A stretch of 59,397 nt of DNA. Source: Candidatus Roseilinea mizusawaensis. Its GTDB lineage: Bacteria; Chloroflexota; Anaerolineae; J036; Brachytrichaceae. The notes beneath the pieces were generated by a model, which was not told where the DNA came from, did no database searches, and saw nothing but the letters and a program-made list of their open reading frames with translations. The translations under genes were made by a program, and so were the position numbers. The DNA is taken from the NCBI GenBank assembly GCA_016841965.1, contig JAEANN010000025.1, positions 1 to 59,397 of the forward strand, read 5' to 3'. This document shows, piece after piece, positions 1-59,397 of the stretch. How positions within the stretch are numbered: position 1 is the stretch's first letter; each line of letters starts with the position of its first letter.

Positions 1-2
1 TG

Positions 3-308
3 ACCGACGAAGGGCTGTGCGACAAGGTCAAGGTCAGCGGTCTGGGCCTGCCGGCAGAGATGGTGGAGTACACCCGCAGCGGCTGCGCCCCGCAGTTCGC
101 CCTGTGGAGCTTCAAAGACCTCGGCTATCTGACTTACTACGTTACCTACTTGCTGGCGACCGGCCAAATGGAGGCAAAGGAAGGCGTATCGTTCACAGCC
201 GGGCGCATGGGTGCGTACACCATCACCAAAGACCCAACGCGCCCCAACGGCCTGCGCGTGCTCATGGGGCCGTTCACCGTTTACACCAAAGACAACATCG
301 ACAAGTAA
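3..308 (+). CDS. C-terminal part of a rhamnose-type sugar ABC transporter substrate-binding protein (partial)
   Basis: The reading frame is open from the window edge, so the N-terminus and signal peptide are missing. About 101 codons remain and end in TAA. The visible part contains the stretches [17 protein letters not shown] and DLGYLTYY followed by [12 protein letters not shown], which resemble the C-terminal lobe of RhaS/LsrB-type periplasmic binding proteins for rhamnose or autoinducer-2-like sugars. The family delivers sugar to a membrane permease-ATPase complex, and the binding protein acts outside the membrane. The frame is followed by a strong intrinsic terminator, so this is the last gene of its operon. 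Rhamnose is a reasonable ligand because an alpha-L-rhamnosidase lies further along the window, but ligand choice is inferred. Confidence 0.75.
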
Positions 309-341
309 ACGCCTGAACCCAGGCCGGCGCAGTGCAACAAG

Positions 342-374
342 TGGGCGTCGAGACCAAACTCGACGCCCATTTTT
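342..374 (+). terminator. Rho-independent terminator of the sugar-binding protein operon
   Basis: A perfect 11-bp stem (342-352 with 359-369) closes a 6-nt loop and is followed by five T residues on the plus strand. The T tract lies only on the plus-strand side, so the signal serves the upstream plus gene rather than the convergent dehydratase gene. Confidence 0.9.
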
Positions 375-389
375 GTTCAGCTTTGTCTG

Positions 390-1544
390 TCAATCCCGCA
401 CCGGCTCCCGGCGCTCCCAACCCTGCCGGAACAAGGGCAAAAAGTTGTCTGGGTTGTAGGGGTGCAGCGCGACTTCCTCGTAGTTCAGATCAGTGCCCCA
501 CCCCGGCGCGTCATCCGGCACGCTGAGATAGCCGTTCACCACCTTCAGCGGCCTGGTCAAAATGCGCTCGCTCCATGCCTCGTTGAAATCGTCGAACACC
601 TCGTGGATGAAGAAATTTGGCGTGGCCGTGTTGAGGTGCGCGCAAGCAATGGTGCAGAGCGGGCCTTGCGCGCTGTGCGGCGCGGTGACAGCGCCGGCGG
701 CCAGCGCCATGCCGCACACCTGTTTGGACGCCGTCATGCCCAGAAACTGTGGTTCGAGTTGAATGATGTGCACTGCCTTGTGCGCCAGCAGTTCGGCAAA
801 CTGTTCACGGCAGTAATAATCCTCGCCACAGGCAATCGGCACCGGGCTATGACGCGCCACCTCAACCATGGCCGAAACCAGTTGCGGAGGCACAGGAGCC
901 TCGAACCAGGTCGGTGTGTATTTCGCCATGGCGTCGGCGAACTGCAAGGCCGTGTGCACACTAAACCGATTGTGGCCCTCGATCAGCACATCCACGTTTG
1001 GCCCGACCGCATCACGCACCGCCGCAATGATGTCGATCGCCAACCCAAAGTCGGGGCGATCGACGGCGCGCCAGGCCGGCCCAAACGGATCAAACTTCAG
1101 CGCGGTGTAACCGCGCGCCACCACATCTTTGGCCTTCGCATAAAAACTGTCCGGCGTGCGTGGGCCGCGGTACCAGCCATTGGCATAGGCGCGCAACTGA
1201 TTGTGACAACGCCCGCCCAGCAGCCTGTACACCGGCTGCCCGGTGACTTTGCCCATGATGTCCCAGCAGGCAAACTCAATCGCTGCCAGGGCTGCGCCCT
1301 GAATCTGGCCGCCGTCTGAATAGACATCGCGGAACAGACGCAACGAATGCGCTTCCACGTCGAACGGATCCTTGCCGATGACAAAGCGCTTCAGCTCGTG
1401 AATGGCCGCCTCGACCGTGCGGGCAAAGCCGTTCAAGGTGCCCTCGCCGATGCCGTGCACGCCTGCGTCGGTATCCACCCGCGCAAACACCCAGTTCTTC
1501 CACGGGTTGCCGACGATGTATGTTTGAACTTGTGTAATTTTCAT
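390..1544 (-). CDS. Mandelate racemase/muconate lactonizing (enolase superfamily) sugar-acid dehydratase, galactonate/gluconate dehydratase-like
   Basis: The 384-residue length is normal for the family. Enzymes of this group remove water from aldonic acids to give 2-keto-3-deoxy acids in Entner-Doudoroff-like sugar-acid pathways. Visible signature residues are the catalytic-type Lys about 150 (TALKFD), metal-ligand acids about 189 (IEGH), 215 (WFEAP) and 241 (ACGED), and His about 290 (APHS). IEGH gives an E-x-H motif as in galactonate-type dehydratases. The ATG at 1544 was chosen because GGAGG lies 4 nt upstream; an in-frame ATG at 1604 is inside the preceding gene. The gene follows a dipeptide-type ABC transporter and lies near a KDPG-type aldolase, which fits sugar-acid catabolism. 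The exact substrate cannot be read from sequence. Confidence 0.85.
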   Translation of the reverse strand: MKITQVQTYIVGNPWKNWVFARVDTDAGVHGIGEGTLNGFARTVEAAIHELKRFVIGKDPFDVEAHSLRLFRDVYSDGGQIQGAALAAIEFACWDIMGKVTGQPVYRLLGGRCHNQLRAYANGWYRGPRTPDSFYAKAKDVVARGYTALKFDPFGPAWRAVDRPDFGLAIDIIAAVRDAVGPNVDVLIEGHNRFSVHTALQFADAMAKYTPTWFEAPVPPQLVSAMVEVARHSPVPIACGEDYYCREQFAELLAHKAVHIIQLEPQFLGMTASKQVCGMALAAGAVTAPHSAQGPLCTIACAHLNTATPNFFIHEVFDDFNEAWSERILTRPLKVVNGYLSVPDDAPGWGTDLNYEEVALHPYNPDNFLPLFRQGWERREPVRD

Positions 1545-1548
1545 TTTG

Positions 1549-1587
1549 CCTCCTTCTTCCTTCCTTCTTTCCTTCTTTCTTTTTTCA
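1549..1587 (-). repeat. Homopurine leader tract upstream of the dehydratase gene
   Basis: On the minus strand this stretch is almost pure A/G, made of AAGG, AAGA and GGAAG units, and it ends in the ribosome-binding site of the dehydratase gene. It overlaps the end of the preceding permease gene. It stands out strongly from the GC-rich surroundings. Confidence 0.7.
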
Positions 1588-2430
1588 TTGCCAGTGCCTG
1601 TCAATCAAGGCGCGCTGGATGTCGTTTGCCAACAGATAAAACGCGAAGACGGCCAGGGTGATCGTCAGGCCGGGGGCCAGTGCATACCACCAGGCCACTC
1701 CGATATAGCGTTGCGCTTCCTGCAACATGCGGCCCCAGCTCGGATCGGGCGGTTGCGTGCCCAGGCCGAGGTAGCTCAGGCCGGCCTCAGCCAGAATCGC
1801 GCCGGCCAGATTGATCGAAGCCGCCACCAGAATCGGCGTGATCTGGTTGGGCAGAATGTGTTTCAAAATTGCACGCGCCGCAGACGCGCCCAGCGCGCGC
1901 GCGGCCAGCACATAGTCCATCTCGCGGCCCACCAGAAACGCGCTGCGCGTCACGCGCGCGATGACCGGCGCGCCCATGATGCCCAGCGCAAGCGCCGTGT
2001 TCAGCAGGCCAACTCCCCACACCGCCACAATCAGCAAGGCGATGACAATGCCGGGCAAAGCCAGCAGCGCATCCATCAAACGCATCAGGGCATCATCAAG
2101 CCAGCCGCCGAAATAACCGGTGAGCATCCCGATCAGAGCGCCCGAAAGGACGCTGAGCGTCATGGCGCCCGCGCCGACGGCCAGAGAAATGCGAGCGCCG
2201 GCCATCAGCCGGCTTAAGATGTCGCGGCCAAATTCATCGGTGCCGGCCAGATGCGCCCATGAGGGCGGCTGCAAGCGCGCCGGCACGTTCATCTCATTCG
2301 GCGCGTAGGGCGTAGCCAGCCAGCCCCATAGCGTGATCGCCAGCACAAAGCCAGTCAACCACCAACCCGGCCCGGCCACAGCACGCCTGGGCCGCGCAGA
2401 GGCCTGCGCTTTGCCAACAACATCATCCAT
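1585..2430 (-). CDS. Peptide/oligosaccharide-type ABC transporter inner-membrane permease, DppC family
   Basis: The 281-residue protein has an N-terminal hydrophobic segment (WWLTGFVLAITLWGW), the GTDEFGRDILSRL motif typical of DppC/OppC proteins, and the cytoplasmic coupling region RALGAS followed by HILPNQ. It forms the channel together with the DppB-like partner encoded just upstream. The start at 2430 (MDDVV) overlaps the stop of the upstream gene by 8 nt and has a G-rich ribosome-binding site about 10 nt before it, so translation is probably coupled. No ATPase gene follows. The next gene is a sugar-acid dehydratase, which suggests a sugar derivative rather than a peptide as cargo (inference). 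Confidence 0.88.
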   Translation of the reverse strand: MDDVVGKAQASARPRRAVAGPGWWLTGFVLAITLWGWLATPYAPNEMNVPARLQPPSWAHLAGTDEFGRDILSRLMAGARISLAVGAGAMTLSVLSGALIGMLTGYFGGWLDDALMRLMDALLALPGIVIALLIVAVWGVGLLNTALALGIMGAPVIARVTRSAFLVGREMDYVLAARALGASAARAILKHILPNQITPILVAASINLAGAILAEAGLSYLGLGTQPPDPSWGRMLQEAQRYIGVAWWYALAPGLTITLAVFAFYLLANDIQRALIDRHWQ

Positions 2431-3388
2431 CGCGCGCACTCCCCCCAGGCCGCACGCGCGGATCAATCACCCGATATAACAGATCAACCGCAAAGTTGAG
2501 CGCAACCACCACCACGGCGATATACAACGCCAGGCCCTGAATCAGAGGAAAGTCGCGGTAGCTGACCGCCGTGACCAACAGCAAGCCAATGCCGGGCAAA
2601 GCAAACACCGTCTCGATGATGACCGCGCCGGCCACGATGTCGGCAAAGATCACACCCAGCACCGTTGTCACCGGCATCAGGGCATTGCGCAGCGCGTGGC
2701 GATAGACCGCGCGGCGAAAGGACAACCCTTTGCTGAGCGCGGCGCGCATGTAATTCTGGCGCAGTTGATCCACCAGTCCGCCGCGCACATAGCGCGCCAC
2801 GATGGCGGTCGCCGGCAGCGCGATAGCAATCGCGGGCAGCATCAGCGCGCGCACAGAAGCCACCGCGTCACGCTGCCAGTTCACCGTCTCGCCCAGCGGA
2901 ATCCAACGCAGCACAACACCGAACAACATCATCAATAACAGGGCAACCCAGAACGACGGCACGGCCATGCCCAGTTGACTGAGATAGGAGAAGGACAGCT
3001 CGACCAGCCGGCTGCGCGCCAGCGCCAGCAGCACGCCCAGCGGGATGGAGATCGCAATCACCAGCGCAATGGCAAACAACGCCAAGGGCACGCTGACCGC
3101 CAGCCGATCAACAATCATCTTCGTCACCGGCTGGTTGAAGCGCAGCGAAACGCCCAGATCACCGCGCAGCGCGCCGGCCAACCAGCCGGCAAACTGATCG
3201 GGCAACGGGCGATCCGTTCCCAGCCGGCTGCGCAGCGCCGCCACCTGTGACTCGTCGGCCTCGGTGCCCAGCATAATCAGCGCCGGGTCGCCGGGGATGA
3301 CGCGAAAGATGAAAAAGATCATCACCACGACCAGCAGCGTGGTGATGATCATCGAGCCGAGTCGTCGAACCAGATAACCGACGCTCAC
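2423..3388 (-). CDS. Peptide/oligosaccharide-type ABC transporter inner-membrane permease, DppB family
   Basis: The 321-residue length is usual for the family. The N-terminal membrane helix is followed by FRVIPGDPA, a DppB/OppB hallmark, then about five further hydrophobic segments and the EAA-like loop AALSKGLSFRRAVYRHALRN. It pairs with the DppC-type permease whose gene overlaps its stop codon. The gene begins 26 nt after the stop of the binding-protein gene, so the three form one leftward operon in the order binding protein, DppB, DppC. Function as a permease is secure; the cargo is not known. Confidence 0.88.
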   Translation of the reverse strand: MSVGYLVRRLGSMIITTLLVVVMIFFIFRVIPGDPALIMLGTEADESQVAALRSRLGTDRPLPDQFAGWLAGALRGDLGVSLRFNQPVTKMIVDRLAVSVPLALFAIALVIAISIPLGVLLALARSRLVELSFSYLSQLGMAVPSFWVALLLMMLFGVVLRWIPLGETVNWQRDAVASVRALMLPAIAIALPATAIVARYVRGGLVDQLRQNYMRAALSKGLSFRRAVYRHALRNALMPVTTVLGVIFADIVAGAVIIETVFALPGIGLLLVTAVSYRDFPLIQGLALYIAVVVVALNFAVDLLYRVIDPRVRPGGSARDG

Positions 3389-3413
3389 GCGAGGACTGCC
3401 TGTAGCCAGGATG

Positions 3414-4988
3414 TCAACGAGTCAGCCGCAGGCGAGACAGATCGTGGAAGAAAATCGGATAGGGCGTGTAGCCTTCGACCTGTGGTTTCATCGCCCAGTT
3501 GAATTGATAATCCAGCAAAAAGACTGCTGCCACATCTTCTGCAAGCACTTGCTGCGCTTGTTTGTAGCGTTCAACTTGCGTGGCGGGGTCGGTGGCGCGC
3601 ACAGCTTGTTCCATCAATGCATCATAAGCCGGGTTGTTGTAGTTGATGAAGTTGCGCCGGAAATTCGAGGCATAGCGCCCCAGCACAGCCTGCGGATCCA
3701 GCTTGCCGGTGAAGTCGATCAACGTGGCGTCGAATTCACGGTTGGTGTAGATACGCTCTAACCACACACCCCACTCCACCGTCTCGATGGTGACGTCAAT
3801 CCCAACTTTCGCAAGCTGATCGGCGACAATTTGCGCCGTGCGGCCATACAAATCTGCATGAGAGGAAACAGAGAGGGTCATGGGGAAGCCGTTTGGGTAG
3901 CCGATCTCGGCCAGCAAGGCCTTCGCCTTGTCGGGGTTGTGCGGGTATGTGTCTTGCAGGCCGTCCTGGTAGAAACGCGCCATGACCGGACTCATGTTCG
4001 AGCCGAGTTTGACTGCGTAGCCGTTGAACACAGCCTGAATAATGGCATCTTTGTCGATCGCATGGGCAATCGCCTGGCGCACCTTCAACGTGTCAAAAGG
4101 CGGGCGGGCATGATTCATGGCCAGGATGAAAACTGAGTTGGCGGGGTGACTGACCACCTTGAAAGAACTGCCCAGCGTCGGCAACTGCTCTGACGAGACG
4201 CCGGTGAAGTCAATCGCACCGGATTGCAACTGCAACAGGGCGGTCTGATCGTCCTTGATGATGCGGAACTCGACCTGATCGATCATGTCGCGCGTGTCCT
4301 GCCAGTAATCGGCAAACTTTTCCAAAACAATGCGCTGCTGTGGCTCATAGGACACAAAACGATATGGGCCTGTGCCGATCGGCGCTTTATCATGCTGGCC
4401 GTCATTGGCTGCCGGCAGAACCGCGAGAGTGGCCAGCAGGTTGATGAACGAAGCGTTGACCTGCTTCAGCTTGATCACGCACGTGGCAGCGTCTGGCGTG
4501 GCAACGCTCTCCACATCAGCAAGACTGGCGGTGAGAGGCTTGCCATCCGGGCTGCCCTTGCCCATCAGCCGATCGAAGCTGTATTGCACATCGGCGGCAG
4601 TGACAGGCTGGCCGTTGTGAAAGCGCGCGCCGGCGCGCAGCTTAAATGTGTACGTCAGGCCATCTGGGCTGACGGTGTGCGACTCGGCCAAGGCGGGGAC
4701 AACGCCGCCATCGGGAGCCGGCTTGACCAGTCCCTCGAACACATTCAACATGATCTGTTGCGTCAACGACGCCGCGGATACATGCGGATCGAGATTGTCG
4801 GGGTCGGTCGTGGTGCGCAACACCAGGCGAGTCGGCTCGGCGGGCGCGGCAGTCTCTGCCGGCGCCGCCGGCTGGGCAGATGAATCGGCTGTGGGCAGCG
4901 CGCGCGGCGCGGCGCAAGCGCCCATCAACAATGCTATCGCAGAGGTCAATACCAATGCCTTCTCAACACGCGAATGAGTCGCTTTCAT
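3414..4988 (-). CDS. Extracellular solute-binding lipoprotein, family 5 (DppA/OppA type)
   Basis: The 524-residue protein starts with a lipoprotein signal peptide ending in the lipobox LMGAC near residue 25, followed by a low-complexity Ala/Pro linker. The mature part has family-5 signatures: TDPDNLDPH near the start, DVQYSFDRLM, and GTGPYRFVSYE. It captures solute outside the membrane and hands it to the DppB/DppC permeases encoded downstream. The ATG at 4988 has AGGTGG about 8 nt upstream. It is the first gene of the operon and lies 237 nt from the divergent aldolase gene. Family-5 proteins bind peptides, but several bind oligosaccharides; the neighbouring dehydratase and aldolase favour a sugar-derived ligand. 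Confidence 0.88.
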   Translation of the reverse strand: MKATHSRVEKALVLTSAIALLMGACAAPRALPTADSSAQPAAPAETAAPAEPTRLVLRTTTDPDNLDPHVSAASLTQQIMLNVFEGLVKPAPDGGVVPALAESHTVSPDGLTYTFKLRAGARFHNGQPVTAADVQYSFDRLMGKGSPDGKPLTASLADVESVATPDAATCVIKLKQVNASFINLLATLAVLPAANDGQHDKAPIGTGPYRFVSYEPQQRIVLEKFADYWQDTRDMIDQVEFRIIKDDQTALLQLQSGAIDFTGVSSEQLPTLGSSFKVVSHPANSVFILAMNHARPPFDTLKVRQAIAHAIDKDAIIQAVFNGYAVKLGSNMSPVMARFYQDGLQDTYPHNPDKAKALLAEIGYPNGFPMTLSVSSHADLYGRTAQIVADQLAKVGIDVTIETVEWGVWLERIYTNREFDATLIDFTGKLDPQAVLGRYASNFRRNFINYNNPAYDALMEQAVRATDPATQVERYKQAQQVLAEDVAAVFLLDYQFNWAMKPQVEGYTPYPIFFHDLSRLRLTR

Positions 4989-5003
4989 AAAATCAAACCA
5001 CCT

Positions 5004-5056
5004 GTTTAAGTAGAGTCAAAACTATACTACGGGCAACGTGCTAAGCACAGTTTAAG
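5004..5056. promoter_or_regulatory. Candidate operator region between the transporter operon and the aldolase gene
   Basis: The 237-nt divergent spacer contains two copies of GTTTAAG (5004-5010 and 5050-5056) and, just before the second, the perfect palindrome GTGCTAAGCAC at 5038-5048. On the minus strand TATAGT is a possible -10 near 5021-5026. These could bind a catabolite-responsive regulator; no regulator gene is adjacent. Confidence 0.35.
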
Positions 5057-5225
5057 CGGTCATCTGCGATGCTGCATCCGCGCGCGATGGCTACATGCCG
5101 GATTCCCGCTTACACAACTTTTGCGCGCACAAGGGCGCTCCTGCCGGGCGCGCCGAAACAAGAGGCGCTGGTAAACTTTACCCTGGGAGTTCATCCTCAA
5201 TTCTGCACCCCCAGGGAGCAAAGTC

Positions 5226-5870
5226 ATGAACGCGCAAGAAGTCAGATCAGGCATCGAACAAAGTGGGTTCATCGCTATCCTGCGCGGCAACTACGCCGGC
5301 TGGTTCACTCGCATCGCCCAGGCCCTGATCGACGCCGGGGCAACGGCCATGGAAGTCACGTTCAACTCGGCGAATGCTGCCGAGGGCATCCGTGAAGTGC
5401 GCCAGACGTTCGGCGACGCCATCCTAATGGGCGCCGGAACGGTGCTCACCATCCAGACAGCGCAAGTCGCGCTGGATGCCGGCGCGCAGTTCATTGTCGC
5501 GCCCAATACCAACCCCGACCTGATCCGCTTTTGCGCCGAACGCAATATCTGCGTCGTGCCCGGCGCGTACACCGCTACCGAGGTCATGCAGGCAGTCGAG
5601 TATGGCGCTACGTTGGTCAAGCTGTTCCCCGCCGACCTGACGTATTTCAAGAATCTGCGCGGGCCGCTGAACCATGTGCCGTTTGTGCCAACAGGCGGCG
5701 TGGAGCCGAGCAACGCCGCCGATTTCATCAAACTGGGCGCGGTGGCAGTAGGCATGGGCAGCGCCATCATCGGCGAATATGTCAAACACGGCGATGGCCT
5801 GAAAACTATGCAAGAGCGGGCGGCTGCACTGGTGCGATCGATCCAGGCGGCAAAAACTGCATCCTCATAG
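5226..5870 (+). CDS. eda: 2-keto-3-deoxy-6-phosphogluconate aldolase family protein (KDPG/KDPGal aldolase type)
   Basis: The 214-residue size is exactly that of the class I KDPG aldolase family. The enzymes cleave 2-keto-3-deoxy sugar-acid phosphates to pyruvate and a phosphorylated aldehyde in the cytoplasm. Visible motifs are GFIAILRGN near the N-terminus (the Arg binds phosphate), the catalytic Glu in MEVTFN, the Schiff-base Lys in LVKLFPAD (about residue 134) and the phosphate-binding PTGGV. The start has AGGGAG upstream. Together with the dehydratase on the other side of the transporter operon it would complete a dehydrate-then-cleave route. Whether the substrate is the gluconate or the galactonate epimer cannot be told. 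Confidence 0.88.
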   Translation: MNAQEVRSGIEQSGFIAILRGNYAGWFTRIAQALIDAGATAMEVTFNSANAAEGIREVRQTFGDAILMGAGTVLTIQTAQVALDAGAQFIVAPNTNPDLIRFCAERNICVVPGAYTATEVMQAVEYGATLVKLFPADLTYFKNLRGPLNHVPFVPTGGVEPSNAADFIKLGAVAVGMGSAIIGEYVKHGDGLKTMQERAAALVRSIQAAKTASS

Positions 5871-6047
5871 CACGCGCGCTCCACGGCAGATGCTTGATCG
5901 ACCCTTCATTGCGGCTGAACACACTCAGTGCGCAGGCAAGCGCTACAGGCGTTGAAATTGTGTCTTGGGTGTGCCCCGCCCCGGCGCACCACCCTAGCGG
6001 CGCTATGATTATTAGTAGACACCACGTAGACAGGATGAAATCGTCCG

Positions 6048-7262
6048 ATGGAAAAGAACCCAGGCCCAAATCGCACAGTCGCGCTTAGCCTTGCATGTAT
6101 TCTGGTATTGCTGGCGCTGACCGCCTGCGCGACGCCGGAGGTTGCGCCGCCGCTCGAACCCACCGTGGCGACAGCGCCGGTTATTGTGGTCACGCCGGCT
6201 GTGGCCAGCGCCGGCACGCCTGTCACCGTCGATGGGGCCGGATTTCTCGCCAGCACGAAGGTGATCGTGCGCATGAATGCTGCCGGCGGCAGCGCCTCGC
6301 TTCAACTTGCTGAGATCGCGCCGAATGACGTAGGCGTGTTTAAGTTGATCTTCATCATGCCCTCCATCTGGGCCGATGGATCGACGATCAACAGCGGCGA
6401 TATGGTCATCACGGCCAGTTCCGCCGACGGGGCTGCCTCAGCATCCGCCGGCATCTCGTTCACAGCAGGCGACAGCGCCGCTCCAAACAATCCGCAAGCC
6501 GCAGCGGCAGCCACACAGCCGGCGACTGAAGCGCCGGCCACCGCGTCAACCAGTGCGCCCGCGCCGGCTGAACCCACCGTCATGATCGAGCCGGCTTCTG
6601 GCGGGGCCGGCCTGGAAGTGCGCGTGCGCGGCAGCGGCTTCGCGGCCAATCTGCCGCTCGTGGTCAAACTCGGCACACCGGGCGTGGGCGCCGGCGAGCG
6701 CGTGTATGCCAGCGGCGTCACCGATGGACAAGGTAACATCGAACTGACCTTCATCATGCCGGCCACGTGGCCCGATGGGCGCGCAATCACCGAGTCATCG
6801 CTGATTGTCCTGTTGGCAAGCGAGGATAACACCGCGCGCGCGCTGGCCGATTTTCGCTACAACGCCGCGCCTCAGCCCACGGACACCCCGACTATCCCCA
6901 CCCCCTCGCCGGCCCCAACCCTCATCGCCGAAGTTGGCACCGACTTCGGCGTAGTCAGCACGCCAAACGCCGTCCAGGCCGCAATCGACTTTTTCTACGC
7001 CGTCATCCGCGACCCGAACGGGACCAGCGCAGCCGCATATTTCTCGCCCGGCCTGCAAGCCGAGGTGCGCGCCGGACGCTCCGTTCTGGCCATTCTGAAC
7101 CTCACCTCGCTGTTCAATCGTTTCGAGGTCAGCACACTCTCGGCCGGTGACAACAACACGATCATGCAGGCCAATCTCACTTATTCCGATGGCAGCGTGG
7201 TGCAACGCACGCTGAACTTCGTGAAGGACGGCGAGAACTGGCGCATCGATTCCGTGCAATAG
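6048..7262 (+). CDS. Secreted lipoprotein with two IPT/TIG-like repeats and an NTF2-like C-terminal domain
   Basis: The 404-residue protein has a lipoprotein signal peptide ending LLALTAC near residue 26. Two immunoglobulin-like repeats follow, each opening with a VTP/MIEPASG stretch and containing a parallel block ending FIMP(S/A) + W + DG (about residues 44-140 and 180-275). They are separated by an Ala/Pro/Thr-rich linker. A second Pro/Thr linker leads to a C-terminal domain of about 105 residues that begins with the helix AAIDFFYAVIRDPNGTSA and ends ENWRIDSVQ, which resembles NTF2/DUF4878-type folds. It is probably tethered outside the cell and involved in binding; no catalytic motif is seen. 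It is followed directly by the selC gene. Confidence 0.7.
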   Translation: MEKNPGPNRTVALSLACILVLLALTACATPEVAPPLEPTVATAPVIVVTPAVASAGTPVTVDGAGFLASTKVIVRMNAAGGSASLQLAEIAPNDVGVFKLIFIMPSIWADGSTINSGDMVITASSADGAASASAGISFTAGDSAAPNNPQAAAAATQPATEAPATASTSAPAPAEPTVMIEPASGGAGLEVRVRGSGFAANLPLVVKLGTPGVGAGERVYASGVTDGQGNIELTFIMPATWPDGRAITESSLIVLLASEDNTARALADFRYNAAPQPTDTPTIPTPSPAPTLIAEVGTDFGVVSTPNAVQAAIDFFYAVIRDPNGTSAAAYFSPGLQAEVRAGRSVLAILNLTSLFNRFEVSTLSAGDNNTIMQANLTYSDGSVVQRTLNFVKDGENWRIDSVQ

Positions 7263-7287
7263 GGTACGATTCCATGTGAACAGCCTT

Positions 7288-7380
7288 GAGGGTGGATACG
7301 TCCCGGTGGATGTCCTGGTCTTCAAAACCTGTGGCGGGCCGCTCGGCGGGCCGCGGTGAGTTCGACTCTCATCCACCCTC
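7288..7380 (+). tRNA. selC: Selenocysteine tRNA, anticodon TCA
   Basis: The sequence folds into the special tRNA-Sec shape. It has an 8-bp acceptor stem GAGGGTGG/CCACCCTC, a 6-bp D stem ACGTCC/GGATGT (one G.T pair) with a 4-nt loop, and an anticodon loop CTTCAAA with anticodon TCA. A long GC-rich variable arm runs from about 7333 to 7352, and the T arm carries TTCGACT. The CCA end is not encoded. The anticodon stem contains one T-T mismatch. This tRNA is charged with serine, converted to selenocysteinyl-tRNA by SelA, and inserted at UGA codons with SelB. None of the selA, selB or selD genes, and no obvious selenoprotein, lies in the window. Confidence 0.92.
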
Positions 7381-7464
7381 GTGCGCGACGCCTGGCGCAC
7401 CCGGCCTGCTCTGATGCGCCCCACTGTGCGGCCATTGATGGCAGGCGTCGCCAGGGAGGCAGTC

Positions 7465-9159
7465 ATGTCTCGTTCTCTTGCGCGCATTCGCGCCCTGGCG
7501 CTGCTCATCGCAGCCGGCGCATTGGCATTGCAGCCGCATCCATCAACCGGCAGCACCTCGCAGCCCCCTTTCGTGGCGTATCTACCGATCGCACGCTACA
7601 CACCAAACACGCGCTGGCAAGGCGGCCGGCCTGCTAGCGATCCTGCTGATCGCGCTTTTTTTCTCGCCGCCAGCCCCGCCTATGCCACAGACAGCACGCT
7701 GTTCGTTCAGACCACCACCGGCGTATATCTCAGCCAGGATCGCGCCGTAACCTGGCAACGCCTCCAGCCATTGCCCGGCGACGACTTCATGCCGGCCGGG
7801 CTGGCCATTAGCCCGGCCTTTACGCAGGACGGCGTGATGTTCTGTGCGTGGCACAACACAGCCGGCCAATCGGCGCATCTCTATCGCACCACCGATGCCG
7901 GCCAGAACTGGGAGCTGATCTGGCAGCCCGATGCGATTCTTGCTGTCGCCCTCTCGCCGAACTTTGCCGCCGATCACACCCTGCTGGCCGCCGGCGATTC
8001 CAACTTCATCTACCGCAGCGCCGACGCCGGCGTCACGTGGCAGCTCTCCAATACCGGCATCGAGGAATGGTACATCGCCAGGCAGTTTGCCTTCTCGCCC
8101 AACTTTGCCAATGATCGCGTGGTCTTCTTGGCCGGCTATGGCGCGCTGTATCGCTCCACCGACGGCGGCGCAACCTGGGAAGCTCTGTTCGGGGCGCACA
8201 GCCCGCACTACGGCGTGGCTATGTCGCCGGCCTTTGCGCACGACGGCATCGTGCTTGCTGCCTACCGCGAGATCGAAGGCTCGGATTTGTTTCCAGAGAG
8301 CGGCATCTTCCGCACGACCGATGGCGGCAATACGTGGACTTGGAGCGGCACGGGGCTGCCCGGCTACTACGAGCCGCATCCGGGGCCGCTGGCCTTCCGG
8401 CCCGATTTTCAGACAAGCGGTCTTGTGTATGCCGCCGACAGGGGCACAGCATTCATGGGGCCGAGGCAGGTGTACCGCTCGGCAGACAGCAGCCAGACGT
8501 GGCAAGCGTTACCCCCACCGCCCGACGCCGCCGCGCATGATCTGCTGGCGATGGAGGATGGCTGGGTGTATCTGGCCAGCGATGCCGGTGTGTGGCGCTA
8601 CCGCGACACGTGCCACGACGTGATCCTGAATGGCAACATGGAGCACAACACAGGCTGGTCGTTTGTGGGCGGGCTGCCGGCCGGCTACACGAATGAGGCG
8701 GCGCGCTCCGGCCTGCGCGCTATCCGCGCCGGGATTGTGGCCGGCCCGCCGGTATTCAGCTACTCCGACGCGCGCCAATGGGTCACCCTGCCACCCAGTC
8801 AGACCCTGGCCTCGGCAACGTTGCGCCTGTGGCGGCTGTCACACTCGACCGAAGCTACCCCGTTACTGGCGCCGCCCGCATCTGTCGCCGGGGTGGAGAG
8901 GCTGGACAACGGCGTGTTGCCGGCCAGCGCGCTGGCCGGAGACCTGCAATACATCCTGATCGTGCGATCCGACGCCACCTATCGCTGGTTGCTGCGCGAG
9001 CGCGCCAATCGTTCCACTTGGGAAATCAGCGCGCACGACCTATCGCCTTATGCCGGCCAAACTGTCGCCGTTCAGTTCGGCGTGTACAACGACAGGGCCG
9101 GCGGCGTCACCAGCATGGACATCGACGACGTGACGCTGACTGTTTGCCTGCGCGAATGA
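7465..9159 (+). CDS. Secreted BNR/YCF48-type beta-propeller protein with a C-terminal carbohydrate-binding-like domain
   Basis: The 564-residue protein starts at the ATG preceded by AGGGAGG and has a signal peptide (LALLIAAGALAL). Upstream in-frame GTG/ATG codons back to the tRNA end lack a ribosome-binding site. Between about residues 60 and 400 there are at least five repeats of the form (Y/F)R(T/S)(T/A)D(A/G)G + (Q/V/A/N)TW, alternating with ALSPNFAADHT-like blades. These Asp-box repeats are typical of sialidase-like and plant photosystem-assembly-factor-like propellers. The last 170 residues begin NGNMEHNTGW and end with VTSMDIDDVTL, a jelly-roll pattern often seen in carbohydrate-binding domains. 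No sialidase active-site Arg triad is recognised, so a binding role is more likely than hydrolysis. Confidence 0.75.
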   Translation: MSRSLARIRALALLIAAGALALQPHPSTGSTSQPPFVAYLPIARYTPNTRWQGGRPASDPADRAFFLAASPAYATDSTLFVQTTTGVYLSQDRAVTWQRLQPLPGDDFMPAGLAISPAFTQDGVMFCAWHNTAGQSAHLYRTTDAGQNWELIWQPDAILAVALSPNFAADHTLLAAGDSNFIYRSADAGVTWQLSNTGIEEWYIARQFAFSPNFANDRVVFLAGYGALYRSTDGGATWEALFGAHSPHYGVAMSPAFAHDGIVLAAYREIEGSDLFPESGIFRTTDGGNTWTWSGTGLPGYYEPHPGPLAFRPDFQTSGLVYAADRGTAFMGPRQVYRSADSSQTWQALPPPPDAAAHDLLAMEDGWVYLASDAGVWRYRDTCHDVILNGNMEHNTGWSFVGGLPAGYTNEAARSGLRAIRAGIVAGPPVFSYSDARQWVTLPPSQTLASATLRLWRLSHSTEATPLLAPPASVAGVERLDNGVLPASALAGDLQYILIVRSDATYRWLLRERANRSTWEISAHDLSPYAGQTVAVQFGVYNDRAGGVTSMDIDDVTLTVCLRE

Positions 9160-9242
9160 GCGGATGTAGCCCCGCGCCGGTTACAATGAGGCCGGCGATG
9201 CTTGCCGGCAAGGTTAGCCGGCAAGGGTTGAACAGAGACACG

Positions 9243-9521
9243 ATGGACACCGAAGAGACACGCAAGGTCATCCGCCGGCTGCAAATCGCCGAGGGGCACG
9301 TGCGCGCCATTCAGCGCATGGTGGAGAACGGCGACTATTGCATCGACATTCTGAAACAGATCAGCGCCGTGCAGTCTGCGCTCGGCAAGGTGAGCCAGAT
9401 CATTCTGGAAAACCATCTCAACACCTGCGTGACCTCAGCCGTGCGCGGCGACGATCCAGCCGAGCGCGAGCGCGTGTTGCGCGAAATTGCCGATGTGTTT
9501 CGCAACACCCGCCAGGGATGA
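9243..9521 (+). CDS. CsoR/FrmR-family metal-sensing transcriptional repressor
   Basis: The 92-residue all-helical protein matches the usual length. It contains IRRLQIAEGHVRAIQRMVE and the ligand pattern Cys in DYCIDIL, then His and Cys in HLNTC. This Cys-His-Cys set is what Cu(I)-binding CsoR proteins use, whereas formaldehyde sensors (FrmR) lack it. Such repressors leave DNA when they bind metal. The start is uncertain: an in-frame ATG at 9198 lies 10 nt after the -10-like TACAAT at 9182-9187 and would add 15 residues, while the ATG at 9243 gives the usual length. It converges on a two-component operon whose kinase carries a His/acid-rich sensor stretch, which suggests the locus deals with a metal. 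Confidence 0.85.
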   Translation: MDTEETRKVIRRLQIAEGHVRAIQRMVENGDYCIDILKQISAVQSALGKVSQIILENHLNTCVTSAVRGDDPAERERVLREIADVFRNTRQG

Positions 9522-9536
9522 CTGCGGCGCCGGCCT

Positions 9537-10949
9537 TTACGCTTTGGGCAGCGAGATGGTCACGGTGAGGCCGCCGGCGGCCGGGCTATCCAGCCGCACA
9601 TGGCCGCCCATCGCCTCGATCAGCGTGCGCACGATGGATAACCCCAGGCCGGCGTGCGCTTTGTCACTCCGCGCCGCATCGACCTGATAAAACCGCTCGA
9701 ACACGCGCGGCAGATGCTCCGGCGCAATGCCCGGCCCGCTATCGCTGACAACAATGTCCACCCAACGCTCGCGCGATGCAACCAGCACAGCAATGCGCCC
9801 GCCGACCGGCGTGTAACGCAAGGCATTGTCCAGCACGGCCAGCAACACCTGACGCAGATACCCCTCATCTGCCTGCGCCACCGCCGTAGTGGGAGGCGCT
9901 TCAAACGTGACGCCGCGCCCGGCGCAGGCGCGCCGCCACTCGCCGGCCAGACTGTCCAGCACCCGCTGCAGAGGCACCGCTTCGATGTGAACGGGCAAGT
10001 GGCCGGCGTCGGCGCGCGAGAGCAGCAACAGATCGCTCACCAGCCGGGCCATGTGGCGCGATTCGCGCAACACATCGCCGGCCAGTTCCTGTCGCTCGTC
10101 GGGCGGTGTGTCGGGTCGGGTCGCCAGCTCGGCGCTGAGTTGAATCAGCGAGAGCGGCGCGCGCAACTCATGGCTGGCATTGGCCACAAACTCGCGCTGG
10201 CGCGCCCAGGCAGCCTGAACCGGCTGGATCGCGCGGCCGGCTGTGATCCAGCTCACCAGCGCAGCCAGGCCGGCCAGCGCTCCGCCGCCTGCCAGCAACC
10301 CAATCAGGAACTGGCGCATCACCCGGTCTTGTTCGATTAGCGAACGGCCGGCCTGAAGGTAGATCGTTTCATCCTCCTGGGGCAAGGCATAGGTGAGCAG
10401 GCGCACCGGTTCGCCGGCCGGCGTCTGCACCGTGCGCCAATCCGCGCCAGATCGGCCGGCCACAGCAATCGCTTCCAGATTGGGTGTGAAGCCGGGAGGC
10501 AGCATGACTGAAGGCACAAGCACGCGCCCCGCGCCATCCAGCCGCAGCACAAACACGCCGACCAGATCTTCAATCGGCGCGCCGGACGGCAGGGCAGATA
10601 CGCTGTTGGATGCGCGCTCGTGAGCGTCTTCCTCGCCATGTTTGTCGTCGTCTTCTCCTTCTTCATGTTCGGGTTTCTTGTCATCAGAAGACGACGCCGG
10701 CGCAGGAAGGCGCAAACGCACCCACTCCAAATAAGAGCGCTCCAGTTCAGCCGGCAACGGCGCGCCCAGTTGCAGATATTCGAGCGCCAGCCGGTTGCGC
10801 AGCGCATCATCGGTGGCGTTTTGAAAGTAGAAGCGCAACAACACAACGCTCAGCCCGGCCAGCAGGGCGATGAAACCCAGCACAGCAGCCAAATAAACGC
10901 CGGTCAGCCGCAGACGCAGCCGGTTGAGCAGTTGTTTCTCGGTCAGCAT
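9537..10949 (-). CDS. Sensor histidine kinase with a His/Asp/Glu-rich extracytoplasmic region
   Basis: The 470-residue protein has two membrane helices (about 17-40 and 213-237) flanking an external domain of about 170 residues. Residues 89-111 of that domain are almost all Asp, Glu, His and Lys (for example HEEGEDDDKHGEED), an obvious potential metal-binding stretch. The cytoplasmic part has the phospho-accepting His about 260 in ASHELRAPL, an N box LDNALRY, and G boxes DSGPGIAP and GLGLSIV. No separate HAMP domain is clear. Its start codon overlaps the stop of the response-regulator gene by 7 nt, so they are co-translated partners. A very similar charged stretch occurs at the end of the divergently encoded PepSY protein. 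Confidence 0.9.
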   Translation of the reverse strand: MLTEKQLLNRLRLRLTGVYLAAVLGFIALLAGLSVVLLRFYFQNATDDALRNRLALEYLQLGAPLPAELERSYLEWVRLRLPAPASSSDDKKPEHEEGEDDDKHGEEDAHERASNSVSALPSGAPIEDLVGVFVLRLDGAGRVLVPSVMLPPGFTPNLEAIAVAGRSGADWRTVQTPAGEPVRLLTYALPQEDETIYLQAGRSLIEQDRVMRQFLIGLLAGGGALAGLAALVSWITAGRAIQPVQAAWARQREFVANASHELRAPLSLIQLSAELATRPDTPPDERQELAGDVLRESRHMARLVSDLLLLSRADAGHLPVHIEAVPLQRVLDSLAGEWRRACAGRGVTFEAPPTTAVAQADEGYLRQVLLAVLDNALRYTPVGGRIAVLVASRERWVDIVVSDSGPGIAPEHLPRVFERFYQVDAARSDKAHAGLGLSIVRTLIEAMGGHVRLDSPAAGGLTVTISLPKA

Positions 10950-11623
10950 GAGATCAGACGGTACCCCACGCCGCGCACCGTTTCAATCGGGTCGGGCAGG
11001 CCGGCGGCTGTCTTTAACTTGCGGCGCAGATACGAAATGTAAATGTCCACCATCTTAAGTTGCGCGTCGCTGTCCATCGCCCACACGCGACTGAAGATTT
11101 GCTCGCGGCTGAGTGAGCGGTCACAATTGCGCATCAGATACTCCAGCAGCTCCCACTCCGTGAGGGTCAGGTCAATGGGTGCGTCGCCGCGATACACCCG
11201 CCGCTCGATCAGGTTCATGCGCAGATCGCCGCAGCGCAGCTCGGCCCCATCGGGACTGGCGATGTCATAGCGCCGGCTGAGCGCGCGCAGACGCGCCAGC
11301 AGCTCTTCGATGGCAAACGGCTTGACCAGGTAATCATCGGCCCCGCTGTCCAATCCCTGCACACGGTCTTCGACCTGTCCGCGCGCGGTGAGCATGAGAA
11401 TGGGCAGCGGCCGGCGCGCGCGACGCACCGCCAGACAAATCGCCGGCCCATCGCGTCCGGGCAACATCCAATCAACCACCGCCACATCGTATGCGCCGCC
11501 CAGCGCCATCTCCAGGCCGGTCTGCCCGTCATGGGCCAGGTCAACTGTGATGCCCTCCCGCTTCAGCGCGCGAGCAACCAATGTTGCGAGTTGTTGATCG
11601 TCTTCGATGATGAGCACGCGCAT
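10943..11623 (-). CDS. OmpR/PhoB-family response regulator
   Basis: The 226-residue protein has an N-terminal receiver with the acidic pair in IIEDD, phospho-acceptor Asp in VVDWMLPG, Thr in LTARG and Lys in VKPF, all intact. The C-terminal winged helix includes LTLTEWELLEYL and ends ETVRGVGYRL. The ATG at 11623 is the family-standard start MRVLIIEDD; a longer frame back to 11710 would run into the operator region. It is first in a two-gene operon with the sensor kinase. Divergent upstream DNA carries 11-bp-period direct repeats, the layout bound by this family, so it probably controls itself and the PepSY operon. Confidence 0.92.
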   Translation of the reverse strand: MRVLIIEDDQQLATLVARALKREGITVDLAHDGQTGLEMALGGAYDVAVVDWMLPGRDGPAICLAVRRARRPLPILMLTARGQVEDRVQGLDSGADDYLVKPFAIEELLARLRALSRRYDIASPDGAELRCGDLRMNLIERRVYRGDAPIDLTLTEWELLEYLMRNCDRSLSREQIFSRVWAMDSDAQLKMVDIYISYLRRKLKTAAGLPDPIETVRGVGYRLISC

Positions 11624-11655
11624 GTGAATTCGTCCCCGGCATTGTGGCCGGACAA

Positions 11656-11733
11656 AGGTTGGAAATGGGTAGAAAGCCGCTGAGCGTCTTATCAGGTCAA
11701 GTCTACCCAATTCCTACCCCGGCTGCGTACAGT
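11656..11733 (+). promoter_or_regulatory. Divergent control region with paired response-regulator boxes and a candidate promoter
   Basis: CTACCC occurs at 11703-11708 and again at 11714-11719, a period of exactly 11 bp. On the other strand CTACCC (GGGTAG at 11667-11672) is paired with a weaker copy (AGGTTG, 11656-11661), also at 11 bp. TACAGT at 11728-11733 is a possible -10 for the plus operon, which puts the first pair over its -35 position. CACAAT (minus, 11641-11646) is a possible -10 for the regulator gene, which puts the second pair over that -35. This is the arrangement PhoB-type activators use. Confidence 0.6.
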
Positions 11734-11779
11734 GGGCGCAACATCCTGTTCAACTTGTTCAAGAAAGGAGACCAAACAG

Positions 11780-12535
11780 ATGAACACAAAACCGATCAAT
11801 CAGCGCACGGCGCTGGTCATTGCCGGCGGCATGACAGCATTTACGCTGGTCGGGCTGGGCGCGCTGGCCGGGCAATTGAGCAACGCCACAAGCCAGGCCA
11901 CACCCACGCCGGCTGCCGCAACCGTCCCGCAAATAGTCGCACCCATCACCAATGCGCCGGCAGAGCAATCGGTCAACGCAGGGGCCGACAGCGCCCTCAG
12001 CGCGCGCGAAGCGCAGTATCAGGCGCTGATCCAGGAAGCCAACCGGCGCATCGAGGAAGCTAACCGCCGGCTGGCTCAGATGGAACAGCAACTGGCCGAG
12101 GCGCAGGCCGCGCCCCCCGCAGCGGTGAACATCATGGCAGAGGCACAACCTCAGGCGCCGGCTGCGCCTTCAGAAAGCGCAGCGCCCGGTGTAGCAATCT
12201 CCGCGCAGCGCGCGCTGGAAATCGCACAGGCCAGCGCCCCCGGCGCAGTCGCCCAGCGCCTGCCAGAGCTGGTGAACTTTCAGGGCGCGATCGCCTACGA
12301 AGTGGCGTTCAACACCGGCATGGTGTACGTGGACGCCAACAGCGGCGCCGTGCTCTACAACGGCGCGCTGATTCAACCGGCGGCCGCCCCAGCGTACTAC
12401 GACGATGACGACGAGCACGAGGAGCACGAGGAGCACGAGCGCGAAGAACGCGAATACAAGGAAAACCGGGAAGACAAGCACGACAAAGACGAAAAGGAGC
12501 ACGAGGAGCACGAGGAGAAAGGCCATGACGACTAA
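11780..12535 (+). CDS. Membrane-anchored or secreted PepSY-domain protein with a His/Asp/Glu-rich tail
   Basis: The 251-residue protein has one N-terminal hydrophobic segment (about 11-32), an Ala/Pro/Thr linker, and a coiled coil of about 72-110 with heptads such as EEANRRLAQMEQQLAEAQ. A single PepSY-like domain follows (about 139-195, with ISAQRALEIA and VYVDANSGAVLY). Residues 207-251 are nearly all Asp, Glu, His, Lys and Arg, including repeated HEE units, probably an unstructured metal-binding tail. AAAGGAG precedes the ATG at 11780. The gene is first in the operon divergent from the two-component genes and is followed by ApbE and ferric-reductase-like genes, suggesting a role at the cell surface in metal or redox handling (inference). 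Confidence 0.8.
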   Translation: MNTKPINQRTALVIAGGMTAFTLVGLGALAGQLSNATSQATPTPAAATVPQIVAPITNAPAEQSVNAGADSALSAREAQYQALIQEANRRIEEANRRLAQMEQQLAEAQAAPPAAVNIMAEAQPQAPAAPSESAAPGVAISAQRALEIAQASAPGAVAQRLPELVNFQGAIAYEVAFNTGMVYVDANSGAVLYNGALIQPAAAPAYYDDDDEHEEHEEHEREEREYKENREDKHDKDEKEHEEHEEKGHDD

Positions 12536-12929
12536 CGCCATGCGCCCCGCCAGCGCGAATCGCCATGCGCAACTTGAACAGGCCACTGCCTTGAAAGCAT
12601 TGATCGGCTCGGCATCGCTGGCGCTGACGCTGGCCGGCTGGGGCTGGTTCAGCCACCAACAGGCTGCGCAAACAGCGGCAGAACCAGCCGGCGCAGCAAC
12701 GCAGCAAAGCATCATCGTCGAGTCCGCTGCGCCGGCTGGTGGCGATCCTCTGCCCACGCTTGCGCCGCTATACACCCCCGGCCGTGTGGAAGCAGCTCGC
12801 CCGGCGCAAACCGCTCGCGCCGCGCAGGTGACAGGGCCTCAGGTTGCAGCGGCGCCACAACCACAGCCCCAACTGCGCGCGGTGACCGCCCCACCGCGAC
12901 CGGTCGCCGTCACACGCTCATCTCGCTGA
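12525..12929 (+). CDS. Small single-pass membrane protein of unknown function
   Basis: The 134-residue protein starts inside the end of the PepSY gene (11-nt overlap) with GGAGAAAGG just before its ATG, so coupled translation is likely. A hydrophobic helix at about residues 24-40 (LIGSASLALTLAGWGWF) is followed by an Ala/Pro/Gln-rich, apparently disordered external part that ends in a basic patch. No domain is recognised and it has no cysteines. It lies between the PepSY and ApbE genes and is probably part of the same membrane system. It lacks the Thr-containing FMN-attachment motif expected of an ApbE target. Confidence 0.65.
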   Translation: MTTNAMRPASANRHAQLEQATALKALIGSASLALTLAGWGWFSHQQAAQTAAEPAGAATQQSIIVESAAPAGGDPLPTLAPLYTPGRVEAARPAQTARAAQVTGPQVAAAPQPQPQLRAVTAPPRPVAVTRSSR

Positions 12930-12933
12930 GGCC

Positions 12934-13872
12934 ATGCAAGAGATCACCTTTCGCGCGATGGGCTGCCAGATGCTGGCCGCGCTGGATGCCGATACAGCCG
13001 AAGCAGGCGAGGCGTTGCGCAATGTGCCGGTGTGGTTTGAGATCTGGGAAAACAGTCTCAGCCGCTTCCGGCCCAGCAGCGAACTGAGCCGGCTGAATGC
13101 GCGCACAGGGGAATGGGTCGCGGTCAGCCAGACGCTGTGGGATGTGCTGCACGCGGCGCTGCGCGCGGCGCGCCACACCCACGGCCTGGTGATCCCCACC
13201 GCGCTCAGCGCCATGCAGGCCATCGGCTACACGCGCACGTTTGAAGAGATGTCGAGCGAACTGGTTGAGATCACGCTCACAGTCGCGCCGCCGGCCAACC
13301 TGGGAGACTGGGAGCGCATTCAGATGGATGCCGTCAATCGCGCGGTGTGGGCGCCGCCGGGAGCGCTGCTTGACCTGGGCGGCGTGGCCAAAGGCTGGTG
13401 CGCAGATCAGGCTGCGCGCCGGCTGGCCACATACGGGCCGGCGTTGGTGGATGCCGGCGGTGATATTGCCATCGCGCCGGCAGCCGACCGCGCTACCGAG
13501 TTCCCGATCGGGATTGCTGCGCCGGCCGGGGATTCGCCAACCCCCGACGCGCTGTTGGGCACGATCACCTTGCGCGCCGGCGGAGTAGCCACATCCGGAC
13601 GCGATTATCGGCGCTGGCGAATCGGCGGGCGCGAGGTGCATCATCTGATCGACCCGCGCACAAGCCAGCCGGCGCAGACCGACGTGCTGACCGCCACCAC
13701 CATCGCCCCCACTGCCGTGCAGGCCGAGGCCGTCGCCAAAGCCGCCTTGTTGCTGGGAAGCGAGGCAGGGCTGGCCTGGGCTGAATCTGAATACGACACG
13801 GCAACCTTGCTGGCCTGCGAAGATGGCCGCATCGTGCACACGCCAAACTTTCCGTTGTTGCAATCTGTTTGA
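12934..13872 (+). CDS. FAD:protein FMN transferase, ApbE family
   Basis: The 312-residue protein has the ApbE hallmarks: MGCQM at the N-terminus, SRFRPSSELSRLN, the FAD/metal-binding LDLGGVAKG (about residue 150), DAGGDI, and SGRDYRRW followed by HHLIDPRT. The family moves FMN from FAD onto a Thr or Ser of redox proteins, usually on the outer side of the membrane. No signal peptide or lipobox is visible, so this copy appears cytoplasmic unless it is exported in another way. It starts 4 nt after the small membrane-protein gene and precedes a haem membrane protein gene. The protein to be flavinylated is not encoded here. Confidence 0.88.
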   Translation: MQEITFRAMGCQMLAALDADTAEAGEALRNVPVWFEIWENSLSRFRPSSELSRLNARTGEWVAVSQTLWDVLHAALRAARHTHGLVIPTALSAMQAIGYTRTFEEMSSELVEITLTVAPPANLGDWERIQMDAVNRAVWAPPGALLDLGGVAKGWCADQAARRLATYGPALVDAGGDIAIAPAADRATEFPIGIAAPAGDSPTPDALLGTITLRAGGVATSGRDYRRWRIGGREVHHLIDPRTSQPAQTDVLTATTIAPTAVQAEAVAKAALLLGSEAGLAWAESEYDTATLLACEDGRIVHTPNFPLLQSV

Positions 13873-13912
13873 GAGACACACCCCCTTTCACGCACAAGCT
13901 CACGCACAAGCC

Positions 13913-14671
13913 ATGACACAATCTGTTGCACCACGCCCCGCGCCGGCGCGGGGTTCATCGCCGGCGCTCATGTCAGAAATTGATCTGGACGCGCGCTCGG
14001 ATACGCCGGTTGTCCTGCTGACGCTGTTGATCGCAGCGGCTGTCGGGGCGGCGCTGGCCGTTGTGCTGTTGCCGCAGTATCTGCCGGCGTTGGCGCAGTC
14101 GGCCGCCGGCGAATCGCCTAAAGCGTATTGGTTTCTGTCGCGCGCCAGCGGCTTTGTGGCGTTTGGCCTGCTCTGGCTTTCCACGGCCTTTGGGCTGCTG
14201 ATGACGGGCAAGCTGGCGCGCAACTGGCCGGGCCACCTGGTGGCCTTTGAGACGCATCAATTCATCAGCCTACTGGCGCTGGCCTTTGCGTTGTTTCACG
14301 CGCTGATTTTGTTGGGCGACCGCTACATCGGCTACACGCTGGAACAGGTGTTGACGCCGTTGGGCAGCCAGAGCTATCGGCCACTGGAGGTCGGACTCGG
14401 CCAGATCGGGTTTTATCTGGCTGCGCTGGTGACGTTCACCTTTTACGTGCGCCGGCTGATCTCGCAACGCGCGTGGCGCCTGATTCACTACCTCAGCTTT
14501 GCCGTGTTCGTGATGACGTTGTGGCACGGTCTGAGCAGCGGGACGGACAGCGGCGAGCGCTGGGCACAGGCGCTGTACTGGGGCGCCGGCGGCAGTGTGT
14601 TGTTTCTCACGCTCTATCGCATACTCAGCGCGCGGGTGAAGATCGAACCGGCCCAAAAGTCAGGGGCTTAG
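13913..14671 (+). CDS. Ferric-reductase-like transmembrane protein (b-type haem, YedZ/MsrQ-like)
   Basis: The protein of about 252 residues has around six membrane helices. Likely haem-ligand His residues occur as two pairs: one pair in FETHQF and LFHALI, the other in LIHYLSF and LWHGLS. This matches the ferric reductase-like membrane domain, which passes electrons through the membrane via two b haems. There is no NADPH/FAD-binding domain, as in MsrQ-type proteins, so a separate electron donor is needed. The start is uncertain: ATG 13913 leaves 40 nt after the ApbE gene, while ATG 13970 would remove a Pro/Arg-rich leader. It ends the operon and converges on another two-component system. Confidence 0.82.
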   Translation: MTQSVAPRPAPARGSSPALMSEIDLDARSDTPVVLLTLLIAAAVGAALAVVLLPQYLPALAQSAAGESPKAYWFLSRASGFVAFGLLWLSTAFGLLMTGKLARNWPGHLVAFETHQFISLLALAFALFHALILLGDRYIGYTLEQVLTPLGSQSYRPLEVGLGQIGFYLAALVTFTFYVRRLISQRAWRLIHYLSFAVFVMTLWHGLSSGTDSGERWAQALYWGAGGSVLFLTLYRILSARVKIEPAQKSGA

Positions 14672-14696
14672 GGCAGGCCGATGCTGCTCTGCTGCT

Positions 14697-14773
14697 GCTC
14701 TGCCGGCGCAACCTGCTTACAGTGCGCCGAAGTTGAAGAACGTCGTGTTCACTGCCACACTGCCCGGCAGAGC
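14697..14773. other. Long-range inverted repeat between convergent genes
   Basis: GCTCTGCCGG (14697-14706) and its exact complement CCGGCAGAGC (14764-14773) flank a 57-nt loop in the 135-nt space between two converging genes. It may fold into a transcript-end structure for either side. There is no T run. Confidence 0.4.
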
Positions 14774-14806
14774 ACGTCAGTTCCACTCCACGGACCGCAG
14801 AGGGGT

Positions 14807-16402
14807 TCAATCCATTTTCTTGAGGATAAGTTCAAACCGGCTGCCCTTGCCTGGCTCGCTGGTCACACTCACCCGGCCATTATGAGCCTGAACAATGCTC
14901 TTCACGATAGCCAGGCCCAGCCCACTGCCTTCGCCGCGCGCGTGACGACTACGATAGAAGCGATCAAAGATGCGCGGCAGATCATCGGGCGCGATACCCG
15001 GCCCTGTATCCTGCACCATAAAGGCTGCCACACCCTCACCGGCCTTTAGCACAACATCGACACGCCCACCTTCTGGCGTGAACTTCAGCCCGTTGTCAAT
15101 CAGATTGCTGAGGGCCATCTCGATGCGCGCCCGGTCGCAGCGCAGCTTAAGTGGCGCTTCCGGCGTGCTCAGGCTCAGCGTCAGGCCCTTTTCGGCGGCA
15201 ACCGGCTTGAAGGCAGCCACCACCGCCTGGGCAATCTCGCGCGCATCGTGATCGCCCCATTCCAATTGCGCCAAGCCGGCATCCAGGCGCGAGAGGTTCA
15301 ACAGATTGCTGGTGATCCACTCCAGTCGCTCGATTTGACGCTGGCTCTCGGCGAGGAACTCTGCGCGTGCGACGGCGTCTTCGGCGGCCGGCCCCTGCAT
15401 CAGTTCATTGAACGACTTGAGCGCCGTGATGGGTGTGCGCAGTTCGTGCGAGGCATCGGCCACAAAACGTCGCAGGGTATCACGCTCTGCCTCCAGCTCG
15501 GCAAAGCTGCGCTGAAGCTGGTCGGCCATGCGGTCGAATTGCGCGCCGAGCTGGCCGATCTCGTCGCGCGTTGTCACACCGGCGCGCGCGCTCAGGTCGC
15601 CCTTGCTCATGCGGTCGGCAGCGGCGGCAAGGGATTTGAGCGGGGAGGTCACACTTCGCCCAATGAATAGACCTGCCAGCCCGGCTACAAGCGTCGCGCC
15701 GGCCCCGGCGAATAGGAGCGCCCGCGCTGTGGTGTCAAGCGCCTCACTGCCAAAATCGGGCGGCTCACTCAGCTCCACGTAGCCGGCCGGCCGGCTGCGG
15801 TCGCCGATCGGCAAGCGCACGACAAGATTTGAGCGCCGCGTCTGCTCGCCCTGTTCCGGCTTCAACTTTTCCAACTCTGTGCGCGACAACAGCTCGATGA
15901 CAAAGCGGCTGCCCCATGCGTTTTCAACACGCCGAACGATCAGGAAATTGGCGCCGGCAGGCAGCTCGCCGACCGAAGACCACTCGACCGGCTGCGCGCG
16001 GCTCATCAACACCGACAGCACGATGGGGCGATTTGCATCGCCTGCCATCACTTCACCGGTTGGATCAGGCGGCAGAATCCAGACCATATCGTTTTCTGCA
16101 TCGTGCGGCCCGGAGTCAACCAGCACACGTTGGCGGGCATCCAAAATGCGCACCCGCACGTTGCCGGCAAATGCTGATGTGTGCGCCAGTTGGCGCAATG
16201 CATAGGTGTTGGCGCGTGCGCCCATCAATGCCTCGGCCTGGCGCGCGACAGCCTGGGCATTGGCGGTCAGGTAATTAACCTCCTGCTGCTCGATGTGCCG
16301 TTGAATCAGCGACAACGCCAGGGCAGCCACTAGCCCAACGGCCAACACCGTCAGCAGCATGTAGCTGGCAACCAGACGCCAGCGAATCGATCGCACATCC
16401 AT
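14807..16402 (-). CDS. Sensor histidine kinase with HAMP domain (second two-component system)
   Basis: The 531-residue protein has a first membrane helix at about 11-35 and a large external domain of about 190 residues. A second helix (ALLFAGAGATLVAGLAGLF) leads into a HAMP domain (SPLKSLAAAADRMSKGDLSAR). The kinase core shows the phospho-accepting His in ASHELRTPI, N box LSNLIDNGLKFTP, and G boxes DTGPGIAPDDLP and GLGLAIVKSI. The start at 16402 (MDVRSIRWRL) places the first helix correctly. Its partner regulator gene lies upstream, separated by a gene for a secreted PDZ protein; all three face left and probably form one operon. Confidence 0.9.
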   Translation of the reverse strand: MDVRSIRWRLVASYMLLTVLAVGLVAALALSLIQRHIEQQEVNYLTANAQAVARQAEALMGARANTYALRQLAHTSAFAGNVRVRILDARQRVLVDSGPHDAENDMVWILPPDPTGEVMAGDANRPIVLSVLMSRAQPVEWSSVGELPAGANFLIVRRVENAWGSRFVIELLSRTELEKLKPEQGEQTRRSNLVVRLPIGDRSRPAGYVELSEPPDFGSEALDTTARALLFAGAGATLVAGLAGLFIGRSVTSPLKSLAAAADRMSKGDLSARAGVTTRDEIGQLGAQFDRMADQLQRSFAELEAERDTLRRFVADASHELRTPITALKSFNELMQGPAAEDAVARAEFLAESQRQIERLEWITSNLLNLSRLDAGLAQLEWGDHDAREIAQAVVAAFKPVAAEKGLTLSLSTPEAPLKLRCDRARIEMALSNLIDNGLKFTPEGGRVDVVLKAGEGVAAFMVQDTGPGIAPDDLPRIFDRFYRSRHARGEGSGLGLAIVKSIVQAHNGRVSVTSEPGKGSRFELILKKMD

Positions 16403-16428
16403 TTTGAAAACCCTGTTGCGAGAAAATC

Positions 16429-16456
16429 GCCCTCTCCCCATTGGCGGGGAGAGGGC
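16429..16456. terminator. Strong hairpin between the PDZ-protein and kinase genes
   Basis: An 11-bp perfect stem (GCCCTCTCCCC with GGGGAGAGGGC) closes a 6-nt loop. No T run follows on either strand. It may act as an mRNA-stabilising or partial termination element that lowers kinase expression, or it may be a member of a widespread palindromic repeat family. Confidence 0.5.
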
Positions 16457-16503
16457 ATCCTGAGGGGGAGAGCATGGATGCAATTATCTTGTTTGAGAAC
16501 GGC

Positions 16504-17793
16504 CTACAAACTCTCGCCAAGCGGCGGTCGCTGTTCGGCCGGCCACTGCGGCAGATTATCGAACAAGCCGGGCAGCATCTTAAAAAGATCATCGGGCAAC
16601 GTCCAGCCACTCTGATCGTCTTCGCTGGCCGGCGCAACACGTGGCCGGGCGGCCAGCGAGACGCCCAGATATGCCGCACCCTTCTTGTCGGGATGTTCGC
16701 CCAGAATTGCAGATACCTTGAGCGTCTCGTTGCTGCGGCTCACTTCGAGCGTGATCGTGTCGCCAGGCTTGCGCCGGCCGATCGCATTCACCAGCTCGCG
16801 CGGATCATCCATGTCGGCGCCGTCCAGGCTGAGGATGACATCATCCACCTTCAGGCCGGCGGCGGCTGCGGGGCTGCCGGTCACGACACTGCGCACCACA
16901 ATCTCGGTCGATACCGGCGCGCGCGGCAGGCGGGGCATTTTCGGCAGGACACGCCAGCTCCACATCGGCCCGGCGAACGTGTATTGCACACCCAGATACG
17001 CTTTGCTCGCGTCAGCGGGGTTCGCGCCCAGTGTGACCGTCACGGCGCGACGTTGCTGATTCTGCCCAAGCACCTCCAGCGTCACGCGCTCGCCGGGCTT
17101 GTATTGACCGATCAGGGCAGCCAGCGTGTTGGACATATCGACGGTTACGCCATTGACGGCGCTGATCACGTCGCCGGCCACCAGCCCGGCCTTAGCAGCC
17201 GGCGTGTCGGTCAACACCTCGACGATCATCGCGCCGGGGCCAACCTGCGCACCGGTCACAATCTTGCGCATCTCGATGCCGGGCTTGATTTGCCAGCGCG
17301 GTGCGCCGGGCAGCAGCTTGTCGAAACCGTCGGCGTCGTCAGCCAGTGATAGGCCCAGATAAGCCCGGCCATCCTGGTCGCCCAATGTCACCCTAAAGGC
17401 GCGTGTTTCGTCGCCGCGCAGCACTGAGACACTCACTGCATCGCCGGGCTTTCGATCAGCCAGGAAGGCTGCCACATCCGACACCGTATTCACTTCTGTG
17501 TCGGCGAGCTTGACGACGATGTCACCCCGGCGCAGGCCGGCGCGCGCCGCCGGGCCATCGGCCTCGACACGAACAATCAACACGCCCTTCTCATTGCTAT
17601 CACGCTGACTCAACACCGCTGCCTGCGCCGCTGCCTGCGCCGCTGCCTGCGCCGCTGCCGGCGCCGCTGCCGGCGCCGCTGTCTGCGCCGCTGCCTGCGC
17701 GACAGTCGCGCCAGACACAATGATGCCGACAATCGCCAGAGCCAGCGCCGCCGCACTTGCAAGGGCAATCGCTACTATTCGCTTCGTTTTCAT
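16504..17793 (-). CDS. Secreted or membrane-anchored protein with three PDZ domains
   Basis: The 429-residue protein begins with MKTKR and a hydrophobic signal/anchor (about 5-30), then an Ala/Gln-rich linker encoded by seven 12-bp repeats. Three PDZ domains follow, each with a GLxxGDxI-type peptide-binding core: GLRRGDIVVKL, GLVAGDVISAV and GLKVDDVILSL. There is no trypsin-like Ser-protease domain, so it is not a complete DegP/HtrA protein. It may bind exposed C-termini of envelope proteins and inform the adjacent kinase (inference from position between regulator and kinase). GGAGG lies 12 nt before the ATG at 17793. Confidence 0.82.
   Translation of the reverse strand: MKTKRIVAIALASAAALALAIVGIIVSGATVAQAAAQTAAPAAAPAAAQAAAQAAAQAAVLSQRDSNEKGVLIVRVEADGPAARAGLRRGDIVVKLADTEVNTVSDVAAFLADRKPGDAVSVSVLRGDETRAFRVTLGDQDGRAYLGLSLADDADGFDKLLPGAPRWQIKPGIEMRKIVTGAQVGPGAMIVEVLTDTPAAKAGLVAGDVISAVNGVTVDMSNTLAALIGQYKPGERVTLEVLGQNQQRRAVTVTLGANPADASKAYLGVQYTFAGPMWSWRVLPKMPRLPRAPVSTEIVVRSVVTGSPAAAAGLKVDDVILSLDGADMDDPRELVNAIGRRKPGDTITLEVSRSNETLKVSAILGEHPDKKGAAYLGVSLAARPRVAPASEDDQSGWTLPDDLFKMLPGLFDNLPQWPAEQRPPLGESL
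17616..17699. repeat. 12-bp tandem repeat, seven copies, coding for an Ala/Gln linker
   Basis: The unit CCGCTGCCTGCG is repeated seven times, with one or two changes in three copies. It lies in frame inside the PDZ-protein gene, just after the signal segment, and encodes AQAA/APAA units. Copy changes would keep the frame. Confidence 0.9.
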
Positions 17794-17972
17794 ATCTTGT
17801 TTCAACCTCCGCATTCTCGACATAGGCCGATCAGGCGCTATGGTTGAACATGATGGTATAGAAAGCAGATTGCGCGAGGATTACGGCGCGCTTAAGACTT
17901 CGCAACATTCCCCATCCTGCCGCCAGGCCGGCCTCGCCGCAGACGGGACAGACGGGACAAACAACGCGCTCG

Positions 17973-18671
17973 TCATGGCTTGAATCGGTAGCCAATGCCG
18001 CGCGCCGTGAGGATATGTTGGGGTGCAGCCGGGTCTTCTTCGAGCTTCTCACGCAGATGCCGGATATGCACATCGATCGTCCGATCATCTTCGATGTCGC
18101 TGGTGTAGCCCCACACGGCTTCGACCAGAGCTTCGCGGCTGATGGGACGCTCTGCATTGGCGATGAGATGCTTCAGCAGGCGAAACTCGGTTGGCGTCAG
18201 ATTAGCCGGCCGGCCATCGCGAAACACCAGCAGCCGATCCCAATCCACCTCGATCGCGCCGAAGCGGGTGCGGCCGGCGATGGCCGTGCTGGCCAGTTCG
18301 CCATAGGCGCGGCGCAACTGTGCGCGCAGGCGCGTAATGACCTCGCGCACCGAAAACGGTTTCACGACATAGTCATCCGCGCCCAGTTCCAGGCCCACGA
18401 TTTTGTCAACCTCATCATCACGCGCGGTCAGCATGATGATAGGCAGGCGCAAGCCTTCGGCGCGCATCTGCCGGCACACATCGAATCCGCTCATGCCGGG
18501 CAGGCGAATGTCCAACAAGACAGCCCGCACTTCGCCCTGGCGCGCCACTTCCAACGCTTGGTGCCCGTTGTCCACCCACACCGGCTCGAATCCCTCTGCT
18601 TTGAGCGCGTAGGTCAACCCACGCGCCACGGCAGGCTCATCTTCGACAACAAGAATACTTTCTCCGGCCAT
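17973..18671 (-). CDS. OmpR/PhoB-family response regulator (second two-component system)
   Basis: The 232-residue protein has an intact receiver (acidic residues in VVEDE, Asp in LLDIRLPG, Thr in LTARDD, Lys in VVKPF) and a winged-helix DNA-binding domain with LTPTEFRLLKHLI, ending ILTARGIGYRF. The start at 18671 (MAGESILVVEDE) gives normal length. There is no ribosome-binding site, but TATACT lies 8 nt before the ATG, so the mRNA may begin at or next to the start codon. It is first in the run of regulator, PDZ protein and kinase genes. The signal sensed is not known. Confidence 0.92.
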   Translation of the reverse strand: MAGESILVVEDEPAVARGLTYALKAEGFEPVWVDNGHQALEVARQGEVRAVLLDIRLPGMSGFDVCRQMRAEGLRLPIIMLTARDDEVDKIVGLELGADDYVVKPFSVREVITRLRAQLRRAYGELASTAIAGRTRFGAIEVDWDRLLVFRDGRPANLTPTEFRLLKHLIANAERPISREALVEAVWGYTSDIEDDRTIDVHIRHLREKLEEDPAAPQHILTARGIGYRFKP

Positions 18672-18679
18672 CAGATAGC

Positions 18680-18685
18680 AGTATA
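18680..18685 (-). promoter_or_regulatory. Candidate -10 element for a leaderless response-regulator mRNA
   Basis: TATACT on the minus strand ends 8 nt before the ATG at 18671, which would place the transcript start at the start codon or one base before it. Confidence 0.45.
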
Positions 18686-18767
18686 TGCGGCGCGTGTGGT
18701 ATGTGGGATGTTGGCACAAGCCGCCGGCTGGGCCAACCGGTCTGGCTGACGCCGGAGCAGACCTGTG

Positions 18768-18785
18768 GGTCTCGTGAACGAGACC
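18768..18785. other. Hairpin downstream of the coiled-coil membrane protein gene
   Basis: GGTCTCG and CGAGACC form a perfect 7-bp stem with a TGAA loop. It lies in the 190-nt gap between two leftward genes. The 13-mer GCAGACCTGTGGG overlaps its left edge (18757-18769) and recurs at 41117-41129, also in a gap, which suggests a dispersed repeat. Confidence 0.4.
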
Positions 18786-18861
18786 GCCGAGGGTGATTCT
18801 TCTGAGCAGGCTGCGTGGCATGACGCAGACTGCACCGGGGGGCGGGCCGTTTTGGCGCCGG

Positions 18862-19581
18862 CTAGGCAGCCGAACCGCCGCCCAGTTCACGATACGCTGA
18901 CGACAGATCCTCAAGCTTGCTGTTGCTCTCGTTGAGATCAGACAGCAATTGTTCGGCGCGCCGAGTGTCTCTGGCCAACTCGACCTGCACCATATTCATG
19001 GGCACGGCAGCCAACGTGTCAAGCGACTGATGGATGCGCGCCAGCAAATCGTTCTCCAACATCGTGATCTGCTGAACGGTCTCGCGGCCCTGATCGGTTT
19101 TGGGGTCGGCTGTGCGCTTGATGCGCCGCAAGCGCGCCAGTCGCCATAGGGCGGCGGCGATGTTGGCCGGCACGGCCTCGGCCTGTTGAAGCAATAGCGT
19201 GCGCTGCGTTTGCGACGTTGCACCGCGGCGCACAGCAGCAAGCACTTCGCCGGCGAGTTTGACAGCCCGCTTCACCAGCAAGCGTTCTTCGGTGCTGACG
19301 CCCAGGCGCGGCACCAGGTAGATCGCCGGCTTGCCGATCCACTTGCGGATGCGCGTGAGCGTCGCAGCGTGCCATGCCGTGAATCCGCCAGGCTGATCGG
19401 CGGCAAGATAGGCGTCGTCTCGAAACACGTCGGCGACTGCCAGCAACGCAAGAAGGAGCGCCGGCGCTGCCAGCAACACCCAGCTCGCTTGGGTGACAAT
19501 CAGGTAAGCCAGAAAGCTCAGACCGGCGCACGTTCCGATTAACGCGAGAATGGCGCAACCCGCGCCGCCTTTATTTTGCAT
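18862..19581 (-). CDS. Hypothetical membrane protein with two helices and a C-terminal helical/coiled-coil region
   Basis: The 239-residue protein starts at an ATG preceded by CGGAGTG. Two adjacent hydrophobic segments lie at about 8-30 and 32-50 (AGCAILALIGTCAGLSF and ASWVLLAAPALLLALLAV). The rest is soluble and strongly helical. The final 70 residues (QITMLENDLLARIHQSLDTL onward) look like a coiled coil rich in Glu, Leu and Asn. No domain is recognised. It lies upstream of the second two-component system on the same strand but 190 nt away and with a hairpin between, so it is probably a separate transcript. Confidence 0.6.
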   Translation of the reverse strand: MQNKGGAGCAILALIGTCAGLSFLAYLIVTQASWVLLAAPALLLALLAVADVFRDDAYLAADQPGGFTAWHAATLTRIRKWIGKPAIYLVPRLGVSTEERLLVKRAVKLAGEVLAAVRRGATSQTQRTLLLQQAEAVPANIAAALWRLARLRRIKRTADPKTDQGRETVQQITMLENDLLARIHQSLDTLAAVPMNMVQVELARDTRRAEQLLSDLNESNSKLEDLSSAYRELGGGSAA

Positions 19582-19651
19582 GTGAAATCACTCCGGGATC
19601 GGGCCAGACGATCACCTGACACACGCCCGCATTGTACTGTCGCGCTTTGGG

Positions 19652-19657
19652 TATAAT
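19652..19657 (+). promoter_or_regulatory. Candidate -10 element upstream of the NMT1-type transporter operon
   Basis: A perfect TATAAT stands 114 nt before the start of the binding-protein gene. A -35 match is weak at normal spacing. The leader of about 105 nt does not show a recognisable riboswitch core. Confidence 0.4.
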
Positions 19658-19771
19658 TGACCTGAGCCTCCTAACCGCGCTGTTGGCATGGCGATTTACC
19701 GATCGTGTGTGTCTTAAAATCTTCTGGCGCGACCCAGAACAATTCCAAACAACTGACCCGGAGGAATTTCC

Positions 19772-20863
<1,092 letters not shown>

Positions 20864-20880
20864 AACAGTCCGCCAAACAA

Positions 20881-20920
20881 CAGGGGCGCAGCGGGGCGGG
20901 ACATGCCCGCTGCGCCCCTG
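20881..20920 (+). terminator. 15-bp hairpin between binding-protein and ATPase genes
   Basis: A perfect 15-bp stem (20881-20895 with 20906-20920) encloses a 10-nt loop and is followed by TTTCG. The position between a binding-protein gene and its membrane-component genes fits a partial terminator or 3' stabiliser that keeps the binding protein in excess. Confidence 0.7.
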
Positions 20921-20942
20921 TTTCGTGTCATCCCCCTCATCC

Positions 20943-21734
20943 ATGACATCCATCCCCTGTGTTGAGCTGCGCAGTGTGTCGTTACGTTATCACAGCGACG
21001 GAAAGCCCGTGCACGCGCTGGAAGATGTGTCCCTGACCGTCGAACAGGGCGAATTCGTGTCCATCGCCGGCCCAAGCGGCTGTGGCAAAACCACTATCCT
21101 GAGACTGGTCTCTGGGCTAATGCCGCCCACATGCGGACAAGTGTTGATTGACGGCCAGCCAATCGTCGGCCCTCAGAAGCGCGTCGGCATGGCTTTTCAA
21201 AATCCATCGTTATTACCCTGGCGTAGCGCGCTGGAAAACGTGCTACTGCCACTGGAAGTCGTTCAGCCTCATCGCAGCCAGTTCAACGCGCGCCGCAAAG
21301 CGTATGAAGAAGAAGCGCATCGGCTGCTGCGCATCGTCGGGCTAGACGGCTTCGCCGATAAGCCCCCCTATCAACTGTCGGGCGGGATGCAGCAACGCGT
21401 GGCGCTATGTCGCGCGCTGATTCATCAACCAGAGATCTTGCTGCTCGACGAGCCATTTGCAGCCCTCGACGCCTTCACCCGCGAAGAACTGTGGGGTGTG
21501 CTGCAGGAGTTGTGGACGGTGCGTCGTTGCACCGTCATCATGGTCACGCATGACTTGCGCGAGGCAGTTTTTCTGTCCAACCAAGTCTTGGTGATGAGCA
21601 AACGCCCCGGCACGATCGTTCACCAGCAAATCATCGACCTGCCGCGCCCACGCACACTCGAGCAAACCTTCGACCCTCGTTTTGTGGATTGCGTGCGACA
21701 AATCTACGACAAAATCGGTGAGGTGCGTCAATGA
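20943..21734 (+). CDS. ABC transporter ATP-binding protein, SsuB/TauB type
   Basis: The 263-residue ATPase shows Walker A GPSGCGKTT (about residue 43), Q-loop region MAFQNPSLLPWRS, signature LSGGMQQRVALCRAL, Walker B ILLLDEPFAALD and the switch His in VTHDLREAV. The ATG at 20943 (MTSIPCVELR) places Walker A at the usual distance; the frame extends only six codons further to a GTG near the hairpin. Its stop codon overlaps the start of the permease gene (ATGA), so the two are co-translated. It powers the NMT1-type importer. Confidence 0.92.
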   Translation: MTSIPCVELRSVSLRYHSDGKPVHALEDVSLTVEQGEFVSIAGPSGCGKTTILRLVSGLMPPTCGQVLIDGQPIVGPQKRVGMAFQNPSLLPWRSALENVLLPLEVVQPHRSQFNARRKAYEEEAHRLLRIVGLDGFADKPPYQLSGGMQQRVALCRALIHQPEILLLDEPFAALDAFTREELWGVLQELWTVRRCTVIMVTHDLREAVFLSNQVLVMSKRPGTIVHQQIIDLPRPRTLEQTFDPRFVDCVRQIYDKIGEVRQ

Positions 21735-22507
21735 GCGAGACACTGCGTTTACGTGTGCAGTCTTTTGCGCCGCCTGTTGTCGCTATTGCGCTGTTTGCTG
21801 CTGCATGGGAGATTGGCTGCCTGGCGTTCAACGTGGATGAATTTGTGTTGCCCCGCCCTAGCGTCGCTTTCGCTTCGTACTTGAAATGGCAGTCGGCAAT
21901 CTGGCCAAACGCCCTGCAAACCCTGATGACCACTGTGATTGGTTTTGGGCTGGCAATCGTGCTGGGCGTGGCACTGGGAGCGGTGATCGGCTACTCGGCG
22001 CTGATGTATCGGGCGCTGTATCCGCTGCTGATTGCGTTTAACTCTGTGCCAAAGGCGGCGCTGGTGCCGGTATTTGTGATTTGGTTTGGCATCGGCACCA
22101 TCCCGGCGATACTGATCGCCTTTCTCATTTCTTTCTTTCCGATTGCCGTCAACGTGGCCACCGGCATCGCAACAGTCGAGCCGGAACTGCGCGATGTGCT
22201 ACGCTCGCTGGGCGCCAGCCAATTCGACATATTTCGCAAAGTCGGTTTTCCACGCGCTGCGCCCTATTTCTTCGCCTCGCTGAAGGTGGCGATCACACTG
22301 GCGTTCGTCGGGTCGGTCATCGCTGAACTGGGTGCGTCGAACAATGGCATCGGCAACATGATGGTCATTGCCAGTTCGCGCTTTGAGGTGCCGCTGGTGT
22401 TCGCCGGCCTGATGGTGGTGGCCGTGATGGGCATTGCACTGTACGCTGTGTTTGCGCTGCTGGAGCGCCGGCTGGCTGCCTGGGCGTATCGCAGCCGGTC
22501 GGTGTGA
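21731..22507 (+). CDS. ABC transporter permease, SsuC/TauC type
   Basis: The 258-residue protein has about six membrane helices and the cytoplasmic coupling motif RSLGASQFDIFRKVGFPRAAP, standard for this permease family. The start codon overlaps the ATPase stop by 4 nt. It completes the importer with the upstream lipoprotein and ATPase. The Lys residue and motif KAALVPVFVIWFGIG are typical of SsuC/TauC/NrtB relatives. Cargo is not known. Confidence 0.9.
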   Translation: MSETLRLRVQSFAPPVVAIALFAAAWEIGCLAFNVDEFVLPRPSVAFASYLKWQSAIWPNALQTLMTTVIGFGLAIVLGVALGAVIGYSALMYRALYPLLIAFNSVPKAALVPVFVIWFGIGTIPAILIAFLISFFPIAVNVATGIATVEPELRDVLRSLGASQFDIFRKVGFPRAAPYFFASLKVAITLAFVGSVIAELGASNNGIGNMMVIASSRFEVPLVFAGLMVVAVMGIALYAVFALLERRLAAWAYRSRSV

Positions 22508-22859
22508 CGCGCCGGCCATCGCCCTCATCCTCTCATACACTTTGATTAAGCTCGGCGCAGCCTAAGTCGCACCGACGGGCTTGCATTGCTGAGTGCAGAC
22601 TGCACGCCAAGCGGTGCGCGCGAAGCCATGCCTGCCCTGCAGGGTGCGCTTGTGATCGCCAAGCTCAGCATAGCAGCGCGGGTTCGATGTCTCACGAATC
22701 GCCATCGCCCCAGCCAAGGCGCCAGCATATCCCGCCGTGCCTGAGACACAGCACAGTCAACAGATCGGGGCACGTGGTACGATGCAATTGCGCATCATGC
22801 GCGCTCTCTTTCGAGCAGGGCGCCGGCCAGCTCACATCATGGCAACAAGAGGTTACAAG
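22508..22859. other. 352-nt gap without a recognisable gene
   Basis: I see no convincing coding frame, tRNA or riboswitch. There are short self-complementary pieces (for example CCTGCAGG near 22635) and a -10-like TACGAT near 22778 that might serve the next gene. Confidence 0.4.
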
Positions 22860-23225
22860 ATGAACAACCCGCCAGGAATCTATCAACCTGGCCCGCGGCA
22901 GTACATCCTGTGCTATGCGGTCTGGATCGTGCTATCGGCGATCACGGTCTGGCTGGGCCAGCAGGTGCGGACAAACCTGATCCAGCATCCCATGCCATTC
23001 TCCGGCCTCAACTACTGGGTAGTGGGCGCCATCAACCAGATCAGTTTCTTGGTCAGCGGCTTGCTCACCCTCATTGGCATTCTGGTCATGGAACACTACC
23101 TGCGCCGTGGTATAGAAAAGCAGAATTTCTGGCCGCGTGTGCTGCGGGTTGCCATCATTCTGGCCGCGATTCTGGGCGGGTCGTATCTGGCAAACCGGAT
23201 CATGTTCGCCATCTTCCTGGGCTGA
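22860..23225 (+). CDS. Hypothetical membrane protein with three helices
   Basis: The 121-residue protein starts at an ATG with GAGG about 8 nt upstream. Hydrophobic segments occur at about 17-35, 53-78 and 92-117, with a Tyr/Pro-rich N-terminus. No domain or conserved active-site pattern is recognised. It is flanked by gaps of 352 and 237 nt, so it is likely monocistronic. The longer frame back to 22737 lacks a ribosome-binding site. Confidence 0.6.
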   Translation: MNNPPGIYQPGPRQYILCYAVWIVLSAITVWLGQQVRTNLIQHPMPFSGLNYWVVGAINQISFLVSGLLTLIGILVMEHYLRRGIEKQNFWPRVLRVAIILAAILGGSYLANRIMFAIFLG

Positions 23226-23462
23226 CTCAGCCATAAGTACACCGCAAAGCCGAGATGGGCCGCCGGCAGCAGGTCGCCTACCTTTCGAGTTGCCTTCATG
23301 GATGAAAGCCGTGCGCAACTAGAAGCCGGACCTGCCCCATGACTCGGAGAACCCGCTATACCCTTTCGGACACGGGTTGACGTGACGTATTGAGCAAAGT
23401 GTCAGGCGCTGCATATCGTCAAGTCGAGATGTGCGACGCCCGAATCAAATCAAGGAGGCACG

Positions 23463-24320
23463 ATGACGACATGGCAATCTGACTTTATCGAAGCGAACGG
23501 GCTGAAGCTGCACTACACACACACAGGCGCACGCACAGGCGCACGCACGGGCGCGCGCACTGGCGGCGGCAGCAGCAAGCCGCAGGTCGTTCTGGCGCAC
23601 GGCTTCTCGGACGACGGCTTGTGCTGGACACCGGTAGCCGAAGCGCTGCAAGCGGACTACGACGTGATCATGGTCGACGCGCGCGGGCACGGCAAGTCGG
23701 ACGGGCCGGAGCAAGGCTATGGCTCGGCCGAACACGCCGCCGATTACGCCGGCGTCATCACCGGCTTGCAGCTCAAGCGACCGGCCGTGCTGGGCCACTC
23801 CATGGGCGCGCTGACAGCCCTGGCGCTGGCCGGCCTATATCCTGATTTGCCCGGCATGATCTTATTGGAAGACCCGCCGCCCTTCTGGTTCCCGATGCCC
23901 GAACGCACCCTGCCAGGCCGCAGATCGGGCATGGGGCAGTGGATCATCGACACCAAGCGCAAGACGCGCGAAGAACTGATTGCGCTGTGCCGCGCTCAGT
24001 CACCCAACTGGTCAGAAGCAGAACTGGGGCCATGGGCCGACTCGAAACTGCGCTTCAGCTTCAACGTGCTCAATCAGGAAGGCTCGGCGCCGGTGGATTG
24101 GGAGGCATTGATCCGCAACATCCGTTGCCCCGCCCTGCTGATCACCGCCGATCCAGAGCGCGGCGCGATCGTGACGCCGGAGAGCGCAGCAGCACTGAAG
24201 CCCCTGCTGCCCAACGTGCGCATCGAGCACATCGCCGGGGCCGGCCACAGCATCCGCCGCGATCAGTTTGCCCGTTACATGGAAGTCGTCAAGGCGTTTC
24301 TGGCACAGAAAACGGCTTGA
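23463..24320 (+). CDS. Alpha/beta hydrolase fold enzyme
   Basis: The 285-residue protein has the alpha/beta-hydrolase oxyanion strand VVLAHGFSDDG, the nucleophile elbow GHSMGA with Ser about 113, and the catalytic His about 262 in GAGHSIR; the acid is probably the Asp in LLITADPERG. Substrate cannot be predicted; such proteins may be esterases, C-C hydrolases or haloperoxidase-like. AAGGAGG precedes the ATG. An odd GARTGARTGART insert near residue 21, encoded by 12-bp repeats, lengthens the first hairpin loop. It is followed closely by the rhamnosidase gene, so it may remove acyl groups from plant glycosides (inference). Confidence 0.85.
   Translation: MTTWQSDFIEANGLKLHYTHTGARTGARTGARTGGGSSKPQVVLAHGFSDDGLCWTPVAEALQADYDVIMVDARGHGKSDGPEQGYGSAEHAADYAGVITGLQLKRPAVLGHSMGALTALALAGLYPDLPGMILLEDPPPFWFPMPERTLPGRRSGMGQWIIDTKRKTREELIALCRAQSPNWSEAELGPWADSKLRFSFNVLNQEGSAPVDWEALIRNIRCPALLITADPERGAIVTPESAAALKPLLPNVRIEHIAGAGHSIRRDQFARYMEVVKAFLAQKTA
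23524..23559. repeat. 12-bp tandem repeat, three copies, in the hydrolase gene
   Basis: CAGGCGCACGCA-type units occur three times in frame and encode the GART repeats near the N-terminus. Flanking CACACA adds to the low complexity. Confidence 0.8.
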
Positions 24321-24322
24321 TT

Positions 24323-24359
24323 CATCCTTGCGCAAGGTGATGCGCCCTGCGCAGGGATG
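24323..24359. other. Imperfect hairpin between hydrolase and rhamnosidase genes
   Basis: Two 15-nt arms (24323-24337 and 24345-24359) pair at 13 positions around a 7-nt loop. Each arm also contains its own 12-nt palindrome. It is followed by seven A residues on the plus strand, so it is not a plus-strand terminator. Confidence 0.5.
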
Positions 24360-24378
24360 ATCTAAAAAAAGAGACAAG

Positions 24379-27309
24379 ATGACTGCAATCCACCACCTGA
24401 CGTGCGAGTACCAGATCAATCCGATCGGGATTGGTGTGACAGCGCCCCGGCTGAGCTGGCGAATGGTCAGCGAACAACGCGGGGCGCGGCAGACCGCCTA
24501 TCAAATTCGCGCTGCCGCCGATCCCGATATGCACACCATCCTATGGGACACCGGCAAAGTTGTGTCCGACCAGTCAGCCCACATCCCCTACGCCGGCCCG
24601 GCTCTCACCTCTGGCGAGCGGGTGTACTGGCAGGCCCGCCTGTGGGACGATACTGACACCGAGTCTGCCTGGAGCGAGCCGGCCTTCTTCGAGATGGGCC
24701 TATTGCACGAAAGCGACTGGCAGGCCGAGTGGATCACGCCAGACTGGGACGAGGACACGTCACAGTCACAACCTCAGCCGGTGTTGCGTCGCGCATTCCA
24801 GCTCAACGGCGCGGTAAAGTCGGCCCGCGTGTACGCCACTGCGCTGGGCCTGTATGAACTGCGCCTGAACGGTCAGCGCGTGGGAGATGCGGTGCTCACC
24901 CCTGGCTGGACGGCCTACGAGAAGCGATTGCAAGTTCAGACATACGACGTGACCGGCCTGTTGCGCGAAGGGGATAACGCCATCGGCGCGCTGCTTGGCG
25001 ATGGCTGGTATCGCGGCTGGCTGGGCTTCGAGGGCAACCGCAATACCTACGGCGACCGGCTGGCGCTGCTCTTGCAACTGGTCGTCGCCTATGCCGACGG
25101 ACGCACCGAAGTGGTGAGCACCGATACACACTGGCGCGCCACCACCGGCCCCATTCGCATGTCGGACATTTACATGGGCGAAACGTACAACGCCCAGATG
25201 GAACTACCCGGCTGGGATACGCCGGGCTATGACGATAGCGCATGGAGAGGCGCGCGGCTCTACGCGCATGGCAAACAGATGCTCATCCCGCAAGTCGGGC
25301 CATACGTCAAGCGCCACGAGGAGCTGAAGCCGGCGCAAATCATCCTCACCCCCGCCGGCGAGACCGTGCTCGACTTCGGCCAGAACATGGTGGGCTGGGT
25401 GCGCATCACAGCGCAGGGGCCGGCCGGCGCCACGCTCACCCTGCGTCACGCCGAAGTGCTGGACCAGCAGGGCAACCTGTATGTGGCCAACCTGCGCACG
25501 GCAAAGCAAACCATTCAATACACGTTCAAAGGCGATGGCGTGGAAACGTATGAACCACGCTTCACGTTTATGGGCTTCCGCTATGTGGGCGTGGAGGGGT
25601 GGTCGGGCAGCACTACGCTCGAAGCCGCCCGCGACGCCTTCACCGGCGTTGTCGTGCACTCCGACATTCCGCCCACCGGCACATTTGAATGCTCCAATCC
25701 ACTCATCAACCAGTTGCAGCACAACATCGTGTGGGGACAAAAGGGCAACTTCGTCGATGTGCCGACCGACTGCCCGCAGCGCGACGAAAGACTGGGCTGG
25801 ACCGGCGATGCGCAGGTGTTCATTCGCACCGCCTGCTTCAACCGCGATGTGGCGTTGTTCTTCACCAAGTGGTTGGCCGATCTGGCCGCCGAACAGCATC
25901 CAAACGGCGGCGTGCCGATGGTCATCCCGGACGCGATGAAGCGCAGCCCGATGGGACGCATGGCCGGCGGCTCGGCGGCATGGGCCGACGCAGCCACCAT
26001 TTGCCCCTGGACGATCTATCTGTGCTATGGCGACCGGCGCATCCTCGAGCAGCAATACGCCAGCATGAAAGCATGGGTGGAATACATGCGCGGGCAGGCC
26101 GGCGAGCGCTATTTGTGGACAACCGGTTTCCACTTCGGCGACTGGCTCGACTATCGCGGCCGGGGCGGCTTCGACGCCGCGCCGATCACGGACAAGGAAC
26201 TCATCGCCAGCGCCTTCTTTGCCTATTCCACCAGCCTGGTGCAACAGGCCGCAGAAGTGCTCGGCAAAACGGAAGAGGCCGCCGAGTACGCCGATCTGCT
26301 GGGCAAGATCAGGGCCGCCTTCAACGCCGAGTTCGTGTCGGCCAATGGGCGCGTCGGTTCGAACAGTCAGTCGTCCTACGTGTTGGCGCTGCACTTCGAC
26401 CTGCTGCCGGAGAAATTGCGCCAGAAGGCCGCCGACCGGCTGGCCGAGGAAGTGCGCAAGTTCGGTTATCACCTGACCACCGGTTTCGTCGGCACGCCGT
26501 ACCTGTGCCATGTGCTCAGCCGCTTCGGCCACACCGATCTGGCCTACGAGTTGTTGAATCAGGAAACCTTCCCCTCGTGGCTATACCCGGTGAAGATGGG
26601 CGCGACCACCATCTGGGAGCGCTGGGACGGCATCAAGCCAGACGGCACATTCCAGGACGTGGGCATGAACTCCTTCAACCACTATGCCTACGGCGCGATC
26701 GGCGACTGGATGTATCGGGTCGTCGTCGGCATCGATGCCGGTGAGGCGGGCTATCGGCACACGGTGATTGCCCCGCGGCCCGGCGGTGGCTTAACTTACG
26801 CGCGCGCCGCGCTGAACACGATCTATGGCGAGTTGCGCTCCGGATGGGAGTTGAGCGAGGCCGGCCTGCGCCTGCGCGTGAGCGTGCCGGCCAACACGCG
26901 CGCCACGGTGCGCATCCCGGCCGGCAAACTGGCGCAGGTGACCGAGAGCGGCCAACCGCTCAAGCAAGCGACGGGCATTCTAGCGTCGCGCATCCGAGGC
27001 GGTGTAGCCGAAATCGAGATCGGCGCGGGTGCGTATGACTTCGCCAGCACCGGCCTGACCCTGTCGCAGGCAATGGCCAACGTGCGGCACGTGGCCGGCC
27101 GGCTCGACATGGGCAGCAACTTGCGCGATTTGCTGGCCGACGAGCGGGCCAAAGCCATTTTGGTCAAACATGTCGGTGAGCAGGCGCTACAGGCCAACAT
27201 CCCACCGTGGGTGGGAGATCAATCGCTCGATGCGCTGGCGCGCATGATGCCGCATATCCTTACACCCGACACGCTCAAGGCCATTCAGGCCGATCTGGCG
27301 GCGCTGTAG
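24379..27309 (+). CDS. Alpha-L-rhamnosidase, glycoside hydrolase family 78
   Basis: The 976-residue protein has the GH78 order: an N-terminal beta domain, the rhamnosidase N domain (LYELRLNGQRVGDAVLTPGW), the catalytic (alpha/alpha)6 barrel and a C-terminal beta domain. The general-acid region is DCPQRDERLGWTGDAQ with Glu about 470, and the general base is probably Glu about 747 in TIWERWDG. It removes terminal L-rhamnose from glycosides or polysaccharides. No signal peptide is visible, so it is probably cytoplasmic. An additional C-terminal tail of about 80 residues (SQAMANVRHVAG onward) with Asp- and Leu-rich helices is not part of the usual fold. It is followed by an aldo/keto reductase gene and fits with the rhamnose-type binding protein at the window edge. 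Confidence 0.93.
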   Translation: MTAIHHLTCEYQINPIGIGVTAPRLSWRMVSEQRGARQTAYQIRAAADPDMHTILWDTGKVVSDQSAHIPYAGPALTSGERVYWQARLWDDTDTESAWSEPAFFEMGLLHESDWQAEWITPDWDEDTSQSQPQPVLRRAFQLNGAVKSARVYATALGLYELRLNGQRVGDAVLTPGWTAYEKRLQVQTYDVTGLLREGDNAIGALLGDGWYRGWLGFEGNRNTYGDRLALLLQLVVAYADGRTEVVSTDTHWRATTGPIRMSDIYMGETYNAQMELPGWDTPGYDDSAWRGARLYAHGKQMLIPQVGPYVKRHEELKPAQIILTPAGETVLDFGQNMVGWVRITAQGPAGATLTLRHAEVLDQQGNLYVANLRTAKQTIQYTFKGDGVETYEPRFTFMGFRYVGVEGWSGSTTLEAARDAFTGVVVHSDIPPTGTFECSNPLINQLQHNIVWGQKGNFVDVPTDCPQRDERLGWTGDAQVFIRTACFNRDVALFFTKWLADLAAEQHPNGGVPMVIPDAMKRSPMGRMAGGSAAWADAATICPWTIYLCYGDRRILEQQYASMKAWVEYMRGQAGERYLWTTGFHFGDWLDYRGRGGFDAAPITDKELIASAFFAYSTSLVQQAAEVLGKTEEAAEYADLLGKIRAAFNAEFVSANGRVGSNSQSSYVLALHFDLLPEKLRQKAADRLAEEVRKFGYHLTTGFVGTPYLCHVLSRFGHTDLAYELLNQETFPSWLYPVKMGATTIWERWDGIKPDGTFQDVGMNSFNHYAYGAIGDWMYRVVVGIDAGEAGYRHTVIAPRPGGGLTYARAALNTIYGELRSGWELSEAGLRLRVSVPANTRATVRIPAGKLAQVTESGQPLKQATGILASRIRGGVAEIEIGAGAYDFASTGLTLSQAMANVRHVAGRLDMGSNLRDLLADERAKAILVKHVGEQALQANIPPWVGDQSLDALARMMPHILTPDTLKAIQADLAAL

Positions 27310-27333
27310 AGCATGTCGCGTAGATCAACTCTG

Positions 27334-27369
27334 GAACACCTCGCGGGCTTTGCAGGCCGCGAGGTGTTC
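27334..27369. repeat. 13-bp palindromic hairpin between rhamnosidase and reductase genes
   Basis: GAACACCTCGCGG (27334-27346) and its exact complement (27357-27369) flank a 10-nt loop. There is no T run. The sequence looks like a REP-type extragenic palindrome; repeats of this AACACCTCGCGG kind are, from memory, common in Chloroflexota genomes. Confidence 0.7.
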
Positions 27370-27370
27370 T

Positions 27371-27398
27371 GGCAATAGCCGGCAATAGCCGGCAATAG
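27371..27398. repeat. 10-bp tandem repeat after the palindrome
   Basis: GGCAATAGCC occurs twice and a third partial copy follows, ending just before the ribosome-binding region of the reductase gene. The unit itself is close to a palindrome. Confidence 0.75.
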
Positions 27399-27413
27399 AT
27401 GGAGTGACACACA

Positions 27414-28448
27414 ATGGAATATCGACAAGTGGGCAAATCCGGCCTGATGGTTCCCGCGCTCAGCCTGGGCACCGGCACGTTTGGCGGCCGGGGCGAGTTC
27501 TTCAAAGCGTGGGGCACAACCGACGTGGCCGGCGCAACGCGCCTGGTGGACATCTGCCTGGAGGCCGGCCTGAACCTGTTCGACTCGGCCGACGGCTACT
27601 CCGGCGGCGCGGCCGAAGAGATTCTGGGCCAGGCGATCAAGGGCCGGCGCGACAAAGTGCTGATTTCCACCAAAGCCACCTTCCGCGCCGGCAAAGGCCC
27701 CAACGATGTCGGCGCATCGCGCATTCATCTCACGCGCGCGGTCGAAGGCAGCCTGCGCCGGCTGGGCACCGATTACATCGACCTCTTCCAGTTGCACACC
27801 TTCGACGCGCTGACGCCGCTGGAAGAGACACTGCACACACTCGACACATTGGTGCGCGCCGGCAAGATTCTCTATATCGGCTGCTCGAACTTCTCCGGCT
27901 GGCACCTCATGAAGTCGCTGGCCATCGCCGACCGCTATGGCTGGCCGCGTTTCGTGGCGCATCAGGCCTACTACTCCCTGATCGGGCGCGAGTATGAATG
28001 GGAGTTGATGCCGCTGGCGCTGGATCAGGGCGTGGGCACAGTGGTGTGGAGTCCGCTGGGCTGGGGCCGGCTAACCGGCAAAGTGCGGCGCGGCCGGCCG
28101 GCGCCAGAAGGCAGCCGGCTGAATAGCCCGATCGCCATGGGCAGTGGTCCACGCGTCTCGGATGAATATGTCTATCGGGTCGTGGATGTGCTGGACGAAA
28201 TCGCGGCAGAAACTGGCAAGACGGTGGCGCAGATCGCACTGAACTGGCTGTTACAACGGCCAAGCGTCTCGACGGTGATTTTCGGCGCGCGTGATGAAGT
28301 GCAACTGCGCGAAAACCTGGGCGCGGTGGGGTGGCAGCTCAGCGCCGAGCAAATGGCCCGCCTAGACGCTGCCAGCGCGCAGCCCAAAACCTATCCGTAC
28401 TGGCATCAGCAGGGCTTCGAGCGCAACCCACCGGCAGCGGGCTTATAG
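27414..28448 (+). CDS. Aldo/keto reductase
   Basis: The 344-residue protein has the AKR signature pattern: FDSADGYSGG (Asp and Tyr of the catalytic tetrad), VLISTKATF (Lys), the DLFQLHTFD strand (His) and the NADPH-binding C-terminal segment VSTVIFGARDEVQL. It reduces a carbonyl with NAD(P)H in the cytoplasm. Position next to an alpha-L-rhamnosidase suggests work on a released sugar or aglycone (inference). GGAGTG precedes the ATG. A second, related reductase is encoded at 50225. Confidence 0.9.
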   Translation: MEYRQVGKSGLMVPALSLGTGTFGGRGEFFKAWGTTDVAGATRLVDICLEAGLNLFDSADGYSGGAAEEILGQAIKGRRDKVLISTKATFRAGKGPNDVGASRIHLTRAVEGSLRRLGTDYIDLFQLHTFDALTPLEETLHTLDTLVRAGKILYIGCSNFSGWHLMKSLAIADRYGWPRFVAHQAYYSLIGREYEWELMPLALDQGVGTVVWSPLGWGRLTGKVRRGRPAPEGSRLNSPIAMGSGPRVSDEYVYRVVDVLDEIAAETGKTVAQIALNWLLQRPSVSTVIFGARDEVQLRENLGAVGWQLSAEQMARLDAASAQPKTYPYWHQQGFERNPPAAGL

Positions 28449-28546
28449 AGAGCAGGATGCAGGCCCAATCCCAATGCGCCTGAACCACAAAGCACACGCG
28501 CACATCGATGGCAAGCCCTGCACAACGTTCTGCTGGCCTTAAAGCA

Positions 28547-28657
28547 CTACAGCACCCCGCTGGCGCTGACCCAAAACGCGACTCCGATAATTACAAACAT
28601 CGCCACCAGCGCCAACGCTAATGCAAAATGGTCAAGGAACTTTCTGAACCCGATCAT
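28547..28657 (-). CDS. Possible small single-helix membrane protein (36 residues)
   Basis: A short frame begins at ATG 28657, 26 nt inside the end of the upstream membrane-protein gene and in another frame, and ends at TAG 28547. The product has a charged start (MIGFRKFLDH) and one clear membrane helix (ALALALVAMFVIIGVAFWV). Overlap with the preceding gene would allow coupled translation. It is too short for composition tests, so expression is uncertain, but the charge-then-helix layout is unlikely to be chance. Confidence 0.45.
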   Translation of the reverse strand: MIGFRKFLDHFALALALVAMFVIIGVAFWVSASGVL

Positions 28658-29441
28658 TGGCTTTGGTTGTCAAATGGGCCAGGCCCAGCGCAACAAGCGC
28701 CATCACCAGCAACGGCAGGTGCATCACACCCAGCCAGACGCGGTCGGGGTTGGCCCAATGATTCAGGTTGAACAGAGCATACAACAGGCCGTTGAAAGCC
28801 GTTACCCGAAAGGCAAAACGATCCACCTGCGGCCAGGCCAAAATGAGCAAAAACAAAAACACCGGCGTCAGAAAGCAATAGGCCAGGCCATAATCGGGCG
28901 CGGTCAACAACAAAAGCGGATTGAAATCCGGCACGACGCGCCCACCCTCGATACGCATGGGAGACCAGAACACGAGCAGCGCCAGCGGCAGCAACACCCA
29001 GCGCCAGCGCGGGATGGCGTCGAACGACAGACGCAGCCGGCCTCGCCAGGCCACCCACAGCCAAAGCAGCCCCAACCCCACTTCGGCCACGAGCGCGCCC
29101 GTGTGCAGCGCATATCCATAAGCCGGCGTCTCGGCATGAGTTTGCGTGGCGGCCACCACCAGGTAATTCAAGCCAAACCAGGCCGGCACTGCCCGGCTGC
29201 CCAGCGGTGGCCTCCAGATCGTCAGCCCCACCACGGCCAGCGTCGCAACGTGAAAGATCCATCCCCAGGCAGCATAGGGCGCTGTCGCGCGACTGAGAAT
29301 CTCGAAGATGACCAGCGCAGTGTCTTGCGGCGCGTAGGGGCGCTGGGTGCTCAAGGGCAGGAAAGCGATGAACAGCAGCGCAAAATACACCAGGGGATAG
29401 AACCACCTGCGCTGATTCAGAGAAAGCGGCGCAGCTTTCAT
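28632..29441 (-). CDS. Hypothetical multi-pass membrane protein
   Basis: The 269-residue protein has about seven hydrophobic helices, with many Trp and Tyr residues at their edges (for example FYPLVYFALLFIAFLPL and YCFLTPVFLFLLILAWP). The loops carry no recognised catalytic motif. Basic residues follow the last helix. There is no clear ribosome-binding site; TATAAC lies 13 nt before the ATG, so the leader may be only a few bases. It diverges from the DUF4129 operon and probably shares a transcript with the 36-residue frame at its end. Confidence 0.65.
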   Translation of the reverse strand: MKAAPLSLNQRRWFYPLVYFALLFIAFLPLSTQRPYAPQDTALVIFEILSRATAPYAAWGWIFHVATLAVVGLTIWRPPLGSRAVPAWFGLNYLVVAATQTHAETPAYGYALHTGALVAEVGLGLLWLWVAWRGRLRLSFDAIPRWRWVLLPLALLVFWSPMRIEGGRVVPDFNPLLLLTAPDYGLAYCFLTPVFLFLLILAWPQVDRFAFRVTAFNGLLYALFNLNHWANPDRVWLGVMHLPLLVMALVALGLAHLTTKANDRVQKVP

Positions 29442-29559
29442 GGCACGTTACAGGTTATAGGCCGGCACTGTTAAGGTCAAATTAAACAGGTGAGGGCATA
29501 CACGCACTGTGCCCGTCTATCCCCGGCATTCCCAAACCGGCTACAATCCCCTTGCTGCG

Positions 29560-30507
29560 ATGAAGAGCAAATTCAGCTTGCGCCGGCTGCGCGAATTACC
29601 GAGAGATGCACAACAATTACCTGTGCAAACCGGCCAGCTCAAAGTCGCCCTGCTGCTTGGCGTTTTGCTGATCGTCATGCTGGCGCTGGCCGTTGGCGTG
29701 TCCGGCGTGCAATTGGCGCCGGCCGGCCGCTTTCCAATCGAACTGTTTAGCGTGTCCACGCCGCTCCCCGGCCAGACCCTTGAAGGCGGCCAGTTTCTAC
29801 TCGACCTGGCGCGCATTGCGCTGATGGTGATGCTGATCCTGACGCCGGTGTATATCCTGTACGCGCTCGTCAATCGCAAACGCCGGCGCGAACTGATCAC
29901 CAACCTGATCGTCATCGGCGCGCTGATGCTGCTGCTCAGCAATGTGTCTCAATGCACCAGGAACGCGCGCGAGGCGGAAGAGATCGCCCCCTCCATGACG
30001 ATGCAGGAAGCGCCCGAAGAATTGCCGGGCGAGATGGAGTTGCCACCGTTCGATCCGAACGCGCCGGACTGGCTGGTGCTCATCTCCAGCGCGGTTCTTT
30101 CTGTCGCCCTGGTGCTCACCGTGTCGCTGGTGGTGGCTTTTGGCATTGCGCGCCGGCGTCGCAAACCGGCAGTGCTCGATCAAATGGCGCAACAAGCCGA
30201 GCAGGCTGCCGCAGACCTGGAGGCCGGCGGCGAGTTCAGAGATATCATCATCCGTTGCTACCGCGAGATGAGCAACGTGCTGCAACAGGAGCGCGGCATC
30301 CGACGCGACGCCGCCATGACGCCGCGCGAATTCATGGATGTGCTGCATCAGAAAGGGTTGCCAACGGAACCCGTGCGCCAGCTCACCCTGGCATTCGAGG
30401 CAGCTCGCTACGGGCATGTGAACGCCACCGCCCAGCAAGAGCGCGCAGCCATAGACAGTCTGCGCGCCATCGTGGACGCCTGCCGGGCGATGGGAGGCGC
30501 GCCATGA
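29560..30507 (+). CDS. DUF4129 domain membrane protein
   Basis: The 315-residue protein has three membrane helices (about 30-48, 86-108 and a third at about 177-200) and others nearby. Its cytoplasmic C-terminal domain contains IIRCYREMSNVL, MTPREFMDVL and LTLAFEAARYG, the DUF4129 pattern. DUF4129 proteins usually accompany MoxR ATPases and DUF58 proteins and are thought to work with them at the membrane. The ATG at 29560 has no ribosome-binding site; TACAAT lies 12 nt before it. The stop overlaps the next start (ATGA). It opens a five-gene operon. Confidence 0.82.
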   Translation: MKSKFSLRRLRELPRDAQQLPVQTGQLKVALLLGVLLIVMLALAVGVSGVQLAPAGRFPIELFSVSTPLPGQTLEGGQFLLDLARIALMVMLILTPVYILYALVNRKRRRELITNLIVIGALMLLLSNVSQCTRNAREAEEIAPSMTMQEAPEELPGEMELPPFDPNAPDWLVLISSAVLSVALVLTVSLVVAFGIARRRRKPAVLDQMAQQAEQAAADLEAGGEFRDIIIRCYREMSNVLQQERGIRRDAAMTPREFMDVLHQKGLPTEPVRQLTLAFEAARYGHVNATAQQERAAIDSLRAIVDACRAMGGAP

Positions 30508-31187
30508 GAGGGCGCCCCCTCACCCTCGCGCTGGGCGTTGTGATGGCGATCGGCGCGCTCGCGGCAACAATCGCGCTGGCGGTGTATCTGCGTGATATCG
30601 TGCGCGACGTGTTCGCCGGCCCGCTTGGATACGCGCTGTATCTGGCCGGTCTGCTGTTGGGCAGCGTGCCACAGGCGCTTTTGCTCGGCCTGTTGATCGC
30701 GCTGGGCGTTGTCATCGCATTGAACAGCCTCGCCGCGCGCCGGGACGAGGCAGGCTTACTACCCGGACAGGGCCGGCCCGATTCTCGTCATTCTCGCATG
30801 CGGGTGTGGACGCATTACCTGAGCCAGTTCGGGCGCAGCGCCTACGCGCAGGAAAAGATGACGCTCGAAATGCGCGCGCTGATTCTGTCGGCGCTGGCAG
30901 TGCTCGAACGGTCGACGCCAATCGAGATCGAGCGCCGCATCATCAATGGCGCGCTGGACGTGCCGGCAGAAGTGGCCGACCTCGTGCTCGCCAGCCGGTC
31001 GCGGGAGGGCAGCGTACCGCGCAGCCGGCTGACCCGCATCGTAGCAACACTGCGCGAGCGCCTATCGGGACGTATGTTGTCAGATGCTGCGGCGGCGCAA
31101 CAGTCGCCGACCTGGGTCAAACTACAAGCCGCGCTGGCCTGGATCGAGGCGCAGCAATACACGGACGAAAAAGGCAAGGATTCATGA
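30504..31187 (+). CDS. Hypothetical membrane protein of the MoxR operon
   Basis: The 227-residue protein has two N-terminal membrane helices (about 7-28 and 43-72) and a soluble, helical C-terminal part rich in Arg, Leu and Glu. Start and stop both overlap neighbours by 4 nt (ATGA at each end), so it is locked into the operon between the DUF4129 and MoxR genes. No known domain is recognised; in comparable operons this slot is often held by an uncharacterised membrane protein. Confidence 0.75.
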   Translation: MRGRPLTLALGVVMAIGALAATIALAVYLRDIVRDVFAGPLGYALYLAGLLLGSVPQALLLGLLIALGVVIALNSLAARRDEAGLLPGQGRPDSRHSRMRVWTHYLSQFGRSAYAQEKMTLEMRALILSALAVLERSTPIEIERRIINGALDVPAEVADLVLASRSREGSVPRSRLTRIVATLRERLSGRMLSDAAAAQQSPTWVKLQAALAWIEAQQYTDEKGKDS

Positions 31188-32146
31188 ACTGTCAAGAAGT
31201 CGCCGCGCTCAGCGAGCACATCATCGGCCAGGTCACCCGCGCCGTGGTCGGCAAACAAGACGTGCTCCAAAAGATCATGGCCGCATTTCTCGCCGGCGGC
31301 CACGTGCTGCTCGAAGACTACCCCGGCCTGGCCAAGACGTTGATCGCTAATAGCTTCGCCACCGCGCTCGGCGTGAGCTTCAAACGCATCCAGTTCACGC
31401 CTGACCTGCTCCCCGGCGACATCACCGGCGGCTATTACTTCGACCGCTCGGAGAATCGCTTCATCCTGCGCAAAGGGCCGATCTTCGCCAATATCATCCT
31501 GGCCGACGAGATCAACCGCGCCTCGCCGCGCACCCAGTCGGCCCTGCTCGAAGCAATGCAGGAATATCAGGTCACGCTAGAAGGCGAGACGATGAAGCTG
31601 CCCCAACCCTTCATGGTCATCGCCACGCAGAACCCGATCGAATACGAGGGCACGTATCCGCTGCCCGAGGCGCAGCTCGACCGCTTCATCATGCGCCTGT
31701 CGGTGGGCTACCCCAGCGCGGCCGAAGAGCAGGAAGTGCTAAAGCGCCGGCGCGACAGACGCCAGGACGCCATTGACCTTGAAAGTGTCACCGATGCCGC
31801 CGGCCTGCTGGCCATGCGCGAAGCGGTCGAGACGGTTCAGGTGGACGCGGATATCGAGCGCTACATGGTGGAACTGACGCGCGGCACGCGCGCACACCGG
31901 CAGGTATCCGTTGGCGCGAGTCCGCGTGGCGCGCTGGCCTTGCTCAAACTCTCGCGGGCCTGGGCGGCCATGCAGGGCCGCGCGTACGTCATCCCCGACG
32001 ACGTGAAGCTGTTCATCAAGCCGGCGCTCAGTCATCGTCTGATTCTGGAGCCGGATTTGTGGACAGTCCCACAAGCCGCCGAGCGTGTGTTGAGCGAAGT
32101 CAGCCAGATCGTACCGGTGCCCGTCATCGGCGTCACACCACGATGA
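31184..32146 (+). CDS. MoxR-family AAA+ ATPase
   Basis: The 320-residue protein shows a MoxR-type Walker A ([10 protein letters not shown]), Walker B with the AAA+ motif [21 protein letters not shown], the sensor region [22 protein letters not shown] and the C-terminal lid ([20 protein letters not shown]). MoxR ATPases act as chaperone-like factors that activate or assemble partner proteins, usually together with DUF58/vWA proteins such as the one encoded next. Overlaps of 4 nt at both ends confirm the operon. Confidence 0.93.
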
Positions 32147-33432
32147 CCACGCTGCTCGGGCTGATCTTCGCCCTGCTGTTGTTTGGGCTGGCTGCATTGA
32201 ACGGCAACGTGATCGCGCTGGCCGTGCCGTTCGTGGCCTACCTGGGCTGGGCAATGTTGCGCCGGCCAGAGCGCATCCGCCTGACAGCTACGCGATCGTT
32301 GAGCCTGGATCGCGTGTCGAACGGCCGGCCGGTTGACGTGACCGTGAGCGTCAGGAACGAGGGCGAAAGCGTTGTCGAGGCGCGCATCGACGATCCCATC
32401 GCGCCCGGCCTGGAACTGGTGGAAGGCATCACCAGCGCCATCGCTATTCTGGGGCCGGGGGGGCAGGTCGAGTTTCGCTACACGGTGCGCGGGCAGCGCG
32501 GCGAGCACCGCTTTCGAGACATCCTGGTCGATGTCACCGACAGCGCCGGCCTGTTCCACACCGCGCTGACCCTGGAGGCGCGGGCGACGCTGGTTGTCGT
32601 GCCAACAGCGCAACGGCTGCGCCGCATCACCATCCGCCCGCCGCGCACGCGCGGGTTTGCCGGCCCAATCCCGGCGCGCCAGGGCGGTTCGGGCATCGAC
32701 TTCTTTGGCTTGCGCGAGTATCAGGTTGGCGACCGGTTGCGGCGCATCAACTGGCGCGCCTCGGCCCGTCACGAACAAGAGTTGTTCACCAACGATCTGG
32801 AGCAGGAGCGGCTGGCCGATGTCGGCATCATCGTCGATGCGCGTGACGAGACCAACACACGCACACCCAACGGCTCTCTGTTCGAGCATTCCGTTGCGGC
32901 TGCTGCCACACTAGCCGACACGTTTCTGAGCGAGGGCAACCGGGTGGGCATGGTGATCTATGGCAGCGCGATCGTCAACGTTTTTCCTGGCTACGGACGC
33001 GTGCAGAAAATGCGCATCTTGCGCGCGCTGGGACGCGCCTCCACCGGCCACAATGAGGCGCTGCGCCATCTGGACCGGCTGCCCACGCGCGCGTTTCCGG
33101 CCCAGTCGCAGATCGTCTTCATCAGCCCGCTCAGCCGCGACGACGCGCCGGTGCTGACGCGCCTGCGCGCACATGGCTATGCCGTCATAGTGATATCGCC
33201 CGACCCAGTGTCGTTCGAGGCGCTGTGGCTTAAATCGGCATCCTCGGGCCTTGACCCGGCCTTTCAACATACCGCCGTGCGCATGTTGCAGGTGGAACGC
33301 CGCCTCGTCCTGCGCCGGTTGCGTCAGGTGGGCATCCAGGTAATCAACTGGGATGTCACTCAACCCTTCGACCAGGTCATCCGCCAACAATTGACGATTG
33401 AGCAACTGAAAATTGAGCGATTGAATCGCTGA
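32143..33432 (+). CDS. DUF58 domain membrane protein (vWA-like)
   Basis: The 429-residue protein has two N-terminal membrane helices (about 2-20 and 24-40), a beta-rich external part, and the DUF58 motif GIDFFGLREYQVGDRLRRIN followed by a vWA-like domain (VGIIVDARDETNT). It is the usual partner of MoxR ATPases. Start overlaps the MoxR stop by 4 nt. The last 16 residues (RQQLTIEQLKIERLNR) are encoded by an AATTGACGATTGAGC-type repeat and look added on by a short repeat element. Confidence 0.88.
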   Translation: MTTLLGLIFALLLFGLAALNGNVIALAVPFVAYLGWAMLRRPERIRLTATRSLSLDRVSNGRPVDVTVSVRNEGESVVEARIDDPIAPGLELVEGITSAIAILGPGGQVEFRYTVRGQRGEHRFRDILVDVTDSAGLFHTALTLEARATLVVVPTAQRLRRITIRPPRTRGFAGPIPARQGGSGIDFFGLREYQVGDRLRRINWRASARHEQELFTNDLEQERLADVGIIVDARDETNTRTPNGSLFEHSVAAAATLADTFLSEGNRVGMVIYGSAIVNVFPGYGRVQKMRILRALGRASTGHNEALRHLDRLPTRAFPAQSQIVFISPLSRDDAPVLTRLRAHGYAVIVISPDPVSFEALWLKSASSGLDPAFQHTAVRMLQVERRLVLRRLRQVGIQVINWDVTQPFDQVIRQQLTIEQLKIERLNR

Positions 33433-33485
33433 GCTATCGGGGCATTGACCGACTGCATCCCCTTGTCAATCTGACCAACCCTGCC

Positions 33486-34001
33486 ATGAATCACCTATCG
33501 ACTCTCACCCGCGCGAGTCTGGCCGGCGCGCTGATCGTGTTGGCCGGCGCGTATGCGCTGATGGGCGGCTGGGCGTTTGCGGGCGCGGTGATCGCCGTCG
33601 GCGCGCTGTGGGCCTTTGGCATGCAGCGTAGGGCAATCGGGCTACGGGCGCCGTCCGCAGTGTCTGTGGGACTGGCCGGGCTGATCCTACTGGCAGCTTT
33701 CGGGCTGGCGCAGGGGCTGCCTGCGGCGCCGGTTCTGCTGGCCGGCGTGCTGGCGCTGGCGGCGTGGGATATGGCCCGCCTGCTGCACCGACTGCAAAGC
33801 GTCGAGCACATTGAAAACCGTGATCTGATCATCCGCCAGCATGTGACACAGTTAGCCGGTGTATGCGCAACCGGCCTGCTGATTGCGCTGGCGGCATCGA
33901 TCATCCGGCTTGATCTCAGCTTTGCGGCCGTGTTTGCGTTAGGGCTGGTGGCGCTGTGGGCGCTCGCCCGGCTCAGCCGCAACAGATTTTCGGGACCTTA
34001 A
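33486..34001 (+). CDS. Hypothetical membrane protein at the end of the MoxR operon
   Basis: The 171-residue protein has about five hydrophobic segments, two before and two after a short soluble loop (LHRLQSVEHIENRDLIIRQH). Composition is dominated by Ala, Leu and Gly. It begins 54 nt after the DUF58 gene and converges on the GNAT-glyoxalase gene. No family is recognised. No transglutaminase-like gene, a common member of such operons, is present. Confidence 0.65.
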   Translation: MNHLSTLTRASLAGALIVLAGAYALMGGWAFAGAVIAVGALWAFGMQRRAIGLRAPSAVSVGLAGLILLAAFGLAQGLPAAPVLLAGVLALAAWDMARLLHRLQSVEHIENRDLIIRQHVTQLAGVCATGLLIALAASIIRLDLSFAAVFALGLVALWALARLSRNRFSGP

Positions 34002-34009
34002 AAAAGGCG

Positions 34010-34942
34010 CTATGCCGGCGCGCCAAAACGAAGCACATAGCCGTTGCAGTTGCGAATGTGGAATTCGCGCATCCCCCACGGATAGGTGGCCGGCTCGGAT
34101 GCGATGTGAACGCCGCGCGCGCGATATTGCTCGCACAAGCCATCGACATCCGGGCCGGCGAAGATATACAACACGACGCCTGTGCCGGGCGTCGCGTTCT
34201 CCGGCGCGCGCGAAAACTGGATGCGCGCACCTTCGGTCGTCCACTCGCCACGCGACACCGAAGCATGGGTGGGAGGATCGCCATACAGAAAATCGACACT
34301 GAAGCCCAGCCGGTCACGGTAATACTCGGCGGCAGCCTGCACATCGGGCACGGGCAAGACAGGCTCCAGACGATAGAAACGAGGGGCCGGCGCTCTGTCT
34401 GTCTGCGCAGATAAGGCGCGCGCCCATTCACTCACGTGCAGTCCATACACCAGCGTTTCATGGGGGCCGGGGCGGTGTGGGTATTTCTGGCTGAAACGCC
34501 CCCGGCACGTAAAGCCAAGCCGCGCAGCCAGCCGGCGCGAGGCGGCATTGTCTGCATCGATCCACAACTCCACGCGGTCGAGTCCAAGCGTCGCGAAGCC
34601 ATAGTCAATCACTGCGCGCGCGGCCTCGCTCATATAACCTTGCCCCCAGTGCGCCGGATGCAGAATGTACCCCAGGCCGGGCGGGCCGGCATTGCCGAGG
34701 TAATACAGCAGCCCGATCGCATCCAACTCACCAGGCCGGACAAGCGCCCACGCGCAGCCGTCGCCGGCCAGCTCCCGCGCGATCATGGCTTGCGTCTGAG
34801 ACAGATCGGCATGAGGCGGTGTATGCCAGAAACGCATTGCCTCAGGATAGGTAAACACGCTGTGCAAAGCGGCCGCGTCGTCCATCGAAAGCGGGCGCAA
34901 TATGAGCCGTTCAGTCTCGATCAACGCGCACCGGTATACCAT
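34010..34942 (-). CDS. Fusion of a GNAT N-acetyltransferase and a glyoxalase/bleomycin-resistance-like (VOC) domain
   Basis: The 310-residue protein has an N-terminal RimJ/RimL-type GNAT domain (about 1-170: ETERLILRPLS, then GLGYILHPAHWGQGYMSEA, the acetyl-CoA-binding region, and DADNAASRRLAARLGF). A C-terminal VOC domain follows (about 185-310: PVLPVPDVQAAAEYYRDRLGF and HIRNCNGYVLRFG). The acetyltransferase part would modify an amino group, and the VOC part could bind or detoxify a small molecule. The combination hints at antibiotic or metabolite resistance (inference). The ATG at 34942 has CGGAG upstream and lies 5 nt after the CBM9-like gene. Confidence 0.85.
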   Translation of the reverse strand: MVYRCALIETERLILRPLSMDDAAALHSVFTYPEAMRFWHTPPHADLSQTQAMIARELAGDGCAWALVRPGELDAIGLLYYLGNAGPPGLGYILHPAHWGQGYMSEAARAVIDYGFATLGLDRVELWIDADNAASRRLAARLGFTCRGRFSQKYPHRPGPHETLVYGLHVSEWARALSAQTDRAPAPRFYRLEPVLPVPDVQAAAEYYRDRLGFSVDFLYGDPPTHASVSRGEWTTEGARIQFSRAPENATPGTGVVLYIFAGPDVDGLCEQYRARGVHIASEPATYPWGMREFHIRNCNGYVLRFGAPA

Positions 34943-34947
34943 GACGC

Positions 34948-35793
34948 TTACAGACTCCGGGAATCCGTGGATGAAACCGGCAGATTCGAGAAAGTGATGA
35001 AGGGGAAGACCTCCGGCACGTGCGAATCCCACACGCCATGCGGACTCCACGTCCAGCCGCCGGAATCCTCGGCCGGCGGCGCTTCCTTGTAGGCATTGAA
35101 ACGCGAGAAGTCCATGCGCCACACATCCCCATCGCGCGGCGGCAAGGCGCGCCCATCGGCTTTGGCCAGCCAGCGCAACCCTTCCCACGGAAATGCCAGT
35201 TCAACCGTCCAGCCTCGATCGCGGTCGCTGTTGTCGTTCAACGTGCCGTCCACATGCACGGCGCTCTTGAGGCCCAGCAGGTCCCACTGCCAGAACCCCT
35301 CGCGCGGCCCGCGCGGGTGCCTGAAGCCAACACCGTCCCATGGGCGATGGCCGGGCGCATCGGGCGCGAAATCGGGCGCAGAGGAATACCCATCGCGCTC
35401 ATATACATCCGACCAGATGAAGAACACTTCATAGATCGTGCCCAGCGCGTTGATCTCGAACTCATAGTAGGCATCGCGGCCGGCGATAAAGACCTCCACG
35501 TCGTTTTCGGTCCAGATCAGCGCGTCGCGCTCGGTGAAAGACGCAGTGACGAAAGGCTCCTCGACCCAGAAGCCGACATAGAGATAGAGGTCATCCCACA
35601 ACACAGCGGCGCGTGTGTCGTGAATGGGCCGGCGGCCACTGATCAGATCGGCAAAGCGCGGTGAGCGCGGCGCAAGCTGCCAGCTCGGCTCGTCCAGCCG
35701 GCCATCGATGGTCAGCGGTTCAAGCGCGCGATAGGCGGTGTAACGGGCAATCCGATCCGGCGTGATTGGGAAGAGATGAGATGGCAACGTCAT
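34948..35793 (-). CDS. Carbohydrate-binding family 9-like (CBM9-type) protein
   Basis: The 281-residue protein contains the CBM9/DUF1083-like pattern TIDGRLDEPSWQLAPRS, then VLWDDLYLYVGFWVEEP, ENDVEVFI, and GWTVELAFPWEGL. Such domains bind the reducing ends of sugars; here it stands alone with no signal peptide and no catalytic module. TACAAT lies 9 nt before the ATG at 35793 and there is no ribosome-binding site, so the mRNA may start almost at the ATG. It diverges from a PhyH-like oxygenase gene, and a GNAT-VOC gene follows on the same strand. Confidence 0.82.
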   Translation of the reverse strand: MTLPSHLFPITPDRIARYTAYRALEPLTIDGRLDEPSWQLAPRSPRFADLISGRRPIHDTRAAVLWDDLYLYVGFWVEEPFVTASFTERDALIWTENDVEVFIAGRDAYYEFEINALGTIYEVFFIWSDVYERDGYSSAPDFAPDAPGHRPWDGVGFRHPRGPREGFWQWDLLGLKSAVHVDGTLNDNSDRDRGWTVELAFPWEGLRWLAKADGRALPPRDGDVWRMDFSRFNAYKEAPPAEDSGGWTWSPHGVWDSHVPEVFPFITFSNLPVSSTDSRSL

Positions 35794-35802
35794 GGTTGCG
35801 CT

Positions 35803-35808
35803 ATTGTA
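35803..35808 (-). promoter_or_regulatory. Candidate -10 element close to the CBM9-like gene start
   Basis: TACAAT on the minus strand ends 9 nt before the ATG at 35793, leaving a predicted leader of about 2 nt. Confidence 0.4.
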
Positions 35809-35847
35809 GACCAGGCCACGCACCGGCTTGGGGAGATTTGCGGCTGC

Positions 35848-35853
35848 TATACT
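35848..35853 (+). promoter_or_regulatory. Candidate -10 element for the PhyH-like gene
   Basis: TATACT lies 69 nt before the ATG at 35923 in the divergent spacer. The -35 match (CTTGGG region) is weak. Confidence 0.3.
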
Positions 35854-35922
35854 CTGCCGCGAGTCTGCATCAGTCCGCATGACCGAGCAACGCGCCGGGC
35901 AATCTGTTGTGTGAGGAGAACC

Positions 35923-36717
35923 ATGAAATACAAGATCACACAAGCGCAGAAAGACTTCTACCGTCAGAACGGCTACATTGCGATCGAGGATTTTCTGGAC
36001 GACAAAGAGCTGGAGACATGGCGACAGGTGACCGACGACGCCGTGCGACAGCGACTGATCGAGCGCAACGGCATGACGAACCAGAATGATCCCGACCAAT
36101 ACTATGCGCAGGTGTTCGTGCAATGCGTGCGACTGGCCGACACCCACGAGGGCATGGCAAAATTGATGCTGGACGAGCGATTGGGCGAAGCAGCCGGAGA
36201 ACTGGCCGGCGTAGACGGCATCCGCATCTGGCACGATCAGGCGTTGATCAAGCAGCCCTATGGCAACCCGACGGCCTGGCATCTGGATAATCCCTACTGG
36301 TCATTTCACTCGCGCGACGCCATCTCGATCTGGGTGGCGCTCGACCGGGCGACGCTGGCCAACGGGTGCTTGTGGTATCTGCCCGGCACACACCTCACAG
36401 CGCGCTACGACAACGTGGGAATCGGCCAGAACATGGCCGACCTGTTCCGCGTATATCCTGAATGGCGGCAGATCGAGGCGGCGCCCGTGCCGGTTGCAGC
36501 CGGCAGCGCCGTGTTTCACAACGGGCTGATCGCGCATGGCGCCGGGGCCAACATGACACCCCGCCCGCGCCGCGCCATGACCTGCGCGTACATGCCGGAT
36601 GGCTGTACATTCAACGGCCAGCGCAATGTGCTGCGTGAAGACTACTTCAACGCTCTCCAGATCGGCGATGTGCTCGACGACCCGCGCCAGGTGCCGTTGA
36701 TCTGGAAGCGCGGCTGA
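35923..36717 (+). CDS. Phytanoyl-CoA dioxygenase (PhyH) family Fe(II)/2-oxoglutarate-type oxygenase
   Basis: The 264-residue length is typical. The Fe-binding facial triad is visible as His and Asp in AWHLDNPYW (about residue 115) and the distal His in GLIAHGAGANM, followed by the 2-oxoglutarate-binding Arg in PRRAMTC. Such enzymes hydroxylate small metabolites in the cytoplasm. GAGGAG precedes the ATG. It diverges from a CBM9-like gene. The substrate is not predictable. Confidence 0.88.
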   Translation: MKYKITQAQKDFYRQNGYIAIEDFLDDKELETWRQVTDDAVRQRLIERNGMTNQNDPDQYYAQVFVQCVRLADTHEGMAKLMLDERLGEAAGELAGVDGIRIWHDQALIKQPYGNPTAWHLDNPYWSFHSRDAISIWVALDRATLANGCLWYLPGTHLTARYDNVGIGQNMADLFRVYPEWRQIEAAPVPVAAGSAVFHNGLIAHGAGANMTPRPRRAMTCAYMPDGCTFNGQRNVLREDYFNALQIGDVLDDPRQVPLIWKRG

Positions 36718-36770
36718 TCACTCGTGGATAGCAATGACCGACGCCGGCGCTTGCCCCTGGCCTAGGCCGA

Positions 36771-37814
36771 TCACAACAGACCGGGTTGGCGGGGCGGATC
36801 GTAGGGTAGCCCCAAATGCTCATAAGCGCGCTGGGTAGCCACACGCCCGCGCGGCGTGCGATCCAGAAAGCCCAGTTGCAACAGATATGGCTCGACCACA
36901 TCCATGATGGTGTCGCCTTCTTCGCTGATGCTGGCAGCGATGGTCTCCAGACCCACCGGCCCACCGGCAAACTTCTCGATGATTGTGCGCAACACGCGCC
37001 GATCCAAATCATCGAGGCCGAGCGGATCGACCTCCATGAGTGTGAGCGCTTCAGCAGCCAGCGTCGCGGTGATATGACCATCGGCCTTGACCTGAGCATA
37101 GTCGCGCACACGTTTCAGCAAACGCAGGGCCACGCGCGGCGTGCCACGCGCGCGCCGGGCGATCTCGGTCTGGGCCGGCGGATCAATAGCGGTATTCATC
37201 AATCGCGCAGCACGCGCCACGATCTGCTCCATGGCGTCGAGCGGGTAAAAATCCACCCGGAAGGTGGCGCCAAAACGCGCCCGCAGCGGGGCGGTCATCA
37301 GGGCAAGACGCGTCGTCGCACCCACCACGGTGATAGGCGGGAGCTTCAGCCGCACGCTGCGCGCGCTGGGGCCTTTGCCGATCACAATGTCGAGCGCGTA
37401 GTCTTCCATGGCCGGGTAGAGAATTTCCTCGACAGCGCGGTTGAGCCGGTGAATCTCGTCAATGAACAACAGATCGTTTTTGCGCAGGTTGGTGAGGATG
37501 GCTGCCAGGTCGCCGGCGCGCTCGATAGCCGGGCCAGAAGTGACACGCAAGTTAGCGCCCATCTCGTGCGCAATGACATGCGACAACGTGGTTTTACCCA
37601 GCCCCGGCGGGCCATAGATCAAAATGTGGTCGAGCGCCTCGCCGCGTGCGCGAGCAGCATGAATGAGGATGCGCAAATTATCGCGCACTTTATCTTGCCC
37701 GATCAGGTCATCGAGAGTGCGCGGGCGCAGGGCGCGATCGAGCGCGCCGTCATCCACGGGCAGACTCTCGCCCGACACCAGGCGCGATTCAGCGTCTTTG
37801 TTGTGCGCCGCCAT
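36771..37814 (-). CDS. ruvB: Holliday junction branch migration ATPase RuvB
   Basis: The 347-residue protein has all RuvB marks: [15 protein letters not shown], Walker [10 protein letters not shown], Walker [12 protein letters not shown], sensor 1 GATTRL, the Arg finger region LRARFG and the C-terminal winged helix ([22 protein letters not shown]). It drives DNA through the RuvA-bound junction. The ATG at 37814 gives normal length; TATAAT lies 7 nt before it with a TTAGCA -35 at 16 bp, so the mRNA should be leaderless. ruvA and ruvC are not adjacent. Confidence 0.96.
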
Positions 37815-37821
37815 TGGCGGG

Positions 37822-37852
37822 ATTATAGAACAATCGTTCGCACTGCTAAAAT
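37822..37852. promoter_or_regulatory. Overlapping divergent promoters for ruvB and the NYN-domain gene
   Basis: Minus strand: TTAGCA (37844-37849), 16 bp, TATAAT (37822-37827), then 7 nt to the ruvB ATG. Plus strand: TAAAAT (37847-37852), then 6 nt to the ATG at 37859. The plus -10 overlaps the minus -35, so the two promoters compete for the same DNA and both transcripts would start at or within a base or two of the start codon. Confidence 0.6.
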
Positions 37853-37858
37853 CTGCTG

Positions 37859-38440
37859 ATGCCATTTCTGATTGACGGCCACAACCTGATCGGCCAGACG
37901 CCGGATTTGTCGTTGAGCGATCCAAACGACGAAGATAAGTTGATTGCGCGTCTCAGGCTATTTGCCGAGCGAACCAATAAGCGCGTCACAGTGGTGTTCG
38001 ATCCCAGCCCCACCGATACGACGCCGCGCATCGGGCATGGCCGGGTGAGGTTGGGCAATTTGACCGCGCTGTATGCCCTACCCGGCAGCAAGGCCGACGA
38101 TGTCATTCGTAACATGGTGGGCGAGATCAAGGATAAACAGGGGTGGATTGTGGTCACCTCGGATGCAGCCGTGGCCGGCTTCACGCGCGCAACCGGCATC
38201 CGCGTTGAGTCTGCTCAGGTGTTTCTGAAGCGTCTGCGGACGGCTTTGTCTGACCGCCCCGCTGCTGAGAAACCCCAGGCCGGCGCACGCGAGGTTGACA
38301 ACTGGGCAGACGTGTTCAAAGAGCCGCAGCCGTCGGCAGATGACAAGCCGGCAAAGCCCCTGATCAAACCCAAGCCGGCCAAAAAGAAAAAGTCGGAGAT
38401 TCTGGCCGAGCAACTGCGCAATGTGCGACCACTGGTTTGA
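37859..38440 (+). CDS. NYN (YacP-like) PIN-fold RNA-binding/nuclease protein
   Basis: The 193-residue protein starts [12 protein letters not shown], the YacP-type NYN motif, and has further acidic positions in [18 protein letters not shown] and VVTSDAAV that form the PIN-like metal site. The C-terminus is a Lys/Pro-rich tail ([12 protein letters not shown]) likely to bind RNA. Relatives act in RNA processing or decay. There is no ribosome-binding site, and TAAAAT 6 nt before the ATG suggests leaderless translation. It diverges from ruvB, and its stop is 5 nt from the PEP carboxykinase start. Confidence 0.85.
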
Positions 38441-38445
38441 CGGAA

Positions 38446-40236
38446 ATGAACACCCCAGTCACACATCCCAGATTAGTTCAATGGATACAAGACGTAGCCG
38501 ACCTGTGCCGGCCCGAACGCATCCATTGGTGCGACGGCAGCCAGGAAGAATATGACCGGCTGATGCGAGACATGGTTGCCGCCGGCATGGCGACGCCGCT
38601 CAACCCGCGCAAACGTCCGAACAGCTTTCTGTTTCGGTCTGATCCCAGCGATGTAGCGCGCGTGGAAGACCGCACTTACATCAGCACGTCATCGCGCGAT
38701 GACGCCGGCCCAACGAACAACTGGGTCGCGCCGGACGAGCTGAAGGCTACCCTGCGCGGACTGTATGCCGGCTGCATGCGCGGCCGCACCTTGTACGTCA
38801 TTCCGTTCTTAATGGGCCCTTTCGGGTCGCCTATGGCTCGCATTGGCGTTGAGCTAACCGACAGTCCGTATGTCGTGTGCAACATGCGCATCATGACCCG
38901 CATGGGCAGGGCAGTTCTGGATGCGCTCGGCGCCGATGGCGCGTTTGTGCCCTGCCTGCACTCGGTTGGCGCTCCCTTGATGCCTGGCGAAAAAGACAAG
39001 CCCTGGCCGTGCGCGCAGATCGAGGACAAATACATTACCCACTTCCCTGAAGAGAATCTGATCTGGTCATTTGGCTCTGGCTATGGCGGGAATGCACTGC
39101 TGGGCAAGAAATGCTTCGCCCTGCGCATCGCGTCGGTCATGGCGCGGCGCGAAGGCTGGATGGCCGAGCACATGCTGATTGTGCGCCTCACCAATCCGGA
39201 GGGCCGGCAGTTCCACATCGCTGCAGCGTTCCCATCGGCCTGCGGCAAGACCAACCTGGCCATGTTGCGCCCCACCCTGCCGGGCTGGAAAGCAGAGTGC
39301 ATCGGCGACGACATCGCCTGGATGTGGATCGACGCAGATGGGCGCTTGCACGCTATCAATCCCGAAGCCGGCTTCTTTGGCGTCGCGCCCGGCACCTCCT
39401 ATCAATCGAACCCCAGCGCGATGGACACATTGAAAGCGAACACCATTTACACCAACTGCGCCCTAACCGACGACGGGGATGTGTGGTGGGAAGGCATGAG
39501 CGAACCGCCGGCACACGCCATCGACTGGCTGGGCTGCGACTGGTATCCCGGCGAGCGCCACACCGCTGCCCACGCCAATGCGCGCTTCACCGCGCCGGCT
39601 GCGCAGTGCCCGGTGCTCTCGCCCGACTGGGAGAATCCTAACGGTGTGCCCATCGACATCCTGATTTTTGGAGGCCGGCGCTCACAAGTGATGCCATTGG
39701 TGACAGAAGCCTTCGATTGGGATCACGGCGTGTTCATGGGCGCAACCGTCGCTTCCGAGACCACAGCCGCCAACATCGGCGCGATCGGCAAGCTGCGCCG
39801 CGATCCCTTCGCCATGCTGCCCTTCTGCGGCTACAACATGGCCGACTATTTCCAGCACTGGTTGGACATGGGCGACCGGCTGGGCAACAAGGCGCCGCGC
39901 ATTTTCTACGTGAACTGGTTCCGCAAGAGCGCGGAGGGCAAATGGTTGTGGCCGGGATTCGGAGAGAACAGCCGCGTGCTCAAATGGATGTGCGAGCGTG
40001 TGGAGGGCAAAGCGCAGGGCAAGCACACCCCGATCGGCATTCATCCGCAGGCCGGACAACTTGATCTCGACGGCCTGGACATCCACTCCGATCACCTGGA
40101 ACAGTTGTTCCGGGTCGATCCGGCAGACTGGCGCTGCGAGGCTGCTGACATTGCGCAATCCTTCCAAATGTTCGGCGCGCGGCTGCCGGCGCGGTTGCAA
40201 GCGCAACTCGATCAGCTCCGGGCGCGTCTGGCGTAG
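38446..40236 (+). CDS. pckG: Phosphoenolpyruvate carboxykinase, GTP-dependent
   Basis: The 596-residue length is right for the GTP-type enzyme. The hyperreactive-Cys/P-loop segment [14 protein letters not shown] (Cys about 266), the kinase-2 region [10 protein letters not shown], and [13 protein letters not shown] are all present. It converts oxaloacetate and GTP to PEP and CO2, the entry step to gluconeogenesis. The ATG at 38446 is preferred; a TTG at 38437 overlapping the previous stop (TTGA) would add three residues. The gene probably shares a transcript with the NYN-domain gene. Confidence 0.95.
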
Positions 40237-40308
40237 ATTGGTGCGGCGCTTTGGAGTGTGGCCGAGGCTACCTATCATCGCCATATTAATCGCCGTATTA
40301 ATCGCCCT

Positions 40309-41085
40309 ATGGACGAACGATACGTCGTTGCCACCCCAGAGCGAGTCAGCTTTAGCTACGATGTGGCCGGCATCGGCTCGCGTTTCATGGCCGGGTTTGT
40401 AGATTTTGTGGCCTACCTGGTCACTGCAATCGGCGTGTCCATCCTCTACGGCCAGATCAGCCAACGCCTGACAGACCCCGCGCTGTCGAGCGCGCTAGAG
40501 GGGATGTACATCGGCTTGACCTTCGTCTTGTACTGGGCGTATTACATCGTGTTCGAGCTGGTATGGGGCGGGCAATCGCCAGGCAAAAGGCTGATTGGCC
40601 TGCGCGTGATTGGGATCGACGGCGCGCCGGCCACGCCGGGGCAGATCATCATGCGCAACATCATGCGACTGGTCGATCTGTTTCCGGGGTTCTATATCAC
40701 CGGTTTGGTGACCATGTTTGTCAACAGCCAGTCCAGGCGCCTGGGGGATTTTGCAGCCGGCACACTGGTGGTGCGCGAGGGTCGCAAGCTGTCTGTGAAG
40801 GAGTTATCAGGCTGGCCTGGGCCGGCACTCCAGTTGTCCGAACGCGCGGCGGCAGAGGCCGCCGGGCTGTCCATTCATCGATTGGATGTAGAGCGGCGCG
40901 ATCTGGCGCGCGAGTTCATCGCCCGGCGCGCCGAGATGTCGGCGCGCCAACGCGCAATCCTAGCCATGCAAGTTGCCAGCGCAATTTCACGGCAACTGGA
41001 CATGCCACAGCCGGTCAATCCGGCAGCCGCAGAGTATCTGATCGAACTGGTGACGGCTGCCCTGGAGCAACAGGCCGGCGCATAA
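40309..41085 (+). CDS. RDD-family membrane protein
   Basis: The 258-residue protein has the RDD pattern: GIGSRFMAGFVDFVAY in the first helix (Arg and Asp), two more helices, and WGGQSPGKRLIGLRVI. The C-terminal 100 residues are soluble and helical. RDD proteins are membrane proteins, some linked to ion exchange. The start region has two copies of TATTAATCGCC just before the ATG and no ribosome-binding site. It converges on the ahcY gene. Confidence 0.82.
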   Translation: MDERYVVATPERVSFSYDVAGIGSRFMAGFVDFVAYLVTAIGVSILYGQISQRLTDPALSSALEGMYIGLTFVLYWAYYIVFELVWGGQSPGKRLIGLRVIGIDGAPATPGQIIMRNIMRLVDLFPGFYITGLVTMFVNSQSRRLGDFAAGTLVVREGRKLSVKELSGWPGPALQLSERAAAEAAGLSIHRLDVERRDLAREFIARRAEMSARQRAILAMQVASAISRQLDMPQPVNPAAAEYLIELVTAALEQQAGA

Positions 41086-41105
41086 GCGCAAGGGACGAAA
41101 AGCCC

Positions 41106-41129
41106 CCCACAGAGATGCAGACCTGTGGG
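41106..41129. terminator. Weak hairpin between convergent RDD and ahcY genes
   Basis: CCCACAG and CTGTGGG pair around a 10-nt loop. No T run follows. The right arm contains the 13-mer also found at 18757. Confidence 0.35.
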
Positions 41130-41154
41130 AGGACTCAAGAACACAAAAATACCG

Positions 41155-42423
<1,269 letters not shown>

Positions 42424-42476
42424 TCATCCTTATCGTTCTTATCGTTTGTTGGAATACTGGGCAGTAGTACAGCAGC

Positions 42477-42497
42477 GCGGATGCGCCGCGCATCCGC
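42477..42497 (-). terminator. 9-bp hairpin between the PfkB kinase and ahcY genes
   Basis: GCGGATGCG and CGCATCCGC pair around a CCG loop in the gap between the PfkB kinase stop and the ahcY start. Two GCGCCGCTCAT-type repeats lie beside it. No T run follows. Confidence 0.45.
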
Positions 42498-42511
42498 CGC
42501 TCATGCGCCGC

Positions 42512-43453
42512 TCATGCGCCTATGGACAGCTTACCAAAGTTCTCCTCATAGCGGGCTTTGAACTCATCCCAGGTGAAACGATGGCTCTGGCCGCCAACGC
42601 ACTCCAGGGCGTAGGTGGCGGCAACACTGCCCAACCGGCCGGCCGTCTCCCAGTCTGCGCCAACAGCCATGCCCTTTAGCAGGCCGGCGCGATAGGCGTC
42701 GCCCACGCCGGTTGGATCGACAATTTGGCGTTCGGGCACAGCCGGCACGTCAATCCTGCGGTCTCGTAAATAGATCGTGCTGCCCTGCGCGCCGCGCGTC
42801 ACAATCAGCGCCTCACTGCGGCGCAGAATCTCCTGTTCGCCCATGCCGACTTTCTGCCGGATCAGTTCCATCTCATAGTCGTTTACGATCAGCACATCGG
42901 CGTTCAGGATGCCAATGCGCAGTTCTTCCGCATTGAAGCGCGCGCACTGCTGGCCTGGATCATAGATGCAACGAATGCCCAGCTCGCCACATTCCTGTGC
43001 ATAGCGCACCATGGCAGCCGGATCATTCGGCGAGATGATAGCCAGATCAGGCCGGGGCACGTCGCGAAACGACAACTCACGGGCATGCGCCATGGCGCCG
43101 GTGTAAAAAGAGGCGATCTGGCTATTGTTGCGGTCGGTGTTGCAGAAGAAAGAGGCGGTGAATTTATCGTCGATCTGCCGGATGAGCGAGGTGTCCACGC
43201 CAGCCGATTCCAGCCACTGGCGATATTCGCCAAAGTCCTGACCGACAGTCCCCATGACAATAGGGCGCTCTCGCAACAACGCCAGGGTATAGGCAATGTT
43301 AGGCGCGCAGCCACCCCGCCGGCGCTCCATCGAGTCCACCAGGAAGCTCAGGCTGACACGGGCTAATTGATCGGGCAACAGGTGCTCGCTGAAAGAGCCG
43401 GGAAACTGCATGAGGTAGTCGTAGGCAATCGAGCCGGTAATGATGATACGCAT
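42512..43453 (-). CDS. PfkB-family carbohydrate/nucleoside kinase, probably adenosine kinase
   Basis: The 313-residue protein has the ribokinase-fold signatures: RRGGCAPNIAYTLALL near residue 45 and the anion-hole motif DPTGVGDAYRAG with catalytic Asp about 250. It phosphorylates a sugar or nucleoside with ATP. Its place just upstream of ahcY makes adenosine, the product of AhcY, the most likely substrate (inference from context). TAGAAT 12 nt before the ATG could be a -10 with a short leader. Bases before it contain a short GAG ribosome-binding site. Confidence 0.85.
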   Translation of the reverse strand: MRIIITGSIAYDYLMQFPGSFSEHLLPDQLARVSLSFLVDSMERRRGGCAPNIAYTLALLRERPIVMGTVGQDFGEYRQWLESAGVDTSLIRQIDDKFTASFFCNTDRNNSQIASFYTGAMAHARELSFRDVPRPDLAIISPNDPAAMVRYAQECGELGIRCIYDPGQQCARFNAEELRIGILNADVLIVNDYEMELIRQKVGMGEQEILRRSEALIVTRGAQGSTIYLRDRRIDVPAVPERQIVDPTGVGDAYRAGLLKGMAVGADWETAGRLGSVAATYALECVGGQSHRFTWDEFKARYEENFGKLSIGA

Positions 43454-43551
43454 CTCAAGTCTTGGATTCTAGAGTTTGAGCCTGGGATTTGACAGGCGCG
43501 CAGCCGCGATCTCGCGATTCGCTGTGGGCCATCAACTTCGGCGTGGGATGG

Positions 43552-44250
43552 CTATTTGCGCGCTTTGGGGTTTTCGAAGCGGTAGCCTTGGCGACGCACG
43601 GTACGGATATAGACCGGATCGGCCGGCTCGTCTTCAATCGCTTCTCGCAGCCAACGGATATGAACGTCCAAGGTGCGGGTATCACCCATAAACGTGGTGT
43701 CCCATACCTGTTGCATCAGAAACTTGCGCGTCAGCACTTCGCCGGGGCGCTGCATAAACAATTGCAACAGCTTTGATAGCTTTGGATTGAGGTAGAGCTG
43801 GTCCGATCGTTTGCGCAAGATGCCGTCGGCTGGCCGAAAAACCAAATCCCCGCAACGCAGCTCCAGGGCCTGTCCTTCGGGCATCAGCTTTTCGACTCGG
43901 TTCAGGAAGCGCCGCAACTGCAGAGGTCGGGGAATATAGGCGTCGGCGCAAGTCGGCGTTGGCGGAGTTGCGCCATTCTGAGCTGCGCCGGCCGGCTGCT
44001 CTGGCCCCAGCAGCACGATCGGCACATCTCCCATGCGCTTGATTGACTGGCACAACCGTTCGATGGTGACGCGCAGAGATGGGATGTCGATCACAACCAG
44101 CGCAGGCATGTCCTTCTGCATAAACTCGATGGCGTTTCGCGCGGAGCGCACCCACGCCACCCGGTAGCCATGTTGTTCCAAAATGGGGCCTACCGAATCG
44201 CCGAGGCCGCCCTGCACCAGTAAAATTTTCTTGATCGTTGTTCTCTTCAT
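43552..44250 (-). CDS. OmpR-type response-regulator-like protein with a degenerate receiver
   Basis: The 232-residue protein has a normal winged-helix DNA-binding domain at its C-terminus (LNPKLSKLLQLFMQRPGEVL to RTVRRQGYRF). In the N-terminal receiver the acidic pair is replaced (LLVQGGLGD where ED/DD is usual) and the conserved Lys is Arg (YIPRP), although an Asp is kept in VVIDIPS. A Pro/Thr/Ala insertion (GATPPTPT) lies before the last strand. It is probably not controlled by standard phosphorylation. No kinase gene is adjacent. A good promoter match lies about 115 nt upstream. Confidence 0.85.
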   Translation of the reverse strand: MKRTTIKKILLVQGGLGDSVGPILEQHGYRVAWVRSARNAIEFMQKDMPALVVIDIPSLRVTIERLCQSIKRMGDVPIVLLGPEQPAGAAQNGATPPTPTCADAYIPRPLQLRRFLNRVEKLMPEGQALELRCGDLVFRPADGILRKRSDQLYLNPKLSKLLQLFMQRPGEVLTRKFLMQQVWDTTFMGDTRTLDVHIRWLREAIEDEPADPVYIRTVRRQGYRFENPKARK

Positions 44251-44360
44251 CGCTTCTGCAGCAGGGCTTGCGCGACGGTTAGGCCCTTGCTCCCTCTACA
44301 GATGAGAATGAACCGCTAGCGCCGATAACTGCCCCGGCAGGGCGCTTCCTTTGCGGCGCA

Positions 44361-44392
44361 AGGTATTATACCTCACCGCCTCTCGCACGCAA
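44361..44392 (-). promoter_or_regulatory. Promoter with palindromic -10 for the degenerate-receiver regulator gene
   Basis: On the minus strand TTGCGT (44387-44392) and TATAAT (44365-44370) stand 16 bp apart. The -10 sits inside the perfect palindrome AGGTATAATACCT (44361-44373), a natural binding site for a dimeric repressor or the encoded protein itself. Confidence 0.55.
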
Positions 44393-44442
44393 GCATCGGT
44401 TTTTAAGGTTGAGTGTAGCAATTTAAGCTTTGCCCATTCATG

Positions 44443-44448
44443 TAAGAT
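44443..44448 (+). promoter_or_regulatory. Candidate -10 element for a leaderless YfhO-flippase mRNA
   Basis: TAAGAT ends 7 nt before the ATG at 44456, with TG directly before it. No ribosome-binding site is present. The -35 match is weak. Confidence 0.45.
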
Positions 44449-44455
44449 ACGCCAA

Positions 44456-47400
44456 ATGCTGATCCGTCCACGACTCGCCACACTGGCATGTGTGGCCTTT
44501 CTGGCGTTGCTGCCGTTTACATTGTTCTTCTCTGTCACCCTTGGCGACCGTTCGCTGATCCCTTTCGACAACCTGTACCAGTGGGAGCCTTATCGCTCAC
44601 AGGCTGGGTCGCAACGCATTCAGCCCCAGAACCACCTGCTCTCTGACCTCGTTCTGGAGAACTACGCCTGGAAGCAGTTCATCATCCAGTCCCTGCAACA
44701 AGGCGAAGTGCCACTGTGGAACCCGTATCTGTTCGCCGGCGTACCGTTTCTGGCAGCGGGACAGCATTCAGGGCTGTACCCGCTCAGCGTGCTCTATTAC
44801 ATCCTGCCGCTGGAGAAAGCATACGGCTGGTTCACAGTGCTGAACCTGGCGCTGGCCGGCATCTTCATGTTTGTCTTCATGCGCGCGCTGGGCATAGGCC
44901 GGGCCGGTTCGACCTTTGCCGCCGTCGCCTATGAGATGAGCGGCTTCATGATCGTGTCGGTCGTATTTCAGATGATCATTGCCGCCGCTGCATGGTTGCC
45001 GCTGATCCTGGCCATGTGCGAGCGGGTGATCCGACAATCGCCGGGGCTGGGCGGCCGGCCGGCCTCGGCGCCGTGGGTGTTGATCGGCGCAGTGGCGATC
45101 GGCATGATGTTCCTGGCCGGCCACGTGGAAATCATGGTCTACACCGCGCTGATCACAGCCCTCTACTGTGTGTGGCGGCTGGTGGTCGAGAGCCGGCGGC
45201 GCCTTGCAGATCGGCAGCGCGATTCGATCGGCGCGTTTCTGGCCCGGCGGGCCGGCTGGCTGGCGGTCATGGCTGCGCTGGGCGTCGGCATCGGTGCAGT
45301 GCAGCTCGCCCCGCTTTTCGAACTGGTGCAAACCAGTTTCCGTTCTGGCCGCTCTGACTTCCAGCAGGTGCTGAGCTACGGCTTTCCCGCCCGTGAGGCG
45401 CTGCGTTGGATCATGCCCAACTTCTTCGGCAGCGAGGCGCACCATGCCTACTTCGACCTGTTCAGGCTTGCCGTGTTGCCGGTGGATACGCCGAGCGGAC
45501 ACACCTGGTGGGGCATGAAGAATTCGGTGGAGGGCGGGGCCTACGTGGGCATTCTGACGCTTGTGTTTGCCGGCATCGCAACGGCGCAAGCAATCCGGCA
45601 GGTGGCCGGGCACGTCTTGCGCCGGCCCCACACATCTGCTCCGGCCTCGCCGTCTGCGCCGGCATGGTTCTTCATCGCGCTGGCGTTTTTCTCCATCGCC
45701 TTCATCTTTGGCACGCCGCTATACGCCATCCTGTATTACGGGCTGCCTGGCATCAATCAACTGCACTCGCCCTTTCGCTGGATCTGGGCGCTCACCCTGT
45801 GCCTTTCGGCGTTAGCTGGCATCGGCATGCAGACAATCATCAACGCCCAGTCTGCTCCACCGAAGGCACACAACGCCAACCGCTTCGCCGCTGCCGGCAT
45901 CGCCCTGATCGTTCTCGGCGTGTTGACTCTGGGCGGCATTTCGTTGGTCCGGCTGCTGTGGCCATCCTTCGAGCCGTTAGTCGAGCGGGTGTTCCGCAGT
46001 CTGGCCAGAGCAGAAGAAGGGTTCACCGGCGCCAGCATGTTCTTCAGCTATCAGGCGCTGAACGCCGGCATCTTCGCGTTTGCCCTCATCGGCAGCGGCG
46101 CGATTGTGTGGCTGGCCGGCCGGCATGCCGGGCGCATCGGGTGGGCTGTGCTGGCCATCGGCCTGCTGGTGGTGGATGTGAACGTGGCCTGGGCCGGCTT
46201 CAATCCGTCAGTTGATCCGGCTCTGTTTCAGCGCACCCCTCCGTCGATCGCGTTTCTGAAGCAAGATAACAGCCTATACCGCATCACGTCCTATGACCCC
46301 AGCAGCACAAAGCTCTTCAACGCAAACATGCCCTGGCTGCACGGCATTCAGGACATTCGCGGCTACGACTCTATCATCCCCAAACGCTACACCGACTACA
46401 TGAGCCTGATCGAGCCGCAGGGCGAGTTGATCTATAACCGCATCGCGCCGCTGACACGCCCAGAAAGCCTGGAATCGCCGTTGCTCGATCTGCTGAATGT
46501 CAAATACGTGGTGACGCAAGACACGATCTCCACGCCCGGCTTCCGGCTGGTGTACGACGGGCCGGCGCGCGGCGAGCCAACCCGCATTTACCAGAACACA
46601 CGCGCTATGCCGCGCGCGTTCACCCTGCCGATCACCAGCTCGATGTTGACTCACGATTTCGCCCAGGCCGTGCAAACCTATGACCCGCGCCGGTACACGA
46701 TGATCGACGCCGACTGCGGTATCGACGACCTGGGCTGCACACTCCCCTACCCGGCTGACTACGGGCCGGCCACTGTTACAGTCTACAAGAACAACGAGGT
46801 GTGGGTAGATGTGCAGATAAACCGTCCGGCCTGGCTAATTTTGACCGACAGTTACTTCCCCGGCTGGCGCGCCTTCATTCGCCCCATCGGTGCCGCCGAA
46901 GATCAGGAGCACGAAATTCCGATCCTGCCGACCAATGGCAACTTCCGCGCCGTGCGGCTGGAAGCAAATCCAGCGTCTGAGATCCAACAGAACACAGAGA
47001 CAGAAATGCAGCCCGCTGCATCAGGCCTCAACACGGCCCAGCCGTCGCTCAACGCGCAATCCGCCGGCCAACAGCCTGCGGCGTCTGTCGCTTACACAGT
47101 GCGCTTCAAGTACTCCCCCACATCGTTTCAGGCCGGCCTGTTTGCGACGTTCGTGGCGTTCGTCGCACTGCTGTTTTCGGCCGCCATTTATGTGTGGCGC
47201 TACATCTACCGCGAGAGCATGGCTGCATCGCCGGTGCGGCGGGTGGCCAAGAACAGCCTGGTGCTGACCGGCTTCAATCTTGGCGCGCGGCTGATCGACA
47301 TGGCGTTTGCCTTGCTGATGCTGCGCGTGCTCGGCCCCGAAGGGGCCGGCAAATACTATTTCGCCATCGTCATCGTTGGCTGGTTCGAGATTCTGACCAA

Positions 47401-48688
47401 CTTCGGCCTGAATACCTTCCTCACCCGCGAAGTCGCGCGCGATCGACAGCACGCCAACCGCTATCTGTACAACACGAGCATCCTGCGCCTGCTGCTCAGC
47501 CTGGGCAGTGCGCCGCTGGTGGCCGTGGTCATCGCCATCTGGGGCGCGGCTTTCGAGCTGACCGGCGATACGGCGATTGCCATCGTTCTGCTGGCCATCA
47601 GCCAGGTTCCGGGTGGGCTGGCCAGTGGGTTGAGCGCGCTCTTCTTCGCCTACGAAAAAGCCGAGGTGCCGGCTGCGCTGACCATCGTCAGCGCGCTGGC
47701 GAAAGTCAGCCTGGGCACGGTCGCCCTGTTAGCGGGCTTCGGCATCATCGGCCTGGCCGGCGTGTCTATCGCAGTCAACCTCATCACTTTGTCGCTGCTG
47801 GCCGTCATTGCCAGCCGGTCGTTTTTCAAGCCCCGGCGCGAGAATGACCCCGCGCTGCGCGGCCTGATGCTGCGCGAGTCGTTCCCGCTCATGCTCAACC
47901 ATCTGCTGGCCACCCTGTTTTTTAAGGTGGACGTGCCCATGCTCGAAGCCATCAAGTCGCCGGTGGTGGTTGGCTGGTACAGCGCAGCCTACAAATTCGT
48001 AGACGCCTTCAACATCATCCCGGCTTTCTTCACCCAATCTTTCTTTCCTCTGATGTCGCGCATGGCCACTGCGCAGGATGGCGCGCTGGCGCGCGCGTAC
48101 ACCCTGGCGCTGAAACTGCTGGTGATGATCGCATTTCCGCTAGCCGTGTTCACCACGGTTGCCGCCAACTTTCTGGTCGGTGTGCTGGGAGGGGCCGAGT
48201 TTCTGCCGCATGGCGCGATTGCCCTCAGCGTGATGATCTGGAGCATTCCCTTTGGCTGGATCAACAGCATCACCAACTATGCGTTGATCGCGGTCAATCA
48301 ACAGCGCGCGCTGACGCGCGCGTTTGTGATCGGATTGGCGTTCAACGTGGTGGGGAATCTGATTGCTATTCCGCAGTTTTCGTATGTGGGCGCAGCAGTG
48401 GTCACCATTCTGTCCGAGATCGTGGAAGGAGCAGCCTTCTATGTCTATGTGCGCCGGCACATTGGGCCGGTGAACTGGCTGCATGTGGTGGGCCGGCCGG
48501 CGCTGGCTGCGCTGGTCATGGCCACCCTCACTTGGGTGTGGGCAGCCGGCGGCTGGGCCGGCCTGGGCCTGCTGTATGGCACAGCGGGCTACGCGCTTGC
48601 GCTGTGGCTGTTGGGGGCGCTGTCCGATGAAGAGCGGCGACTGCTGATGCCGCTGCTGCCGGCGCGTTTCAGGCCGGCACAGTCCTGA
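44456..48688 (+). CDS. Fusion of a YfhO-type GT-C membrane glycosyltransferase-like protein and a Wzx/MOP-family polysaccharide flippase
   Basis: One uninterrupted frame encodes 1410 residues. Residues about 1-920 look like a YfhO protein: an N-terminal helix, an Asp in the first external loop (SLIPFDNLYQWEPYRS), LWNPYLFAGVPFL, about a dozen membrane helices, a large soluble domain (about 590-890) and a final helix. Residues about 922-1410 form a complete 12-14-helix lipid-linked saccharide flippase beginning VRRVAKNSLVLTGFNLGARLI. YfhO proteins decorate polymers with sugars from lipid carriers; flippases move the carrier across the membrane, so fusion would join supply and use. No internal stop or frameshift is seen. 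An internal ATG at 47219 lacks a good ribosome-binding site. TAAGAT lies 7 nt before the start ATG. Confidence 0.87.
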   Translation: MLIRPRLATLACVAFLALLPFTLFFSVTLGDRSLIPFDNLYQWEPYRSQAGSQRIQPQNHLLSDLVLENYAWKQFIIQSLQQGEVPLWNPYLFAGVPFLAAGQHSGLYPLSVLYYILPLEKAYGWFTVLNLALAGIFMFVFMRALGIGRAGSTFAAVAYEMSGFMIVSVVFQMIIAAAAWLPLILAMCERVIRQSPGLGGRPASAPWVLIGAVAIGMMFLAGHVEIMVYTALITALYCVWRLVVESRRRLADRQRDSIGAFLARRAGWLAVMAALGVGIGAVQLAPLFELVQTSFRSGRSDFQQVLSYGFPAREALRWIMPNFFGSEAHHAYFDLFRLAVLPVDTPSGHTWWGMKNSVEGGAYVGILTLVFAGIATAQAIRQVAGHVLRRPHTSAPASPSAPAWFFIALAFFSIAFIFGTPLYAILYYGLPGINQLHSPFRWIWALTLCLSALAGIGMQTIINAQSAPPKAHNANRFAAAGIALIVLGVLTLGGISLVRLLWPSFEPLVERVFRSLARAEEGFTGASMFFSYQALNAGIFAFALIGSGAIVWLAGRHAGRIGWAVLAIGLLVVDVNVAWAGFNPSVDPALFQRTPPSIAFLKQDNSLYRITSYDPSSTKLFNANMPWLHGIQDIRGYDSIIPKRYTDYMSLIEPQGELIYNRIAPLTRPESLESPLLDLLNVKYVVTQDTISTPGFRLVYDGPARGEPTRIYQNTRAMPRAFTLPITSSMLTHDFAQAVQTYDPRRYTMIDADCGIDDLGCTLPYPADYGPATVTVYKNNEVWVDVQINRPAWLILTDSYFPGWRAFIRPIGAAEDQEHEIPILPTNGNFRAVRLEANPASEIQQNTETEMQPAASGLNTAQPSLNAQSAGQQPAASVAYTVRFKYSPTSFQAGLFATFVAFVALLFSAAIYVWRYIYRESMAASPVRRVAKNSLVLTGFNLGARLIDMAFALLMLRVLGPEGAGKYYFAIVIVGWFEILTNFGLNTFLTREVARDRQHANRYLYNTSILRLLLSLGSAPLVAVVIAIWGAAFELTGDTAIAIVLLAISQVPGGLASGLSALFFAYEKAEVPAALTIVSALAKVSLGTVALLAGFGIIGLAGVSIAVNLITLSLLAVIASRSFFKPRRENDPALRGLMLRESFPLMLNHLLATLFFKVDVPMLEAIKSPVVVGWYSAAYKFVDAFNIIPAFFTQSFFPLMSRMATAQDGALARAYTLALKLLVMIAFPLAVFTTVAANFLVGVLGGAEFLPHGAIALSVMIWSIPFGWINSITNYALIAVNQQRALTRAFVIGLAFNVVGNLIAIPQFSYVGAAVVTILSEIVEGAAFYVYVRRHIGPVNWLHVVGRPALAALVMATLTWVWAAGGWAGLGLLYGTAGYALALWLLGALSDEERRLLMPLLPARFRPAQS

Positions 48689-48715
48689 GCGGCTACACCG
48701 GCGATCAATTTAGCT

Positions 48716-50086
48716 CTAGCCGGCCACGCAAACCTCATCGGCGCACAACCAGAACGGCGGCAGGTAGGCCGGCGCTGTGGACAACGGCAATACCTCATCG
48801 CGCAGCACAATACCGAGTTGGTCGCGCATGAACTCGCGACGCTGGACGATGCGCGCCCACACATCCGGGAACGCCTCTTGCAGTTGCTCGCGCAGGGCGG
48901 CCTCTGCAATGGCGCAGGTGTCTTCGCAGTTCAGCGCCTGCCCCGGCCCCAACGGCGCAGGGATAATGTCGCACTGAAACACCATGCCCGACGCCACGCG
49001 CTCTGCGCTGCCCGGCCGGATCGGTGTATGCACCCATTCGTCAAAGGAACCCAGGTGGCCCGGATTCAAAGCTGAGTTGAAAGGCGCATTGCCAAAAGCG
49101 GCCGTCACCGCCTCGAACATTTCGGCGCCGGTCACGCCCAAGCGCATGGTTTGCCACCAGGTCGCCACAGCTTTGAAATAGGGAACGACCGCTTGGGCGA
49201 AGAAGTCCGGGTCGGGCCGGCCCAGCATCATGCCGGCGCGACAGGACAAACTGCCCCAAAAGCCAATCGCGGTGGTGATGCCATCGCCATACGCGATGCG
49301 GTTAGGGCCGGGGCTGCGCAAGCCAACGATGTTGCCCCGCCCGGCCACGCACATGATGTGAGCCGAGAGCGGTTCGCCGGCATAGCGCGCCAGGGCAGCC
49401 GCTTCCAGCTCGCTCATGCCGGGGCGCGCGCCCCGCACAATGCGGAAGACGGCAGCAGCGGCGCGCATGGCGCTCCACTCAAACGCCGCAATCTGAGCCG
49501 CCGAGTTCATGACGGCGCGCAAGCCGGTTTCAGGGTGCATCAGGGCGGCAGTGGCATCGGTGACTGCCCCGCCCTCGCCCACCAGTTTGCGCAACACGGC
49601 CACTAGATAGGCCGGCACAAACGCCGGCGCTTGAGGGTCGTCGATCTCGTAAGGTTCGAGATACTTCCAGCCGACAACGGCGACATGCTGGTGCTGGGCA
49701 ATGCCGGCCTCGCGCAGCACATCGGCCAGCCGGGGCGCTGTGGCGCGCGTTTGGCCCAACAGGCTCATCGACTGGCACAGCACTGCCTCGACATGCCCGC
49801 TCTGCGCGGCGGCATAGGCCAATCCTTCATTGCCCACAATCAGATAACGCCGCCCATGCGGGCCGGCCAGAAACAGCGCCTCCTCGAAGCGCGGATCATA
49901 GCCGGTGAGATAAAGCAAATTTGCGCAATGTTCGCGGTCGCCATATACCACCACCCAGTCTGCGCCGGCGCGCTGATAGAGCGCCTGCACACGCTGCTCA
50001 TATTCCTCTGCCGTGATGCGAGGCGGAGCAACAGGAATCTCAGAATCAATCAGCGAGAAAGGCACAGTGCGTAGTTCTACTTTCAT
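48716..50086 (-). CDS. M24 (creatinase/aminopeptidase P-like) fold protein with missing metal ligands
   Basis: The 456-residue protein has a creatinase-like N-terminal domain (about 20-200) and a pita-bread C-terminal domain. Of the five metal ligands of M24 peptidases, the His is visible (NPGHLGSFDEW) and the last Glu (NCEDTCAIAE). The two Asp ligands appear replaced (TAIGFWGSLSCRAG where D-x(10)-D is expected), and the first Glu position looks like Asp (FQCDIIP). Like creatinase, it may therefore work without metal, or it may be inactive. The ATG at 50086 is chosen because 18 extra residues before it are not family-like. It diverges from an aldo/keto reductase gene. Confidence 0.72.
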   Translation of the reverse strand: MKVELRTVPFSLIDSEIPVAPPRITAEEYEQRVQALYQRAGADWVVVYGDREHCANLLYLTGYDPRFEEALFLAGPHGRRYLIVGNEGLAYAAAQSGHVEAVLCQSMSLLGQTRATAPRLADVLREAGIAQHQHVAVVGWKYLEPYEIDDPQAPAFVPAYLVAVLRKLVGEGGAVTDATAALMHPETGLRAVMNSAAQIAAFEWSAMRAAAAVFRIVRGARPGMSELEAAALARYAGEPLSAHIMCVAGRGNIVGLRSPGPNRIAYGDGITTAIGFWGSLSCRAGMMLGRPDPDFFAQAVVPYFKAVATWWQTMRLGVTGAEMFEAVTAAFGNAPFNSALNPGHLGSFDEWVHTPIRPGSAERVASGMVFQCDIIPAPLGPGQALNCEDTCAIAEAALREQLQEAFPDVWARIVQRREFMRDQLGIVLRDEVLPLSTAPAYLPPFWLCADEVCVAG

Positions 50087-50211
50087 GGCGTTTTTCACCG
50101 GATTGCAAGATGAAGCGATACTTGAAACATCACACATCAAGCGCCGGGGACGATTGATGCGTCAACGCCCAGCGCCTGACAACCAGACACATTCTACTCA
50201 TCCGCCCCGAT

Positions 50212-50217
50212 TACAAT
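50212..50217 (+). promoter_or_regulatory. Candidate -10 element for a leaderless aldo/keto reductase mRNA
   Basis: TACAAT ends 7 nt before the ATG at 50225 and no ribosome-binding site is present. Confidence 0.45.
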
Positions 50218-50224
50218 TGAGCGA

Positions 50225-51208
50225 ATGAATTACCGCAAACTGGGCAACACCGGCTTAAAGGTCAGCGAGTTGTGCCTGGGCACGATGACTTTCCTGTGGA
50301 CTACCGACGAGCCGGCATCATTTGCCGTCCTCGATGCGTTCGCCGAAGCCGGCGGCAATTTCATCGACACTGCCGACATCTATTCGCGCTGGGCGCCGAA
50401 CAACCCCGGCGGCACAGCCGAGCTGGTGATCGGCAAATGGCTGAAACAGGCCGGCCGGCCGCGCGAGCAATTTGTGATCGCCACCAAAGGGCGCGGCCCA
50501 ATGGGCGACGGCCCCAACGACCAGGGCGCTTCGCGGGCGCATCTGATCCACGCCGTCGAAGCCAGCCTGCGCCGGCTGCAAACCGACTACATCGACCTGT
50601 ATCAGATTCACTGGTGGGACGACACGACACCCCTGGAAGAAACCTTGCGCGCGCTGGACGACCTGGTGTCTGCCGGCAAGATTCGCTATATCGGGGCCAG
50701 CAACTTCCCGGCCTGGTATCTGATGAAGGCGTTATGCGTCAGCGACGCGCGGCGCTATATCCGCTTTGAGTCGCTCCAGCCTCACTACAACCTGATGCAC
50801 CGCGACGAATTCGAGCGCGAGATGCTGGCGCTGTGCAAGGATCAGCGGCTGGGCGTCATTCCGTACAGCCCGCTGGCCGGCGGCTTCCTGAGCGGCAAGT
50901 ATCGCAAGGGGCAGCCCATTCCCGCCGGCTCGCGCGGCGAAAATAACCCGCGCATTCGCAACTATGCCGAGAGCGAACGCGGCCAGAAGACGCTGGGCAA
51001 GCTCGAAGAGATCGGACACGGCCACGGCAAATCCATTCTTCAAACAGCCCTAGCCTGGTTGCTGTCGAATCCGATCATCACTGCGCCGATCATCGGGGCA
51101 AGCAGCGTGCAGCAATTGACCGAATCGCTTGGCGCGGTGGGCTATCGCCTAAACGACGCCGAAATTGCCGCGCTGAACCAAGTCAGCGCGGTTGCAACAG
51201 ACGCATAG
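50225..51208 (+). CDS. Aldo/keto reductase
   Basis: The 327-residue protein begins MNYRKLGNTGLKVSELCLGTM and has the AKR tetrad: FIDTADIYSR (Asp, Tyr), IATKGRG (Lys) and DLYQIHWWDD (His), followed by the C-terminal cofactor-binding segment TAPIIGASSVQQL. It resembles the YajO/YghZ-type group. It is related to the reductase at 27414 but clearly diverged. There is no ribosome-binding site; a -10-like hexamer stands 7 nt before the ATG. Substrate is not known. Confidence 0.92.
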   Translation: MNYRKLGNTGLKVSELCLGTMTFLWTTDEPASFAVLDAFAEAGGNFIDTADIYSRWAPNNPGGTAELVIGKWLKQAGRPREQFVIATKGRGPMGDGPNDQGASRAHLIHAVEASLRRLQTDYIDLYQIHWWDDTTPLEETLRALDDLVSAGKIRYIGASNFPAWYLMKALCVSDARRYIRFESLQPHYNLMHRDEFEREMLALCKDQRLGVIPYSPLAGGFLSGKYRKGQPIPAGSRGENNPRIRNYAESERGQKTLGKLEEIGHGHGKSILQTALAWLLSNPIITAPIIGASSVQQLTESLGAVGYRLNDAEIAALNQVSAVATDA

Positions 51209-51273
51209 GCCAGTCCCCAGTTGCCGGGCAGCGCTTACACAACGCCCGGCGCTCACTGCATGAGGCAATATCC

Positions 51274-51462
51274 ATGAAAAATCTGCAAGGCCAATGGCCG
51301 GTTCTCGTGGTCATGATCATGTTCTTCATCCTGCCGATGTCCACCATCCCCGGCCTGTTTGATGTCATCTTCGCCGTGCTTGGGCTAATTGCGCTGGCGA
51401 TCATCGGCTTGATCATCGCATCGATCGTGACCGCGCGAAGGCGTCCGACACATGAGCAGTAA
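51274..51462 (+). CDS. Small two-helix membrane protein
   Basis: The 62-residue protein is two adjacent membrane helices (PVLVVMIMFFILPMS and LFDVIFAVLGLIALAIIG) with a short basic tail (ARRRPTHEQ). GAGG lies before the ATG. Its stop overlaps the UbiX-like gene start by 11 nt, so translation is coupled. No family is recognised. Confidence 0.65.
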   Translation: MKNLQGQWPVLVVMIMFFILPMSTIPGLFDVIFAVLGLIALAIIGLIIASIVTARRRPTHEQ

Positions 51463-52069
51463 GCCGACAGGCGACAGCCACCCGCAACGCCTGGTGATCG
51501 GCATCAGCGGCGCAAGTGGGGCCATGCTGGGCATCCGGCTGCTGGAGGTGCTGCAATCATCGGGCATCGAGACGCATCTCGTCATCAGCCCAGCCGGCGC
51601 GCAAACCATCGCCAGTGAGACGGAATGGACAGTCAGGCAAGTCGAGGCGCTGGCCGACGTCACGCATTCTCACCGAGACATCGGCGCGACCATCGCCAGC
51701 GGCTCGTTCAAGACCAGGGGCATGGTCATCGCACCGTGCTCGGTCAAAACGCTCTCCAGCATCGCGTATGGCATCACCGATGATCTGATCGCGCGCGCGG
51801 CAGATGTGAATTTGAAAGAAGGCCGGCCTGTGGTGGCTCTCTTTCGTGAAGCGCCCTTGCATGTCGGCCATTTGCGGGCGCTGACACAGTTTGCCGAGAT
51901 GGGCGGCATTGTCTTCCCGCCTGTGCCGGCATTCTACGCCCGGCCCACCTCGCTGGACGATGTTGTGACCCAGATTGTGGGACGTGTGCTCGAACGCATC
52001 GGCGTAGAGAATTCGTTTGTCAAACGATGGCAAGGCATCCGCGCAGAGGTCGGCAGACGTGGTACATGA
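51452..52069 (+). CDS. ubiX: UbiX-like flavin prenyltransferase
   Basis: The 205-residue protein has the UbiX hallmarks: VIGISGASGAMLGIRLLEVL near the N-terminus, the SGSFKTRGMVIAPCSVKTL segment (Ser and Cys-Ser of the active site), and LFREAPLHVGHLRALTQF. UbiX joins dimethylallyl phosphate to FMN to make prenylated FMN for UbiD-type decarboxylases. No ubiD gene is in the window. The gene overlaps neighbours on both sides (small membrane protein and PNPOx-fold genes), which marks a tight operon. Confidence 0.92.
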   Translation: MSSKPTGDSHPQRLVIGISGASGAMLGIRLLEVLQSSGIETHLVISPAGAQTIASETEWTVRQVEALADVTHSHRDIGATIASGSFKTRGMVIAPCSVKTLSSIAYGITDDLIARAADVNLKEGRPVVALFREAPLHVGHLRALTQFAEMGGIVFPPVPAFYARPTSLDDVVTQIVGRVLERIGVENSFVKRWQGIRAEVGRRGT

Positions 52070-52529
52070 CCCGTTTGTGAGTGAACTGCGCGCATTTCTT
52101 GGCCGGCATAACGTTCTAACCCTGGCATACCAGGATAGCCAGGGGATTGGGGCCTGCGCCGTCTGGTTCGCCGTTGACGACCACCTACATCTGCACTTCC
52201 TGTCTTCGCCAAAGACACGACACGGCCAGGCGCTGAAGGCCGGCGCACAAGTTGCCTTCACCGTCCAAAAGGATGAGCAAGACTGGCGCTCGATTCAGGG
52301 CGTTCAAGGTATCGGCTTGTGCAGCATGACGCCGGCCGATCTGATTGACAGTGCGTGGCAGGTGTACACCAACCGTTTCCCGTTTGTGACGCGCCAGTTT
52401 CCCGATCTACGAGCAGCGCTGGGTTCGGCGGCGCTCTGGCGCATCGTGCCCGGCTGGATGCGACTGATCGACAACACAAAAGGGTTTGGCCACAAGCAGG
52501 AACGCGCATTCGATGTGCATGACGTGTGA
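52059..52529 (+). CDS. Pyridoxamine 5'-phosphate oxidase-fold (split-barrel flavoprotein-like) protein
   Basis: The 156-residue protein starts at a GTG 11 nt inside the UbiX-like gene with AGAGGT before it. The pattern LRAFLGRHNVLTLAYQDSQG, AVWFAVDDHLHLHFLSSPKT and VAFTVQKDEQDW followed by IQGVQGIG is typical of the PNPOx-like split barrel that binds FMN, F420 or haem. Its function is not known. Coupling to a flavin prenyltransferase gene is of interest because both handle flavin (inference). Confidence 0.78.
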   Translation: MVHDPFVSELRAFLGRHNVLTLAYQDSQGIGACAVWFAVDDHLHLHFLSSPKTRHGQALKAGAQVAFTVQKDEQDWRSIQGVQGIGLCSMTPADLIDSAWQVYTNRFPFVTRQFPDLRAALGSAALWRIVPGWMRLIDNTKGFGHKQERAFDVHDV

Positions 52530-52603
52530 GTGTTCCATCCCAAGACGGGCATCCGATCCGCAGCCGCCACACCACGAACGCTCCAGTTGAAAAGGAGGTT
52601 GTG

Positions 52604-53698
52604 ATGTCACACAAGTATGTAGCAGCCGTCCTGGCGGTTACTGTTGCCGTGATTGGGTTGATGCCAGCCCAGAGCGGCCTGGCCGCGCCCAGCGCCGCCT
52701 CAGGCGCCGCCTCAGGCGCCGCCTCAGGCGCCGCCTCAGGCGCCGCTTCCGGCGTGCAACAAAGCCGGCGCATCCCATTCGAGCTGGGCGGCCACATCAA
52801 GAGCCTCGACTACCTCGGCCCGATGCGCGACATCGGCATGACATGGGCCAAAATCCAGATCGTCATGCCAGACGACAGCGTGCCTGACCTGTCTGCAATG
52901 ATTCAGGCTGTGCATGGGGCCGGCCTGAAATTATTGGTCGGGGCAGTGGGCAACCGCGCGCGCGCCGCAGACAGGGCCTATCACCGCGTGTTCGCCCGCC
53001 AACTGGCCGCCCTGGCCCGCCAACGCGTAGACGCCATCGAAGTCTGGAATGAACCCAACCTGGATCGCGAATACGGCTATGGCAAGGTGGACCCGGCCAA
53101 CTACACCAACATGCTGCGCGAAGCCTACCGCGCTATCAAAGCGGCACGGCGCAGCACGCTTGTGATTGGCGGCGGCCTCGCGCCCACGGGCGCTTTTGGC
53201 GGCGGCTGCACGGCCAATGGCTGCGACGACGATTTCTTCCTGTCCCGGCTTGCCAGACTGGGGGCAGCGCGTTACATGGATTGCATGGGCGCGCACCACA
53301 ACGCCGGCATGATTGGCCCAGATCAGACAGATAACGCACCCGTAGGCAAACCCGATCACCATTCGTGGTATTTTTGGGGCACATTGAACGTCACGCACGA
53401 TGCGTTCCGCGGCCGGCTGCCGGTGTGCTGGACCGAACTGGGCTATGTCACCGGTGAGGGTATCGGGGCGCTGCCGGGTGGCTTTTCATGGGCCAGTGCC
53501 ACAACCCTGGACAATCAGGCGCAATGGCTGGCGCGGGCCGTGGAACTTTCGCGCGACAGCCGCAAAGTCCGCCTGATGATCATCTGGAACATCGACTCTC
53601 GGCAGTGGGACGAAGACCCTCAAGCCGGCTACTCCATTTTCCGGCCCAATGGCGAGTGCCGGGCGTGCGAGACAATCAAATCCGTCATGGGCCGATAA
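52604..53698 (+). CDS. Secreted glycoside hydrolase-like TIM-barrel protein (clan A-like)
   Basis: The 364-residue protein has a signal peptide (VAAVLAVTVAVIGLMPAQSGLAA), an ASG-repeat linker, and a barrel domain with probable catalytic Glu residues in EVWNEPNLDREY (acid/base, Asn-Glu-Pro) and in VCWTELGYV (nucleophile), the clan A layout. Cys pairs (GGGCTANGC; MDCMGAHH; NGECRAC) suggest disulfides outside the cell. AAAGGAGG precedes the ATG. The next gene is a paralogue with added SH3b domains. It may cut cell-surface or environmental polysaccharide; no specific family number is certain. Confidence 0.78.
   Translation: MSHKYVAAVLAVTVAVIGLMPAQSGLAAPSAASGAASGAASGAASGAASGVQQSRRIPFELGGHIKSLDYLGPMRDIGMTWAKIQIVMPDDSVPDLSAMIQAVHGAGLKLLVGAVGNRARAADRAYHRVFARQLAALARQRVDAIEVWNEPNLDREYGYGKVDPANYTNMLREAYRAIKAARRSTLVIGGGLAPTGAFGGGCTANGCDDDFFLSRLARLGAARYMDCMGAHHNAGMIGPDQTDNAPVGKPDHHSWYFWGTLNVTHDAFRGRLPVCWTELGYVTGEGIGALPGGFSWASATTLDNQAQWLARAVELSRDSRKVRLMIIWNIDSRQWDEDPQAGYSIFRPNGECRACETIKSVMGR
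52694..52753. repeat. 12-bp tandem repeat, five copies, coding for an Ala-Ser-Gly linker
   Basis: GCCGCCTCAGGC occurs four times exactly and once with two changes, in frame after the signal peptide. It encodes AASG units, and copy changes would alter linker length without frameshift. Confidence 0.92.
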
Positions 53699-53768
53699 AT
53701 TTTCGGGCCGGCCTGTGATAGCAATAAACACATTTGGTTTGACGTTAAGGAGCTATCGAGCAAAAACT

Positions 53769-55289
53769 ATGAAGATCAAGATGTTAAGACTTAGCCTGGC
53801 AGGCGCTACGTTGGCAGCCATGCTTGCTCAAGCGCCTCTTGGGTCGGCGGCGCAAGCCACGACGGTGCGCGCGTCGGCCATGAGCCAACAGGCCGAGGTA
53901 ACCGTTGTAGTGGCCGCGCTAAACGTGCGCGCTGCGCCCAGCCTGAGCGGGCAAATTGTGGGCCGGCTGAGCGGCGGCAGCAAAGTGACGCCGCTGGGCA
54001 AGTCAGCCGATGGCGCGTGGTGGAAGATCACCTACAACGGCGCCGAGGCGTACATCTACGCCCAGTACGCCGTTGCCGGCGGCACCTACTCGCCTGGGGC
54101 AGCCGGCCCTGCATCTGCGAGTGGGACGGCCAGCGTCATCTCCGATTTCCTGAATGTGCGCAGCGGGCCGGGATTGGGTAATCCGATTGTGGGTAGACTG
54201 AACGGCGGCCAGACGGTGACCGTGCTGGGACGCTCTGGCGACGGGGGGTGGCTGAAGATCAGCTACAACGGCAGCGAAGCGTGGGTATATGCAGCCTACA
54301 CCTCCAGCGGCGGGGCGGCAGCGGCGCCGGCTCCTGCAGCAGCGCCGGCCCCCGGCCGATTCAGCGGCTTCGAGTTGGGCGCGCATATCAAAGGCACCGA
54401 ATACCTCGGCCAGATGCGCGACATTGGCATGACCTGGGTCAAATATCAGGTTGTCATGCCCGGCGGCGCGCCAGACCTGAGCGGCATCATCGGCGCCGTG
54501 CATGGGGCCGGCATGAAAATCCTTATCGGCGCAGTGGGTGACCGCGCGCGGGCCTCCGACCCAAACTATCACAACGAGTTTGCCGGCCATCTGGCAGCCA
54601 TCGCTCAGCAAGGGGCCGACGCAATCGAAGTATGGAACGAACCCAATCTGGACCGCGAGTATGGCGGCAGCGGCAACGGCCAGGTCAACCCCGAAAACTA
54701 CGCCAACATGTTGCGCGCCGCCTATGGGGCGATCAAGTCTGTCAACCCCAATACGCTCGTGATCAGCGGCGCGCCGGCCCCAACCGGCTATCGCGGCGGC
54801 GGATGCGACAATGTCATCTGCGACGATCAACCCTTCCTGCAACGGCTGGCCGCCACCGGCGCCGCTCAGTGGATGGACTGCATCGGCGCGCACCACAACG
54901 GCAGCCCTAATCCGCCTGATCTGCGCAGCGGCGGACCAACCGGCGACCATCCTTCATGGTACTTCTGGGGCACGCTCGATGTGACCTACAACGCGTTCCG
55001 AGGGCAACGCCCGGTGTGCTGGACCGAGCTGGGCTACGTGACCGGCGAAGGGATCGGCCCATTGCCGGGCGGATTTGCCTGGGGCAGCAACATCACCCTG
55101 CAAAACCAGGCCGACTGGCTGGCCCGCGCCGCACAGCTTTCGCGCGATAGCGGCAAAGTGCGCATCATGATTATCTGGAATGCCGACTTCCGGCAGTGGG
55201 ACGAGGATCCTCAAGCCGGCTACTCCATCTTCCGCCCGAACGGCGAATGCCGCGCCTGTGGCACCCTGCGCGCAGTGATGGGCCGCTAA
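53769..55289 (+). CDS. Secreted protein with two SH3b domains and a glycoside hydrolase-like TIM barrel
   Basis: The 506-residue protein has a signal peptide (about 1-30) and two bacterial SH3 domains. Each has an ALNVRAAPSLSGQIVGRL- or FLNVRSGPGLGNPIVGRL-type core and WWKITYNG- or WLKISYNG-type end (about 47-110 and 123-187). After an Ala/Pro linker comes a barrel (about 197-506) very similar to the preceding gene product, with EVWNEPNLDREYG and VCWTELGYV as probable catalytic sites. SH3b domains usually hold secreted enzymes on the cell wall. It clearly arose by tandem duplication plus domain gain or loss. TAAGGAGC lies upstream of the ATG. Confidence 0.82.
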   Translation: MKIKMLRLSLAGATLAAMLAQAPLGSAAQATTVRASAMSQQAEVTVVVAALNVRAAPSLSGQIVGRLSGGSKVTPLGKSADGAWWKITYNGAEAYIYAQYAVAGGTYSPGAAGPASASGTASVISDFLNVRSGPGLGNPIVGRLNGGQTVTVLGRSGDGGWLKISYNGSEAWVYAAYTSSGGAAAAPAPAAAPAPGRFSGFELGAHIKGTEYLGQMRDIGMTWVKYQVVMPGGAPDLSGIIGAVHGAGMKILIGAVGDRARASDPNYHNEFAGHLAAIAQQGADAIEVWNEPNLDREYGGSGNGQVNPENYANMLRAAYGAIKSVNPNTLVISGAPAPTGYRGGGCDNVICDDQPFLQRLAATGAAQWMDCIGAHHNGSPNPPDLRSGGPTGDHPSWYFWGTLDVTYNAFRGQRPVCWTELGYVTGEGIGPLPGGFAWGSNITLQNQADWLARAAQLSRDSGKVRIMIIWNADFRQWDEDPQAGYSIFRPNGECRACGTLRAVMGR

Positions 55290-55450
55290 GGATTTTGGAT
55301 TCGGGATTTTAGATTTGGGATTGCGGATTGAGCGAATTGACGATTGTGCAAGCAACGGTTGAGGATTGAGGATTGACTGTTGAGCTTCAATCGGAAGTCC
55401 AAAATCGCATGGTGTCGAAAATCCAAAATCCCAAATCAAAAACCAGAAAT
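55290..55450. repeat. AT-rich repeat segment with inverted GATTTTGGATT-type motifs
   Basis: The left part (55291-55324) has GGATTTTGGATT, GGGATTTTAGATTTGGGATT-like strings. The right part (55417-55445) holds their complements (AATCCAAAATCCCAAATC), so the ends can pair. Between them lie short direct repeats such as GAGGATTGAGGATTGA. The base composition is unlike the rest of the window. AATTGACGATTGTGCAA at 55335-55351 differs by one base from 33389-33405. Confidence 0.6.
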
Positions 55451-55454
55451 TGAG

Positions 55455-57311
55455 ATGTGCGGGATTATCGGCTACATTGGCCCGCGTGAGGCGGCGCCCA
55501 TCATCTTGAATGGGCTGCGCCGGCTGGAGTATCGCGGCTACGATTCGGCAGGCATTGCCGTGCTGGGCGCCGGCGGCATCAGCATTCAACGCGCAATCGG
55601 CAAGCTGTCCAATCTGGAGGCGCAGATCCAGCCCGCAATGGGCAACCCGGCATCGCCCGTGCAAACCGGCATCGGCCACACCCGCTGGGCTACGCACGGC
55701 GCGCCCAGCGAACGCAACGCCCACCCGCACGTGAGCGCCGACGGCAACGTGGCCGTCGTGCATAACGGCATCGTCGAAAACTTCGCCGAGCTGCGGCGCG
55801 AGTTACAGGCAGAGGGTGTCGTCTTTCACAGCGATACCGACACCGAGACGATCGTTCATCTGGTGGATCGGTATCTGCGCGCCGGCCAGACCTTCGAACA
55901 GGCCGCCCACGCTGCAATCGCCCAACTGCGCGGCGCCCAGGCTATTGTGCTCATGTCTGCGCAAGAGCCGGGCACACTGATCGCCGCGCGCGTCGGCAAC
56001 GCTGGCGGCGTATCGATTGGCCTGGGCAACGCAGATGGCGAGATGTTTGTGGCCTCTGATATTCCCGGCATCTTGGAACACACCCGGCGCATCATCTTCC
56101 TGGACAGCCACGACGTTGCCGTCGTCAGACCCGGCCAGGTGCAGATTCGCCGACTGAACGGGGAACCTGTGAACCGGACGCCCCAGATCATTGCATGGGA
56201 CCCGGTATCTGCCGAAAAGGGCGAATACCGGCATTTCATGCAAAAAGAGATTTACGAACAGGCGCGCGCCATCACCGACACCCTGCGCGGCCGCGTGGAC
56301 TTTGAAACCGGCGCGGTCACGCTGGAAGATCTGTCCTTGTCACCGCAGGAGGCCAATCGCCTGCAACGTGTGTACACGGTGGCCTGTGGCACATCCGCGC
56401 ATTCGGGGCTGATCGGCAAATTCCTGATCGAGAGGCTGGCGCGCATCTCCGTCGAGGTGGACTATGGCTCTGAGTTCCGCTACCGCGACCCCATGATCGG
56501 CGCGCACTGCGCCGCGCTGGGCATTACCCAGTCTGGCGAAACCGCCGACACGCTGGCCGCCATGCAGGAAGCGCGCCAGAAGGGCGCGCTTGTTTGGAGC
56601 ATCGTCAACGCCATTGGCTCACAGGCGCAACGCACGTCCGATGGGCACATCCTGATGCGCGCCGGCCCGGAGATCGGCGTGGCCAGCACCAAAGCCTTTA
56701 CCACTTCAGTGGTTGATCAATATTTGCTGGCGTGCTATCTGGGCCGGCAACGATTCGCTGATTCAACAGCCGGCGCGGCCCACGCCCACGACCTGGCCTG
56801 CCTGCCCAGCCTGGTCAGCCGCGTCCTGGAGCCAAACCCGCTCTACGACGACCTGGCGAATCTCTTCCACCATTGCGAGCATTTCCTGTACCTGGGCCGA
56901 GGCATCAATTATCCGGTTGCGCTCGAAGGCGCGCTGAAACTGAAAGAGATCTCGTATATCCACGCCGAGGGCTACCCGGCCGGCGAGATGAAGCACGGGC
57001 CAATCGCCCTGATCGACGAGCAGATGCCGGTGGTGTGCATCGCTGTGCAAGACGTGGTGTACGACAAAATGATCTCGCAGATCGAGCAGGTCAAGGCGCG
57101 CAATGGGATTGTCATCGCCGTAGCCACAGAAGGCGACACGCTTATCCCCGGCAAAGCCGATTACGTGCTGTGGGTTCCCGACGCCCCTGCCCTGCTCACA
57201 CCCGTGTTGACCGCCATCCCGTTGCAACGCCTGGCCTATCACCTCGCCATCCGGCGTGGGTGCGACGTGGATCAACCGCGCAACCTGGCCAAGAGCGTCA
57301 CCGTCGAATGA
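55455..57311 (+). CDS. glmS: Glutamine:fructose-6-phosphate aminotransferase (glucosamine-6-phosphate synthase)
   Basis: The 618-residue protein starts MCGIIGYIG, so Cys2 can serve as the N-terminal nucleophile after Met removal; this fixes the start. The glutaminase half (LEYRGYDSAGIAVL; IGHTRWATHGAP) is followed by two SIS sugar-isomerase domains (VACGTSAHSG; GITQSGETADTLAAMQEA; GRGINYPVALEGALKLKEI) and the usual C-terminal LAKSVTVE. It makes glucosamine-6-phosphate for peptidoglycan and other amino-sugar polymers. Upstream DNA is an AT-rich repeat segment and does not show the glmS ribozyme core. The following glycosyltransferase gene is close, so they may share a transcript. Confidence 0.96.
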   Translation: MCGIIGYIGPREAAPIILNGLRRLEYRGYDSAGIAVLGAGGISIQRAIGKLSNLEAQIQPAMGNPASPVQTGIGHTRWATHGAPSERNAHPHVSADGNVAVVHNGIVENFAELRRELQAEGVVFHSDTDTETIVHLVDRYLRAGQTFEQAAHAAIAQLRGAQAIVLMSAQEPGTLIAARVGNAGGVSIGLGNADGEMFVASDIPGILEHTRRIIFLDSHDVAVVRPGQVQIRRLNGEPVNRTPQIIAWDPVSAEKGEYRHFMQKEIYEQARAITDTLRGRVDFETGAVTLEDLSLSPQEANRLQRVYTVACGTSAHSGLIGKFLIERLARISVEVDYGSEFRYRDPMIGAHCAALGITQSGETADTLAAMQEARQKGALVWSIVNAIGSQAQRTSDGHILMRAGPEIGVASTKAFTTSVVDQYLLACYLGRQRFADSTAGAAHAHDLACLPSLVSRVLEPNPLYDDLANLFHHCEHFLYLGRGINYPVALEGALKLKEISYIHAEGYPAGEMKHGPIALIDEQMPVVCIAVQDVVYDKMISQIEQVKARNGIVIAVATEGDTLIPGKADYVLWVPDAPALLTPVLTAIPLQRLAYHLAIRRGCDVDQPRNLAKSVTVE

Positions 57312-57315
57312 CCCG

Positions 57316-58536
57316 TTGAACATCATCTGGCTGGCCCCATTTGCCTATGCGCCCAAAGCGACGGTGAGCGCGCGCATGATGCCGATGGCAGCCGCGCTAT
57401 GCCGGCGGGGGCACAACGTCATCATACTCATCCCACCCTACGACAACCCGGCGGACAGCGGCCAACAGTGGGAGCGCGACGGCGTTCGTGTCGTGAACAT
57501 GCGCTTGCCGCGCATCGCAGGCGGCAGTTACACCATTCTGTCGCTGGCCTGGCAACTGGCCCGCAGCGCGCGCCGGCTCCAGCCGGATGTGCTGCACGTC
57601 TTCAAGCCGGTCGGCCCCGGCGCACTGGCGATGGCGCTGCTGCGGCGCTGGATGCCGCACATCCCGATCTTGCTGGACAACGACGACTGGGAAGGGGCCG
57701 GCGGGTGGCTCGACGTCAATCCTTACTCAGCGCTGCAAAAGCGGGTGCTGGCGTGGCAGGAGCGGTGGTGTCTGCAACAGGCGCGCGCCGTCACCTGCGC
57801 CAGCCATGTGTTGATGACGCGCACACGCCTGCTGGCCGGCGACAAGCCGATGGCGCTGCTGCCCAATGGCCCCGACAACACACTGCGCGAAGTCGTGGCG
57901 CAGGCCGAATTGCGCCGCGACGCCCTGCGAGACGCTTTTGGATGGCGCAACGCGCGCGTGCTGATCTACGCCGGCACCGTGCCGCTCAACCACGATCTGG
58001 ACATTGCCGTGCGCGCCATTGCTGCCATCCGCGCCGGTATCCCCAATCTAAAGTGGGTCATCATTGCCACAGGCGACGGCCTGCCCTCGCTTCGGGCGGC
58101 CATTCAACAGGCCGGGCTGGAGCCGTTTGTCGAGCATCATGGCTTCATGCCGCACGACCACCTGGTAGAGCGATTGGTGGCCGCCGATATCGCGCTCTAT
58201 CCGTACCGCGACAGCAACATCAACCAGGCCAAGTGCTCTGGCAAAGTGATCGACTACATGGCCTGCGGCAAGGCGATGGTGGTGAGCGATGTGGGCATGA
58301 ACCGGCACTATCTTCAAGATGGCATCAGCGGTCTGTTAACGCCGCCGGGGAATGCCGAGGCGTTTGCAGTAGCGCTGACGCGCCTGGCGCATGATCCGCT
58401 TTGGGCAGACAGCTTGGGGCGCGCAGCACAGGGCCGGCTGTGGGAGCGCTTCGGGTGGGATGGCCGGGTTGCTACGCTGGAAACGCTCTATCGAGCGGCT
58501 AGGCAGGAGGCGAGCGCGTTGCCTTCGGGCCGGTAG
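57316..58536 (+). CDS. Glycosyltransferase family 4 (GT-B) protein
   Basis: The protein of about 406 residues has the GT-B layout: an N-terminal Rossmann part opening NIIWLAPFAYAPKATVSARM, the central VLIYAGTVPLNHDLDIAVRA segment and the donor-binding end SGKVIDYMACGKAMVVSDVG. Family members move a nucleotide-linked sugar to a lipid or polysaccharide acceptor. The start is uncertain: a TTG at 57316 lies 4 nt after the glmS stop, whereas an in-frame ATG at 57256 would overlap glmS by 56 nt. Placement behind glmS suggests amino-sugar polymer synthesis (inference). Confidence 0.88.
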   Translation: MNIIWLAPFAYAPKATVSARMMPMAAALCRRGHNVIILIPPYDNPADSGQQWERDGVRVVNMRLPRIAGGSYTILSLAWQLARSARRLQPDVLHVFKPVGPGALAMALLRRWMPHIPILLDNDDWEGAGGWLDVNPYSALQKRVLAWQERWCLQQARAVTCASHVLMTRTRLLAGDKPMALLPNGPDNTLREVVAQAELRRDALRDAFGWRNARVLIYAGTVPLNHDLDIAVRAIAAIRAGIPNLKWVIIATGDGLPSLRAAIQQAGLEPFVEHHGFMPHDHLVERLVAADIALYPYRDSNINQAKCSGKVIDYMACGKAMVVSDVGMNRHYLQDGISGLLTPPGNAEAFAVALTRLAHDPLWADSLGRAAQGRLWERFGWDGRVATLETLYRAARQEASALPSGR

Positions 58537-58705
58537 CCGGAACCGAGTGATTCATCAGGCACAGTCCGCTGCCATAGAGCAGACGCGCCCTGCGCTGGTA
58601 TTCGTCTGGGATGACCTGTATCCCACATTCCGCACCTTCCTCACTTTAGTAGGTAATATCGCCCAGACCTTGCTCAGTTGAAAACCTTCAGACACAAGGA
58701 CATGC

Positions 58706-59397
58706 TCAGCGATGAGCGTTGTAAACGAGGGGCTTGACGCGGCTTTCACGGTTTTGACAGGCCGGCTCTTAACCGAGCGAACCGCACCACCAAATTTGCG
58801 TTTGATGACCGAGTTGACGGTTTCGTTCCTCCAACGCTGACCGAACAAGCCGTCCAGACGCCCATGCGCGACCAAATCAGCCCGCGCCTGGCGTTTCGGC
58901 CAGTGTCACCCAAACCGGATGACCGCTTTTGTCACGTTTGCCATACCGCCCTGCGCGCCGCTTGAGCGTGGACCAGTGCGGCGCGTCGTTGCTCGATCCG
59001 ACGCCATGCGCCACGGCCAGGATCATCTGGCTGCTGACACCGACAGCATACGCGCCTTTCAGCCAGCGTTTGAACGGCTTGCCGCGGCGGGTCTGAAAGT
59101 AGGCACTGCCATGGGTCGGATGAAAGAGGGTCTAGTCGAGCCTGATCGCGTCTTCCTGAACCAAACCGCCGTTATCCAGGGTGCTCAACAGCGCCTCGTT
59201 CATCTTGTCCAAGTGACTGGCTCGCAAGCGGTGATACATCCGGTTGAGCGTGCTGTAGTCCGGCACGCCGGTCAGCTCCAAGGCGTCGCGGAGTTCCCGG
59301 CTCATCAACAGCAACTCTTCAAAGTCGCGGTAGCTCATCTTGAAGTAGAAGCTCAGCAGCACGCACGCCGCCAACTGCGGCAGGGTGAACTTCTTCG
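58706..59397 (-). pseudogene. Decayed IS4/IS5-like DDE transposase (partial, stop codon and frameshifts)
   Basis: Reading from the window edge leftward, the N-terminal part (CVLLSFYFKMSYRDFEELLL; TGVPDYSTLNRMYHRLR) is intact to DAIRLD, where a TAG codon at 59132-59134 stops the frame. The same frame continues with TLFHPTHGSAYFQTRRGKPF and KGAYAVGVSSQM to about 58885, after which the homologous reading moves to another frame (GQRWRNETVNSVIKRKFGGA). A last shift gives ESRVKPLVYNAHR and a stop at 58706. These are the usual parts of a DDE transposase of the IS4/IS5 type, but at least one nonsense change and two frameshifts make this copy inactive. The start lies beyond the window. Confidence 0.82.

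Follow-up and report, generated by a model that had tools for sequence, protein, structure and literature searches.

A short C-terminal tail as the probable FMN acceptor of a signal-less ApbE in a putative electron-transfer operon of Candidatus Roseilinea mizusawaensis

The closest described relatives of the locus analysed here are the MsrQ-like systems (Meheust et al. 2021, PMC8238504), in which apbE adjoins the gene of a ferric-reductase-type haem membrane protein and a flavoprotein outside is proposed to receive electrons from the membrane or the cytosol. Known ApbE acceptors are FMN_bind, NqrB/RnfD, DUF2271, DUF3570, Flavodoxin_4 and FMN_red proteins; their genes lie beside apbE, and Ser/Thr stands last in a four-residue [ST]-x-x-[ST] motif (PMC8238504, PMC11334425, PMC12052999). 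Short terminal peptides are flavinylated by ApbE in the engineered flavin-tag (reviewed in PMC12052999); such tags work best at protein termini, cytosolic ApbEs exist, and in one known system flavinylation drops by about half when Gly at the motif site is replaced by Ala (PMC12052999). In the 2021 flavinylation survey orphan apbE genes were counted in 4% of genomes (670), and it was concluded that unidentified substrates remain; only ApbE and FMN_bind proteins with signal peptides were retained (PMC8238504), so tail loci with a cytosolic ApbE would have been passed over. Literature searches on a tail acceptor, on flavinylation in Chloroflexota and on substrates of orphan ApbEs returned nothing relevant.

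The window (the whole analysed stretch of 59,397 nucleotides, contig JAEANN010000025.1) contained, at 9243–14671, all seven genes that the preliminary description had placed there. The order PepSY-type protein, small protein, ApbE and haem protein, for which a synteny check had been proposed, recurs in dozens of genomes and is thus no chance arrangement. The conserved unit joins a two-component system to an acidic/His-tailed protein, often of the PepSY type, and to a small membrane protein, an ApbE without signal peptide and a haem protein of the bis-His kind; it was found across Chloroflexota and also in Bacillota and Actinomycetota. As in MsrQ-like systems, apbE is combined with a PF01794-type haem protein; the window locus differs from them in having no FMN_bind protein (typical there), no NAD-binding domain (common there, not universal), an ApbE without signal peptide and a tail protein where the acceptor would be (PMC8238504). 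The PepSY-ApbE-haem operon probably encodes a system for trans-membrane electron transfer, with FMN on a short C-terminal tail and without an FMN_bind domain. Taken as a whole, the preliminary description stood for the conserved block, ApbE, the haem protein and the absence of FMN_bind; it fell short in counting CsoR as a member and in missing the role of the small membrane protein.

The ApbE flavin transferase (12934–13872, plus strand; PF02424, E 1.5e-50) carries no signal peptide and is encoded in single copy in the genome. Family membership was borne out by profile, fold (AlphaFold model with pLDDT 90.5, solved ApbEs at TM ~0.8) and the catalytic Ser/His, Ser221 and His237 being conserved and Glu265 replacing the Asp of the reported triad. 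Glu265 and Lys269 stand where FMN_bind-linked ApbEs have Asp and Thr, the two groups differ at the presumed metal-site position, and a single branch with support 98 separated tail-adjacent from FMN_bind-adjacent ApbEs. The multi-helix haem protein (about 13913–14671, plus strand) was placed in the ferric reductase/STEAP/NOX superfamily; Ferric_reduct scored 23.9 bits (cut-off 28), and STEAP/NOX came first among fold neighbours, with probability 1.0 though E about 0.1. Its His115, His129, His192 and His205 (numbering from 13913) are invariant in the alignment, neither an NAD(P)H domain nor a flavin domain is present, and no convincing relative of solved structure was found by sequence.

Between the PepSY and ApbE genes lies a small single-pass membrane protein of 134 aa (12525–12929, plus strand; alternative start 12540), with an N-terminal helix, a Pro-rich linker containing PLPTLAPL and the C-terminal tail Thr-Arg-Ser-Ser-Arg (12912–12926, plus strand), in which Ser133 (codon 12921–12923) is the proposed FMN-bearing residue. 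No family in Pfam or NCBIfam was matched. Small proteins at related loci share an N-terminal membrane helix, a disordered linker (often Pro-rich) and a C-terminal [ST]-x-[SGTA]-[ST], and N-in/C-out topology was predicted for 40 of 42. Ser133 occupies one of the two columns invariant over all 18 rows of alignment A1. The window tail has the Ser/Thr at motif positions 1 and 4 seen in known acceptors; TRSSR does not match the fuller D-x-x-[ST]-G-A-[ST], since Arg-Ser stands in place of the Gly-Ala core, as in most tails from Chloroflexota, and the Asp upstream is missing. Tail proteins further differ from known acceptors in having no folded domain and in carrying the motif right at the C-terminal end, where Arg or Lys often comes after it, and the window tail differs from the engineered flavin-tag in being natural and of another consensus.

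Open reading frames beside ApbE were picked regardless of their C-terminus, as membrane-helix frames ending -150 to +60 nt from the ApbE start. One such frame abutted the ApbE start for 100 of 127 distinct related ApbEs, and 95 of these 100 frames ended in [ST]xx[ST](x0-2), compared with 25 among the 468 other proteins encoded at these loci (strict motif, 84/100 versus 4/468), the loci having been collected with the window ApbE as similarity query and the p-values being uncorrected for relatedness. Among 116 script-picked tails (a few of them mis-picks) position 4 was Ser in 106 and Thr in 10, and position 2 was Gly in 15. The tails grade into the known site, through SGAS (L230), TGAS (L237), TGGT after Asp (L224), TGGS, SGGS and TRGS to TRSSR; full TGAS or SGAS tails, which equal the known ApbE site [ST]GA[ST], occur in a few relatives only. 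A profile of the small protein was matched in 39 genomes, 38 of which carry this ApbE type (52 of 149 overall). Judged by sequence, the conserved tail is likely to be the missing ApbE acceptor. It would then represent an undescribed and probably widespread class of acceptors: a naturally occurring flavin tag, four to five residues long and without a folded flavin-binding domain, that sits at the C-terminal end of a disordered membrane tether and has an ApbE group to itself. The class would extend to Chloroflexota, Bacillota and Actinomycetota at the least.

In the mechanism we propose, ApbE would take FMN from FAD and attach it to the serine next to the last residue of the tail (TRS-S-R). The small protein would be held by its N-terminal helix, with the disordered Pro-rich tether predicted to reach outward, and the bis-His haem protein may pass electrons to the FMN on this tether, outside the membrane. 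Menaquinol would be the most likely electron source, since the haem protein has no NAD(P)H domain. The acidic/His-tailed partner probably binds the final acceptor, speculatively Fe(III) or Cu(II) as the simplest candidates. The main difficulty of the tail-acceptor reading is that a cytosolic ApbE faces an outward tail: with ApbE lacking a signal peptide and the tail predicted outside, either modification precedes translocation or the topology differs from the prediction.

The operon is divergent from the genes of an OmpR/PhoB-type response regulator (10943–11623, minus strand) and a sensor histidine kinase (9537–10949, minus strand), whose charged extracytoplasmic stretch, residues 89–112 (10614–10685), reads DDKKPEHEEGEDDDKHGEEDAHER. 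An inverted repeat (11657–11718, arms 11657–11673 and 11702–11718, strand not applicable) in the gap separating the regulator gene from the divergent PepSY gene is conserved in relatives and is likely the response-regulator site; this agrees with the earlier placement of the block under one two-component system, which would control the divergent operon through that site, its sensor bearing a stretch similar to the partner's tail. The PepSY protein (11780–12535, plus strand) is a membrane-anchored coiled-coil/PepSY protein with a PepSY match just below the Pfam cut-off (E 1.3e-4) and an acidic Asp/Glu/His tail of 46 residues (12395–12532, plus strand), seen in its sequence and in relatives. As part of the block it held up for the tailed protein, which is conserved, and not for the PepSY domain, which is optional: elsewhere coiled coils or other domains stand in its place and carry a tail of this kind. 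Its only match is PF03413, a small extracytoplasmic domain, in a single-pass protein; the PepSY-like flavinylation systems have a three-helix haem protein (PF03929/PF16357, PMC8238504), and the likeness to them is confined to the PepSY name and an ApbE gene. Loss of the gene order in relatives, or absence of the charged stretches from orthologous kinases and PepSY proteins, had been named as evidence against the preliminary description; neither was seen, because the order is conserved and the stretches (His-containing in the kinase, acidic/His in the PepSY-type tails) recur in both sets of orthologues.

Conservation of these stretches, like the ferric reductase/STEAP/NOX fold of the haem protein, would also suit a unit for copper or iron homeostasis, with CsoR and the two-component system as metal sensors and with the PepSY tail, ApbE and the haem protein acting on the metal by reducing or binding it. 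The CsoR-type repressor (9243–9521, plus strand; Pfam E 5.5e-27) has the Cys-His-Cys ligands Cys33, His58 and Cys62 (read from the sequence), the ligand pattern of Cu(I)-type CsoR proteins. Its gene is convergent with the kinase gene, and among the stretches fetched around other loci CsoR occurred only at L027 and L028; contrary to the preliminary description, its link with the operon is not conserved, it was ruled out as part of the conserved unit, and it is probably a neighbouring bystander. Asp and Glu make up most of the tails of PepSY-type proteins, in which His is scarce; many loci have something else in place of PepSY, and the block contains no metal transporter. Metal sensing by the system is plausible, and metal homeostasis as the unit's function seems rather doubtful; it is compatible with a flavinylated tail, because it concerns what the system reduces.

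Most Chloroflexota tails depart from the canonical motif, and near a minority of related ApbEs no tail was found (the kinase–ApbE fusions L094, L102, L103 and L141; L101, L105, L218 and L222; a few others), which would fit a tail protein that served as adaptor or anchor docking ApbE or the haem protein, while the true FMN acceptor was a different member of the unit or a protein not yet recognised. We regard this as distinctly unlikely, since exact SGAS, TGAS or TGGT tails occur at the same terminal position and the other candidates fail: no Ser/Thr is invariant among the haem proteins in the alignment, the PepSY proteins have [ST]GA[VIL], without the hydroxyl, at the motif-like spot and no conserved Ser/Thr (both were ruled out as acceptors), and no conserved acceptor-like Ser/Thr was found in other unit proteins. 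The preliminary description had called for a look through the genome for a flavinylated membrane protein; searches for the acceptor families FMN_bind, NqrB/RnfD, DUF2271 and DUF3570 found none of them, and with the small-protein tail as likely acceptor, such a search is probably unnecessary. An ordinary MsrQ-like system, such clusters being defined by apbE with a PF01794-like gene (PMC8238504), with its FMN_bind protein elsewhere, is very improbable and was rejected, since the 99% complete genome gave no FMN_bind match above cut-off (best E 0.42, in line with the absence noted earlier), 13 of 15 other genomes reached via named loci (two being complete chromosomes) had none either, and FMN_bind is served by its own divergent ApbE in genomes with both.

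If the tail is flavinylated, it would provide a substrate class for orphan apbE genes, widen the recognised ApbE motif, imply that a folded domain is dispensable for a covalent flavin electron carrier and offer orthogonal ApbE/tag pairs for protein labelling. A tail protein ending in NTRSSR and its cognate ApbE occur at locus L196 in the complete genome of the cultured Herpetosiphon aurantiacus DSM 785.

Four genes followed one another on the + strand, each overlapping or standing apart from the next by between a few bases and ~40: those for the PepSY protein (11780-12535), the small membrane protein (12525-12929), ApbE (12934-13872) and the haem protein (about 13913-14671). The sensor kinase (9537-10949) and response regulator (10943-11623) were read in the opposite direction, CsoR (9243-9521) was convergent with the kinase, and all seven genes lay where a preliminary description had placed them. 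An inverted repeat (arms 11657-11673 and 11702-11718), its sequence kept in relatives, separated the divergent regulator and PepSY genes; the operon is probably controlled by the two-component system. Immediately 3' of the operon and convergent with it, another HAMP-type sensor kinase, together with a protein with three PDZ domains, was encoded (14807-17823, - strand). An ApbE of the same sequence class was carried by 52 of the 149 relatives searched. The gene order was conserved: in loci fetched around related ApbE genes, the haem protein adjoined ApbE with few exceptions; a two-component system lay near ApbE in most, and most encoded a protein whose C-terminus was acidic and contained His. 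The PepSY domain was optional, the same kind of tail being borne by coiled-coil proteins in L095, L097 and L104 and by proteins with other domains in its place in L084 and L086. The charged stretch of the kinase was kept in orthologous kinases, so neither a loss of gene order nor a loss of the charged stretches spoke against the block as proposed; CsoR, counted as a member in the preliminary description, was found beside the unit only in L027 and L028 among the fetched loci and was dropped. In one family, a ~410-aa gene separated ApbE from the haem protein (L073, 1837-3078, and the same position in L074-L076); the L073 copy had an adenylate/guanylate cyclase domain.

The small protein lay almost always directly 5' of ApbE and consisted of one N-terminal membrane helix, a disordered linker (often Pro-rich) and a C-terminal tail; in 40 of 42 the charge before the helix was more positive, and the tail is therefore predicted to lie outside. 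Pfam and NCBIfam placed these proteins in no family, giving only sub-threshold matches at chance level. Only two columns were invariant in all rows of an alignment of 18 diverse members, one being Ser133, which is next to last in the window protein. The known ApbE flavinylation site is the final [ST] of D-x-x-[ST]-G-A-[ST] (PMC12052999; PMC11334425). The tails retained Ser/Thr at the first and last place of the four-residue core, and their series (TRSSR in the window; SRSSR, TRTS, TRGS, TKAS, THSSK, TGSSK, TGGS and SGGS) ran into the exact motif. Relatives reached Bacillota and Actinomycetota, with TGGT preceded by Asp in Neobacillus (L224), TGAS (L237) and TGRS (L244) in Paenibacillus, SHAS in Alicyclobacillus (L233) and SGAS in an actinobacterium (L230), where the tail gene was 3' of ApbE. 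Neighbouring membrane-helix ORFs were picked blind to the C-terminus (100 cases from 127 distinct ApbEs); 95 ended in [ST]xx[ST](x0-2) versus 25/468 other proteins of the same loci, and 84 in [ST]-x-[STAG]-[ST] with ≤2 trailing residues versus 4/468, all counts ignoring relatedness. Second tail proteins occurred close to the same operon in L030 (7334-7801, TTRSSR), L031 (10207-10677, TTRSSR) and L072 (9109-9606, QTRSSK). The PepSY domain (window 12320-12370) and its orthologues contained D-A-N-[ST]-G-A-[VIL], which resembles the flavinylation motif minus the acceptor hydroxyl, probably by coincidence.

A small-protein profile matched 39 of the 149 genomes (E <= 1e-3), 38 of them with a tail-type ApbE; in the remaining one, G146, the match was at a contig end. 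The window ApbE was the sole ApbE of its genome, in which no FMN_bind domain scored above cut-off, bearing out the lack of such an acceptor in the preliminary description. Genomes of Herpetosiphon aurantiacus, Alicyclobacillus kakegawensis, Paenibacillus, Cohnella and Brevibacillus had one ApbE each, and searches there for FMN_bind, DUF2271 and DUF3570 returned none; NqrB/RnfD was found neither in the window genome nor in most of these; H. aurantiacus and P. tyrfis gave weak matches. At L257 (4726-5853) a tail protein (RTSGS) directly adjoined the haem protein and no ApbE was found within the fetched 11 kb; the adjacency ties the tail to the haem protein itself, and the missing ApbE gene suggests that the enzyme acts there in trans. 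FMN_bind proteins were present in 13/149 genomes, adjoining other, divergent ApbEs that scored 31-80 bits against the window ApbE, versus >120 bits for tail-side ApbEs. A tree of 53 ApbEs separated the two sets by one branch (support 98); sequences from Bacillota and Actinomycetota fell on the tail side. The predicted structure of the window ApbE matched solved ApbEs with a TM of about 0.8. At residues 265 and 269 (13726-13740), presumed Mg2+ ligands in view of solved ApbEs, the second position was Thr in FMN_bind-side ApbEs and Lys in most tail-side ones (Thr, Leu or Arg in some); four residues earlier, the former had Asp and the latter Glu or Asp.

Four His, in two pairs spaced 13-14 residues within the pair, were invariant across 29 haem proteins, as expected for the ligands of two bis-His haems. 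When the predicted structure (pLDDT 85.9) was compared by fold, the membrane domains of bacterial NADPH oxidase and of STEAP ranked first (probability 1.0, E about 0.1). As the haem protein contained neither an NAD(P)H nor a flavin domain, menaquinol would be its likeliest electron donor. We infer that FMN is placed on the tail Ser and would receive electrons from the haem; metal bound by the acidic/His tail might, more speculatively, then be reduced. The main weakness is that ApbE, which has no signal peptide and begins right at the conserved FRAMG strand, is cytosolic, whereas the tail is predicted outside. Modification of the disordered tail ahead of insertion would, speculatively, reconcile the two and might be the reason for the lack of a folded domain. 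The second weakness is that most tails have Arg-Ser at their core.

The field-defining flavinylation survey listed orphan apbE in 4% of its genomes (670) and concluded that there were substrates still to be identified (PMC8238504). In the literature found, no domain-less membrane protein was described as an ApbE acceptor through a tail at its terminus; the nearest cases were FMN_red proteins whose motifs sit on an extension of the C-terminus (PMC11334425) and an engineered flavin tag (PMC12052999). If confirmed, the acceptor class itself would be new. No tail protein was found beside four sensor kinases with a C-terminal ApbE, namely L094 (5282-7783; HAMP-HisKA-HATPase_c-ApbE by Pfam) and, judging from ORF length, L102, L103 and L141; these fusions adjoined a response regulator and belonged to the tail-side ApbE group.
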